From Clavaria fumosa (Eukaryota > Basidiomycota > Agaricomycetes > Agaricales > Clavariaceae), in contig OX637799.1 of the NCBI GenBank assembly GCA_951802425.1, positions 3,162,001-3,226,000 of the forward strand: a DNA stretch of 64,000 nt. The letters run 5' to 3'. The position numbers and the translations under genes are program-made. The notes beneath the pieces are model-generated. The model was given only the letters and a program-made list of their open reading frames with translations, had not been told where the DNA came from and ran no database searches. Shown here piece after piece: positions 1 through 64,000 of this stretch. How positions within the stretch are numbered: position 1 is the first letter of the stretch; the number at the start of each line of letters is the position of its first letter.

Positions 1-405
1 ACATGAAAATGGTGAGCATATCAGACTTGACTCCTCTATATTTTTTTCAGAATTTCTGAGCTTTACCCTGAGCTGCCCGGACTCGTATTCTGTCAGTAGG
101 ACCGATGTTGTGGCTGTGCTTGGTGTCCAGCCGCCGCAGCCTTACCTGCAAATACCATTGCTCATGGGTCAATTGCAACATACTGCAGTCAGGTAACATC
201 AGCATTTTAGAGGCAACAATTATTTAGAGAGACAACAATTATTTCGCAATTTTTTGGGTCTCATTGTTGGCTGTTACCACTTATTTTCTGTCCTAGGTAC
301 TTTTACCGACTTGGTGTTACAGCCACCGAGTCACTCACTTCTCAATTTCACTCACTTCTCAGTTTCAGGAGGCCGTGCAGATTGTGTATTCAGGTTAAAC
401 AAAAA

Positions 406-892
406 TCACAGCACACTAATCACTACTCCACCACTTTCTTCAGCAGCTGCGAAAGCCGCCTCAGCTGCTGCTTTGCTTGGGTGACGCTGGAAGCAAGCAC
501 CGCTCACGCCGCTGACAAGGGGTGAGACGAGATGCCTTGGGGGCAACATTTAGATCATGCTTACAAGTTGGAATACGACGTACCAGCCTTGAAATACACC
601 AACCTGACGACCTTTTGAGACAACATACCATCTCTCAGAGGCCTTGGCCATTGAGACACTCGTTTCTTTGGGGAAAATCTTGCATGTACAAGATGCGCAA
701 TGTTTTACTCTGGGTTCTTGGAGCGTCTGGGCGGTTTCCAGAGACTTTTTGCTGTCATCGATAGCGAGTTCAAGGTCTGGAAATGGAAGGAAATAATAAG
801 GAGATAGTGGGACAGAGGTAATGATACTTACTTGCCACTCGGGACAGTAACGCTTGCACGGCATCAACCGTAGAGGCAGAGGATTGCATCAT
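406..892 (-). CDS. Small RNase H1 N-terminal (viroplasmin-type) domain protein
   Basis: Three exons on the minus strand, 832-892, 584-776 and 406-535, join through two GT-AG introns (777-831 and 536-583) into a 127-aa protein. The second half carries the RNase H1 N-terminal hybrid-binding fold: an RWYVVSKGRQVGVF strand, a tryptophan codon split by the second intron, then PLVSGVSGACFQ and an alanine-rich helix ending at the stop. This fold normally binds RNA:DNA hybrids. No catalytic RNase H domain follows, so it would be a stand-alone binder. The N-terminal half is helical with a CASCTC cysteine cluster. Basidiomycete genomes hold many such short proteins, often near transposons. The ATG follows a possible acceptor (CAG), so an upstream non-coding exon is possible. 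Whether it belongs to the KDZ-1 element or to the host is unknown. Confidence 0.72.
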
Positions 893-1470
893 CTGCATTT
901 ACAGTGCAATTGTGGTTAGAGGGGGGTGGATGAAGTAAAGGTTCTCTTGGATGCGCCATGAAAGTAAAGACATAATAGGTTGGAAGCTAAAACGTCGAAG
1001 AATTCCGAAAATGGTCAAATGGAAGAAACAGTGGCGGCAAGCGAAGGACAAACCGAAGGAATACTGGCCTCGTGACACTGATGTAGCATAATTCTCATCT
1101 TCATCTTGGCTTGTTTCGGGTACAGCGTATTTCGAAATTGAGCTGTGCTGACGATGGTAGTGATGGACCGTGGTGCAAATCACTAATTGACCACAGGAAG
1201 CTAAAACGTTGAAGAGTCTGAAAAAGGTCAGATGGAAGATAAAGTGGCGGCAAGCTCGTTTTGGGTACGGCGTATTCGAAATTGAGCTGCGCCGACGACG
1301 GTAGTGATGCATGATGATGGCGAATCATGATGACGGCGAATCATGACAGTGAATCGGCAATGCAGAATTGAGGCGATCTGGCGGTTCCCAACGGGTCTGT
1401 AATGCATCATTTACCGAGGGACCGCGGTGCAAATTGTTTATTGTGGAGGATCGCCGTTGAGCATCGTTGA
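893..1470. repeat. Imperfect tandem duplication in the intergenic spacer
   Basis: No convincing gene is seen. A block beginning GGAAGCTAAAACG at about 982 recurs at about 1196, followed in both by GGTCA-ATGGAAGA and GTGGCGGCAAGC, and later by a shared AAATTGAGCTG...GACG/ATGGTAGTGATG. The second unit lacks roughly 70 bp of the first. The spacer separates the minus-strand RNase H1-N gene from the plus-strand accessory gene and could hold both promoters. Confidence 0.6.
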
Positions 1471-1473
1471 GGG

Positions 1474-1483
1474 TTATATACAT
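1474..1483 (+). promoter_or_regulatory. Probable TATA box of the KDZ-1 accessory gene
   Basis: TTATATACAT lies about 80 bp upstream of the chosen ATG at 1556. An earlier out-of-frame ATG at 1507 opens a short upstream reading frame that runs past the main start (it stops near 1583). If transcribed, this could lower initiation at 1556. Inferred from position and motif only. Confidence 0.35.
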
Positions 1484-1555
1484 AGAGCATCGGCCTAAAA
1501 CTCACCATGTCAAATACGGGTTCAACTGTTGACTGCGTCATTGGCAACGTTTGCA

Positions 1556-3869
1556 ATGCCTGGAAAGCCATGGACAACCGATGAGCAAGCGAAGTTCCTT
1601 GCCGACTATTTGCCACAATACCTCGAGACGCAAGCTAGCGGATCGCTGTCGACTGTATTTTGGCCGCTCCTATATCGAGAATGGTTTCAAGTGTATCCAG
1701 AGAAAACCGCAGCGTTTCCAGGATGCGAGGAGTTGACAGAAGCTCAAGAGGGGCAGTTGAAGGTCAGATTGGACGAACGGCGCAAGGTGAGTGGAACAAT
1801 GCATCATCATATATCACGAGAGTCAGTCGCACATTTTGTAGATGTTGCGTACATGGTTCCGGTGGAGAGGGAAAAGAATGGTGCGCAAAAAAACCGGATC
1901 TGTCTTTGCAGCATCGATACCGAAAACACGCCAATTACAAGATACCAAGGTGTACTCCAAGCTGTTCTATGAGAGTAAGTTAAAGCAGATTGTTGAGGAA
2001 GAGATCGCGGGAAGGTCGCTTACTCGAACTGAAAAATTGGCTAAAATTGTAGAAGTAACAAAGAGGCAGTGGGCTGGAGAGCCTGATGAGGTGAAAATGG
2101 AAGTGAGGGCAAAGAAGGAGGAAATGCAGCGGGAACGCCAACCAGACCCCGACACCCCGCCTTCGGCTAAACAATACCAAGCTGCGATTGACGACCTAGG
2201 CTATGTCGCCAGCGCTTTTCTCAGGCATCTCAAACAGGCGACAAATTGGTCAGGATTCTTGGTAGTCGGTGGGCCTAAACCGGACCTTGGGGGAGACATC
2301 GCCCTCGCCTCGTACGTACCAGCCTAAATCGAATGTCTAGTCGCCATCTTAATGTTTTTTCAGGTTCTTCTCAGACAATGACAGCAGTCAAACGTTCCAG
2401 ACATTTCACCCTCAGTTTCAGAGTGGTGTGGTCGTACCGTTCGGCGATTATCTGAAAACGATCTATGGTGATATTTCCACTGATTTAAATTTATTACAAT
2501 TACACTTACGTTGAGGACTTCAGCTTCGAGCAGTGTTGCCCAATCGTCTCAAGCAGTCAACTCAAATCCACATTCATCATCGCATGGTACCATGCCTGTG
2601 GCCGGTAGCACACCTTTGAATGGCATCGTGGCTCGTTCTCTGCCCGTTAACCTTGATCCGCCGCACAACCCTGATCCACCGCCCAATACCATGCCTGTGG
2701 CCGGTAACGCACCTTTGAACGGCGTTGTGGCTCGTTCTCTGCCCGTCAACCCTCATCCGCCACTCAATACCATGCCTGTGGCCAGGAGCGCGCCTTTGAA
2801 TGGCGTCGTGGCTCGTTCTCTGCTCGTAAACCCTGATCCACCGCCCAATACCATGCCTGTGGCCTGTAGCGCACCTTTGAACAGTGTCGTGGCTCGTTCT
2901 CTGCCCGTCAACCCTGATCTGCCGCTCAAGATCGCTCCATCACACTTCTTGACTCTCAACATGACGAGTGGAGATCCATCATCCACCCTACTGCTTCCCA
3001 CTCTCCCTGACGCAGCGGGTGTGGAGCCGCCGACTGTACCTTCGCCGCCTTTGGATAAGGATCTAGATCCTGATTGGATGTCGCAACTTCCCAATAATTC
3101 ACTCAGTACTTTTGACATGTCTTCTTGCGCACTCTTTGGTGATGCATCCATATACATGTATCCTGATAATGCTACGCCAACGTCTAGCGGTGATGGATTG
3201 TCTATCTCAGCATCGTCCATCTTCCCTGCTCACCTGGCCAGCGGTCATGCATCACTTATCTCGATGTCATCCATCTTCCCTGCTGACCAGGCCGGCAGCC
3301 ATGCATCGCCTATCTCGGCATCACCCATCTTCCCTGATGACCAGGGTGGCGGTCATGCATCGTCTATCTCAGCATCGTCGATCTTCCCAGCTGGCCCTGC
3401 TGGCAGTTATTCATCACCTTTCACCGCATCGCCTTTCACTTTCACAGCTTCGCATGCATGCCCACCTGTGCACGCAGACAGTGGCCGCATCACATTGCCT
3501 ACAACTCTCAGTGATGCCACTACACCTGTGCCCGCACCCATTCTCCTTCCGATCGGCTCTGAAAACTCTTTGCGTCGTTCTACACGTCCTATCGTACTTA
3601 CAGAAAAGGTCAAAAAGCACAAATCGACTGCCGGAACTGGAAAAGAGAATAAGGCACCGGGAGATGGACGGAAGAGAGGGGTGGAGAGTCAAGAATGTCA
3701 GGATGCCATTCAGGATGCGGATCGTGGTCAAGGCCGAGGTGGTCAGGGCGGAGGCAGTCGAAGCCAAGGTAGTCGAGGACGAGGAGGAAATTCAAAAACT
3801 GCAAAGCGAGTACGCAGAGAGTCTCCAGGGCTTGGCACCGTTAGCGCAGCCATCCCGGAGTGTGGTTGA
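1556..3869 (+). CDS. KDZ-1 accessory gene (gene A), WF-helix DNA-binding-like protein
   Basis: Four exons, 1556-1786, 1842-2311, 2364-2467 and 2524-3869, join with consistent phase into an uninterrupted 716-aa protein. The start follows the homologue in KDZ-2: MPGKPWTTDEQ aligns with MAPTG-WTTPGQ. The N-terminus has a helical domain (FLADYLPQYL, FWPLLYREWF). Exon 2 opens with LRTWFRWRGKR, a WF helix like homeodomain helix 3 or a related HTH. Then follow VYSKLFYESK, EVTKRQWAGE, and a VVGGPKP motif shared with KDZ-2. Exon 4 is low complexity: four ~30-residue repeats containing MPVA-SAPLNGVVARSL, several SIFPADQAG-type repeats, then a basic LRRSTRP and an RGG-rich tail. Proteins of this type are common hypotheticals in mushroom genomes. 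DNA binding is inferred from the WF helix. It stays open although the transposase downstream is destroyed. Confidence 0.75.
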
Positions 3870-3984
3870 CATTTCTTGCTAGTCGTACCGCTGATATATA
3901 CGTTTCTTGCAATCTTGACAAACAATACAATATATTTGGTCATGGCGAAGGACAGGTAGGACTACAGGTAGGACTACATAACGG
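3870..3984 (+). other. 3' flank of gene A
   Basis: Short A+T-rich sequence after the stop, probably 3' UTR, with a local duplication of GGTAGGACTACA at about 3956-3978. The left end of the satellite-bearing insert NA-1 should be near here, but no CAGGCGAT terminus is visible, so that junction appears deleted or rearranged. Confidence 0.3.
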
Positions 3985-5571
3985 CAGCAGTGGGAAGGGC
4001 GAGACGGGTGATGCATGATGGTGGGGATGGTAGGGATGAGCAACGTGTGACGGCGGTGCAGCGTGATGTGTGTGCGGGAACAACAACGAGTGGGTAATGC
4101 ATGATGGCATGGGGATGGCCATAATGGGTAATGCATGACGATGTGGGAACAGCAGCGATGAGGGTGTGATGTATGAACAGCGATGAACAGGGAATGGCGA
4201 CAATGAGTGGGGTGACAGGGTGATGGCGACGGGCAGCTGGGACGAGCAATGCGCGATTGCGGTGGCGGGAATGGCGGCAATGGGTGCGGAACAGTGACGA
4301 TGAGTGGGGCGATGGGGTGACGATGACAGGCAGGTTGATGATGATGAGCAGGGTGATGCATGACAGGGTGATGACAACGAGCGGGGTGATGCATGGGGCG
4401 TAGAATAGCGAGGACGAGCAGGATGATGCATGATGCGGCGGGATCTGCAGCGACGGGTGATGCATGACGGGTGCAGAATAACGACAATGAGCAGGGTGGT
4501 GTCGAGGGGATGCATGACGATGCAAAGCATGGTGTGACGTGGCGGGTTGCCAAATGGCGGGGTAATGCATGACGGACAATGTGGGAACAGCGACAACGAG
4601 TGGGTGATGCATGATGCTGCGGGATCGGCAGCAATGGGTGATGCATGATTGGTGCAGAATAACGACAATGAGCAGGGTGGTGTCGAGGGGATGCATGATG
4701 ATGCAAGGTGTGGCGTGACACGGCGGGTTACCGAATGGTGGGGTAATGCATGACGGACAACGTGGGAACAGCGACAATGAGGGGGTGATGCATGACATGG
4801 TGGGATCGGCAGTGATGGGTGTAGGGATGCCACGGTTCGGTTCTGAACTTTGGTTCGAACCTGAACTGGACTGGACCGAACCGAAAATGAGGTTCAGGTT
4901 CAGCCAAGTGGGTGAACCGAACCAAAATTGAGGTTCAGAAGCCCAAATTTGGGCGAACCATTACCTTATTTGGTAAAAGTCCGGTCCAATGAACTGGACT
5001 TGGACCGAACTCAGGTTCAAGGTTCGGAATTTGGCCTGAACTGGACCTAAAGTCTGGTTCGGGGTTCGAAAAAATTGGCCCTGAACCGGACTTAACCGGA
5101 CCGTGGCATCCCTAGATGGGTGATGCATGATGGGTGCAGAATAACGATGATGAGCAGGGTGGTGTTGAGGGGATGCATGACGATGCAAGGTGTGGTGTGA
5201 CGCGGCGGGTTACCGAATGGCGGGGTAATGCATGACGGACAATGTGGGAACAGCGATAACGAGGGGGTGATGCATGATGCGGCGGGATCGGCAGCAATGG
5301 CTGGGACGGGGTGATGCATGACAGCGGGACAATGCATGATGGCAGGGGTGAGGGTGAGGGCCCAGGATGGGGTGATGCATGACGGCGGGACGGGGGTGAC
5401 GCATGACGGCGGGACGGGGGTGATGCATGACGGCTGGGACAGGGTAATGCATGACGATGCAAGGCATGGCAAGCACGAAGGCACAGAAGCTAATTACCCT
5501 TGTTGATGCATCACCTATTTATGGTAGTTAGCTTATGTGATGCATTATTAATAAAACACTTGAATCGCCTG
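3985..5571. mobile_element. NA-1: satellite-type non-autonomous KDZ-family element, right end preserved
   Basis: About 1.3 kb of degenerate repeats built on GGTGATGCATGACGG, interrupted by a hAT-type MITE. The right end is CTTGAATCGCCTG (5559-5571), whose reverse complement CAGGCGATTCAAG is identical to the left end of NA-2 at 13087-13099. Next to it are TGATGCAT motifs, as in NA-2. The right flank (5572 on) is KDZ transposase coding sequence, so this element or a deletion connected with it truncated the KDZ-1 transposase. The left terminus is not recognisable. The long histidine/serine/proline-rich open frames on the minus strand here are products of the repeat and are not genes. Confidence 0.6.
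4822..5114. mobile_element. hAT-type MITE, copy 1 (293 bp)
   Basis: Terminal inverted repeats TAGGGATGCCACGGT and ACCGTGGCATCCCTA bound a 293-bp sequence full of GGTTC/GAACC motifs. It is flanked by a perfect 8-bp duplication GATGGGTG (4814-4821 and 5115-5122). The 8-bp duplication and TAGGG-type ends are typical of hAT elements. There is no coding capacity, so mobilisation would need a transposase from elsewhere. A second copy is at 50760-51051. Confidence 0.85.
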
Positions 5572-6482
5572 ACTATGGCTTCCATCCGCTATCGGTGACA
5601 AAGCCCTATGTGAACCTCGTCTATATTCATCTGAATGGGACCTTCGCCATGCACAAGCCAACGATTCTCTCCATGATTTACGGCGATACTTACAGCTTCG
5701 ATCCCATCTGTATAAGCATAAAGACCGATTCACCTCTGGCCAGCGGGCCAATACTCGGGCCAATTTGACTATTTCAAGAGTGCAAAGGTACATTAATGCA
5801 AGTATTGCCCAATACTGCGCAGCACGGAAGGCACTGCATAACCTGGCCCCACACCTGGAAAAAGATGACGCCTGGATGCAGTTGCTGCCTGAATTGCGCA
5901 ATGAAGATGTGCGCCCAATGAATACTGGGTTGGAAGGGGAATCGGAAGGCCGGCGATCCCTCTCGTGGATTTGGCGATCCAACGAGCTGCCAGTGGCAAG
6001 TGGCGGCGAGCGCCTGCATGAGTGTAGGTGATACCACAGAGATTTTGAATAATGCTGACAGTTCTGTAGCTCTCCGTGTAGAGTGGTGCAAGTCAAGAGC
6101 ACGTGCACAGCGCTGGAGAGAAGAAGTCCGTTTACTCTTGGAGGAAATGAGACGTGTCTTACAGTTTTTGCGATGGAATGAGGGAGTCTGGAAAGCACGA
6201 GGTGGATTTTTGGAATCTGATCAAGATGTTGCAGAGCGCACTACCAACACACTACTTGGTAGCCGCCTACTACTCCAACGTAGAATGGAAGGTGTGCGGG
6301 CATACGCACAACGTCAAGCTTCCATCCAACAGGAACTCCGTATCCACTTTCAATCCCTCTGGCAACCAGTTCCCGCTCTTGTTATTTCACAGATTGGTCG
6401 TGACAAAAGCACCACCTTTACCTTGGATTCCAAACTCGTCAAAGATCTCTCACAGGCTGCATCATTTTTAGTGGTAAAGTAA
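5572..6482 (+). pseudogene. KDZ-1 transposase, C-terminal remnant
   Basis: Two exons, 5572-6023 and 6070-6482, align with the last two exons of the KDZ-2 transposase. Matching landmarks are SEWDLRHAQANDSLHDLRR, YCAARKALHNLAP, EGRRSLSWIW, then LRVEWCKSRARAQRW and EEMRRVLQFLRWNEG before the stop. The intron between them keeps the position and phase seen in KDZ-2. The CxC2 zinc domain and all DDE catalytic motifs are missing. The reading frame enters directly from the end of NA-1. KDZ-1 therefore cannot supply its own transposase, although its accessory gene is still open. Confidence 0.85.
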
Positions 6483-6534
6483 AATGCGACTGTCACATCC
6501 TATTGTCATAATTGCTGTTGAAATGCACCACAAT

Positions 6535-7341
6535 GAGAAAAATATGTCCTTGTCAGCATCATGTTGCATTACTCCCATCTGCTGGTGCCCTCAGCATTGC
6601 ATCCCCTTGTTAAAGTTCCCTGTGTATTGCATTACACCCATCTCATGAGATCCAAATGTCTTGCATCACTCCCTTTTCTGTGGGTTCCTAGCATTGCATC
6701 ATTCCCATATCACAGCCCTTAAGTGTATTGCATCACTCTCTTTCTGTGAGTTTCCAGTGCATTGTATCAGACCTACCTCATGAGTTCTAAATGAGTTCCA
6801 AGTGTTGCATCACTCCCAGCACATTGCATCACACCCATCTCATGAGTTCTCCCAAGATGATGCATCAGTTCCCTTCTGCAAGTTCTTGGTGTGTTGCATC
6901 CCATGGTGTGAGCCTCAAGTGCTTTGCATCACTTCTGACTCATGAGTTCCAAGTGCTCAACCAATTACCATCTTTAATTGAAGATTTCCATTTCATTTCC
7001 ATTTCATCTTTTCATATTGTGTGCAACTACATCTGAGCCTTTGTACCCTGGTTTATATGAAGAAGGAGATTTTCCTCCCTCCTACAAACTCCTAGGCCCT
7101 AGGGTGTTGCATCAGTGTCACATAAAGGCATTGCATCACTCCCATCCTGTAATTCCCACTACCTGCATGAGTGTTGCATCACTGGCATGTTAGTGTTGCA
7201 TCACTGCCATGTTAGTGTTGCATCACTCCCACCCTGTAATTCCTACTACCTGCATGAGTGTTGCATCACTGCCATGTTAGTGTTGCATCACTGCCATGTT
7301 AATGTTGCATCACTGCATGTTAGTGTTGCATCACTCCCACC
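6535..7341. repeat. KDZ-1 terminal satellite array, left part
   Basis: No gene. Degenerate units of roughly 30-60 bp contain TGCATCACTCCCAT, CTCATGAGTTCC and, nearer 7341, AGTGTTGCATCACTGCCATGTT. The core TGCATCA is shared with the KDZ-2 arrays. Copia-1 inserted here after 7341, and the array resumes at 12003. Confidence 0.7.
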
Positions 7342-7571
7342 TGACGACAGATAGCGCCTCGCACCTACCTATCCCGATACGCGACCTTCTTTTCTTCTTT
7401 TCTTGATCCTCGCTGCCTCTCGTTTACTTTTCGCTTCACGCTCTGCACTGCGTTTTTACCTCGCGAGCTTAACCTTCTTCCTTTTTTCACTTTATAAACT
7501 CGTAGTCTACAGATGTAGGAGTTCACGCGTTCAACGTTCTCCCACGTGAACTCTAGCTGCGCTCACTGTAA
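7342..7571 (+). repeat. Copia-1 5' LTR
   Basis: Begins TGACGACAGATAGCG and ends CTGTAA. A TATA-like ACTTTATAAAC lies near 7490. Close to the 3' end (7519-7553) GAGTTCACG and CGTGAACTC form a 9-bp stem with a 17-nt loop. The same hairpin type is present in copia-2 and in the solo LTR at 19842. Confidence 0.88.
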
Positions 7572-7586
7572 GATTATGAGACCCGC
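7572..7586 (+). promoter_or_regulatory. Copia-1 primer-binding site
   Basis: GATTATGAGACCCGC directly follows the 5' LTR and is identical to the site in copia-2. Its complement GCGGGTCTCATAATC resembles the anticodon arm of elongator tRNA-Met (CAT anticodon), as in half-tRNA priming. The ATG of the gag-pol frame (7576) lies inside the site. Confidence 0.6.
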
Positions 7587-10500
7587 GGCCACACCGCTCG
7601 AGATGTCTTCAGGCGATACATTCCAGTTCACCAAACTCAATGGGCAAAACTACGGAATCTGGGCGGTACACATGGAGAATACACTGTCATCTAAATACCT
7701 ATGGATGGTGGTCGACAGTACTGAGCCACGCCCTGCGAGTCCTGTCGTAGTAGAGGGACGACCGCCAACCGACTCCGAGCGAGCACAAGCCCACGATGTC
7801 CAGGATTGGATTGCGAGGGACCGAGCCGCTACGGGGATAATACGAAACGGATGTGAGGTGACACAATGGCCACACGTTGCTAACTGTACGACATCAAAGG
7901 ATGTGTGGGAGACATTGCGAAGATTTCACCTTGAGAACCAAATGGATATCGACATCCATTACTGCTTCGAAGAACTGTTTACACGCAAGTACGTCGAGGG
8001 TACGGCCATGGCGGATCACATCGCAGCCCTACGAGACCTACAACAGAGGATAACGGCGTCAGGCGAGTCGATACCGGACATATTTGTCGCTCGCACACTT
8101 GCGCTCTCACTACCGAAGACCCCAGGATGGGAGGTTGTGAAGATACAGTTACTTAGTTTGAAACCTCTGACAGCTGACGGCGTCAGCTCGATGCTCCAAG
8201 CGGAAGCAAACCGGCGTGCGCACGAGAAGTCCGGCGGTGCATCAGCTCTCCAGGCGATGAGAGGTAGACGACGCGGTGGTAATACCAGGAACGGTGATTC
8301 CCGCAGCGGCAAGAGCCGCGGTCCTCAGCCTGACGACGAATGCCGGTATTGCAAAGGAAAGGGACACTGGGCGAATGAGTGTCCGCGATGAGAGGAGGAG
8401 GAAAAAGGGAAAAACGTACGTGGTGGATCTGCCAACACCGCGGTCGGCGACCTGCAGGACCTTGGAGCCCGCGAGGTCGGCCGTGTATTCCTGGCTGCGG
8501 GACCCCGCACCTGTGGACACGTCATCCTCGACTGTGGGGCGACAGCCCATATGTTTTGGGATAAATCGTTTTTCATGACCTACGCACCCTCTACAAATCA
8601 AAGAATATCTGTAGGCAACGCTCGTGACATACCTGTCAACGGTCTTGGATCTGTCCAACTGAGGGTCAAGCTCCCCACTGGATACCGCACGGTCACCCTG
8701 CATGGTGTTATGCATGCGCCGAGGCTCGCCATGAATCTGATAAGTCTCAGCGCACTCCAGAAGGAAGGGGCGGAGTACTATAGCGCACCTTTCGGGCTGG
8801 TCGTGACCCTTGGTAACGAAGAACTGATGCATGGAAGCTTAAACGAAGGACTATACCGAGTGGAGTGTACGCACGCGACTAGCCAGGCCGCCCACGAAGC
8901 GTCGTCTGGCGCGAGCCTAAGGGTCTGGCACTGACGGATGGGCCACCTTTACCTGGACGCGATTCGTGAGCTGTTGAGGAAGGATATGGTGAGCGGACTT
9001 ACCATTTCCTCCAGCGATTACGATCACGTGTGCGAAGGGTGCGCCATCGGTAAATCGCACTGCCTACCGTTGCCGAAGAAGAGCGAAACCAAACACGAGT
9101 GCATGGACGTGGTGGCCACCGACCTGACAGGCCCCATGTCAGTTGAAACTTGGTCAGGTATGCGCTACGCACTCGTTGTTGTCGAACTCAGCTCGCGCTT
9201 TTGCATCGCGCGCCTCCTACGATCGAAAGACGAGGCTCCCGCCGCTCTAAAAGAGGTGATCGTGCTATTGGAGACGCAATCCCGCCGAAAACTAAAGAAA
9301 CTACGTACTGACAACGGGACCGAGCTCGTTAACGATAAGGTGGACGACCTATGCCGACGGAATGGTATTATACATGAAACTACAGTACCATACGGGCCAG
9401 AACAGAACGGAATCGTCGAACGGACCATCGCAACGCACTTCGAGATGGTCAGATGCATGTTACACTCTTCTGGTATGGACTTACGTTACTGGGGCGAGGC
9501 CTTTATGTACTCGGTGCACATCCGCAACCTCTCGCCGACATCGTCGCTTTCTGGGAAAGTTCCTTATGAGGTATGGACTGGCCGGAAGCCCGACGTCTCG
9601 CACCTGAGGATTTTTGGCTCTACGGCATATGTGAACATCCCAAAGAAAATTCGTGGTGGTAAGCTTGAAGCGATGTCGGTAAAGTGTCGCTTGTTGGGCT
9701 GGTGGGCTGACGAGACGAAGGGTTATCGTTTGGAGGAGATTGAGACTGGAAAATTACTCACCTCCAGGGATGTCCGGTTCATCGAAGACACTCAACCTAG
9801 GGAGCAGGCTGTTGTCGAGGGAGGCCCCCACCCACCGACGAGGAGCGAGCCCACAACAAACGGGACGACCGACGAACTCATCCTGAACGAGAACGAAGCT
9901 GTCAGCGAGGAGGGATCTGGGACGACGGAGACAGTGGGAGAGGAGTCCCCACCTGATGTACCGACGCAGGTCCCCCCGACGCTACGAGAGCTCTCGCGAC
10001 GACAGCGACGCCCGCCCGCTCGCTTTGGGGAGGAGGCAACCGCCGACGAGGTCGACAGAGCTATAAGAGAGGACGATCAGCAGGCGTTCGTAGCCGTTAA
10101 TGGTGAGCCTCGCACTTACAAGGAAGCCATGCGCACAGCACAGGCCAAAGAGTGGGAGAAGGCCGTCGCCGTCGAACTCGAACAGTTGCGAACATCCGGG
10201 ACTTTCGAGTGGGTACCGAGAGTCCCGGAGGGCCGAAGAGCGATAGGGAGTCGTATCGTCTTCCAGACAAAGCGAGACGGGGACGGAAAGGTTATCAGAT
10301 ACAAGGCAAGAGTTGTTGCGAAAGGATACTCACAAGTGCCGGGTCAGGACTTCGACGCGACCTTCGCATCCGTCGCACGTCTGACGACGCTCCGTACGCT
10401 CCTGGCCATGGCAGCACGCGAAGAATGGACGGTTCACCAGGTCGACGTCGTAGGAGCGTACTTAAGAGGAGATTTGAGTGAGGAAATCTATTTAGATCTG

Positions 10501-11683
10501 CCAGACGGTGCACGTACCAGCGAAAGCGACAAACGCGTCTGGAGGCTCCGCAGGCCGCTCTACGGCCTGAAGCAAGCAGGCAGGCAATGGAAGATAAAAC
10601 TAGGCGAAACGATGGAACGAATGGGATTTGCGAGCAGTGCCGCTGACGACTGCTTATATGTGAAAAAAAAAGGAGGACGGAGCGGAGGTACTGGTGTTGG
10701 TCTACGTGGACGACATGGCAGTTGCGGCGCCATGCGAACGGGATGTCTTATTGTTTAAAGCGGACCTGGGAAAAGTCTTTCAAATTACCGACTTAGGCAA
10801 GCTGAAACATATTCTAGGGATCCGAGTTCGACACGACCGCGTGGCTCGAAGAATCCGATTGGACCAGACGGCCTATATCCAGGCACTGCTCTCACGCTTT
10901 AACATGCAGGATGCCACACCCATCGCAACGCCAGCAACCATCAAGGGACGATTAAGTGTTTCTGATTGTCCCTCTACTGACGCCGACCGCACATCGTATG
11001 ACGCCTTTGCCCAAAATTTTGGATACCTCGAGTGCCTTGGAGGGATCCTTTATGCTACTCATACAAGGCCGGACATTCAGTACGCAACCAACATCTGTGC
11101 TCAGTTCGGGTCCAACCCCGGTAAGCCGCACCTAATCGCCCTCAAAAGAATTTTGCGCTACCTGAAGGGCACCTCGGACTACGGCCTCGTGCTAGGCGGA
11201 AGGAATGAGGGCACAGACCTCGCCGGGTGGACTGACTCTGACTGGGCGCAGGACTCGGACGATCGTCGCTCCATCGCTGGGTTCGTTTTCGACGTTGCCG
11301 GAGGCACCGTATCCTGGTCATCGAAGAAACAACCTACGGTTGCCCTGTCCACCGTCGAGGCTGAATACATGGCCTCAGCAAATGCGACGAAAGAAGCGAT
11401 CTGGCTACGCACCTTGCTTACCGACCTCGGCTTCCCCCCATCCTCTGCAACCGTTATCAACGCCGACAACCAGGGATCCATCGCCCTCGCGAAGAATCCC
11501 GTGGCCCACTCACGAGCAAAACACATCGATATCCGTCACCACTTCATCCGCGAGCGAGTTGTGGACAACGCTATCACATTCCGCTATTGCCCGACCACGC
11601 TGATGACCGCCGACATCTTGACAAAACCCCTCGCCTGCGACCTATACGAAAAGTTCTGCGATGCGATCAGAGTCGTCAAGTAG
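7576..11683 (+). pseudogene. Copia-1 gag-pol polyprotein, two nonsense codons and a frameshift
   Basis: Gag (DTFQFTKLNGQNYGIWAVHM) ends in a CCHC knuckle CRYCKGKGHWANEC (about 8338-8385). A stop follows at 8389-8391. The protease active site is DCGATAHM (about 8530). A second stop at 8932-8934 replaces an arginine found in copia-2 (CAC-TGA-CGG against WHRRMGHL), a CGA-to-TGA change. Integrase follows with CEGCAIGKSH zinc residues, LRTDNGTE and EQNGIVERT. The reverse transcriptase is in frame to an A-rich run at about 10665, where a frameshift separates CLYVKKK from the YVDDM catalytic box (about 10697). RNase H (WTDSDWAQD, STVEAEYM, KHIDIRHHF) runs to the stop at 11683. It is closely related to copia-2 throughout. 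Confidence 0.92.
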
Positions 11684-11702
11684 GTGCTTCGACGAGTGGG
11701 AG

Positions 11703-12002
11703 TGAGGACAGATAGCGCCTCGCACCTACCTATCCCGATACGCGACCTTCTTTTCTTCTTTTCTTGATCCTCGCTGCCTCTCATTTACTTTTTGCTTTGC
11801 ACTCTGCACTGCGTTTTTACCTCGCGAGCTTAACCTTCTTCCTTTTTTCACTTTATAAACTTGTAGTCTACAGATGTAGGAGTTCACGCGTTCAACGTTC
11901 TCCCGCGTGAACTCTAGGTTCGTACTTTGTCCCCACAGTACTCTCAAACTAATACATGCGTTCAACGTTCTCCCACGTGAACTCTAGCTGCGCTCGCTGT
12001 AA
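11703..12002 (+). repeat. Copia-1 3' LTR
   Basis: Matches the 5' LTR from TGAGGACAGATAGCG to CTGTAA. About 70 bp extra are present near the end, so that the TTCAACGTTCTCCC(A/G)CGTGAACTCTAG segment occurs twice. Several C-to-T and G-to-A differences from the 5' LTR indicate an older insertion than copia-2. Confidence 0.88.
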
Positions 12003-12276
12003 CCACCCTGTAATTCCTACTACCTGCATGAGTGTTGCATCACTATCACATTAGGGCATTGCATCACTCCCATCCTGTAATTCCTACTACCTGTGTGAGT
12101 GTTGCATCACTGCCATGTTAGGGCATTGCATCACTCCCATCCAGTAATTCCTACCTGCGCAAGTGTTGCATCTCTCATTGCATCACCTCCTTGGCAGGTG
12201 AGCTGCCGTTTTCCATGCATCGCTACTGTGCGGTGACTACCGCTATATTGTTGCATCAATATCCCCCCATCGCCTG
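12003..12276. repeat. KDZ-1 terminal array, right part, and KDZ-1 right terminus
   Basis: Continuation of the array split by copia-1 (GTTGCATCACT, CTGTAATTCCTACTACCTG units). The last bases are CCCCCATCGCCTG, whose reverse complement CAGGCGATGGGGG carries the CAGGCGAT end shared with KDZ-2, NA-1 and NA-2. From 12277 the sequence is copia-3 coding DNA, so 12276 is read as the right end of KDZ-1. The 8-bp duplication would be TAACGATA, and its partner lies left of the window. Confidence 0.65.
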
Positions 12277-13087
12277 TAACGATACTGACAATGAACCTCA
12301 GTATTTTTCATGCCTCGCCACCATAGGGGGCAATGAGCCCGCAACACTCGCTGAAGCAATGAAAGACGCACATGCACACGAATGGGACAAAGCCTGGAAG
12401 GACGAAGTCGAACAACTACAGCGACGGCGCACCTGGATCATTGTAGATCGCCCCGTCGATAAGCCCGTTATACCGTGTCACCCCATATTCAAAGAAAAAC
12501 TCGGACCAAACAGCGAAGTCGTAAAACGCAAGGCCCGACTAGTCGCTGGAGGCCATCGGCAAACGAAAGGGATCAACTACGAAGAGACCTTCGCAGCGGC
12601 AGCAAAAATGGCGTCCATCCGAACGGTCCTCGCGCACGCAGCAACGTCAGACTGGGAGATACACCAGATAGACGTGGTAGGAGCTTATCTCAATGCAGAG
12701 ATCGATGAGGAAGTCTACATGGAGGCACCGCAAGGAGTATTGAGTGAGGGTGAAGGGGACAAAGTATGCAAGCTGATGAAGGGGCTGTACGGCTTAAAAC
12801 AGTCAGGACGGCTATGGCACTGGAAGATGACAAATGCCTTTGCCAACCTCGGCTTCCATGCTTCCAAGCTCGATGCATTGGTATTCATCAGAAAGCAGGG
12901 CAAAGACGTGATGGTAGTCCCAGTTGCGACAGATGACATGACAGTTGCAGGGAGCTCGCTCGACACTGTGGAAAAGTTCAAGGCAGAATTCGGTGCACGG
13001 TTTGAAATTACCGACTCTGGCGAGATCAGCTGGCTCCTGGGCTTTGAAATTCGAAGAGACCACACCGCACGTACAATAGCGATTAAC
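12277..13087 (+). pseudogene. Copia-3 pol fragment, reverse transcriptase N-terminal part
   Basis: Coding sequence of a second copia lineage. It starts abruptly at the end of KDZ-1 with TDNEPQYFSCLA, then TLAEAMKDAHAHEWDKAW, KARLVAGGHRQTKGINYEETF, HQIDVVGAYLNAEIDEEVYM, GLYGLKQSGR and the catalytic box VATDDMTVAG. The frame is intact up to TARTIAIN at 13087, where NA-2 interrupts it. Reading resumes exactly at 20615. Compared with copia-1 and copia-2, the RT box is ATDD instead of YVDD. The gag, integrase and 5' LTR are expected left of KDZ-1, beyond the window. Confidence 0.88.
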
Positions 13088-13261
13088 AGGCGATTCAAGT
13101 AAATTAATGCATTAATCTATGGTAATTACAGTAAGTGTGTGATGCATAGATGACGGTAAGTTTGCGAATGGTGAGGATGCATCATCACCCAGAGGGAGAT
13201 GATGCATGATGCCACCACACATCATGCATCACTCTTGCCGTCATGCATCCCACTCGCTGAT

Positions 13262-13810
13262 GCCTGCCACCCGCCCTGCTGCCGCCACCCGCCGCCTGCC
13301 CTTCTGCTGCTACGTGCCGCCTGCCCTGCTGCCGCCACGGTGACCCGCCGCCCGCCCTTCTGCTGCTACGTGCCACCTGCCCTGCTGCCGCCACCTGCCT
13401 CTGCCCTGCTGCCGCCACCCGCTGCCCGCCCTGCTGCCGCCACCCGCCGCCCACCCTGCTGCTGCCACCTGCCGCCCGCCCTGCTGCCGCTACCCGCCGC
13501 CCGCCCTGCTGCTGCCACCCGCCTCTGCCCTTCTGCTGCCACCTGCCACCTGCCGCCCGCCGCCCGCCCTGCTGCTGCCACCCGCTGCCCGCCCTGCTGC
13601 CGCCACCCGCCGCCCGCCCTTCTGCCGCCGCCCGCTCCCCACCCCGCTGCTCCTGCCTTGCTGCCACTGCCATTCCCCCCACTACTACTATGCCCTGCTC
13701 CTGCTGCTCCTGCTCCCTGCCCTGCTGCCACCGGCTGCCTGCCCTCCTGCCACCACCTGCCACCCACTCCCCACCCCGCTGCTCCTGCCCTGCCGTTGCT
13801 GCCACTCCCT
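13262..13810. repeat. GC-rich minisatellite in the left arm of NA-2
   Basis: Tandem, variable 21-27 bp units around CCCTGCTGCCGCCACCCGCC. An inverted counterpart lies at about 20130-20430 in the right arm. The long alanine/proline-rich (plus) and glycine/alanine-rich (minus) open frames across it are consequences of the repeat and are not annotated as genes. Confidence 0.85.
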
Positions 13811-13824
13811 GCCCAGCCACTACC

Positions 13825-13879
13825 AATGGCCCCAGTCCCCACCATTGGTCTGTGACCACGGTTGGGGGCTTGGGCCATT
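13825..13879. repeat. 55-bp palindrome, copy 1
   Basis: From AATGGCCCCAGTCCCC to GGGGGCTTGGGCCATT, with GGTCTGTGACC in the centre. It can fold into a long imperfect hairpin. A second copy, inverted, frames the NA-2 interior and is split by the solo LTR (15076-15101 and 20096-20128). A third copy is in the spacer of KDZ-2 (42274-42328). Confidence 0.8.
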
Positions 13880-15075
13880 GCTACAGGGAGGGAGGGCGCA
13901 CCTGGCAGGCAGCCTATCATAACCACCATCGTCGCACCTGTTGCCCCTGTTGCCCCCGTCAGCCCCGTTGTTGTTGTTGTTGTTGTTGCCCCTCCTGCTG
14001 CCGTTGTCATTGCACCACTGCTGAAGAGAGGGAGAGAGGGAGGGGGGAGAGAGTGGGGGGAGGGTGAAAGAAAGAGAAAAAAGGAAAGAAAAGAAAAAAA
14101 AGAGGGAGGAACATGTGCCAGCGGTCATTGTCATTGCCTGCGCCTCATTGAGACCCATAAGTCACAGCCACAGTATCTGTCCTACTGACAGAAAAACTGT
14201 CCCTGCATCTTAGTATGAGTATAATAAATTCTGAAAATAATTGGGAAGGATTGAGTCCACATGCTCAACAATCCTATGTTAAATTTACAATGTAGAATGC
14301 TGTCTAAAAAGTGTGATGATGATTGAATCAGTTTCTTGCTTTACAGTTACATGTGTGACTAGACAACTGCCTTGACCAGCCACACCATGCTCGTGCCAGC
14401 AATGGTGCGTCACCATCCCCATTCCCCTTCTTCTCTCTCTAATCCATCATTTTTGTGCTAATTGGTGACAATGACAGCAGCAGCAGCTGACGACGACATC
14501 GACGACAGCTGCAGCAGACAACGACGGCGATGATGGCTGCCACAGACAGCGGCGACTATGACAGCAGATGGTGCAATGGCGACCACAGCAGCAGCAACCG
14601 ATGATGACCACGGCGGCAGCGGCTGCAGCCGCCAGCAACAACGATGATGACGACGGCAGCTGTGGCCGCCAGCAACAACAGCCAGGGACAATGACAACGA
14701 CAGCTGCAGGGGCCAGCAATGACAGTGATGGCTGCACGGCCAGCGATGATGACAACAGCTGGACAACGATGACGATGACGATGACAGCGGCGGCTAGGGC
14801 TCTTCCCCCAGGTGACGACGGCGATGACGACGACGGCTGGTGCGTGTTCCTCCCTCTTTTTTTCTTCTTTCCTTTTTTCTCTTTCTTTCACCCTCCCCCC
14901 TCTCTCTCTCGCCTCCCTCTCTCCCTCTCTTCAGCAACGGCGCAACGACGACGGCGGCAGGAGGGGCAACAACAACGACAACAACGACGGGGCTGACGGG
15001 GGCAACAGGGGCGAAGGGTGCGACGACGGTGGTTACGATAGGCTGCCTGCCAGGTGCGCCCTCCCTCCCTGTAGC
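13880..15075. repeat. NA-2 interior: simple repeats, no gene
   Basis: 13880-14150 (GTTGTTG run, then a purine tract) is repeated inverted at 14830-15075. Between them 14160-14450 is unique A+T-rich sequence and 14470-14800 is an imperfect CAG/GAC-type trinucleotide repeat. The open frames in this stretch are repetitive and antisense to one another, and I see no gene. Confidence 0.7.
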
Positions 15076-15102
15076 AATGGCCCAAGCCCCCAACCGTGGT
15101 CT

Positions 15103-15405
15103 TTTCAGCAGCGCAGCACTGGAGTTCGCGCGAGAGAGCGGTAACGCGTGTGAATTGTTAGTACTACGCAGTGCAAAGTCTTACAAGATGGTACGGACCT
15201 GGAGTTCGCGCGAGAGAGCGGTAACGCGTGAACTCCTAGGGAACTATCGCGGGAGTATTTAAGGGTGAAAGAAGACTACGAAGCAAGAGCTTAAAGAGTA
15301 AATGAATCAAAGTAAAAGCGAGAAGACAGGCGGCAGAACGACGACGCCACACGAGGCGCGGATCCCGGCGAGTTGGGACGAGGCATCTAAGTATGCTCTT
15401 CGTCA
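15103..15405 (-). repeat. Copia-2 3' LTR
   Basis: In element orientation it begins TGACGAAGAGCATAC and ends GCTGCTGAAA. The segment GGAGTTCACGCG...CGCGCGAACTCC, a 12-bp stem with one G-U-type pair, lies at about 15201-15236 and is repeated at about 15120-15150. TTAAATACTCCC serves as a TATA-like element upstream of the hairpins. Confidence 0.92.
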
Positions 15406-15426
15406 CTCCCACTTGCCGAGCTCCCA

Positions 15427-18400
15427 CTACTCGAGTACACCGATAGCGACCCGGAATTTCTCGAACAAGTCGCGTGGTAGGGCCTTTGTCAAGATGTCGG
15501 CGATCATTTGCGTCGTCGGGCAGTACTGAAACGATACTTCGCCGTTGGAGACCCGCTCGCGGACGAAGTGATGGCGAATGTCGATATGTTTCGCGCGCGA
15601 GTGTGCGACGGGATTCTTCGAGAGCGCGATACAGCCCTGGTTGTCGGCGTGGATGACGGTCGCGGTGGAGGGAGGAGAGCCGAGATCGGTGAGCAGCGAA
15701 CGTAGCCATACTGCTTCCTTAGTAGCGTTTGCAGAGGCCATATACTCGGCTTCGACTGTGGATAGAGCGACCGTCGGTTGCTTCTTCGACGACCAGGAGA
15801 CAGTGCCGCCAGCGACATCAAAGACGAAGCCAGCAATCGAGCGTCGGTCGTCGGCGTCCTGTGCCCAGTCCGAATCGGTCCACCCAACTAGATCAACTCC
15901 ATCATTTTTACCTCCCAATACCAATCCATGCTGAACCGTGCCCTTGAGGTAGCGGAGAATTCTCTTCAGGGCGATGAGGTGCGACTTCCCTGGATTTGCT
16001 CCGAACTGGGCACAGACGTTCGTCGCGTACTGAATATCTGGTCGGGTGTGCGTCGCATACAGAATACCGCCGAGGCATTCGAGGTAGCCAAAGCCCCGGG
16101 CGAACTCGTCGTAAGCGGCGTGGTCAGCGTCAGAAGCTGGACAATCTGAAACGGACAATTTTTCCTTGACGACTGCTGGCGTTGCGACAGGTGTGGAATT
16201 TTCCATGCCATACCGTGTGAGTAGTGCCTGGATGTACGCCGTCTGGTCCAATCGGATCGTGTGGGCCATGCGGTCGCGACGGACCCGAATTCCTAGGATG
16301 TGTTTCAGTTCTCCCAAGTCGGTAAGTTGAAAGACCTTTCCCAGCTCCGTCTTAAACCACTTCACATCACGGACATCCGCCGCCGCAACCACCATGTCGT
16401 CGACGTACACCAGTACAAGTATCTTCGCCTTCTTCTCCTCTCGTTTCACATACAAACAATCATCAGCCATCCCATTGGCGAAGCCCAATCGTTTCATGGT
16501 TTCGCCGAGCTTTATCTTCCACTGTCTCCCCGCTTGCTTGAGGCCGTAGAGCGGTCTCCGCAGTCGCCAGACTCGCCAGTCCTTCTCATTCGTACGTGTT
16601 CCATCAGGTGGGTCCAAGTAAATTTCTTCGCTCAAGTCGCCTCGCAGGTACGCTCCGACGACATCGACCTGGTGGAGAGTCCAGTCCTCCCGCACGGCCA
16701 TGGACAGAAGAGCTCGGAGCGTCGTCAGACGTGCGATGGATGCGAACGACGCCTCGAAGTCTTGTCCTGGAACCTGTGAGAAACCCTTCGCGACTACTCT
16801 AGCCTTATACCTGACCACCTTCCCATCGCCATCCCTCTTCGTCTGAAAGACTATGCGGCTTCCGATCGCCTTGCGGCCGTCCGGAACCTTGGACACCCAC
16901 TCGAAGGTCCCTGAAGAACGGAGCTGCTCGAGCTCGGTCGCGATTGCCTTCTCCCACTCCTTCGCATGACTGGTGTTCATCGCCTCTTTGTAAGTGCGAG
17001 GATCTCCATTTGTGACAACGAACGTTTGATGAGCGTCTTCGCCGATAGCCTCTTCGTATTCCTCTGCAGTCGCTTCTTCTCCAAAACGAACCGCTGGGCG
17101 ACGCTGGCGTCTGGACGGCTCTCGACGAGGTGCTTCATCTTCCTTAGATTCGGTAGGTGCGACGATGTCTTCCGCAACTTCATCTGACTCTTCTCCTTTA
17201 TTGGTAGCAAGGGGGTCGCTGCTCGTACCCGTACCCTCATGCCTTGTCGCGTCCGGAACGTCGCTCGGTGGGCGTGGATCGATCCCCTCGATAATGGCTA
17301 AGTCTGTTGGGGGGAGATCTTCAACAAAGCGGACGTCGCGTGAGGTAATTAATGTCTTAGTCTCCAAATCCTCTAGACGATACCCCTTCGTCTCATCCGC
17401 CCACCATCCTAGCAATCTACATTTCACGGACGTCGCCTCGAGCTTCCCGCCCCGTACCTTTTTCGGAATATTGGCGTATGCGATGGAACCGAAGATTCGA
17501 AGGTGAGAGACGTCGGGTTTTCGTCCATACCATGCCTCATAAGGCACCTTTCCAGGCAGAGCGGACGTCGGCGAGAGATTTCTGATATGTGACGCGTACG
17601 CCAGGGCCTCCCCCCAGTAACGCAGGTCCATACCTGATGAATGTAGCATGCATCTCACCATCTCGAAGTACGTCGCTATCGTTCGCTCGGCAATCCCGTT
17701 CTGCTCCGGTCCATAGGGCACGGTCGTCTCGTGTATTATCCCGTTCTTTTTGCATAGCTCTTCTACTTTGTCGTTGACGAGTTCGGTTCCGTTGTCGGTG
17801 CGTAATTTCTTCAGCTTCCGTCCGGACTGTCTTTCTAACATCGCTATTATCTCCTTCAATGTGGCTGGGGCCTCGTCCTTGCTCTTCAACAGCCGGACGA
17901 TCCCGTATCGCGAGCTTACCTCGACCGCTACTAGGGCGTACCGCATGCCGGACCAGGTCTCGATCTTCATCGGTCCTGTAAGGTCGGCGACGACGAGGTC
18001 CATCCGTTCGTATCGTGTCTGGCTCACCTTCGGCAGCGGTAGTCGGTGCGACTTACCGATAGCGCACCCCTCGCACACTCGGTCGTGGTCGCTAGACGAA
18101 ATGGTAAGTCCGTCTACCATCCCCTTTCGTGCGAGCTCGCGAATCCCTTCAAGGTGTAGGTGCCCCATCCGACGGTGCCAGGTCCGCATACTCACGCCTG
18201 AAGAAGTCGCGAAGGCGGCCTCGGTGCTCCCGTCAATGCATTCCACCCGGTAAAGCCCCTCTTTTAGCTGTCCGTGCATTAACTCATCTTTCCCCAGCGT
18301 CACGACCAGTCCTGTTTCTGTGCTTCGGTACTGTGCCCCTTCTCGTTGGAGCGCACCTAGGCTGACCAAGTTCATAGATAGCTTCGGAGCGTGCATAACT

Positions 18401-19530
18401 TTATGCAGAGTGACTGTCCGTTGTCCCTCGGGAAGCCTGACCCTTAGGCGGACGCTGCCTAGGCCCTCGACGGGTACGTTTCTCGCGTCTCCAACGGATA
18501 TCGTCTGACCTGATGAAGCGGAATAGGAAACAAAGTAGGACTTATCACAAAACATGTGGTCAGTCGCTCCGCAGTCCAGTATGATTCCAGCGACGTTCTG
18601 CGGTCCAGCTGCTAGGTAGACTCGCCCCACCTCGCGGTCGCCAAGGTCTTGACTCCCACTGACGGCTGTGTTAGCCGATCCGCCGGGTGCGTCGCGTTTT
18701 TCGTCAGCCTCCTTTTTCCGACACTCATTCGCCCAGTGTCCCTTCTTTTTGCAGTATCGACATTCATCGTCTGGCTGGGGGCCGCGCCCACCAGAGGACC
18801 CTTGGCCTCTTCCTCGCCCGCGTTGGGTTCCGCCACGGCCTCTTTTGCCGGTCGCCTGGAAGGCCGTCTGGCCGCCGGCTTTCTCCTGGGCGCGTCTGTT
18901 CGCCTCGGCCTGTAGCCTCGTACTGACGATGTCGGGGGTGAGTCGGTCGCTGTGAATCAGTTGAACAGTGATTAACTCCCAAGACGGCATCTCAGGTAGG
19001 GACAGGATCATCGCCTGCGACATCTGGGAGTCGTCAACGGTCCCTCCAGACTGGACAATTCGTTGTTGAAGGTTCAATAACGCAGCGATATGGTCTTCCA
19101 TAGAGGTCCCGTCAACGTATTTCTTCGTGTAGAGCTCCTTCAAGTAGTAATAAGCGTTCGTCGATTGTTTGTTCGTCTGGTGAATCGTTTTCCAAGTGTC
19201 CCACATCTCGACTGCGGTCTTGCAGTCTGAGACGTGCGGCCATTGCGATTCGTCGGTGGATCCGTACATCAAACCCTGCGCGGCTTCGTCCTTGGCCTCC
19301 CATTCGTCTATGAGGGCCTCGACTCGTGCGATCTCTTCTGCGCTCGGGGCTGGTCCTCCGGGGGCAGCAACTGGGCTAACAGGGCGGGTCTCCTTCCCTT
19401 TTACTAGCGCCCACAGATACTTCGACTGTAGTGCAGAGCGCATATGTATTGCCCATGTAGCGTAGTTCTGACCGTTCAACTTCGTGAACCGAAGGGAGTC
19501 CATATCTGTCAAGCCCGGAGCGGGTCTCAT
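15427..19530 (-). CDS. Copia-2 gag-pol polyprotein (1367 aa)
   Basis: A complete Ty1/copia polyprotein drives reverse transcription and integration of the element. Domains in order: gag with FTKLNGQNYATWAIHM; CCHC knuckle CRYCKKKGHWANEC (about residue 255); aspartic protease with DCGATDHM (about 318); integrase zinc region WHRRMGHLHLEG...CEGCAIGKSH (about 450-490); integrase core with LRTDNGTE (about 577) and EQNGIAERT; reverse transcriptase with HQVDVVGAYLRGDL and the catalytic YVDDM (about 1040); RNase H with WTDSDWAQD (about 1215), STVEAEYMASA and KHIDIRHHF. No stop or frameshift is present, unlike copia-1. The first ATG lies inside the primer-binding site. A second ATG nine codons on (MDSLRFTKLNG) may be the real start. 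Gag and pol form a single frame, as usual for copia. Confidence 0.95.
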   Translation of the reverse strand: MRPAPGLTDMDSLRFTKLNGQNYATWAIHMRSALQSKYLWALVKGKETRPVSPVAAPGGPAPSAEEIARVEALIDEWEAKDEAAQGLMYGSTDESQWPHVSDCKTAVEMWDTWKTIHQTNKQSTNAYYYLKELYTKKYVDGTSMEDHIAALLNLQQRIVQSGGTVDDSQMSQAMILSLPEMPSWELITVQLIHSDRLTPDIVSTRLQAEANRRAQEKAGGQTAFQATGKRGRGGTQRGRGRGQGSSGGRGPQPDDECRYCKKKGHWANECRKKEADEKRDAPGGSANTAVSGSQDLGDREVGRVYLAAGPQNVAGIILDCGATDHMFCDKSYFVSYSASSGQTISVGDARNVPVEGLGSVRLRVRLPEGQRTVTLHKVMHAPKLSMNLVSLGALQREGAQYRSTETGLVVTLGKDELMHGQLKEGLYRVECIDGSTEAAFATSSGVSMRTWHRRMGHLHLEGIRELARKGMVDGLTISSSDHDRVCEGCAIGKSHRLPLPKVSQTRYERMDLVVADLTGPMKIETWSGMRYALVAVEVSSRYGIVRLLKSKDEAPATLKEIIAMLERQSGRKLKKLRTDNGTELVNDKVEELCKKNGIIHETTVPYGPEQNGIAERTIATYFEMVRCMLHSSGMDLRYWGEALAYASHIRNLSPTSALPGKVPYEAWYGRKPDVSHLRIFGSIAYANIPKKVRGGKLEATSVKCRLLGWWADETKGYRLEDLETKTLITSRDVRFVEDLPPTDLAIIEGIDPRPPSDVPDATRHEGTGTSSDPLATNKGEESDEVAEDIVAPTESKEDEAPRREPSRRQRRPAVRFGEEATAEEYEEAIGEDAHQTFVVTNGDPRTYKEAMNTSHAKEWEKAIATELEQLRSSGTFEWVSKVPDGRKAIGSRIVFQTKRDGDGKVVRYKARVVAKGFSQVPGQDFEASFASIARLTTLRALLSMAVREDWTLHQVDVVGAYLRGDLSEEIYLDPPDGTRTNEKDWRVWRLRRPLYGLKQAGRQWKIKLGETMKRLGFANGMADDCLYVKREEKKAKILVLVYVDDMVVAAADVRDVKWFKTELGKVFQLTDLGELKHILGIRVRRDRMAHTIRLDQTAYIQALLTRYGMENSTPVATPAVVKEKLSVSDCPASDADHAAYDEFARGFGYLECLGGILYATHTRPDIQYATNVCAQFGANPGKSHLIALKRILRYLKGTVQHGLVLGGKNDGVDLVGWTDSDWAQDADDRRSIAGFVFDVAGGTVSWSSKKQPTVALSTVEAEYMASANATKEAVWLRSLLTDLGSPPSTATVIHADNQGCIALSKNPVAHSRAKHIDIRHHFVRERVSNGEVSFQYCPTTQMIADILTKALPRDLFEKFRVAIGVLE

Positions 19531-19534
19531 AATC
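19520..19534 (-). promoter_or_regulatory. Copia-2 primer-binding site
   Basis: In element orientation GATTATGAGACCCGC, directly after the 5' LTR end. It is identical to copia-1 although the two LTRs are dissimilar. It is complementary to a sequence like the elongator tRNA-Met anticodon arm (GGTCTCATAATC). Identification of the tRNA is from memory of the conserved arm and is not a database match. Confidence 0.6.
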
Positions 19535-19837
19535 TTTCAGCAGCGCAGCACTGGAGTTCGCGCGAGAGAGCGGTAACGCGTGTGAATTGTTAGTACTACG
19601 CAGTGCAAAGTCTTACAAGATGGTACGGACCTGGAGTTCGCGCGAGAGAGCGGTAACGCGTGAACTCCTAGGGAACTATCGCGGGAGTATTTAAGGGTGA
19701 AAGAAGACTACGAAGCAAGAGCTTAAAGAGTAAATGAATCAAAGTAAAAGCGAGAAGACAGGCGGCAGAACGACGACGCCACACGAGGCGCGGATCCCGG
19801 CGAGTTGGGACGAGGCATCTAAGTATGCTCTTCGTCA
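19535..19837 (-). repeat. Copia-2 5' LTR
   Basis: 303 bp, same start, end and internal hairpins as the 3' LTR at 15103-15405. I see no difference between the two copies, which indicates a young insertion. Confidence 0.92.
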
Positions 19838-19841
19838 GGTC

Positions 19842-20095
19842 TGAAGAAAGACGACGGCACGCCCGCCTCGGATCCACCCACGGATCCGCCACTTCTCTTG
19901 TTGCACCGCACCCTCGCGCACTCTCGTACGTAGCACAAACTCCCGCTCTCCTTCTTGGACTGTCCTCTCTCTTTTAACCTTTTATACTATGCTTCTCGTG
20001 CTCGTGCGCTCCCCCTTTTATACGGACACTCTATGTAGTTAACGGGTTCACGCTTTCTCGTTCTCCTGCGTGAACTCGCAGCTGCGCCGCTGTGA
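19842..20095 (+). repeat. Copia-type solo LTR (254 bp) inside NA-2
   Basis: Runs from TGAAGAAAGACGACGG to GCGCCGCTGTGA, with duplication TGGTC on each side (15097-15101, now left of copia-2, and 20096-20100). It contains TTTTATACT and a leader hairpin GTTCACGC...GCGTGAAC (20046-20075) like those of copia-1 and copia-2. Its excision together with copia-2 restores the 55-bp palindrome of NA-2. Confidence 0.85.
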
Positions 20096-20614
20096 TGGTC
20101 ACAGACCAATGGTGGGACTGGGGCCTTTGGTAGTGGCTGGGCAGGGAGTGGCAGCAATGGCAGGGCAGGAGCAGCGGGGTGGGGAGCGGGTGGCAGGTGG
20201 TGACAGGAGGGCAGGTGGCCGGTGGCAGCAAGGCAGGGAGCAGGAGCAGCAGGAGCAGGGCATAGCAGTAGTGTGGGGAATGGCAGTGGCAGCAAGGCGG
20301 GAGCAGCGGGGTGGGGAGCGGGCGGCGGCAGAAGGGCGGGCGGCGGGTGGCGGCAGAAGGGCAGAGGCGGGTGGCGGCAGCAGGGCGGGCGGCAGGTGGC
20401 GGCGGCAGGGCAGGCGGCAGGCGTCAGCGAGCGGGATGATGCAATGTGCTGGGAGGCAGGGATGATGCATTGAGGAGATGGGGATGATGCAATGCGATGG
20501 GAGCTGGGGAGGCGAGGGTGATGCAATGCAGTGGCACAGCAACTTACCGTCTTCCATGCATAACCGACTAACGGTAATTAGCCTAAATAATGCATCAGAT
20601 TGCTCACCTCATGT

Positions 20615-21410
20615 GCGATTAACCAACGCCTCTATATCGAGACCATCGTGAAGAGGTTTAGACTGGATGATGCGGCACCGATGTACACACCGATGGAGCC
20701 CAGTGCACAGTACATGAAGGACCAATGTCCGAGAGAGCCTATCAACGCTCCGTACCAGGAAGCGTGTGGGAGTGTGCTGTGGGCAGTGGTGATCAGCAGA
20801 CCTGACATCCAATTTGTGGTGGGAATACTCGCACAATTCACACAAAACCCTGGCGAAGTTCATTGGAAGGCCATCAAACGAGTAATAAAGTACCTTCACA
20901 CGTCACAGAACCTCTGGCTAACCATAGGAGGCGCTAATGGCAGTTATGAGGCATACGCCGACGCAGACTGGGCATCGCAACCGGACTGGCACTCCATTTC
21001 GGGGTACGCACTTGTCATGGGGCGCGGTGCAGTAACCTGGAGCTCGAAGCGACAACTGCTAATCGCACTGTCGAGTGTCGAAGCAGAATACATCGCTGCA
21101 GCACATGCGGCAAAAGAGGCCTGCTGGTTCAAAGCTTTCCTGGACGAGATTGGGAGGGACCCACATGTACCGATTCCTTTCAGATGCGATAACCAGTCAA
21201 CAATTGCGCTGTGCCGGGACAATAAATTCCATGGCTCGAACCAAGCATATCGATATCCGCTATCACTTTGTGTGTGAGGCAGTCGAGAACCGAAAAATTG
21301 AAGTGTCCTATGTACCCACGGACGAGAACCTCGCCGACATCCTAACCAAGCCCCTCGTGCGGTACAAGTTCAAATATTTCTGCAAACTTCTCGGGCTCGA
21401 GTACGTTTGA
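20615..21410 (+). pseudogene. Copia-3 pol fragment, RT C-terminus and RNase H
   Basis: Resumes copia-3 at AINQRLYIETIVKRF. The rest of the reverse transcriptase and RNase H follow: SRPDIQFVVGILAQF, ADADWASQPDWHSISGY, WSSKRQLLIALSSVEAEYIAAAHAAKEACW. At about 21228 a one-base insertion shifts the frame (FHG then ARTKHIDIRYHF). The end ENLADILTKPL and stop are in the other frame. The joint at 13087/20615 is codon-exact once NA-2 and one duplication are removed. It is immediately followed by a purine tract GAGGGGGAG and the 3' LTR. Confidence 0.9.
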
Positions 21411-21418
21411 GGGGGAGT

Positions 21419-21710
21419 GTTGCATATTCGGTATAAGGATAGGTCGGAGTTTTATTTAGACTTTTTTACCGTAGCATGTCGGACCACCACACTTCTCAGT
21501 ATTGAATAATACTGAGATGTGAGTCCCCAGTCATTTCATATTCCTTCTATGTCGCTCCTTTACATACGGCTACTAGACGGTTTATCTTCTTAGGTATCTG
21601 CACTGTCTAAGTCTTAGTATTGAATAATACTGAGATACGGTTTATCTTCTTAGTCTCTTTAGCTGGTCTGTAGGGAGAAATCTCTATACTCACCCAATGC
21701 ACTCTCAACA
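21419..21710 (+). repeat. Probable copia-3 3' LTR
   Basis: Begins TGTTGCATATTCGG right after the purine tract and ends near ACTCTCAACA. The LTR partner is outside the window, so the right boundary is a guess. It carries two copies of AGTATTGAATAATACT, a 6-8 bp hairpin, each followed by GAGAT, and two copies of ACGGTTTATCTTCTTAG. Confidence 0.55.
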
Positions 21711-22450
21711 ACTACATTGTTACCTTTGGTCTGTGAACCATTCCCACTCAATTTACCATTCTTCCTTTCCCTCAAATTTGATCCCAAGGCATGCTGGTCG
21801 CCATTTCCATTACCAGAGGTAGTGCAGTTGAAGTTCGGTTCTGAACCGGTCACTGAACCTGAACTTCAGTTCAGTTCTCAGATGTTCAGTCCTAAGTTCA
21901 ATGGCTTCGCAGAACTGAACTTGCAGTTCAGTTCTGGGTTCATAATGGACTGATATTGGTGAACAGGTTCAGATAGGTTCGAACATGTTTGAACCATGTA
22001 ATTACTAAGGCTAATCAAAGATGCTGGTGCTAGCACTAGACATCTGCATCTCCACCAGAGCATGAATCTGAGGATGACAATAAGTAAACAAGGACCACTG
22101 CACTGACAACACCACCAACGATCGAGGAGCTGTGTCAGCCTGTGTGATTTATGAGAGGGTGCTGAGGAGGAGGACACTGTTGGTGAGGATGGTGGTGGCG
22201 ATGTTGTCTGCGTGACAGCCATGTTTGGGCTGTTGAAACGATGAGTGTGTTGCCTAGAAGTGACTCGCAAAACATCACAGAGATCAAGATCTTGGCCATC
22301 GTCATGCACAACCAAAGGTGCCAAAGTCTCACTCCATGTTCACCCTGTTCACGCTGAGGTGCTGCAGCCCAGGAGCCAATGCAGAACATGTATTGCTAGA
22401 AGACATGATGCATGATACTGGGCAAAGGTGCAGTGGACATAATTGGGAGG
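21711..22450. other. Unassigned spacer with GGTTC/GAACT-rich segment
   Basis: No gene supported. 21830-22000 is rich in GTTCAG/CTGAAC motifs resembling the hAT MITE body, but without its TAGGGATG termini. A related stretch is at about 30400-30545, on the other side of gypsy-A. The remainder looks unique. Confidence 0.4.
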
Positions 22451-22455
22451 ACACT

Positions 22456-23032
22456 TGTTATGGTATGTGATCATGTGATCACCGCGCTTACGCCACGTGG
22501 CCCGTCCGTGACCCCGGACACGTGATCGACTAAGTCCAAAGCCACGTGACTGTAAAGCGCCCATTCATGTGACCACTACTGAGGAGATGGCCCGTTTTCG
22601 TGATGGAACGCCAGTGCGGGATGCCATCACCCTGTCAAACCCTGACAGCTGTCACCCTAACACCCACAGAATTAGACCATATCCAGCACCCCTCTTGTTC
22701 TTCCCCTCGCTACTGCTGTCCCATTCCTCCACCGACCTTGTCCCCTCGTTCCCTTGTTGCGGCTCCTGCCCACCAACCGTCACTTCCCGCCGCTGCCATC
22801 GTGACCACATGACAATCTCCTGGATACCTACATTCCCTCCCAACGGATGCCCTTGTTGAGTCTTTCGTCTCGTTTCCTTGTACTAAGTCATTACCATACA
22901 ACCAGACTCTAGTATAAATACAGGTAGATAGGCTGTGTATATTCCCAAGACTTGATACTCTCAAATTATAGCTTTACTTGTCCTCCTGCCCAGATAGCCT
23001 GCCCAGGACTCCCAGTTACGTGAGCTGTAACA
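22456..23032 (+). repeat. Gypsy-A 5' LTR
   Basis: TGTTATGGTATGTGATC... to ...GAGCTGTAACA. TATAAATA is at about 22913-22920. The expected transcript start, about 30 bp further on, falls at AAGACTTGATACTC (22947-22960). Differences from the 3' LTR are almost all C/T or G/A, many at CpG. Confidence 0.92.
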
Positions 23033-23033
23033 T

Positions 23034-23045
23034 AGTATCAAGTCT
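23034..23045 (+). promoter_or_regulatory. Gypsy-A self-priming primer-binding site
   Basis: AGTATCAAGTCT, one base after the 5' LTR, is the exact reverse complement of AGACTTGATACT at 22948-22959, where transcription is expected to begin. This is the arrangement of Tf1-like elements, which prime from the 5' end of their own RNA. No TGG-type tRNA 3'-end site is present. Confidence 0.7.
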
Positions 23046-23149
23046 CCCCACAACCACCTCCTCACTGGACCTGGTTCCCTCTCTTCACCCTGGATTCTCC
23101 TACTGTCCTCACAACTCAAACGAACGACCCCACTGATCAGGCATACTGA

Positions 23150-26100
23150 ATGCGGCAATACACCTTACACCTACCACCGCCCCCTGGACTAATCGAAATC
23201 CATGAGACTTGGCAACGAAACCGCCTCTGTCACATCGATCGACGAACCCCAACCGCAGTCACATGTCCCCACACTCCCGAGTATCGGAAATACCCAAAGA
23301 GTATTGTCTACCATTCCGTTGAGAGGCAATTCATCCTGACAGGATTACTAACCTCCCGAACCCTCCGCGTACAACGTCTATTCAAAACCTACAGTCAGGT
23401 CAAATTCATAGAAACCTTGCAAGAGCATCTAACTGAGCTTTGGATTGCACAACAACAAGAAGACATCACTGAGGTCTTAGAAGGCCTCAACATCGAAGAA
23501 ATCGACAATATCCCGACCCCTGCTTCCACCGAAACCGCCCCACCTTCGCGATCCCCCTCGCCCATACCCTCCCCCCAAACTTTCGCCAACAAGTGCACAC
23601 AGATGCACCCCCCGGAGCGCTTCATCTCAATCTCCAGCTACCATACCAAGTACCTCGTCGACACCGCAACCCGAATTTTGTGGACTGGAAGCCTCACGCC
23701 TCCATCCCCTATCCCACCGTTCCTGTACGACACTCCCGGATCCCCCCTGACGTTTCCATCACCTCTGTTACCCCAACCAACATCCCCAATCTCTTGGCAG
23801 CTAGGGAACTTGCTGCCATCCACATACCACAGCCCGAGCCTCTCAGCCCGTTCACTAACCCCAACGATGTCTCATCCCCCGGCCCCTCAGATGTCTCATC
23901 AATCCAACTGTATGACCTCGACTCCAATGTCGAGTAGTGGGATTATGGTCAAGGACTATAACAGAGATAAGACTGGGTATCAGACCTTCAAGTGACAATT
24001 CACCCTTCTCTTTGCCTCCAAATCCGAGAGATACGAAACTGATGCCAAAAAGATCTACTTTGTCCTCAATAAGATGTGCTTGGACTATGCAGAAGAATGG
24101 GCCAATGCCCGAGTTGATCAAATCATCGAAAGAGAGACCACAGGTAGCTGGGCTAATTTTGTGAATGACCTAGATGATGAATTCCTCGATACGGCCGACG
24201 AAACACGAGCCCTCGCCAACTTCCAGAAGCTACGGCAAAGTGGGAAAACTGCCTGCAAGTTTTTCACCGAGTTCGACTGGCTCTACCGACAGGCCCACCT
24301 CAGCATCGCCCACCATGAGTCAGTGCTGATTGAATACCTCAAGAACGGATTAAACCAGCCACTTGTTGAGAAGATCTATAATTCTGATGCCCTCCCCGAA
24401 ACCTACCTCGGATGGAGAAGCAAGGCAATCCGAATGGATGACCTTTGGCAGGAATTCAAGTCGCTCTGAAAAGCCCGTGCTCCCCTTCCCCCTCCCTGTA
24501 CGAACACGGCACCGCCTCGCGCCCCACCCGCCACTACACCGATCAAGAACCAGGATGCTATGATTGTTGATCGCTCCTGCCCGAAACCTGCTGAAGTCTA
24601 ATGCTACAACTGTCGCAGTCTCGGCCACATCTCGAAGAACTGCCCACTCCCGCCTACGCGTCGCACCCAGCAGGTCCGAGGAGTACTAACCCTCCCTGGC
24701 CCTATCACCCCGACACCCGCGACACCCTCAAACGACGAGCTGGAGCAGGCACAGGCCGAGATTGTGAGGTTAAGAGACCTAGTTGCAATTAGGGAAAAAG
24801 AAATTGTGGATTTTGCCAACGGCGAAGATTGAATTCAGCATCTTCGCTGAAGAAAAGTTATGTACCTTCCTGTGTCCCAGCCATGAATAAACAGGTCCTG
24901 GTGACCCCTTCTCTGCCCTCTAGACTGAATCTGAGGAAAGAGAAGATCAAAGCGAACCTCAAAAAGCCTTGTATGGAAATACCAGTGATTATGGAGAACC
25001 CTGGCAACAGAAGATGAAAACTCGGATACACTCTAGTAGACTCCAGGTGCTCAGCCTCCACTATCAACAAGAAATATGCCCAAAGCCTAGGGCTGAAGCT
25101 GCAGAATCTCCCTCAACCCCTATACTCAATTAATGCAGATGGATCCTCCAATGCCATTGGAATGATTACACAAACCGCAGACCTTATAATCAGTATTGGG
25201 CAAGATTTTCGACAGCATATCACCCTGTTGGTCGGACAGTTCCACCCCCCACATCTCTACCTAGGAGACGACTGGCTGCGGAGAAACAACCCGGAAATCA
25301 ATTGGGTCGAACGGACAATAGTATTCCCCCTGCCAAAGAAAATCACCCCTGCTCTGACGAAGGTAGTGACAATGCAAGGAAACTTCTCCGAAGCACCCAT
25401 TCCCCCCTACCATGAAGAGTTCCCAAGCGTGTTCTCTATCTCAGCGTTTGCTAGACTGCCGCCTTCATGCGGAGCCATCGACCATGCCATCGAGACCCAG
25501 AAGGACGCAGTACCAAAGCGATCAAAGATCTATTCGGTACCGCAAGTGTACTACCTGGAACTTAAGACATGGATCGAGGAGAACCTAGAGAGTGACGGAT
25601 CCGACCTTCGAATTCTCCTTGGGCCGCACCCTTGTTCTTCAAACAAGAAGGAAAGAAACTGCGTCCCATCATCGACTATCGCAAGCTCAATGCCATAACG
25701 AAGAAGGACGCACACCCACTCCTGTTGATCTGAGATATCTTGGATGCCCTCAAGGGGAAGGTCCTCTACACCGCAATGGATGTCGTTTGAGGCTTCAATA
25801 ACATCTGCATCCACAAAGGCGATGAATGGAAAACAGCTTTCATCTGTCCAGAAGGACAATTTGAATACACGGTAATGGGATTTGGACTCACCAACACCCC
25901 CGCATCATTCCAGCATTTCATGAATGCCATCCTTCAGGACGAGATTTCCACTGGACACATCCATGTCTACATCGATGACATCCTCATCCACATGCCAGAC
26001 CTAGAGACCCACCAACGAATCATGTGATCCATACTCTGTAAACTTGCTGAAAACTCACTCTGCTTGAGGCTGGAGAAATGTAAATTCCAGAAGAGGGAGG

Positions 26101-28191
26101 TAGAATTCCTGGGGCATTACATTTGTGAAAGACACATAGAGAAGTCAGAAAGGCTATGTGCTGGAATCAGAGAATGGCCGGTCCCAAAGTGTAAGAAGGA
26201 CGTCCAAAGGTTTCTAGGATTCCTTAACTATTTCAGGAGACATATCCCAGACTTCGCCACCATTGCCACCCCGCTCCACCAGCTTACTGGTAACAAAGAA
26301 TGGCAGTGGAACCGTGAGGAACAGGAGGCCTTTAGTCACCTTATCCAGGCCTTGCTCAGCAGACGATGGACCATGGTACTGAAAGACGATGGGAACTGGA
26401 AGATCGAAATGGACGCGTCCAACGTTGCGATAGGCGGAATCCTCTATCAACAACAAGAGGATGGAACCTGGGCGATAATCAATTGTTTTTCTAAGGCCCT
26501 CAAAGACGCAGAGAAAAACTATGATACCTACGACAAGGAGCTCCTCGCCATCATACCTCATCGCCACCAAGGAGCCATTCGAAATTTGGACCGACCACGC
26601 CAATCTTGTGTATTTCCGGAAACCCAACCCTCTCAACAGATGGCAGAACCGATGGAGAGCCCTCCTCGCTCTCTACAACTTCTCAATCAAACATCGACCT
26701 GGGAAAACCAATACCGCTGCCGACGCCCTGTCCTGGCGCCCTGACCACGATGACGAGACGACCCCTCCCATTGCCCCACTGCTCCCCGACATCCTCTTCA
26801 ATTCTGTAGCTGAGCCAAGCCTTCTGGACTGCATCAAGGCAGCCCAGACTTCGACCGCCCACAGACCCGCCATCATAGAAGAAACTGATGGGCTGAAGAT
26901 CTATCAAAATAAGATTTGGGTTCCCCCTAGTCTAGTCGACGATGTGCTAATCCTACACCACGACACACCCTCTGCTGGACACCCGGGTATGAGGAAAACA
27001 AGTGAGAATGTCAAGCGAAACTTCGACTGGCCCGGTCTCGACAATGATGTACGTGCTCAGATCCAGCGGTGTTGGCATTGCCAACGTAACAAGATCAACC
27101 GTGCTGGTAACAAACCTGCTCTCCACCCTTTCCCTGCCCCTATCCAGCCCTGGGACGAGGTAAACTGGGACATCGTTGGCCCACTTAACCCCTCAGAAGG
27201 ATATGATGGTGTGTTGGTTATCCGAGATCATGCAATGAGGTCCTCCCTACTGGAACCAATTAGTATGGACCTGACTAGCGAAAGAGCGGCCCAAATATTT
27301 CTACGGCAAATTTATGCCAGCCATGGATTGCCCTCTAAGGTCACAAGTGACCAGGGCTTGAACTTTGTAGCAAAATTCCTGAAGAATGTCTATGGACAAC
27401 TAGGGGTCAAGACCAATCCCAGCACCGCCTACCACCCCCAGACCGACGGACTTACAGAGAGAGCCAATCAGGAGGTATTTACACTACTAAAACATGTCTG
27501 TAGTGAAATGCCTGAAGACTGGGCATCCTGGCTCCCTATCATGGAATTCGCCCTCAATAACCGTGCTTATGGATCTTCCGACATGACCCCTTTTCTCCTC
27601 GACTATGCCCGCCATCCCATCGCCCTTCCAGACCTGTGCCTTGATGAATCAAACAATCCCACTGCCGACAATTTCCTGAAGAAGGCCTACGAGATGCGAG
27701 AGAAGATGAAGAAACTAGTGGAACTATCCAACAGAACTATGGAGAAGCGAGGCGGGTATACTACAGAATGGAAAGAAGGTATCTTGGTCTGGCTGGAGAG
27801 CTGCAACCTAGTCTTGGAAGACTTACGAAAGAAGCTGATGCCAAGGCGAGTTGGTCCCTTCAAGATTGTTGGGAAACGAGGTGCCACTGCCTACGAGCTC
27901 GAACTACTGCGACACTGGCGAATCCACCCGGTGTTCCACGAATCCCTCCTCACTCTGGCCACTCCAGGCCCTGACCATCCTTTGTGTCCCAAGAGTCTAG
28001 AGATCGATGGCGAGCCCCAGTACGAGGTAGAATTCATTCGAGGAAAGCATAAATGCGGTCGACAGGTCCAGTACCTAGTAAGATGGACCGGTTACCCTCC
28101 AGAGGACGACACTTGGGAGCCTGCCAAAAACCTCAAAGATGCCCAAGAAGTGATACAGGAGTTCGAGATTGCTTCAAAAGTGCAATCTTGA
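23150..28191 (+). pseudogene. Gypsy-A gag-pol with chromodomain, many stops
   Basis: Gag runs 23150-24834 with stops (23993, 24468, 24601) and a CCHC knuckle CYNCRSLGHISKNC (24602 on). The protease (about 25035) reads VDSRCS, the catalytic-loop glycine replaced by arginine. Reverse transcriptase (about 25500-26060) holds [13 protein letters not shown], then stops, then the catalytic YIDDIL (about 25972). RNase H has MDASNVAIGGIL and a frameshift near 26555. Integrase (26870 on) is open for 556 codons with H-H-C-C zinc residues (GHPGMRKT, CWHCQRNK), NWDIVGPL, TSDQGLNF and DGLTERANQE. The C-terminus is a chromodomain (YLVRWTGYPPEDDTWEP, about 28018-28170). It would have encoded a chromovirus-type retrotransposon machinery, but gag, protease and RT are now broken. 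Confidence 0.93.
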
Positions 28192-28958
28192 GGAGGAGGT
28201 TGTGTTATGGTATGTGATCATGTGATCACCGTGCTTATGCCACGTGGCCCGTCCGTGACCCCAGACACGTGATCGACTAAGTCTGAAGCCACATGACTGT
28301 AAAGCGCCCATTCACATGACCACTACTGAGGAGATGGCCTGTTTTTGTGATGGAATGCCAGTGCAGGATGCCATCACCCTGTCAAACCCTGACAGCTGTT
28401 GCCCTAACACCCATGGAATTAGACCATATCCGGCACCCCTCTTGTTCTTCCCCTTGCTACCGCTGTCCCATTCCCCTGCCGACCTTATCCCCTTGTTCCC
28501 TTGTTGCGGCTCTCGCCCACCAACTGTCGCTTCCCGCCGCCGCCATCGCAACCATGTGACAATCTTCTGGATACCTACATTCCCTCCCAATGGATGCCCT
28601 TGTTGAGTCTTTCATCTCGTTTCCTTGTACTAAGTCATTACCATACAACCAGACTCTAGTATACAGTGACTCAAAAAACTGTCCAGATGTTTTGTGCTTT
28701 TGGATTATTTCAGCAATATCTCAATAACAGGTCAAGATGCAGACATGTAAAACACACCATCTGATAGCCCTACTTCTTGGCTATATATCTATTTGTTCAG
28801 CTTTAATATATGTTTGGTTTAAGCTGAGATATTTGGCCTTGTTTGTGGGTGTGTCATCCGGACAGTTTTTTTGCAGGCATCAAAAAGTAGAATAATTGAA
28901 TGAATTTGTTGAATGGATATCCCAATAAACAAAATAATGCTCCCAGACCACCTTCTAG

Positions 28959-28967
28959 TATATAAGG
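28959..28967 (+). promoter_or_regulatory. TATA box of the fold-back arm gene
   Basis: TATATAAGG, 36 bp before the favourable start context CCACCATGAAG at 29003. The mirror copy is at about 29956-29964 on the minus strand. The two promoters face inward, so convergent transcripts would be complementary. Confidence 0.5.
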
Positions 28968-29002
28968 AGGGCCTTCCTTCACTTTCCTCCAACTTTCCCA
29001 CC

Positions 29003-29185
29003 ATGAAGCAGCTCCCTACTAAGGGTAAGGCATCCATCATCTCTATGGTGGGAAATGGTGATTCCTGTCACAAATTTGCTGTTAGGCTTTGTGTCAGCCA
29101 CTATACTGTCTCTGGACTGTGCTATCAGACTTCTAGGACTCTTCCTGAAAGTGATTTGGTCACTTTTGACCCCCAGTTGCTATAA
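29003..29185 (+). pseudogene. Tc1-like transposase, N-terminal HTH only (left arm)
   Basis: From the ATG at 29003 a 60-codon frame gives MKQLPTKGKASIISMVGNG then a HKFAVRLCVSHYTVSGLC helix-turn-helix, the end-binding domain of Tc1-like transposases. The frame then stops. The catalytic DDE domain is absent. If expressed, such a peptide might bind transposon ends without cutting them (inference). Confidence 0.7.
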
Positions 29186-29737
29186 TTCAGTACAGCTTAT
29201 CACCACAAACAAGGCTGAGGTAGCTTCCCACCTCCAAAATAAGCTTAGAAACCAAAGGGAGAGTATGTAAAACTGAGCTACAGTATGCCTAGAAGTGTTT
29301 TAAAAGTGTTGGGAGTTATGCAAAGTACAAAATTACTTGTTGTTTACTTACAGTGACTCAAAAAATGGTACAGATGTTTTATGTTTTTAGATTATGTCAG
29401 CAATATCTCATTAATGACTAAATGAGGAAACATATAAAATACATCATCTGATAGCCCTCCTGCTCAGCTATCTGTCCATATAATTAGCATCAACACAAGT
29501 CCAGCATAAGCTAAGATATTTGCATTTGCTTGTGAGGGTGTCATCCTGACAGTCATTTGCAGACATTCAAAGTAGGTAAACAACAAGTAATTTTGTACTT
29601 TGCATAACTCCCAACACTTTTAAAACACTTCTAGGCATACTGTAGCTCAGTTTTACATACTCTCCCTTTGGTTTCTAAGCTTATTTTGGAGGTGGGAAGC
29701 TACCTCAGCCTTGTTTGTGGTGATAAGCTGTACTGAA

Positions 29738-29920
29738 TTATAGCAACTGGGGGTCAAAAGTGACCAAATCACTTTCAGGAAGAGTCCTAGAAGTCTGATA
29801 GCACAGTCCAGAGACAGTATAGTGGCTGACACAAAGCCTAACAGCAAATTTGTGACAGGAATCACCATTTCCCACCATAGAGATGATGGATGCCTTACCC
29901 TTAGTAGGGAGCTGCTTCAT
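29738..29920 (-). pseudogene. Tc1-like transposase, N-terminal HTH only (right arm)
   Basis: Mirror image of the copy at 29003-29185, with the same translated sequence and the same TATA and start context. It is convergent with the first copy across the 228-bp loop. Confidence 0.7.
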
Positions 29921-30382
29921 GGTGGGAAAGTTGGAGGAAAGTGAAGGAAGGCCCTCCTTATATACTAGAAGGTGGTCTGGGAGCATTATTTTGTTTATTG
30001 GGATATCCATTCAACAAATTCATTCAATTATTCTACTTTTTGATGCCTGCAAAAAAACTGTCCGGATGACACACCCACAAACAAGGCCAAATATCTCAGC
30101 TTAAACCAAACATATATTAAAGCTGAACAAATAGATATATAGCCAAGAAGTAGGGCTATCAGATGGTGTGTTTTACATGTCTGCATCTTGACCTGTTATT
30201 GAGATATTGCTGAAATAATCCAAAAGCACAAAACATCTGGACAGTTTTTTGAGTCACTGTAAATACAGGTAGATAGGCTGTGTATATTCCCCAGACTTGA
30301 TACTCTCGAATTATAGCTTTACTTGTCCTCCTGCCCAGCTAGCCTGCCCAGGACTCCCAGTTACGTGAGCTGTAACAACACT

Positions 30383-30997
30383 GATACAGTAATTTGACAT
30401 CTTGAATGAAATGTTTTGTGTTCGGTGTTCAAACCTGTTCAAAAAAGTCCAGTCCTAAGTTCGCACACATGCAAGGACTGACCCGAAGTTCAGTCCTCAG
30501 TTCACAAAAAATGGCCAAGAACCGGACTGAACCAAACTTTGACTGCACTAACCAGAGGAAGGTGCTTTTGTGCAAGTAGGGGCTGGTTTTGGAAAGAATG
30601 GTGTGCCATGCATGATGAGCAGCACAGCCACCACAAACCCAGGAAACAATGGTAAAAGCACTCAAAAGGCACTGCTACTCCTGTGGAGGAGGGGTACAAA
30701 AATCTAAATAGTGGGAACTAATTATTAGTTAATCATACAGCCAAAAGACAGTGATGACTTATGCAGACTTGATGAGGGTAACATCAGCAAAAAAGTTCAG
30801 TGGCTGTAGCTGCCTGCCAAGATATATAGCCCATTTTTTACAACATTTGCTAGGCCCAGTCTCAGTAGTTCATGGTAGCATGTGGTGGATCTATGTGCTG
30901 CACTGTAGTGCCTGGTAGTATGGGTAGACTCAGTGCCAGATCTATAGTCCATGTAGCAACAGCATCTACTTTGTAGAAATCTGTAGTCATCAGCCAT
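30383..30997. other. Unassigned spacer
   Basis: Follows gypsy-A. 30400-30545 is GTTCAG/GTCC-rich and similar to the segment at 21830-22000. The remainder up to the gypsy-B LTR shows no recognisable gene. Confidence 0.4.
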
Positions 30998-31286
30998 TAT
31001 CAGACAGGGTCTCACACAACTTAATAGTAAGGTCATGACAACAATACTAAGATAAGGGGAAAAGAGTACAAAATGGGAAAAAGTGAAGTACTTATAGTGA
31101 ATGCTTTGGCACTTGCCAGCATTCCCATGCTTGGACCCTTGGGTCACATGATGCGCCCAGGCCACAGGCCACGTGATCTTATGATTATGTAATCTGACCC
31201 AGCCTCAGGTCATATGACCTTCTAACAACCCTCCCCAGTTTCTCCACAACTCCTCTTTGGGATGGCTTATGTAAGCAATCCTAACA
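30998..31286 (-). repeat. Gypsy-B LTR (3' LTR of a minus-strand copy)
   Basis: In element orientation TGTTAGGATTGCTTACATAAGCC... to ...CTGTCTGATA, 289 bp. The adjacent pyrimidine run CACCCCCCTCTTAAG (31287 on) is a polypurine tract on the minus strand. Similar LTRs are at 36180-36471 and 60038-60327, and a truncated one at 59618-59862. Confidence 0.85.
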
Positions 31287-31297
31287 TCACCCCCCTC

Positions 31298-32400
31298 TTA
31301 AGGCTGGGTGTCTTGACCTGCCAACTCTGCTTTGTCAGGGTGTTGCTGGAAAAAGTCCTTGAGTGCCTGTGTGACATTAGTGAGGGTCCAGTGAGGCTCC
31401 CAAGTGTTCTCCTCAGCAGGGTACCCCAGCCACTTCACTAAGTACCTCACCCCATGCCCAACCTTCTTGACATTGAGGATTGCCTCAATATTATACTCCA
31501 AGTGGTCATCCTCAATTGTAGCAGGAGGTGGTGGTGGAGGATTCTGAGAGGGGAAAGAGGGTGGATGGTATGGTGTCAACAACAGTTCATTGAAGACTTG
31601 GTGAATGCACCAGGCCTGGGGGAGCTTGAGGCGATACACAGCAGGTTCCACCTTCTCCTCAACTGCGAAGGGGCCTGCACACTTGTTGTTGAGCCTTTTA
31701 GAGGGTCGATCCATTTTCAGGTTCTGAGTGTCCAGCCAGACTAAGTCCCCCTTTGAGTATTCACGACTTGGGCACTTCCCCTTATTGTAGCTGGCCTTCA
31801 TCACATCTGCTGCCTTCCCCATTGCTTCCCTGGCTGCTCTTCGGGATTCCGTGAGCTTGGCCATCCATTCATCCACTGCAGGGTTCACCTCAGAAGGTGG
31901 CCAGATACTGCCATTCCAAGGGTGCTGGCCATACTCCAGATAGAAAGGCGTGAATCCAGTGGCTGAGTGCTCATGGTTATTGAGCATGAACTCTGCTGTA
32001 GAGAGCCACTCTGCCCAGTCATCCTGCAGATGGTCAACATAGGCCCAGAGATAAACTTCAACCTCCTGGTTGACCCATTCCGTCTCTCCATCTGTCTGTG
32101 GAGTGGGGCAGCACACTTGGTATGGTTGGGCTTTGTTCACTGGCATGTCTCGCACCCCTGTGCATACCGATCTGCATCCTTCACCATGCCTGCCCACCAG
32201 TAGGACCTCAGCAATGCTGCCCTCAGCTTCCATGGTCCAGGGTGCCCAGCTGTGGGAAGGTCATGCTCAAATGTGAGGACTGCCTCACAGGCCTCCTCTG
32301 GTACCCACATGATCCTGTCTTTTCACTAGAGTCCCAACTGATCCTGTGTCCACTCATCATCAAGCCCCTCTGGCTTCTGTACATGTACTGTGCTAAAAAA
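31298..32400 (-). pseudogene. Gypsy-B pol 3' part: integrase C-terminus and chromodomain
   Basis: A 311-codon open frame (32233-31298) holds the integrase end (CPTPQTDGETEWVNQEVEVYL, WLSTAEFMLNNHEHS, SKGDLVWLDTQNLKMDRPSKRL) and a chromodomain (RYLVKWLGYPAEENTWEP). Upstream, 32234-32400 matches the RNase H/integrase linker also seen at 34461-34570, with breaks. It ends abruptly at an A-run at about 32400, where a plus-strand fragment of another gypsy begins. Confidence 0.85.
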
Positions 32401-33219
32401 AGGTGGGAACATCAGCCTATCACCTCACCCTTCCCCTGAGCCAGTGGATTCACCTGGTCTTCAATGAAACCTTGCTCAAGCCCTTCCAAGGAGACCTGTC
32501 CTCCATCCATCCACAGCCCAAACTCATTGAGGGAGGAGAGCAGTATGACATTGAGAAGGTCCTAGCCAAGAGGAAGTGGAGGGGGAAGATCCAGTATTTA
32601 GTAAGTTGGGTTGGCTATCTGCCTGAGGAGAACACATGGGAGCACCTAGAGAACCTCATGGGCACAAAGGAGGCCATCGCAGAGTTTGTTCAGGAGAACA
32701 AATCTTAGGAAGGGGGATATGTCGCAGCAACATCACATGACCCCCAAAGGTTGCGATCACATGACAGGTAAGTCACGGGAACCCATGTGGTGATAACCGA
32801 TAAGACAGCCCATTTTCATGATGGCACACCCATGCGGGATGCCATCACCATGTCATCAAAGTCATTAACCCCGATTTAGTACCTCCCCTTCTATTCCTCC
32901 TCATTACCATTATCCCATCCCCTTGGTGCCCTTGTCCCCTCCTTACCATTATCCTGTTCCCCTGCCAACCAATGCTTCCCTTCTTGGTGCCGCATTGACT
33001 CTGCGATTGTTGCCCAGATATGTTCACTCCCTCTTGACTGTTGCTCCTGTTGGACATTTCCCTTACTACCTTGTACTATGCTACTTCTATGGTTCCAGAC
33101 TTTAGTATATATATGAGTAGATACATGACTTGTATTTCCTCAGACTTTGATATTCTCAGCTTGCACCCTACTGCTACAAGTCCAACCTTAGTCTGCTATA
33201 GGAAATAAAGCTTTGCGAC
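32401..33219 (+). pseudogene. Gypsy-C fragment: chromodomain end plus 3' LTR
   Basis: 32403-32708 encodes the C-terminus of a third gypsy: HLVFNETLLKPF, YDIEKVLAKRKWRGKIQYLVSWVGYLPEENTWE, stop. GGAAGGGGGATA (polypurine tract) precedes an LTR beginning TGTCGCAGCAACATCACATG (32719) and ending near AAAGCTTTGCGACC (about 33218). The LTR resembles gypsy-A in layout (a TGATGG...GGGATGCCATCACC segment and TTTAGTATATATA). The 5' part of the element is missing. It separates two gypsy-B fragments. Confidence 0.75.
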
Positions 33220-36200
33220 CTTTTTGTGACTTTTCCACAACTACCATCCTCAACCTCTGGATTGACTGTGACATCCCAGGTGTTCTCCTCCACAGGGTAC
33301 CCCAACCACTTTACCAGATACTTCACCCCACATCCCACCTTCTTGACATCAAGGATAGCTTCAACATTGTACTCCAGGTGGTCATCCTTGATTGTGACAG
33401 GAGGATTCTGGGAGGTGAAGAAAGGGGCAATAGAGTGAGCAGCACCTCGTTGAAGACAGGGTGGATGTGCCAGGCTGGGGGGAGCTTGAGTCGATACCCA
33501 CCTGGCCCAACCTTCTCCATAATGGCAAAGGGGCCTGCTCATTTATGGTCAAGCTTCTTGGAGGGCTGGTCCATCTTCAGGTTCCAGGTATCCAGCCAGA
33601 CCAAGTCTCCCTCAGCATACAGATGACTTGGGCACTTCCCAGCATTGTAGCTCTTTTTCATTGCTGCCACTGCTTTCTCCATAGCCTCTTTGGCTGCTCT
33701 TCAGGATTCTGTGAGCTTGGCCATCCACTCATCTGCCGCTGGGTTCACTTCTGAGGGAGGCCAGATTCCACCATTCCAAGGGTGTCAGCTGTACTCAAGG
33801 AAGAAAGGCATCTGTCCCATCACTGAGTGCTCATGATTGTTAAGAGCAAACTCTGCAGTGGACAACCATTCAGCCCAGCCATCCTGGAGGTGGTCCACAT
33901 AAGCCCAGAGATAGATCTACATCTCCTGGTTCACCCATTCTGTCTATCCATCAGTCTGTGGATGGAAGGCCATACTTGGATTTGCCCCTACCCGAATCAT
34001 GGAGTAGAACTCCTTCATGAAGCAGGACACGAACTGGGAGCCTTGGTCACTCATGACCTTGTGAGGGACTCCATGGTCACAAAACACTCGATCCCGGAGG
34101 AGGCATGCTGCTCCAAGTCCCATGAGGTTGAGCCCAATCACTTCAAGCAGCATCCATTTTGTGAACTTGTTGACAATGACAAGGATGGCATTATGTCCAC
34201 AGGAGAGGGGGAGGGGACTGACTATGTCCCATTAGATCACTGACCAGGGACCATTGGGAACAGGGTGGAGGTGGAGCAGGGCAGCACACTTGGTGCAGTC
34301 AGGCTTCATCCACTGGCATGTCTCACACCCCTGGGCATACCAATCTGCATCTTTCACCATGTCTGGCCACCAATAACCCTTCACTAGTGCTGCTCTCAAC
34401 TTCTGGGGCCCAGGGTGTCCAGCTACAGGGAGGTCATGCTCAAATTTGAGGACAGCCTCATGAGCTCCCAAGTGGACCCAAGTAACTATCCCCTTTCACC
34501 AGAGTCCAGCACAATCTCATGTCCACTCATCATCAAGCTCCTCAGGCTTCTGCAAGTGTGCCATGCTATTTTTCAGGAGCAGTGTCTCCATTTCCAATGT
34601 GAATGACACACAGGTCTCCACTTTTGGGAAGACTTGTACTGGCATGTCCTCCACCATCTCTCCATAGTCTGGCCTCTGTGAGAGTGCATCTGCCTTTGTG
34701 TTTGACTTCCCAGTGTGATACTTTATCTCAAAGTCAAAGCACTGGAGCTCCCCAACCCAACAAACCTGCCTCAGCTTCAACTTCTGGGGCTTCCAGAAGT
34801 ACTGAAGATTTGCATGGTCCATCCAGATCTTGATTGTCTCATCCACTCTGATGAGGTATGCCCACCACTCATGAAGTGCCTGAATCATGGCCAAGAACTC
34901 CTTGTCATACACATCATAGTTCTTTTCAGCTGCCATCAGGGCCTTGGAGATGTAGTCCACCACTCTCCAGGTCCCATCTACCTGCTGCTGTGAAAGCACT
35001 CCACCAGTTGCCAAGTTGCTTGCATCTGTCTCTACCTTCCATCTCCCTTTATCTTGTGGTAGAGCCAAGACTGGGGCCAATACAAGAGCCAAGCAGAGAT
35101 CTTGGAAAGCCACTTCCTCCTCCTCCCATTTCCACAGAACCTTCCCAGTCAGCCAGAATAGTGGTTTAGCTCAGGCAGAGAGGTTCGGGATGTGCTGACG
35201 GAGGTAGTTTAGCATCCCATTAAACCTCTGGACCTCTTTCACATTCCTCAGTCATGGCCAGTTACAGATTGCCATGCCTTTAGCTGGGTCATGCTCCAAA
35301 TAGTTGTGGGAGATCTTCATCCCAAGGAACAGGATCTCATCCTTCTCAAACTCACACTTGCTGAGTCTGAGACACAGCCCATTCTCCCTGAACTTCCACA
35401 GGACCCGATCCATCCAGTACCAGTGTGTTGCCAAGTCCTCTGCAAACACAATGACATCATCCATGTATGCTCAGACATGTCCTCCCACAATCTCCTCCCT
35501 CAGCACATGGTTCATGAAATGTTGGAAGGTGGCCAGTGCATTCTGCAGTCCAAACCACATGACAGCTGGTTCAAAGAGTCCACAAGGTGTCAAGAAGGTG
35601 CAGTGGTGCTGGTGCTCTGGCCAGACCTGCATGGATGGGAAACCTCCCTTTGCATCAATCTTAGAGTAGATCAATGCTCCCTTAAGCACATCCACTGTGT
35701 CTCAGATGCAGGGGAGGGGGTACTTGTTCTTGATCAGGTGCACATTCAGCCTCAAGTAGTTGATAATTGGCCACAGCTTGTTCTTCTCATGTTTGAAGAA
35801 GAAGGGGTTGGCATACAGGGATTTTGAGGGTCGGATCTGTCCAGAAGCCAGCTGCTCATCCACCCAACAGTTCATCTCCACCATCTCATCTCGTGTCAAG
35901 GAATAAAGCTTGGAGGAGAGGTGCTCAGGGTCCTTTTGAACTTGATCTTAATATTGAAGTCTGGCTGGGAGCAGGGAAGCTCATCCCACTTTGCTTCACT
36001 AAAAACTGAAGGGTAGCAGCTGGGCCAATCAGGGGTAGGGCCAGAGTTGGGAAAACAGGTGTCCAGAATACTTGCGGATGCAAGGGTACTCATCTTCAGG
36101 GGTGCGGTGGCTCGCAGGAATGGGGAACACTGTGGAGGCAGCAGGTAAGGCTTAGCTCTGCCTTCTGCCAGTTGATATCTGTTAGGACTGCTTATGTAAG

Positions 36201-37015
36201 CCACAAAAAACTAGTAATAGAAGGCTGTGGAAAGGTTGCAGACAAGTCACGTGATCTAGACAGGGCTGGCTTACCTAATTCCAAGTCACATGACCCAGCC
36301 TTTGATGTGTCATGTGACACGTGAGGACCGAGCATGGGAACACCAGGAAGTCCCAAGGCATTTGCTATAAGTACTTTCACTTTTGCTGTTTTGTACCCTT
36401 TTCCCCTTATGCTAGTATTGTCATCATTGACCTTACGATTAAGTTGTGTGAGCATGAGACTAAGTCTGATAATATCCAGGTTATGTTGCTTGAGCCAGTC
36501 ATGCCCAAGGATGACCTTGTGGGACTGGGACTTTCCCAGCAGAGAGTGGATCCACTCCTGGTCGTCACCAACCCTCACCAGCAACTCTATCCCATACCAG
36601 ACCTTTCCATTTCTGTTCTGCATCCCATCCACATTATACATGGTGATCAGGTTCAGCAGGAGAGATGGCTCCAGTCCCACTCCTTTTGCTCACTCCATGT
36701 CCATGAAGCAGTTGGTGCACCCTGAGTCAACAAGGGCCTTCATCATGGCCAACTTGCTGGTGCTGAGAGCCTCCAAGTGCACCTGGATGGCTAGATCTCA
36801 TGGCACATGTTTCCCCACTTCCAGCTGCACCATGGTTAGGCACTCTGCCAGTCTCACTTCCTCCTTCACCTCAGCCCCAATTCAGGTATGTCTCCACTGC
36901 AAAATAGTATATCGGGGTATACTTGCAGTGGGCACAGGGATGGAAAGGGGGCTGGCACAGTTCTTCCCCCCAGCAGGAGCCCTCCTCTCTCTCTCATATG
37001 GCTCCAGGCAGGCTT
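33220..37015 (-). pseudogene. Gypsy-B pol: protease to integrase, decayed
   Basis: Reading on the minus strand from 37015: end of gag; protease with VDSGCTNCFMD (about 36710) and HDWLKQHN, interrupted by a solo LTR at 36180-36471; reverse transcriptase (about 36100-35200) with several stops, YSKIDAKGGFPSMQVW and a degraded YVDD region (MDDVIVFAE); RNase H and linker (35113-34517, VETDASNLATGGVLSQQQ, DHANLQYFWKP, HTGKSNTKADALSQRPD); integrase zinc region (FEHDLPVAGHPGPQKLR, CETCQWMKPD), core (MSDQGSQFVSCF) and chromodomain (about 33300). Very low CpG and many TGA/TAG codons fit C-to-T decay. The gag half continues at 50491, on the far side of KDZ-2. Confidence 0.88.
36180..36471 (+). repeat. 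Gypsy-B solo LTR in protease region
   Basis: TGTTAGGACTGCTTATG... to ...AAGTCTGATA, 292 bp, with duplication ATATC on both sides (36175-36179 and 36472-36476). It sits opposite in orientation to the gypsy-B copy it interrupts. Confidence 0.88.
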
Positions 37016-37022
37016 GGAGCTG
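37016..37022. repeat. Target-site duplication of KDZ-2, left
   Basis: GGAGCTG, repeated at 50484-50490. Joining the two flanks at one copy restores gypsy-B gag (minus strand GAGATTGCA-CAGCTCC-AAGCCTGC), which corresponds to the uninterrupted copy at 61455-61480. With one more base on the left it would be an 8-bp duplication with one mismatch. Confidence 0.9.
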
Positions 37023-39488
37023 CAGGCGATCCTGTAGTTTTGATGCATCATATGCACCAAATTGATGTATTTGAGTGATGAACAATTAGCATCAATTGAT
37101 GTATGCACCTGATGTATTGCCTTGGGGCATCTGATGCATCACCTCCTCATTGGGTGTGGATGGCACATCTGATATATCACTGATGTAAGATGATGCATCT
37201 GCCATAGCCATAGACAATATATCATCCATACATAATGTTGATATATCAGCATGTCAGCATCTGATGCATCATCCCAGCTGTTCTGGAAATTTGGTGCATC
37301 TGATATAATATGACATGGACATCCAATGTATCACCTGCTTATTAGCTTGGAGCCTGGTTAATACATTCAATACATCACTATCCAAGCATCTGATATATCA
37401 GTTGCCATAGAACCTGGGGGTACACCCAATGTATCATTGCATAAGCATCTGATGTATTGCCTTGGGGCATCTGATGCATCACCTCCTCATTGTGGTTGGC
37501 ACATCTGATATATCACTGATGTCAGATGATGCATCTGCCATAATCATAGACAATATATCATCCATACATAATGTTGATATATCAGCATGTCAGCATCTGA
37601 TGTATCATCCTGGCTGTTCTAGAAATTTGGTGTATCTGATATAATATGACACAGACATCCAATGTATCACCTGCTGATTGAGGTTTATACATCCAATACA
37701 TCACTGTCCAAGCATCTGATATATCAGTTGCCATAGATCCTGGGGGTACACCCAATATATCATTGTATAAGCATCTGATATATATATTGCCTTGGGGCAT
37801 CTGATGCATTGATTCCTCATTGGGTGTGGATGGTGCATCTGATATATCACTGATGTCAGATGATGCATCTGCCATAGCCATGGACAATATATCATCCATA
37901 CATAATGTCGATATATCAGCATATAAGCATCTGATGCATCATCCCAGCTGTTCTGGAAATTTGGTGCATCTGATATAATATGACATGGACATCCAATGTA
38001 TCACCTGCTTATTAGCTTGGAGCCTGGTTAATACATTCAATACATCACTATCCAAGCATCTGATATATCAGTTGCCATAGAACCTGGGGGTACACCCAAT
38101 GTATCATTGCATAAGCATCTGATGTATTACCTTGGGGCATCTGATGCATCGCCTCCTCATTGTGGTTGGCACATCTGATATATCACTGATGTCAGATGAT
38201 GCATCTGCCATAATCATAGACAATATATCATCCATACATAATGTTGATATATCAGCATGTCAGCATCTGATGTATCATCCTGGCTGTTCTAGAAATTTGG
38301 TGTATCTGATATAATATGACACAGACATCCAATGTATCACCTGCTGATTGAGGTTTATACATCCAATACATCACTGTCCAAGCATCTGATATATCAGTTG
38401 CCATAGAACCTGGGGGTACACCCAATATATCATTGTATAAGCATCTGATGTATTGCCTTGAGGCATCTGATGCATTGACTCCTCATTGGGTGTGGATGGC
38501 ACAGACATCCAATGTATCACCTGCTGATTGGCCTGGAGCCAGGTTAATACATCCAATACATCACTGTCCAAGCATCTGATATATCAGTTGCCATAGAACC
38601 TGGGGGTACACCCAATATATCATTGTATAAGCATCTGATGTATTGCCTTGAGGCATCTGATGCATTGACTCCTCATTGGGTGTGGATGGCACATCTGATA
38701 TATCACTGATGTAAGATGATGCATCTGTCATAGTCATAGACAATATATCATCCATACATAATGTTGATATATCAGCATGCCAGCATCTGATGTATCATCC
38801 TGGCTGTTCTGGAAATTTGGTGCATCTGATATATGGACATCCAATGTATCACCTGCTGATTGGCCTGGAGCCAGGTTAATACATCCAATACATCACTGTC
38901 CAAGCATCTGATATATCAGTTGCCATAGAACCTGGGGGTACACCCAATATATCATTGTATAAGCATCTGATGTATCAGTCTGCTTGCCAGATATGAATTC
39001 AGCTGGTACATCCAATGCTGTGCATTATAATTTGGACATCAAATGTATCAGCTTATTTGCTTAATATGGGTCCTAGGAATTTGATTATTTGGACATCTGA
39101 TGTATCACCTGCCAATTGCCTTCAAATCAGCTGGTGCATCAAATACATCACTTCCTGAACATCAATATCAGTCTGTAGACTGGATACATCCAATGTATGG
39201 CATCTGATGTATCACTTTGCTTGCCTAATATGGGTCTTAGGAATTTGACTGGTACATCTGATATTGTATATTACATTACAACTTCCACATCTGATGTATC
39301 TACTGCTGCTTAGTTTGCTCTGTCCAATATATCACTACCTGTGCAGCTGATATATCAGCCACTATGGAGCCTGGGGCCACATCCAATATATCATTGCATA
39401 GGCATCTGATACATCATTCCGCTTGGCCAATGGCATGGGAAATGGGTTGATACATCCAATACATCACTCCCTGAACATCTGTTGTATC
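37023..39488 (+). repeat. KDZ-2 left inverted satellite array
   Basis: Dense TGATATATCA, TGATGCATCA and TGATGTATCA palindromes in higher-order units. The landmark CTTGGGGCAT recurs at 37121, 37461, 37791, 38131 and (as CTTGAGGCAT) 38458, then 38647, so four steps are 327-340 bp and the last is shorter. The distal end toward gene A is more degenerate. The orientation is opposite to the right array. There is no gene here. Open frames rich in QMPQGN or ISDIS are repeat products. Confidence 0.9.
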
Positions 39489-39578
39489 AGCCCCTTGGAA
39501 TTGCATAGTTTCAGACAGGCTTGGTACTGTATAGTTTTGTTCGTCTTTCCCTGCACACAACTCATCACCCCGCAGAAA

Positions 39579-41614
39579 ATGGCACCAACTGGGTGGACAA
39601 CTCCAGGACAGCGAGAGTTCCTGATCTCATCAATGCCTGAATATCTTGCTTCCCAGAAGGCTGGCCGACTCTCATCATTCTGGACTCCTATCTTTGCTGC
39701 ATTCTTTGCTAAATTCCCAGTAGTGCTTCCAGTGCACGAAAAAATGCCCCAAATTAATGAAAATGATACATCAGAAGAAAAACGTGCGGATGGTGAGAGG
39801 TCAGCCCATGGTCATGCTGTGCAGGCTCGTCAAGAGGTGAGTTGCAGGGATGGCAGCTGAGGATAACAATACTCACGAGCAATTAAGCAAATCCAGAACT
39901 GGTTTCGCAATCACTCAAAAGTCTCAAAGCGAAGGCGCAGGGCAGGTCTGAATGACTTTGTTCAGACAGGCAGGAAACCTAAACGCATCCACAAGCTGAT
40001 TGAGATCTACAGTAAGCACTACTTCGACATCAAGATTCGTCCTTTGGTGGAACAGCGACTCGAGGCAGCAACCCCTGCACCAGCCGAAGGGGGTGCGGCA
40101 GAAAATCCCCGAGAGAAAAACAAACGCCGATTGGCCTTACGACATCTCATTACCCAGGAATGTTGGGCTGCCGAGACTGATGAGGTACGAAACAAGATAG
40201 AGCAGCTCCATGAAGGCGAAAAAAAGGTGAAGGAAGAAGAGGACAAGTTAGAGAGTAGTGATGAGGATGGGGAGGAGGAGCTATCTGCGCAGGCCTATCA
40301 AAAGTGATTTATCATTTGGGAGCCCTTTCTTTCGAGCTAATGGCTTACAGCAATATTGATGACTTCCCTCGGATTTTGAAGAGTCGCACCGAGCACTGGT
40401 CTAGAAAGACTGGGTGGGTCATATTCACAGTGGTAGGAGGTCCACGTCCAAGTAGTGGTGGGGCAATCGAGGTCTTAAGGTCTGTGGTCTAGAAGAAAGG
40501 AGTACAATTTCTAATAATACTCTAGCATCGAGAGTGGCACCCTCACACCTGAAGGGAACAGCTTTAGTGAGGTTGCACCCGAAGAGTGCACAAAACTCTT
40601 GGAGGCATTCAATAAATATGCACACATCGCTTTTTGTGAGGATTCATAAGCCTTAGGTTATGCTGGGCTAATGCATGTTCAGCACCGGAGATACGCACAA
40701 AACGTTCTTTACAACCCGCACAAGCCGTCAATTCCGATGTATCAGCTCAGATGCTAGACCCTGCCACCACTCCCTCTGAACCTTCAGCAGATGTCGCAGC
40801 AGATCCAAAGACTAGATCCGTGGCTACTGAAGATTCTGGTTCGGACTCGGACTCTTCTGCGCCAACTGAAACTACTTCAACATCTGACTCAGACTGCTCG
40901 CATGATTCCAAGCGCATTCGAATTGGGGAGGAGTCAGAATATGATAGGTTAAGAGATGCGCATATTGCTCGTAACCAGAAGTTGCTCAAGGATATGGGCC
41001 TTGAAAGAGTAGGTCCCACTGTCGAGGAACGAAAGAAGGCAGAAAGGGTGGCAGCGAGGGCAAGGAAGGCAGCTAAGAAGGAACGGCGCATCAAGAGGGC
41101 TCAGGAAAGAAGCCCACGCAGGACGCGTTCAGCAGTTGAGCAAAACGTTGGCGGGCCACCGGACTTGGGAAGCTCAGCACTTCCTGTCGACTCTCAATCT
41201 TTTCCTGCACCCGAGTTGCCATCGTTTCCAGACGGTTCAACACTTCCTTCTGGCCACTCTACGCCTTCTGCTACACAAGAGTTCTCTGGCCATGCTTCCC
41301 CTGCCCCAGAAACGTCGTCACCAACACCATTTTCTACTCCAAAGCTCCCAGTCACATCTACGCAACTACTTACATCTGTGCCGGCCTCAGACCCCATGTT
41401 CATGCCAGTCTCATATCCCACGCATGAAACATCCCTCCCGACTCACAGCATGCCCGGTCCTCCAGCAGTAAACCAGCAGAAGGGCAAGGCTCAAGCACAA
41501 AAAGGCAAGCCCAGTCAGGCTCCGGCGAATCCAACTGTACCTGCTCGACGCTCGGGGCGAGAGGTCATTGCCCGAACCATGGATGATGGCACAAAACTCC
41601 AGATTGCCAAGTAA
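39579..41614 (+). CDS. KDZ-2 accessory gene A, WF-helix DNA-binding-like protein (614 aa)
   Basis: Five exons: 39579-39836, 39888-40303, 40351-40479, 40526-40635 and 40683-41614. All introns are 46-51 bp GT-AG, and the phases close to 615 codons including the stop. It is homologous to the KDZ-1 gene at 1556: WTTPGQREFLISSMPEYL at the start, QIQNWFRNHSKVSKRR opening exon 2 (a homeodomain-like recognition helix with WF-N), YSKHYFDIKIRP, YQNNIDDF, VVGGPRP and QAVNS. Exon 5 has an acidic serine stretch, then EYDRLRDAHIARNQKLLKDMGL, a lysine/arginine-rich helix (nuclear localisation likely), a proline/serine linker and PARRSGRE. The third intron is absent from KDZ-1, but removing it aligns both proteins without a gap. 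It probably acts in the nucleus with the transposase or on the arrays (inference). Confidence 0.8.
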
Positions 41615-42055
41615 GCTCCATGATCGCTACTTTATTTGGTCGTTGAGACAATACTTTGCAGAAAATGATGTCAATGAAGCAATCCATCAACGTTGAAGAA
41701 AATGATGGTGGCAGTCGCAGGCCGCCCAAAACTTTTACGTAATTGGCAGCTGGTGATGCGGTGACGGCCTCCAATTCTGTGTTTCATTTTGTTTTCCCTT
41801 TTTGTGTTGCACCAGTGGCTGTCACTGATTCCGGCAACTCCGGGAACCCTGCTCCATCAATAAAAGTTTCAACTCCTGCTTCCGTACTTATGGAACGCTT
41901 ATGTAACCAGTTGAAACAAACATATTAATTACATAATGCAGTTTGGAGCGCGATTTGGCACAGCATTCAGGTTCTTGCACGTGCTTGCAGGTCTAACTCA
42001 TATCAGTTATCACAAATATATGTAAATATATTACTTAATCTGATTCTGACTGCCT
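41615..42055 (+). other. Spacer after gene A
   Basis: A possible extra 3' exon of gene A may lie here, because the codons before the stop read CCAA|GTAAGC with a downstream GCAG. Such splicing would only add about ten residues. Otherwise no gene is seen. Confidence 0.3.
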
Positions 42056-43200
42056 GCACTCAGCGCTCAGCGTTCAACGTTCAGCCCACACCGTCTGGTG
42101 CCGTCTGGCAACCTCTGCTCGCAGCCCCTGCACTCAGTGCTCAGCATTCAACGTTCAGCCCACACCGTCTGGTGCCGTCTGGCAACCTCTGCTCGCAGCC
42201 CCTGCTCGTAACCTGCATGGCTCCCTCTGCTCACCACTCATGCCGAATGCTGCCTGGTTCCCTGCTCTCCGATAATGGCCCCAGTCCCCACCATTGGTCT
42301 GTGACCACTGTTGGGGGCTTGGGCCATTGCCACTGCACGCTGCTGCCGCGTTGTTGGCCGCCGCCGCCGTCTGTAGCAGTCGCTGTCGTCGGCCGCTGTC
42401 GTCGTCCGCCGCCGCCGTCTGTAGCAGTCGCTGTCGTTGGCCGCTGTCGTCGTCTGTTGCGGTGGTCACCATCGTCATCTGCTGCTGTGGTGGTTGCCGT
42501 TATCAACAGCAACCATCATTGTCGCTGGCTGCAGCCGCCGTCATCGTCGTCGTTGTTGCTGTGAGCGAGCATGCTGCCAGACTGTACAGGGTGCTTTGGT
42601 GAATGAGATACGAGGAATACAGCAAAACACATCGTTGCCGCCGCGAGCGAAAGACGAAGGAAGGAGGGTATGTATGTCATCATTGGGAGCCGCCATCGTT
42701 GTCGTTGCTGGCCCCTGCAGCCGCCATCGTCACCGTCGCTGGCCCTCATCGTCGTCGTCGTCATTGTCGCTTGTTCCTGTAGTGCCATCATCGTCTGCTG
42801 CAGCCGTTGTTGCCGTTGTTGGCTGCCGTCGTCGTCTGTTGTGGTGGTCACCATCGTCATCTGCTGCTGTGGTGGTCGCCGTTATCATCAGCAACCATCG
42901 TTGTCGCTGGCTGCAGCCGCCGTCATCGTCGTCGTTGTCGCTGTGAGCAAGCATGCTGTCAGACGTACAGGATGCTTTGGTGAATGAGATACAAGGAGTA
43001 TGGCAAAAACACATCGTTGCTGCTGCGAGCGAAAGACAAAGGAAGAAGGGTATGTATGTGAGCGAGCATGCTGAAAGACTGTACAGGGTGCTTTGGTGAA
43101 TGAGATACAAGGAGTATGGCAAAAACACATCGTTGCTGCTGCGAGCGAAAGACAAAGGAAGAAGGGTATGTATGTGAGCAAGCATACAGCAAAAACGTAG
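42056..43200. repeat. Repeat-rich spacer of KDZ-2
   Basis: Three repeat types: a roughly 75-bp direct duplication (CACTCAGYGCTCAGC...CCGTCTGGCAACCTC, 42057-42207); the 55-bp palindrome copy 3 (42274-42328); GTCGTC/GCCGCC trinucleotide-rich blocks (42340-42960); and tandem units of roughly 110 bp containing GAATGAGATACAAGGAGTATGG and CGAAAGACAAAGGAAGAAGGG (about 42590-43195). No reliable gene. Confidence 0.8.
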
Positions 43201-43369
43201 CCTGAAGGCATTGTCATGCGGCGGAGTTATTAGGCACAATCGTTCATGGGTCTCGGACAAGTCCTGGACAGTGTCGTTCAAACTCAACTTGGCCCTCGAC
43301 TCTGCTTTGACTCAACTCCCCTCTAACACTGATGAAATCCCATCAAAACGATAGGTATGAGAAGGAGTT

Positions 43370-44114
43370 GGCGGTTAATCAACATATCAGTAAGGCCAAG
43401 ATTCAAAAGCAAAATGTAGATAAGCGACGCAGGTGGAGAATGAAGTCAGCGCATTTGTTTGTCTCTCATGTCATCTCACAATCTCTGCCTGTCTAGTAAT
43501 ATTGAGAAGGTCCGTGAGACAGACCGCATACGCAAAGCAGTGTGAGTCAGTTCTCATGACCCTGTCAATGCATTGGGGGCAGAGACATTTCGGACTCCAT
43601 AGTGCTCGCAGCAAAAAGGCAAAGGAAAAACACGAGCAGGAAGGATGCGAGGGCAGAGCCATGTGAGTCAATCAGACAACAATCATTTCCACCCCCACCC
43701 TGACAATTATTTGTTAGTGACATTTTCGACATCCAGAATGGGTCATTCTCTGACGATGATACCTCGCAAAGTTCGCCTCATCTACAGGAACGCCTTGCCG
43801 AAGTCCACAGAGGCATTGAAGATTGGACGAGGAGTTGGGGACCAGTAAACCAGTGGACACAGAAATTTCGAGAGGGGTATTGTGCTGCTCGGCAGAGCGG
43901 CTGCGTTGGCGAGTGGCTGGAGGGCTGTTCACTGATGGTGAAGGAAGGGAAGCAACTGTCAGAGGTGCTGACAGAGATGGCCAGACTGGAGTGGCCACCA
44001 AATGCTGGGAGTATGTTGCAGCAAGCATTTGAATCTATGGCAACACTACAGGAAGGAATAGCTCTCCTCCGAGCGCAGATCTATGTATCAGACGTATATT
44101 CCCTAATATGGTAG
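43370..44114 (+). CDS. KDZ-2 gene B, small unknown protein
   Basis: The last exon, 43718-44114, is open for 131 codons (SFSDDDTSQSSPHLQERLAE, EDWTRSWGPVNQW, GYCAARQSGC, MLQQAFESMATLQEGIALL) and ends 45 bp before the transposase ATG. A preceding exon 43583-43662 (RHFGLHSARSKKAKEKHEQ) joins it in phase through GTGAGT...GTTAG. The 5' part (KELAVNQHISKAKIQKQNVDK, EKVRETDRIRKA; about 43370-43540) probably belongs to the gene, but I could not fix its splice sites or start. The protein seems helical and charged, with no family I recognise. Position and strand suggest it is carried by the element, possibly as a partner of the transposase. Confidence 0.45.
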
Positions 44115-44159
44115 CACCACCAAACGACCTCCTGCACATGACCTTCTCGTTGGCGAATC

Positions 44160-47100
44160 ATGGCCAGAAAGTCCAACAAACGCAAGGACCCTCCTGTCCG
44201 ACTCACACACTACGTGTCCCCAGCACCACTTCCTGAATTCTCTGGCCCTTCTTTCAGCAGGCATACCAACTATATATTCAATGGTTTGGCTCGCAGCAAC
44301 ACCACATTCTTACCTGCCCCCCCTTCGCCCAAGAAGCAGCGGCATCAAACAGTGGATCTTGGCTCCTTTGCCAACACCAAGGCTCTACGTATGGGGGACA
44401 ATTTCGTTTTTGACTTTTATGAACCCAACCTCGACATCGACTCTTATCTGATGGAGCAGTTGTGTGACGAGGATAAATGCCCACCACCCGTGCGAGCCCA
44501 GCCTGTATTATAATAAATCAAAGTTGCTGATACCTTTGTACCTTTGTAGAGTAACCCTTCTCTTATATGGATGCAAGAACAGGAAGTGTTCCTATCTGAA
44601 ATGATTCGCCTTGAAGGGCGTGGATATGCCAAGAACTTTTCAAAATGTATTTCTTGTGGAATAGCGGATGGCACATACCGATGTAGTGACTGTCTCGGTA
44701 CCCTTCTTTATTGCGGTCCTTGCACAGTGAGACGACATGCTGAAGTGCCTTGCCATCGTCTGCAGGTCAGTTTTTTGGTTTCTCATCTCGAGTGTCATTA
44801 AATATGTGACATTATACAAAGGAATGGACCGGGACTTTTTTCAGGCGTGCTACACTGAAAGATTTGGGTCTCCGTGTTCAACTTGGACACCCTGTTGGCG
44901 AGACTTGTGCCAATCCCAAACCCATACCTGGAAACAACTTCGTATTGATGGATACGCATGGAATCCATACGGTTGCGGTTGACTACTGTGGCTGTGAGAT
45001 AGCCCAAACACAATATATCCAACTTCTTCAAAATCGGTGGTTTCCTGCGACAGTTTCATTCCCCAAGACTGCCGCAACATTCCGTCTTCTTGGACATTTC
45101 CATTACCTTCATCTTGAGTCTAAAGCATCCGCGTTTGAATTTTACCGAGGAATTATGAGAGAGACTGACAATACAGGTCTAAACGAACCTCAAGTATGTG
45201 CACCTACCCATAGTTAAGTTATAGGTCATGCTCAAAATCAAGTCGTTATAGATGCGCTATGAGGCATTCATGAGAATGATGCGGCAGTGGCGTCACTTGA
45301 AGAATCTGAAGCGTGCTGGTAGGGGACATGATCCAGCTGGAATTGATGCAACAAAAACTGGCGAGTGTGCCGTCCTATGCCCTGCATGCCCGCAACCTGG
45401 GATAAATTTGCCCTCTGGATGGGAGAGTGCACCCCCAGCCATTGCGTCTGTCTTTTCCTCGATTGCCTAATGCTAGCACTGATTAATCAAATCTAGGTGG
45501 CGCTACACACAATTCTTGGCCATAGATGCAAACTTTCGACTTCAACGACGGCTGGTATCAAGTGACAGGGTTGATCCAGGCCTCAGCAAGGGTTTTTCTT
45601 ACATTGTTCATGAAGAGGAGTATAAGGCATATCTTGAGCCTCGGAGATCCATAGTCCAAGAGGTATGTCTCTTTTCTCATTCAATCATTCATTACTGTTT
45701 ATATATGGTGGCCAGCGAAGCACTTGTGTTACTCATAACGCAGTTGATAATGCTGATACCCGGGATTCGCGAGGCTTGGCTGCAACTGGCATTGGGACTG
45801 TGGACTGTGCACGGCATGGTATGAAGCGTCCTGCCTCTGTTGGTGACCTCCAAAAGGGTGAACGGTAAGTGATATTCTGTTTAGTGGCTATGTAATATAT
45901 AATAAAAATTCTAGATATGTAAACATGGACTTTCTGTTTTTCAGCAGCTTGAGGAACACGAAGCTCAAGAACATTGTCATATCATATGACATTGCATGTC
46001 AATGGAGTCGGAACCTCTGGAAACGGCTTGACACCTACCCTCAATGGATGCAACTGGACATTGAAAATATTCGGTTCAAATTTGTTGTTCCAAAATTTCA
46101 CTTACCGGCACATATTGAAAAGTGCCAGACAACGTTCTCACTCAATTTGGAGACAGGGGTTGGGCGAACAGATGGCGAGGGACCTGAGCGAGGATGGGCA
46201 AACAGTAATTGTATAGGGCCAAGCACAAAAGAGATGGGTCCTGGTACCCGACGAGATATCCTTGATGATGTATTCGGTGACTGGAACTGGAAAAAGGTAA
46301 CAACCATGGGTAAGTGTTACATCCCCAAATCTCGAAACATGAAAATAACACTTGTTGGTTGTAGGGCACTCTCTCCTCAGTAAAGTCCTGGAGGCAATCA
46401 AAGAGGAGGCGTCTGCGATGCAATCTCTCAATGATTTTGAGATGTCCCTGGAAAGAGCAGAATTGCTGCAAAAATGGAAGAGTGAGGTTCGAGCATGGGA
46501 ACGCTCCAAAGAGGGCTGCAATCCATATGAATCCCAGGTTTCCTGTAAGTGCATTGGCTTTCCTCCCCAATGATAAGGTGCTAACATATACTTAGCATTG
46601 ACACAACCCAAAGTGCGGCTTCAACTAGCTGAAGAAGAGCAGCTTGAGTTCTCGAGCTTGAATGGCAAGCAAGGGTTCTCCAATATGCATCCGAAGGTGC
46701 CACGTACTGCTTGGATAATGGAAGGGCTCGAGCTTGAGGCACTACAGTATTTATCCATATGCAGTATTTATTGTATAGACCTGACTAATCCACAAATCAT
46801 AGATGGCAACTTGCCCTTGAATGGAAGGCACTAGGCCCCCATTCCACTGATTTGCAACGTGCCAAATGTCTTGAGAAGTCCAACCGGCTGTGTCGACGAA
46901 TTGAGACCTGGCGCGAGGTGCAACGATTCTATATTCCTGGCATAGCTGTGTTACTTGCTGAATTGGAGGAGGATCATCCTACTGGCTCTTCAGCATCACC
47001 TCAAGACATCCCTCTTTTTCTTCCGTCAGCTCTTAATGGGCAGGTTGCTTGTTCTGCCAAGCTGAAGGACAGCGAATGGGTCCTCCGCCTTGCTCAAGCA

Positions 47101-47834
47101 AATGATGCACTCAATGAACTCCGAAGTCATCTGCGGATTCGCACACACATTTGGTCACACAAGAGACGTAATGTGAGAGGGGTTGCTGCCCACACACGAG
47201 CACAGGAGGCAATTACTCGCCAAAACGAATGGGTGGCGAGCAGTGCGAGAAAGTATCGTGCTGCACATGGAGCTCTGAGCAACCTCGCAGTTGACCTGGA
47301 TAAAATTGGATGGGAAGCTCTTGTTCCAGTTTTGAAGGATGAGGATATACAGGGGATGAAGCGGGAAACTGACCGTGTTTCAGAGGGCCGGCGTCGACTT
47401 TCTTGGATCTGGACTGACTTCACTGCTGCAAAACATGCCAATGCTGACCCAGGGCTGAATGATGGTAAGCTTTCCTTGACTTGCAAGATCCCAGAGCTTA
47501 CATCATCACAGCTCTTCGGGTGGAATGGTGTAGATCAAGAGCAAGAGCCATGCGGTGGTCTGAGGAAGTGTTACTACTCGAGGAGGAAATGCGGCGTGTG
47601 CTGGAGTTCCTCAGATGGCATGCAAATTGGTGGACAAATCAGAAGAAAAAATCTGTTTCATCAATGGAACTAGCTGAAGGATTAACGGCATATTCAGCAC
47701 GCCAGGCTGCCCTGCGAACAGCATTAGCTGACCACTTTCAAGCCCTTTGGGAGAATGTCCCAGCCCTCCTGCACTTAGGGCAACGTCACAGTGAGGTGGC
47801 TGGCCATGCCCAGGTGCTCACATCTTCTGACTAG
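44160..47834 (+). CDS. KDZ-family transposase with CxC2 zinc domain (1050 aa)
   Basis: Eleven exons: 44160-44504, 44550-44765, 44822-45193, 45252-45445, 45497-45662, 45716-45864, 45915-46309, 46365-46544, 46596-46746, 46803-47464 and 47512-47834. All introns are GT-AG of 45-58 bp and the phases close to exactly 1051 codons. The CxC2 cysteine cluster (CISCGIADGTYRCSDC, CGPCTVRRH, then VDYCGC) is at about residues 140-240 and should bind zinc and DNA. The DDE nuclease core follows: AIDANFRLQRR, SYDIACQW and DGEGPERGW carry the catalytic D, D and E of the KDZ superfamily, with HNAVDNAD, TVDCARH and YVNMDFLF between them. The C-terminus (EGRRRLSWIW, LRVEWCRSRARAMRW) is helical. It would cut and join the element ends in the nucleus. 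The KDZ-1 remnant at 5572 matches its last two exons. Confidence 0.92.
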
Positions 47835-50483
47835 GTACAGTACCCACACTGTGATATTTTATGATCTGTATATCTTTGTTGAGAGCTCAGTGATATATCA
47901 TAGACACAGAAGTGATATATCATGTACTGATCTGGTCAGGGATGTGTCATCAATGGCTGTAGGGAGCAAGCATGATAATAGTCTGGATAGGGTTGATACA
48001 TCAGATGCTGACATGCTGATATATCAACATTATGTATGGATGATATATTGTCTGTGGCTATGACAGATGCATCACCTGTCTGACATCAGTGATATATCAG
48101 ATGCACCATACACACCCAATGAGGAGGTGATGCATCAGATCAATACATCAGGTTCTATGGCAACTGATACATCAGATGCTTGGAAAGTGATGTATTGGAT
48201 GTATTAACCAGGCTCCAGGCTCATCAGCAGGTGATACATTGGATGTGTGTGTCATATTATATCAGATGCAACACAATTTCCAGAACAGCTGGGATGATAC
48301 ATCAGATGCTGACATGCTGATATATCAACATTATGTATGGATGATATATTGTCTATGGCTATGGCAGATGCATCATCTGACATCAGTGATATATCAGATG
48401 CACCATCCACACCCAATGAAGTGATGCATCAGATGCCCCAATTCTATGGCAACTGATATATCAGATACTTGGACAGTGATGTATTGGATGTCTTAACTGG
48501 GCTCCAAGCTAATCATCAGGTGATACATTGGATGTCTGTGTCATATTATACCAGATGCACCAAATTTCCAGAACAGCTGGGATGATACACCAGATGCTTA
48601 CATGCTGATATATCAACATTATGATATATTGTCTATGGCTATGGCAGATGCATCATCTTACATCACTGATATGTCAGATGTCCCATCCACACCCAATGAG
48701 GAGGTGATGCATCAGATGCCCCAAGGCAATATATCAGATGCTTATACAATGATATATTGGGTGTACCCCCAGGTTCTATGGCATCTGATATATCAGATGC
48801 TTGGAAAGTGATGTACTGTAACCAGGCTCCAGACTAATCAGCAGGTGATATATTGGATGTCCATGTCATATTATGTCAGATACACCAAATTGCTAGAACA
48901 GCCAGGATGATACATCAGATGCTGACATGCTGATATATCAACATTACATATGGATGATATATTGCCTATGGTTATGGCAGATGCATCATCTGGTCAGTGA
49001 TATATCAGATGTACCCTCCACACCCAATGAAGAGGTAATGTATCAGATGGCCCAAAGCAATACATCAGGTGCATGCACCAATTGATTTGATGGCAACTAA
49101 TATATCAGATACTTGGACAGTGATGTATTGGATGTATTAATTAGGCTCCAGGCTAATAGCAGGTAATACATTGGATATCCATGTCATATTATATCAGATG
49201 CACCAAATTTTAGAACAGCCAGGATGATACATCAGATGGTGACATGCTGATATATCAACATTATGTATGGATGATATATTGTCTATGGTTATGGCAGATG
49301 CATCATCTGACATCAGTGATATATCAGATGTGCCAACCACAATGAGGCGGTGATGCATCAGATGCCCCAAGGCAATACATCAGATGCTTGTGCAATGATA
49401 CATTGGGTGTACCCCCAGGTTCTATGGCAACTGATATATCAGATGCTTGGATAGTGATGTATTGAATGTATTAACCAGACTCCAGGCTCATCAGCAGGTG
49501 ATACATTGGATGTGTGTGTCATATTATATCAGATGCAACAAAATTTCCAGAACAGCTGGGATGATACATCAGATGCTGACATGCTGATATATCAACATTA
49601 TGTATGGATGATATATTGTCTATGGTTATGGCAGATGCATCATCTGACATCAGTGATATATCAGATGTGCCAACCACAATGAGGCGGTGATGCATCAGAT
49701 GCCCCAAGGCAATACATCAGATGCTTGTGCAATGATACATTGGGTGTACCCCCAGGTTCTATGGCAACTGATATATCAGATGCTTGGATAGTGATGTATT
49801 GAATGTATTAACCAGACTCCAGGCTCATCAGCAGGTGATACATTGGATGTGTGTGTCATATTATATCAGATGCGACAAAATTTCCAGAACAGCTGGGATG
49901 ATACATCAGATGCTGACATGCTGATATATCAACATTATGTATGGATGATATATTGCCTATGGCTATGGCAGATGCATCATCTGACATCAGTGATATATCA
50001 GATGTGCCAACCACAATGAGGAGGTGATGCATCAGATGCCCCAAGGCAATACATCGGATGCTTGTGCAATGATACATTGGGTGTACCCCCAGGTTCTATG
50101 GCAACTGATATATCAGATGCTTGGATAGTGATGTATTGAATGTATTAACCAGACTCCAGGCTAATCAGCAGGTGATACATTGGATGTCTGTGTCATATTA
50201 TATCAGATGCACCAAATTTCCAGAACAGCTGGGATGATACATTAGATGCTTATATGCTGATATATCAACATTATGTATAGATGATATATTGTCTATGGCT
50301 ATGGCAGATGCATCATCTGGTCAGTGATATATCAGATGCACCATCCACACCCAATGAGGAGTCAATGCATCAGATGCCCCAAGGCAATACATCAGGTGTA
50401 TGCACCAATTGATGCTAATTGTTCATCACTCATATGCATCAATTTAGTATATATAATACATCATTCCTACAGGATCTGGTGGG
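47835..50483 (-). repeat. KDZ-2 right inverted satellite array
   Basis: Inverted counterpart of 37023-39488, starting almost directly after the transposase stop. GATGCCCCAAGGCAAT recurs at about 48713, 49361, 49698, 50034 and 50373, giving a 336-339 bp unit in the distal part. The units nearest the end are most alike, and those nearest the gene more degenerate. The last 45 bp contain CATCACTCAT...ATAATACATCA and the terminus CTACAGGATCTGGTG. Confidence 0.9.
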
Positions 50484-50490
50484 AGCTGTG
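50484..50490. repeat. Target-site duplication of KDZ-2, right
   Basis: GGAGCTG, identical to 37016-37022. Confidence 0.9.
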
Positions 50491-51265
50491 CAATCTCTTT
50501 CTCATATTCCTCTGCCATTCAGGGGGCACTTGATACTGCACAGGTCCAGGTCCATGGGACCTGCAGATCCATATCAGGCAGGGGGCAGAATCAGACAGCA
50601 TGGCCAGTCTGGTGGCATTGGAAACAATGTCTCTTGGCAGCAGGGCCCATCCTTGGCCCATGGCCACATCCAGAGGGTGCAAGAGGGTCATGGCAGGTGA
50701 TGGAAGGGTTGTGGCAGGTTGTGCAAAGGTTGCAGCAGGTTGCAGTAGGGTTGCAGGAGTAGGGATGCCACGGTTTGGTTCTGAACTTTGGTTCGAACCT
50801 GAACTGGACTGGACTGAACTGAAAATGAGGTTCAGGTTCAGCCAAGTGGGTGAACCAAACCAAAATTTCGGTTCAGAAGCCCAAATTTGGGCGAACCATT
50901 ACCTTATTTAGTAAAAGTCCGGTCCAATGAACTGGACTTGGACTGAACTCAGGTTTAAGGTTCAGAATTTGGCCTGAACCAGACCTAAAGTCCAGTTCTG
51001 GGTTCGAAGATTCAGCCCTGAACCGGACTTAACTGGACTGTGGCATCCCTATGCAGGAGGTTGCAAGTTCTGTTCTGCGACTATCATGCCAAGTTGCCTC
51101 CACTGGGCATTGAGCCTCTCTGCCAGCACCTTCCATTCTCCATATGTCTCTGGCATCAGGGAGACACCATAGATCCTCTCCACCAACCTCCTACTCAGGT
51201 TCAACTCCAGCCAATGGACTAGGATGTTTGAGTCCTTCTCTGCACTCATCTCTGCTTGTTGGATG
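50491..51265 (-). pseudogene. Gypsy-B gag fragment beyond KDZ-2
   Basis: Minus strand: AEMSAEKDSNILVHWLELNLSRR... (51258 down), LMPETYGEWKVLAERLNAQW, then, after the MITE, a CCHC-type knuckle HCFQCHQTGHAV and EEYEKEIAQ up to the KDZ-2 insertion. The homologous part of the plus-strand copy is 60960-61470. The 5' part of gag and the LTR are missing. The similarity stops at about 51265, probably a breakpoint. Confidence 0.82.
50760..51051. mobile_element. hAT-type MITE, copy 2 (292 bp)
   Basis: Same ends as copy 1 (TAGGGATGCCACGGT and CAGTGGCATCCCTA in slightly decayed form), with perfect 8-bp duplication TGCAGGAG (50752-50759 and 51052-51059). Inserted in gypsy-B gag. It differs from copy 1 mainly by C/T and G/A changes. 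Confidence 0.88.
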
Positions 51266-52193
51266 AACAACATATGATGAGCGATGCAGGCATTCCACCA
51301 TCGCATTTCTGCATTGTGACGATGCCATTGACCAACAATGCCCCAAAGAGGGCGGTGATGGTGGGGTCGTGAAGGGAGCAGAGTTGAGGCTTGTGTTCGA
51401 TGAAGGACCCCAAAGTCATGAGTTGCAAGATGAGAGTGAGGATGTAGAGGGATGATTTCCTAGAGCCCTGCGACGGAAGGAATGAGAGGTGATAAGGCGG
51501 GGAAAAGTCGGATTGGGCTGGTTGGTGACAAATACCGATCCTCGTAATGTGTGTGTCTAAGTACGCTCATACGCCAGACCGACCTTGGTGGTAAACCGTA
51601 AAACTAGTAGAGACTGAGCACCAGAATACATTTCTTTCGATTCAAACAACATATTTGTACACTTTCTAAAAGACATAAGAAAACGCTCGCATCTATTGGC
51701 TTCAAGTAGCCACAGGGAGTCATCTGGGAATAGTAAAAGTGAGGAAGTAAATGAGTAAAAGGTGTGCATTTCTCCGAACCTTCATAAGTTCATTGGGCCG
51801 AGCAGTGGTTTCTTTCCACATCGTCGTCCGCCTTTTCGTTGTCTGCCCTTTCGTTGTCGTTGTCGTTGTCCACCATCGGTGGTACCTGCCGGGACTTGGA
51901 TGGTTCGGGCCAGCCCTTCATTTGGCACATCATCGCGTGAGTAGAAGGTGTCCATTCTTCGTATTCCGACTTGCGTTTACCAAAAATGGATATCAGTTTG
52001 TATTAGGTAAGACCGTTGAAAAATGACGCACCCCCACGTATGCGTCTTGTTCTTTAGCAGTGTCTTCTTCACTCTTTGCAGTGTTTTCTTCACTCTTTTC
52101 AGTGTTTTCATCACTCTTTTCAGTGTTTTCTTCAGTTTGGTAGGGCTCCGCCCTTATGGTGGTGCCCTTTCCAAGAATGGATGTCAGTATGTA
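51266..52193. other. Unassigned segment
   Basis: No recognised gene. A minus-strand frame at 51428-51246 runs LGSFIEHKPQLCSLHDPTIT and then past the gypsy-B breakpoint. Another minus-strand frame near 51956-51780 encodes a glutamine/arginine/glycine-rich peptide. 51981-52034 (ATGGATATCAGTTTGTATTAGG...) is a diverged duplicate of the sequence into which the pogo element inserted (52173-52193 plus 54696-54728). Confidence 0.35.
52056..52140. repeat. 21-bp minisatellite
   Basis: Four units of TCTTCACTCTTTTCAGTGTTT with minor changes. Confidence 0.8.
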
Positions 52194-54695
52194 CAGTAGA
52201 ACATCTCATAACTCATAACGTCGTTAAGCATAACTTCCATATTGCATAGGTTTTGGGCCTGTCCCGACTTGGTGCCTGCTAAACTGGGGGGTATAATGCA
52301 TAATTCATAATGCATGGGCTTTGCGGTACAATATGCAATATCAGATTCAGGCCATAAGGCCGAGTAATTCAAATTCTCTAGATTATGTGGCACATTTGAG
52401 CCCAACACCACTTCGGCCAGCATTACATGCCCCGAGTAGAGCCTACACGAAGGCCCCGGCCCAAACCCGCACCCTACACCAGCCGAAAACCACGAGGGCC
52501 AGCTCAAGAAACCCCTGCGACATCAGCAAAACGACTCCAACAGCGCGAGAATTTGACACTGCATGATTGGCTCACCGTGTTTGCCTTCATTGATAACCAC
52601 AAAGATTTATCTCAGGGTGAGGTGGTGGAACATTTCAGGACACGGCATGAAGGGGCTTTGATTTTTACGCAGTCAAGCCTTTCACGAAGGCTGAAAGTCC
52701 GGTCTGATCTGGAGTTGCGAGCGCAAGCACATCCAAACGCTTTGTCATCGAAACGACCTTGTGTAGTGACGCATCCGGGCATAGAAAGAGCTCTCGTTTT
52801 CTGGATCAAGCAGATGGAACTGAAAGGGGAGACTGTGACAGGACCAATGTTGCGAGAAAAGCGGTCACGGTTTGAGGAATTATTTGATGTGCCGGCAAAT
52901 GAGCGACTGACTGGAGGAGGATGGGTTGGTCCTTTCTGCAAGGCATATAAAATAAAGGAATATCAGAGGCATGGAGAAGCTGCGTCTGTTGACTTGACTG
53001 CTGTTGAAACAGAGAGAGCTCGCATTCAGGAGATTCTCACCAAATACTCACCAAAGGACCGATGGAATATCGATGAATCAGCATTGAATCCCTTGTGAGT
53101 GCGATACATTATGGAAAATATTAATAATTCTTACAAAGCCCTCTTAGTGCTCCACCTGACCGTGGTCTTGCCATGAAGCAAATGAGCGGGAAAAAGCGGG
53201 ATAAATTCCGTATCACTATTGCACTTGCCTGCAATGCAGATGGGAGTGAGAAGCTACCTCTGTTCTACATAGGGAAGTCCAAAATGCCTCGGTGTTTTAA
53301 AGGAAAGCAGCCTGAGCAGCAAGGATTTCACTATCGAAATAACAAAAAGGCCTGGATGACAGCTGCTCTCTTTGAGGAGTGAGTACGCATAGTGTATGAT
53401 GTGTTATTAGCCTGATGATTTGCTAGATGGATCAAATCAATTGACATCAGGATGCGTGCACAAAACCGCCGAATTTGCCTTCTCCTGGACAATTTCTCTG
53501 GCCATTTTATCTCCTATGTGCCACGCAATATCCAGATCGAATATTTTGAGCCAAATATGACACCGTACATTCAGCCTTTGGACGCAGGGATCATTCGCTG
53601 CTTCAAGGCACATTACCGTCGTGCATTTTGCATCCGTGCAATTGAGCTGGATGATGCAGGCGAGCAGGAGATCTATAATATCAACCTTCTCGAAGCTATG
53701 GCTATGGCAAGGGCAGCATGGAATGCAGTAGAGCAATTGACAATAAAAAATTGTTGGGATCACGCACAAATCCAAGGGTAAATTTGTCTTAATATTGTGA
53801 CGGACAGAATGCTCAGTTAAAGCTATTTCAGAGAATGTTTACCTCCAAATTCTGCACCCGAGCCAACCTCAGGGATGCGAGACAACCTGGCAGCATGGAA
53901 GCTCATCCGAGAATTCGCAGTCAGCACAGATATTACTTTGCCGCATGCCGAGGATCAGCTGAAGAAGTGTCTTGGAGATAACTACCATGATGAGGACTGG
54001 CACCCAGCACTCAATGCCGTCATGCATGCTGAAGGAGATGTCATATTAGCTCTTGATGCGCTTGACAAGCTTCAATATCCACGACTCACAATAAAAATCC
54101 CTGCTCGGAACACTCAGTCAATGGCAACTCTTGATCAACTCATGGCCATCGAACAAGACCTCATGGACAGCGTCTCCCGGTTGAAAGAACGCCGCAGGAT
54201 CCTTGGGACCCCGCCAACTCTAGAGGAGCTCATCAATCCACCCGAGGAAAAGGACTCTGACAACTCACAGCTCGAATTCAAGGGGGGTGACATAGAAATT
54301 GTTGCTGAAGTGCGCTATCAGTTGGCTGTTGAGTCCGGACAAGTACTCGAAGTTGATTCAGGTGAAGAGGGCGAAGAGGGAGAGGCTGAAACAGAAAAAT
54401 CAGGAGATGTCAGCAATACGGATGTGATGCAGCTGTGTCGAGAGCTGGAGAGCCATTGCACACTCAAATTTGGTGAGTTCAAGCCTGCCCTCGAGCTCTC
54501 GCAACATCTCCGTCGCTTCCGGGGCTACTTGCAGAAGGCCGCAGTTGAGAAAGTCGAGCAGACGACGCTTGATAGGTATTGGAAGAGGAATGTCACATAG
54601 TGTCACAAAACGTGACGGATTTTGATAAGTATAACTCGCTTAATGCATAGGTTTTTGGCCTGTCCGGACAGTATGCGTTATGAGATGTTCTACTG
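52194..54695 (+). mobile_element. Pogo/Tigger-type transposon (2502 bp), apparently complete
   Basis: Both ends carry the 19-bp perfect inverted repeat CAGTAGAACATCTCATAAC, flanked by TA on each side (52192-52193 and 54696-54697), the target of the Tc1/mariner-pogo superfamily. It contains one uninterrupted four-exon transposase gene. Inserted in the second copy of a short host duplication. Confidence 0.95.
52427..54600 (+). CDS. Pogo/Tigger-type DD30D transposase (672 aa)
   Basis: Exons 52427-53094, 53148-53378, 53427-53777 and 53832-54600, joined by 48-54 bp introns, give 672 aa with no break. The N-terminus has two helix-turn-helix units of CENP-B/pogo type (LTLHDWLTVFAFIDNHKDLS; IERALVFWIKQMELKGETVT; FCKAYKIKEYQRHGEA). 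The catalytic triad is NIDES, LLLDNFSGH and IQPLDAGII, with exactly 30 residues between the second and third aspartates. The C-terminal third is acidic and ends in QTTLDRYWKRN, matching the PCNA-interacting box Q-x-x-L-x-x-Y/F-W/Y. The protein should excise and insert the element at TA. A PCNA contact, known for Drosophila pogo, would tie transposition to replication (inference here). The ATG at 52427 is the first in frame before the HTH. Confidence 0.93.
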
Positions 54696-54697
54696 TA

Positions 54698-56340
54698 TTA
54701 GGTAAGACCGTTGAAAAACGACACACAGTATTGTGTTTAGGCATTTTATTATCTTTGTTGCGGGTGTGTGTCTGCCTCTGTGTGGTTGGGCTGTCTCTTT
54801 ATATACTAATTCGGTGCGGTTACTCTCGGTAAGTAAATTGCCGATTTGGATGCAGCGGAATGCCACAAACTGCAAGAGAAAGGAGTCGTATGTTTCCTTG
54901 AAACCTCACCACCGTGTGTCCAATGGTGAATGCGAATGCGAATCATCCGAGTATCGGTATATGCTGCATGCTCCTCAGTTTCAAACTAGTTCCTCACTCG
55001 GGTGAATTGTCGTATTCACGGCCACTCCGGTTTTCGTAGAGAAACTCGGAGAGTTTCTTCAAACAAACTTCATCCCCATTGTGCCCTTCAGGACCAGCAT
55101 ATCCGCTTCAGGAGGTGCAAACTCAGTTTCTTTCCTCCCATGAACCTGTCGCAGCGATGCATTTGGGTGCAAAGACGAACACATATCTGATATGGGTTGT
55201 TTATGACCTCTCGCCTCTCGTATGTAGCCGCTGTGCTCCTCGGGAGTCTGCGATCCGCTTGTCTGACGCTCTGGCGAAGTCTAGGCTCCGGAAGCTCGTG
55301 TCTGTGCACGAAACACGAAACATTCGGAGCGTCCATTCGTGTTTGAAGTCACTCAGCATCGCCAACGGCACTGCGTTTTTGGCCGCGACGGCGGCGCTGG
55401 CGCTGCACGATGCCGTACACCTGCTCCTTCCCTGTGTCCTGAGCATCATCACCTCTATTTTACAGCAGTGGACAATCCCCTCGACATGCAAAATGGGGAG
55501 GCGCATCACTGCGGAAATTTCCCGGCCATGGCTGTCAACAATGCGATGGAGAAGACTAGGCTCACTGCACCACATTGGCAAGATTCTGTTCGCGCAGTCC
55601 ACAAAGCTGCTCAACCCGCGATTGCATGCCCCTGAATGAATGTCCATGCCAAAGGAATCAATATCGCCACTGCTCCGTATGTCAGCGAAGTGGGCTACCT
55701 AGCCCTGTTACGATGCATATTCAGACCGTTGAGGCGCACCATCAGTCTGTCAGGTAAGAATTTATTTGTTGACATGTCGCCCACCTGTTCTTACACCCTT
55801 GTTCTCGTTCTCTTTCTCTCCCCCTTCAGCTCATCAGTGTTGGTCTCTGCCCGTACTACGATAGATTCACTGGAAGTGCTATCTATGCTCATGGCGTCAT
55901 ACAGTGTCAGGTGCCCGACTTGTGAACACTATTACGCCGGTTTGAGACAATCAGCTAGAGGATATGGATGGCCATGCGCAAGACGCTTGTGTCAACAAGC
56001 ACGACCGACACTGACTAGCGGATCCAGAAGATGACCACGAGCGTGTGCGGGTGTGTCAAGTGCTGGAAGACCTTTGCGCGTGTCGAGGAGCGCACGCGTG
56101 CTCTACTGTATTGCAGGGGCTGCGGACGCTACAGACTCTTACTAGCCTGAGTATGTAGTACAGCGAAAGAAAAGCTGTTTTGAAACATCACCGCATCAAT
56201 GGCAGTGGACTGCCGTAAATCGGACCAACTGAACCGACACCATCGGACTTGGTAGCAAGAGGAAGGCATCCACTCCTTCCACTCAACGTTAGACTGAGCT
56301 CAGGATTATCCGTGATCAGAGGGAACCCCCGCTACCACCA
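54698..56340. other. Unassigned region between pogo element and minisatellite
   Basis: Several overlapping open frames on both strands (up to 186 codons at 55079-55639), but none shows a family motif, and codon patterns do not single one out. The composition is balanced with many CpG, unlike the gypsy relics, so it may be host sequence with genes I cannot splice. Confidence 0.35.
56031..56150 (+). CDS. Possible zinc-ribbon mini-protein (39 aa)
   Basis: ATG to TGA, 39 codons: MTTSVCGCVKCWKT then, 15 residues on, LLYCRGCGRYR. Two CxxC pairs (CVKC and CRGC) have the spacing of a small zinc ribbon. Just upstream, another frame ends with RCPTCEHYY (about 55918). It could be a genuine small protein, the last exon of a larger gene, or chance. 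Confidence 0.25.
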   Translation: MTTSVCGCVKCWKTFARVEERTRALLYCRGCGRYRLLLA

Positions 56341-56518
56341 CCCCTGCAACACCGGGGATTGACCCTTGCCACCTCGGGGATTGACGTTGATTGACTCTTG
56401 CCACACCGAGGATTGACCGAGGATTGACCCTTGCCACCTCGGGGATTGACTCTTGCCACAGCGGGGATTGACTCTTGCCACCTCGGGGATTGACTCTTGC
56501 CACACCGGGGATTGGACT
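56341..56518. repeat. Minisatellite of 21-24 bp units
   Basis: About seven variable units of GGGGATTGACTCTTGCCACAC/CTC. Confidence 0.88.
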
Positions 56519-57323
56519 TTGGAGTTTGGACAATTGACTGGCAGCCGAGCGACACCGAAGGACTGGCAAGAAGCGCAATATCTTCCGCCGCCGACCCCTT
56601 CATGGAAAGCTTACTGGACATAAATGTCCAGTAGGAGGTGATAATCAAATTCTGGAGTGAATTATCAGATGATGGCTCTGTCGGGCGCCCATCTTTCACT
56701 TATCGCAACTGCCTCCTCCGTGTCCCGCGCTCAGTAGGGGAATGGCCCCAACCGTTTTCTGGCCGTGGCAAAAGGTCAAATCGACGGCCGCCGCATCCTT
56801 GTCTGATTCAAAAGCCGCAGATGGAACCCGTCCTCGCGATGATGTCCCGCGTCGAGCACCCCAAATCGTGGTCCGGGGACTCGACAACTGGAAGCCGCCG
56901 CCGCTCTCTCTCACGTTTGCAAGAAAAGAGCTGGCCGCCACCTGCGCCGAGACAGGTGAAACCGGACGTCAGGCCAACGATAGCGAGATTCATCAATGAC
57001 GCCGACGACAATTTGGAGTGGTCCAATCTCATCTGCTCAGATGACACAAGCATTTGGGATTAACAGGTTTTGGGGTTTCATCTTTCATGCAGTTGCATGT
57101 TGTGCTGCAGCTTGAAAGGAGCAAGTCATTCATGTGCATGGTGTAACAAAGCTGGTAAACACCCGGGAGATTAGGTCAGGTAACATAAGCAAAGAGCGTG
57201 AAGATCTTCCCAAGCTGGGGCTAAGTGCTTTCGGTGCGACACTTGCTAAACGCTGAACACTCCGGGCGACAAAGATCTATTTCTCCGTTTTGTGGCCCTG
57301 AAGTCCTCTGCTGGTACGGTTTT
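56519..57323. other. Unassigned region with an open frame
   Basis: A plus-strand frame 56638-57063 (141 codons) and an overlapping one at 56742-56999 have no recognisable motif. No gene is called. Confidence 0.3.
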
Positions 57324-57850
57324 TTAGGTAGTCACTGCCGGTTCAGGGGGTTTGACCTCGCGTGTGATCATGTCTAGCTCTGCTGGCGACAGCTGGAACA
57401 ACTTGGCTTTCTGCCGCACGAGCCACCCTCTGAGCTGTCCCAACGGGCACGACGCCATATGAGTGCCAAAGATTGTGCATGAATGTGCATGAATGGCCAC
57501 ATACTGGCATGTAGACATGCTCGTGGTCACCATAGTCGTGCAAGAACATCATATACATCATGATAGCTACGTAATACAGATTAGACAAAGCTGTAGATTC
57601 TCTAGGTGAGATGTAGCTTCTGTTACGTACAGGGTACAGTCACCCATTTCCCTACACTGGCGACGCGATATAACCAGGCTGGGCGAGGATCGACCCAATC
57701 AGTTCCTTGGCCGGGATTTAAGTTGAGATCATTGAGCTTCGACGGTGGAGAGTCGTATTGTGTGCGCCGAGCCTTTAATTCACGGAACGTCGCAAATGGG
57801 TGCGACGACGAGGAGCGACAGGGCGATCGAGCGAGGAATCGCGCGAGCAT
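57324..57850 (-). CDS. Small mitochondrial single-pass membrane protein (130 aa)
   Basis: Minus-strand exons 57631-57850, 57505-57566 and 57324-57434 join through 64- and 70-bp GT-AG introns into 131 codons including the stop. The N-terminus MLARFLARSPCRSSSSHPF is a typical mitochondrial presequence, rich in Arg and Ser without acidic residues. Next come a soluble segment (WVDPRPAWLYRVASVGKW), a hydrophobic stretch covering the first splice joint (VTVPSIMMYMMFLHD) long enough for one membrane pass, and a basic helical tail (RGWLVRQKAKLFQLSPAELDMI). A TATA-like GTATAAAAATT lies about 75 bp upstream (near 57920). I cannot name the family. An inner-membrane protein is inferred. The next gene upstream, PDX3, is on the same strand. 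Confidence 0.65.
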
Positions 57851-58328
57851 AGTTTATGGCTGGGTCAACCAGAAATTCGATGCACGTGACGCAGGCCTTT
57901 TATTGTTGAAGCAATTTTTATACCACAGTTGTGCCGTACATGTACGTGTAGATGAATTTAGGTTGTAAGTGTTGTGGTGGGCGAGGAGGTAAGTAGTGTG
58001 CGTGTGTAAGGTATGCTTGAATGTGGGTCAAGTGACTCCGCTGGGTACGACGCGGGTCTAGTCCAGGGAGGTCTGGAGGAGCCAGGGGCTCGAGGAGTTT
58101 GCCAGTCGCAATGAACGATCCGGAAATGCATAAAATTTTTGCAATTGCAAGTCCCTTGGTGCCGCTTAGTAGAATCGGGGGCAGCGTATGGTTGATATCA
58201 CGATGTTCGTCATTGGTTCGGCAATCTCGGTATCTCGATGGTGGCATGTTGGGAATCGTGTCGCTGCATGAGCGCTTGCAGTTTACAACACAACACGATG
58301 ATCGAGGCATTCCTACAGAGTTTTCTTG
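57851..58328. other. Intergenic region between PDX3 and the small mitochondrial protein gene
   Basis: Presumed terminator of PDX3 and promoter of the gene at 57850. No further gene is supported. Confidence 0.5.
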
Positions 58329-59197
58329 TTAAGGGGCTAGTCTTTCTATCTTCCAGCTGGGCGACGCCTCGTCTGGGGCATCTGTTCGCAGGTAACGAAC
58401 CCGGTCGTGCAACCGTGAGGGTTTGCCACACCAGAACTCGATCTCACTACAATGGAAAAAAGCAGAGCCATCAGCCAATACCCAGGATACAGGTAAATTA
58501 ACACACACCTTGGCACCACTCTCCAACCACCCCAGAAATCGGGTAACGGTACATCCGCAGCCTCGTGAGATCCGAACCGCTTTTCCATCTCCTTTAACCG
58601 TGTATGTAACTCGCCTTCCTCAACCACGGCGCTTTGTCTGCTTGCCCAAGCGCCGAGCCTACTCCCAAGCGGGCGGCTCGCAAAGTACTCCTCGCTCTGC
58701 TCCCGGCTGACCTTCTCCACCGTGCCCACCACGCGCACGGAGCGATGAACCTCTCTCCAGTAAAACACCAGGGCGGCATGCGCGTTTTCCGCCATCTCCT
58801 GCGACTTGCGTGAGCCGTAGTTGGTGTAGAAGACGAACCCGCGCTGGTCGAGCTCCTTGAACAGCACCACCCGCGCGGACGGCACCCCGCGCTGCGTCGC
58901 TGTGGCTAGAACCATCGCCTCCGGCTCTTGCACTTTCTTGCCCTCGACGGCCTCCGCGAACCACGCCCGAAACTGCTCGAACGGCAATGGCACAACCGTG
59001 CGTGGTGACAGAGTGTCTGGCGTATGGTACTGGTAGTGCTCGGTGACTTTGAGCTTCTCAGGTGTCATCTTGATTGGCGGCGTTTGCTGCTGTGCGAAGG
59101 GGTTGACTGCTAAACTTCGTGTGTAAACGAGGTACTGCGCTGCCGAAGCCGCGCAATATCTGGGTACTGGGTAAAATAACCTTGAGGAGCCAAGCAT
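58329..59197 (-). CDS. PDX3: Pyridoxamine-5'-phosphate oxidase
   Basis: Two minus-strand exons, 58509-59197 and 58329-58446, joined across a 62-bp intron, give 268 aa. The enzyme uses FMN and oxygen to oxidise pyridoxine- or pyridoxamine-5'-phosphate to pyridoxal phosphate, the last step of vitamin B6 salvage. Family signatures: [20 protein letters not shown] and SRKSQEM (FMN binding), [41 protein letters not shown] just before the intron, [15 protein letters not shown] just after it, and the canonical C-terminus WKIERLAP. The first ATG adds 43 residues, partly presequence-like (LFYPVPRY), before [14 protein letters not shown]. The second ATG at 59068 would give a cytosolic form, so dual start use is possible. 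It is the only fully recognisable housekeeping gene in the window and looks intact. Confidence 0.95.
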
Positions 59198-59617
59198 TCA
59201 CTACTTCAAGTAATTGACATCAACTCAATCTCATGTGGCAAATACTGCCAATCAAATAATACAAGCAAACCTGACACAGTGTTCATGACCAACTTATTAC
59301 AGTGTAGAAAATTATAATAAAGGATGCCAAAAATTTTTAAACTTGTAGGCATCGAAAATGGTTTCACATTGTAAAAAATATTGAATTTATTTATAAAGGA
59401 TTATTTCAGTATCCAAGGCAAGAAAGGTTGGTTAGAAAATACAAAATTTGTAGGGTTATAATATTTTAATTTTTTCATCTAATTTTTTGAGTGGTATTAT
59501 TATACATATTTTTTTTGAATATGATGATTTGAATTTGCCTCAGTAATGAATGCAAGAATTTTTGTTTGTTTGGAATATTTCTCCCTCAGAAATCCTTTGA
59601 GCCAGTGCCAGCAAAGG
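59198..59617. other. A+T-rich upstream region of PDX3
   Basis: 59270-59560 is strongly A+T-rich with poly-T and poly-A runs and no gene. It contains the PDX3 promoter and borders the gypsy-B fragments on the right. Confidence 0.5.
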
Positions 59618-59862
59618 TATCAGACTCAGTCTCACACTACCAAATGCAAGGTCAATGATGATGATACTAACATAAGGGGAAAAGAGTACAAGAAAGGAAA
59701 AGCAACTGTATACAGTATATAGTGAATGCTTCAGCACTTGCCAGGCCTCTTGGGATCATGTGATGCACCAAGGTGCAGGTCAGGTGACCTGAGGATTATG
59801 TAATCCAAATACTCAGCCACAGGTCATGTGCCCTTCCAACAGCCCTCCCAGTTTCTGCACTG
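59618..59862 (-). repeat. Truncated gypsy-B LTR
   Basis: Starts TATCAGACTCAGTCTCAC (the complemented LTR end) and matches the LTR at 30998-31286, but stops at about 59862, where plus-strand pol sequence begins. A rearrangement is likely. Confidence 0.75.
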
Positions 59863-60037
59863 GGAAGTTGAACACAAAGGCTGATGTGCTCTTGCAGAAT
59901 GGAGACATGGTGGAGGAGGATGCACTGGTGCAGGTTTTCCCAGAAACTGAGGTCTGTGTGTCATTCACATCAGAAATGGAGATGCTACTCCAGAAAAATA
60001 GTGTGGTACATGTACAGAAGCTGGAGGAGCTTGATGA
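59863..60037 (+). pseudogene. Gypsy-B pol scrap, interrupted by the next element
   Basis: Encodes LNTKADVLLQNGDMVEEDALVQVFPETEVCVSF, like 63450-63640. It ends at GAGCTTGATGA, where the 5' LTR of another gypsy-B inserted. In the homologous sequence the text continues GTGGATG. The expected duplication is GATGA. Confidence 0.8.
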
Positions 60038-60327
60038 TGTTAAGATTGCTTACATAAGCCATCCCAAAGAGGAGTTGTGAAGAAACTGGGGAGGGTTGTT
60101 AGAAGGTCACATGACCTGTGGCTGGAGTAGAATTACATAATCATGAGATCACATGACCTGTGGCCTGGGTGCATTACATGATCCAAGGGTCCAAGTGTGG
60201 GAACACTGGCAAGTGCCAAAGTGTTTGTGATAAGTACCTTTGCTTTTCCTTTTTTGTACTCTTTTCCCCTTATCTTAGTATTGTTGTCATGACCTTACCC
60301 TTAAGTTGTGTGAGACCCAGTCAGATA
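60038..60327 (+). repeat. Gypsy-B copy 2 5' LTR
   Basis: TGTTAAGATTGCTTACATAAGCC to CAGTCAGATA, 290 bp. The likely transcript start ATCTTAGTATT is at 60272-60282. Confidence 0.85.
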
Positions 60328-60328
60328 T

Positions 60329-60339
60329 AATACTAAGAT
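60329..60339 (+). promoter_or_regulatory. Gypsy-B self-priming primer-binding site
   Basis: AATACTAAGAT directly after the LTR is the exact complement of ATCTTAGTATT at 60272-60282. As in gypsy-A, this suggests priming from the element's own RNA 5' end. Confidence 0.65.
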
Positions 60340-60689
60340 CTGCCTGTCCACCCTAGCCTCATGTCCTAACCTGGCTAGCCTGGACCCTTAATTTCAAACT
60401 GTGACACATTGTCACAGCTCAGCCCCTATCATCCTCTTCTCCTTTCCCTTGCCTGTGGTGTGTAACAGAACCACACAAAATTTTATTGTGTGTAGATACA
60501 CATGACCAGACCTGGAGGACAATTACTGTGACCCTCTCTGACAGATACTGAGTGCCCAAGGCCCAGAACCTTATTTTACAGTGCCATAGAATGATGCTGG
60601 ACCTAGCTGTTGCCTCCTTCAATGGGCAGAAAAGGAACTTCTGTACATTCCTCTGATCACTTCACCTCCAGTTTGTGGCAAACCCGACC

Positions 60690-63600
60690 ACCTATGCTAC
60701 AGACCTGGTAAAGGTCCTCTTTGCTCTGAGCAAAATTACTGGAGAAGGATTTGCTGCAGAATGGGTGAATATGAAAGTGGAAGAGATCCTGGGTAGTGGC
60801 AAGGCTGGAACCTGGGTGGTGTTTGTGGAGGAACTGAAGTGAGCATTTTGATGACCCAAACAACTGAGCAACTGCCCTTGCAGACATTGCTAGTCTGAAA
60901 CAGGGTGCCATGACAGCACCAGAGTACTTTGCAAAATTCGAGACACTGTTCTGATGGGCAGAGATGAGTGTAGAGAAGGACTCAGACATCCTAGTCCATT
61001 GGCTGGAGCTGAACCTGAGTAGGAGGTTGGTGGAGAAGATACTGTATATGGTGTCTCCCTGATGCCAGAGACATATGGGGGATGGAAAGTGCTGGTAGAA
61101 AGACTTGATGCCCAGCAAAGATGACTTGATGGGATAGTTGTGGAATGAAATATGCAACCCACCATGACCCTACCACGACCTTTCACAACCTTTCGCAACC
61201 TTTGCACAACCTGCTGCGACCCTACCACAACCTTTCATGACCTTTGCATGACCTGCCATGACCCTCTCATGCCCTCTGGATGTGGCCATGAGCTGAGGAT
61301 GGGCCCCTGCTGCTGAGAGACATTGTTTCCGATGCCACCAGACTGGGCATGCTGTCTAATTCTGCCCCCTGCCCGATATGTGTCTGCAGGTCCCAAGGGC
61401 CCAAACCTGTGCAGTATCAGGTGCCCCCCAAATGGCAGAGGAATACAAGAAAGAGATTGCATGGTTCCAAGCCTGCCTGGAGCTGTACAAGAGAGGGCTC
61501 CTGCTGGGGAGAAGAACTGTGCCAGCCCCCATTCCATCCCTGTGCCTGCTGCAAGTATACCCTGATATACTATCTTGCAGCAGAGACATACCCAAATTGG
61601 GGCTGAGGTGAAGGAGGAAGTGAGGCCAGCAGAGCACCCACCCATGGTGCAGCCAGAAGTGGGGAAACATGTGCCACAAGAGCTAGCCATCCAGGTGCAC
61701 TTGGAGGCTCTCAGCACTGGCAAGGGGGCTATGACAAAGGCCCTTGTTGACTCAGGATGCACCAACTGCTTCATGGACTTGGAATGGGCAAGAAGAGTGG
61801 GACTGGAGCCATCTTCCCTGCTGAACCCAATCACGATGTACAATGTGGATGGGTCACAGAATAGAGAGGGTAAAATCCAGTATGGAATTGAGCTGCTGGT
61901 GATGATGGGTGACCATCGTGAATGGATCCACTTCCTGCTAGGGAAGATCCAAACCCACAAGGTCATCCTTGGGCATGACTGGCTCAAGCAACACAACCCT
62001 GACATTGACTGGAAGAAGGCCCCCCACAGTGTTCTCCTCCCCTCGAGCCCCTGCACCCCCAAAAATGAGTACCCTCACATCTGCGAGTATTTTGGACACC
62101 CATTTTCCCAACTCTGGCCCTACCCCTGATTGGCCCAGCCGCTACCCTTCAGTTTTTAGTGAAGCGGAGTGGGATGAACTTCCCTGCTCCTGACCAGACT
62201 TCAATATTAAGATTGAGTTCAAAAAGGACCCTGAGCACCTCTCTTCCAAGCTATACTCACTGACATGGGAGGAGATGGTGGAGATGAACTGTTGGGTGGA
62301 TGAGCAGCTTGCTTCTGGATGAATCCAGCCCTCAAAATCCCCAAATGCCAGCCCCTTCTTCTTCAAACATGAGAAGGACAAGCTGTGGCTGATTATCGAC
62401 TACTTGAGGCTGAATGCACACCTGATCAAGGACAAGTACCCCCTCCCCCGCATCTGAGACAGTGGATGTGCTTAAGGGAGCATTGATCTACTCTAAGATT
62501 GATGTGAAGGGAGGTTTCCCATCCATGCAGGTCTGGCCAGAGCACCAGCACTGCTGCACCTTCTTGACACCTCGTGGACTCTTTGAACCAGCTGTCATGT
62601 GGTTTGGACTGCAGAATGCACTGGCCACCTTCCAACGTTTCATGAACCATGTGCTGAGGGAGGAGATTGTGGGAGGGCATGTCTGAGCATATGTGGATGA
62701 TGTCATTGTGTTTGCAGAGGATTTGGAAACACACCAGTATTGGATGGATCAGGTCTTGAGGAAGTTTGGAGAGAATGGGTTGTGTCTCAAACTCAGTAAA
62801 TGCAAGTTTGAGAAGAGTGAGATCATCTTCCTGGGGATGAAGATCTCTCACAACTGACTAGAGCATGATCTGGCCAAGGGTGTGGCAGTCTGAGATTGGC
62901 CACATCCTAGGAATGTGAAGATGTCCAGAAGTTCAATGGGATGTTAAACTACCTCTGCTGGCACATCCCCAATCTTTCTGCTCAGGCAAAGCCACTCTTC
63001 TGGCTGACTGGGAAGGTTCCATGGAAATGGGAGGAGGAGGAGGAAGTGGCCTTCCAAGATCTCCACCTGGCACTCATATCAGCCCTGGTCTTGGCTTTGC
63101 CACAAGACAAAGGGAGATGGAAGGTAGAGACAGATGTGAGTAACTTGGTGACTGGTGGAGTCCTTTCACAGCAGCAGATGGATGGGACCTGGAGAGTTGT
63201 GGACTACATCTCCAAGGCCCTCACTGCAGCTGAGAAGAACTACAATGTGTATGACAAAGAGTTCTTGGCTGTGATTTGGGCACTTTGCAAGTGGCAGGCA
63301 TACCTCATTGGAGCTGATGAGATGATTGAGATCTGGATGGACCATGCAAACCTTCAGTACTTCTGGAAGCCTCAGAAGTTGAAGCTGAGGCAGGTCTGTT
63401 GGGTTGGGGAGCTCCAGTGTTTCGACTTTGAGATAAAGTATTGCACTGGCAAGTTGAATACAAAGGCAGACACTCTCCTGGAGACTGGACTATGGAGAGA
63501 TGGTGGAGGAGGATGCACTGGTGCAGGTTTTCCTGGAAACAGAAGTCTGTGTGTAATTCACATTGGAAATGGAGATGCTACTCCAGAAAATAGCATGGTA

Positions 63601-64000
63601 CACATACAGAAGCCAGAGGAGCTTGATGATGAGTGGATGTGAGATCGTGCTGGACTCTGGCAAAAAGGGATAGTCACTTGGGTCCCCCTAGGAGCTCATG
63701 AGGCTGTCCTCAAATTTGAGCATGACCTCCCTGCTGCTGGACACCCTGGGCCCTGGAAGTTGAGAGTGGCACTAGTGAAGGCTTATTGGTGGCCAGATAT
63801 GGCGAAGGATGCAGATCGGTATGCTCAGGGGTGTGAGACATGCCAGCAGACCAAGCCTGACCATACCAAGCATGTGGCCCCACTCCACCCACACCCTGTT
63901 CCTGATGGTCCCTGGTTGGTGATCTCATGGGACATAGTTGGTCCCCTTGCCCTCTCCCGAGGATATAATGCCATCCTTGTCATTGTCGACAAGTTCATGA
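60690..64000 (+). pseudogene. Gypsy-B copy 2 gag-pol, decayed
   Basis: Gag from about 60690 (ITGEGFAAEWVNMKVEEIL, MTAPEYFAKFETL, AEMSVEKDSDILVHWLELNLSRR) with multiple stops, then a CCHC knuckle RHCFRCHQTGHAV (about 61318). The protease has an intact ALVDSGCTNCFMD (about 61738) and GHDWLKQHN. The reverse transcriptase (62160-62900) has LIYSKIDVKGGFPSMQVW, FGLQNALATFQRFM and a YVDDVIVFAE box preceded by a stop (about 62685). RNase H (63000-63480): VETDVSNLVTGGVLSQQQ, DHANLQYFWKP. The integrase zinc region (from about 63690): FEHDLPAAGHPGPWKLR, CETCQQTKPD. Its gag at 61455-61480 provides the empty-site comparison for KDZ-2. Confidence 0.9.

Follow-up and report, generated by a model that had tools for sequence, protein, structure and literature searches.

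A KDZ transposon of Clavaria fumosa with inverted subterminal arrays and a recurrent companion gene

Gene content and boundaries of the element

The window analyzed here is a 64,000-nucleotide stretch of the Clavaria fumosa genome (C6:3162001-3226000, in an assembly of 48.76 Mb and 17 contigs), and positions given without a contig are those of the window. It contains an element in which a KDZ transposase gene, a gene termed gene A and a probable small gene B lie between two inverted subterminal arrays, the whole being enclosed by a short target-site duplication (Table 1).

Table 1. Features of the KDZ element, in window coordinates.
Feature	Position	Strand	Details
Left target-site duplication	37016..37022	.	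GGAGCTG
Complete KDZ element	37023..50481	.	13,459 bp; ends also found in two other long copies and in the short family; flanked by a duplication of 7 bp
Left terminal sequence	37023..37037	+	CAGGCGATCCTGTAG; 57 matches across the genome with at most one mismatch, 3 for the reversed control
Left subterminal array	37028..39490	+	units of ~190-336 bp, dense in TGATRYATCA
Gene A	39579..41668	+	6 exons, ~615 aa; homeodomain-like and HMG-box-like regions, weakly supported
Low-complexity and tandem-repeat spacer, gene A to gene B	42053..43196	.	
Gene B, probable third gene	43704..44111	+	main exon, 136-aa open frame
KDZ transposase	44160..47834	+	11 exons, 1050 aa; CxC2, then KDZ domain
Right subterminal array	47990..50476	-	inverted relative to the left array, ~91% over 1.4 kb (compared with the right end at 50483, 2 bp too far)
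Right terminal sequence	50467..50481	-	CACCAGATCCTGTAG; 56 exact matches across the genome to CACCA[C/G]ATCCTGTAG, 0 for the control
Right target-site duplication	50482..50488	.	GGAGCTG

An earlier sequence-only reading had described a transposase spliced from its exons without any break, and we recovered the same model, with GT..AG introns of 45-58 nt and a single stop, at the end. A 1040-aa version was rejected because alignment with the relative P0004 showed that its intron 6 acceptor was wrong and that 10 residues were missing. The assignment to the KDZ group with a CxC domain was borne out by matches far above cut-off to the KDZ domain (PF18758, 2.7e-56, profile positions 1-217 of 217) and to CxC2 (PF18803, 5.9e-42), both scores having been obtained on the 1040-aa version. 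A protein search returned 1,744 relatives among 7,989 scored, and among the best 120 of the 1,744 the transposase aligns nearly full-length with proteins that are 46-51% identical. The best relatives, about 50% identical, come mostly from genera of the Boletales. Genome-wide, at least 185 KDZ domain matches were counted, exon by exon.

Both ends of the element have CA..TG termini, and the two terminal sequences, the right one read as its reverse complement, are alike at 12 of 15 positions. The CACCAG form of the right end is confined to three long copies. The left end at 37023 stood as first proposed, while the right end had been placed at 50483, 2 bp too far; that position was rejected in favor of 50481, and the outer limit of 50490 likewise overshot, the duplication stopping at 50488. 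The flanking 7-bp duplication, also proposed earlier, is an exact match. Its alternative description as 8 bp with one mismatch was dropped because exactly 7 bp are seen in the other long copies and in 16 of the 18 two-ended short copies described below, as in the window copy itself.

Related copies and empty sites

Long copies at C5:2338110-2352565 and C2:1260118-1269348 have the same ends as the window copy and their own duplications (TCGTTGG and CGATGCC, respectively), so that an exact 7-bp duplication is present in three of three long copies. Over the main aligned blocks they share 99.2-99.95% identity with the window copy, in an alignment for which the right end was set 2 bp too far, at 50483. 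The measured length and the two same-ended copies agree with the earlier description of a transposon of about 13.46 kb with both ends defined. That reading had also named copies with ends elsewhere as evidence against itself; the ends of the other copies coincide with those of the window copy (left 37023, right corrected to 50481), and the proposal therefore passed this test. That the structure reflects chance or an assembly artefact is extremely improbable: copies that share these ends sit on other contigs, and their 7-bp duplications differ, which contradicts an artefact and led us to reject it, and the shared end signature is far above its control.

The C5 copy carries additional repeat sequence relative to the window copy, and its transposase exon 2 is split by a 531-bp stretch that opens with the end of the short family (C5:2346267, in locus L009). 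The C2 copy lacks about 4 kb, gene A included, and shows a one-base gap, a length difference, in transposase exon 7. This damage would suit an element whose copies spread recently and whose window copy is now immobile. We consider such a dead element unlikely, since the transposase and gene A frames of the window copy are both intact, 10 of its 11 transposase exons match those of C5 at 100% identity and 10 of 11 those of C2, and exons 1-5 of gene A are 100% identical to those of C5.

The flanks, earlier read as gypsy-B gag, had been said to rejoin seamlessly once the element is removed, and the genome provides the corresponding empty sites. With a 107-bp query of the joined flanks, 40 matches were scored among 341 candidates; 39 of these span the junction without an insert (best identity 94%), the remaining one being the window's own right flank. 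An uninterrupted copy within the window (61207-61998) is 85% identical across the junction, this comparison likewise using 50483 as the right end. Adjoining the junction, an open frame at 61566-62129 resembles by eye a gypsy protease region. That the interval 37023-50481 is a transposon is near certain.

The end motifs of the element also occur at about 50 further places in the genome. Twenty short loci were examined, and 18 of them proved to be two-ended elements of 708-1089 bp, with an exact 7-bp duplication in 16 and none in 2. In all 18 a CAGG-type end is paired with a CACCA-type end, and the two ends are therefore distinguishable. Together they hold 140 copies of TGATRYATCA in 18,614 bp. 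These elements form a short non-autonomous family with the same ends, probably moved in trans. One short element (C7:182965-183784, in locus L029, C7:182771-184000) has one half of a KDZ domain match on either side and appears to interrupt another KDZ gene.

Subterminal arrays and companion genes

The palindrome TGATRYATCA is concentrated in the outer 2.5 kb of the element, with 28 and 33 copies at the two ends (61 in about 5 kb), as against 3 in its middle 8.45 kb and 2 in the remaining 50.6 kb of the window, all counted with a right end 2 bp beyond the corrected one. The overall plan of the element, with its 7-bp duplication, paired ends and inverted tandem arrays, recurs in a second, distinct KDZ element with gene A, family X, whose 12,075-bp copy runs from C6:3155497 to window position 5571 (the sequence was joined from pieces, with one base repeated at the join), with a relative of gene A at 1556-2478 and a 7-bp duplication, ACTATGG, on its right side at 5572-5578. 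Five copies of family X, ~98.5-99.8% identical, were seen. Among four copies examined, both ends and a 7-bp duplication were found in two (ACTATGG, CTGAGTC), and the stretches examined of the remaining pair yielded no right-end motif. Its ends read CAGGCG.. and CACTAG.. and its subterminal arrays are inverted, but the array unit is TGATGCATGA, unlike the TGATRYATCA arrays. A shared architecture is therefore supported, a shared binding word is not. Seven other gene-A loci, including families W and Y, were read over 8-10 kb each, the ends lying beyond; six have no TGATRYATCA, and the seventh (L049), where a short element is present, has 8 copies.

Two side observations concern the same part of the window. 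Family X forms a nested insertion in what resembles, by eye, a further KDZ transposase gene, whose C-terminal portion would lie at ~5572-6480, and tandem arrays of TTGCATCAC-like units at 7131-7339 and 12003-12154 may be the ends of further KDZ elements.

Gene A had been given as an unbroken frame of 614 aa; the frame is indeed unbroken, and its length is 615 aa here, the last few residues being uncertain. The N-terminal region has no Pfam match, and its profile matches are mostly homeodomains, with weak single-domain E-values; the second region resembles an HMG box, again with weak support. A fold prediction for a 930-residue Mycena protein (pTM 0.28) gave no Foldseek match under E 0.001, and HMG-box TFAM rows were weak, at ranks 10, 20 and 36 amid unrelated ones. 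Comparisons of profiles and folds hint at, but do not prove, a protein that combines a homeodomain-like region with an HMG box, and gene A, which is little studied, probably encodes a DNA-binding protein. With about 8,000 word-sharing candidates scored in each case, a single-sequence protein search found three proteins, all from Mycena, and a search with an 8-row profile found one. A divergent HMG domain was reportedly named by Iyer and colleagues (PNAS, 2014) among the additional proteins of fungal KDZ elements. Given its HMG-box-like second region, gene A may be this KDZ accessory protein and thus perhaps already reported.

In this genome, gene A is a recurrent partner of KDZ transposases. 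The linkage count drew on 150 KDZ matches from a total of at least 185, and on 42 gene A matches that were combined by hand into 25 gene-A-like loci. Of these loci, 22 have a KDZ match no more than 12 kb away, mostly head-to-head, and 10 of 11 hand-grouped gene A families show the linkage. The sizes of C8, C13 and C14 were assumed for this count, and the probabilities calculated for the linkage are exaggerated because copies within one family are not independent. Such repeated linkage speaks against gene A being a mere passenger. Seen from the other side, the nearest gene A match, if any, is more than 12 kb away for 127 of the 150 listed KDZ matches, which favors a transposase that recognizes the ends alone.

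Relatives of gene B, 26-30% identical, occur at five other loci beyond the three copies of the element. All five lie within 5 kb of a listed KDZ match and four of them within 1 kb of gene A; three belong to one family (Y), and the five therefore amount to about three independent cases. Gene B is probably a third small gene of the element.

Comparison with known systems and a possible role for gene A

In the genome profile search the element contained no TET/JBP match, the nearest PF12851 match lying 55 kb from gene A. The genome holds 64 TET/JBP matches, 8 of them below the family cut-off and all of them included in the linkage count, and where TET/JBP is linked to KDZ the arrangement is mostly tail-to-tail. 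Two 3-kb stretches of the TET-positive family, neither reaching the element boundary, contain no TGATRYATCA. According to Kojima 2025 (PMC12730594), TET-positive Kyakuja elements have 7-bp duplications, CA..TG termini and no terminal inverted repeats (TIRs). The window element resembles Kyakuja-1_LB and -2_LB from Laccaria, also an agaricomycete, in its KDZ transposase, 7-bp duplications and CA..TG termini, but those are TET/JBP-positive and described as lacking TIRs (PMC12730594), whereas the window element, with no TET/JBP match inside, has the 12/15 terminal match, the inverted subterminal arrays and gene A. We provisionally regard the terminal match and inverted repeats as variation between families, and the label 'Kyakuja type' is provisional because the lack of TIRs does not extend to this element. 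The earlier statement that related elements make 8-bp duplications holds for Zisupton and Dileera of the same superfamily (PMC12730594); the window element, with 7 bp as in Kyakuja, departs from it. The mobile basidiomycete elements KDZ1-KDZ3 of Cryptococcus (9-11 kb) differ in having CxC1 instead of CxC2, terminal repeats of 139-241 bp and duplications of 8 bp (KDZ1) or 4-8 bp (KDZ2 and KDZ3) (PMC12810828), and in Pleurotus CxC2 precedes intact KDZ elements (PMC7641404).

The element thus belongs to a known KDZ group, and its companion gene A is the interesting part. With a probability of roughly 0.8, we read it as a young and apparently complete KDZ element of Kyakuja type, without TET/JBP, whose movement is by cut and paste and which would be autonomous. 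The transposase would cut at the CA..TG ends and integrate at target cuts offset by 7 bp. The protein encoded by gene A may bind the TGATRYATCA palindromes of both inverted arrays and bend and pair the element ends, and the short elements, which retain the end signature and the palindromes, would be moved in trans.

A precedent for such a division of labor is En/Spm, which uses two proteins, TnpA and TnpD, and has subterminal repeats near both ends, the role ascribed to TnpA being to bend and pair the ends. The likeness is confined to this two-protein scheme with its repeats; the En/Spm transposase is unrelated to KDZ and its duplication is shorter. By analogy, gene A may gather the ends of the element, a role supported by the KDZ linkage, the domain resemblance and the arrays, and weakened by the differing array units, the existence of a gene-A-less copy and the weak domain scores.

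Gene A could instead be carried along as a passenger, or could regulate the element or its host, perhaps as a transcription factor or an anti-silencing factor, the arrays being tandem expansions or a target of host silencing and the transposase alone recognizing the ends. We give this a serious chance, somewhat short of even. The C2 copy keeps its ends and 7-bp duplication with gene A lost, though the loss possibly followed insertion; a CxC2 cysteine cluster is already present in KDZ transposases themselves, and the two gene-A families compared differ in their array units. The two DNA-binding-like regions of gene A and the retention of palindromes in the short elements argue against the passenger view. 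End-gathering by gene A can be extended to the proposal, put forward tentatively and with some doubt, that Agaricomycete KDZ elements use two alternative kits, either TET/JBP or a homeodomain-HMG protein (with gene B in some) that would recognize palindromic arrays and assemble the transposition complex.

In the available portions of the literature on KDZ elements with homeodomains, subterminal repeats, HMG proteins or miniature elements, we found no description of a gene A and KDZ pairing, nor, among KDZ accessory genes of fungi, of the homeodomain-like N-terminus with palindromic arrays; the KDZ literature, as far as available, likewise yielded no description of two-protein end recognition, and a Marasmius oreades paper does not mention KDZ. 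To our knowledge, end recognition by fungal KDZ elements has been little studied. Because this young element comes with both of its ends, with empty sites, with short relatives that are probably moved in trans and with a candidate end-binding protein, it is a clean system for separating the roles of transposase and companion, and it offers a way to ask why TET/JBP is found in some KDZ elements and gene A in others.
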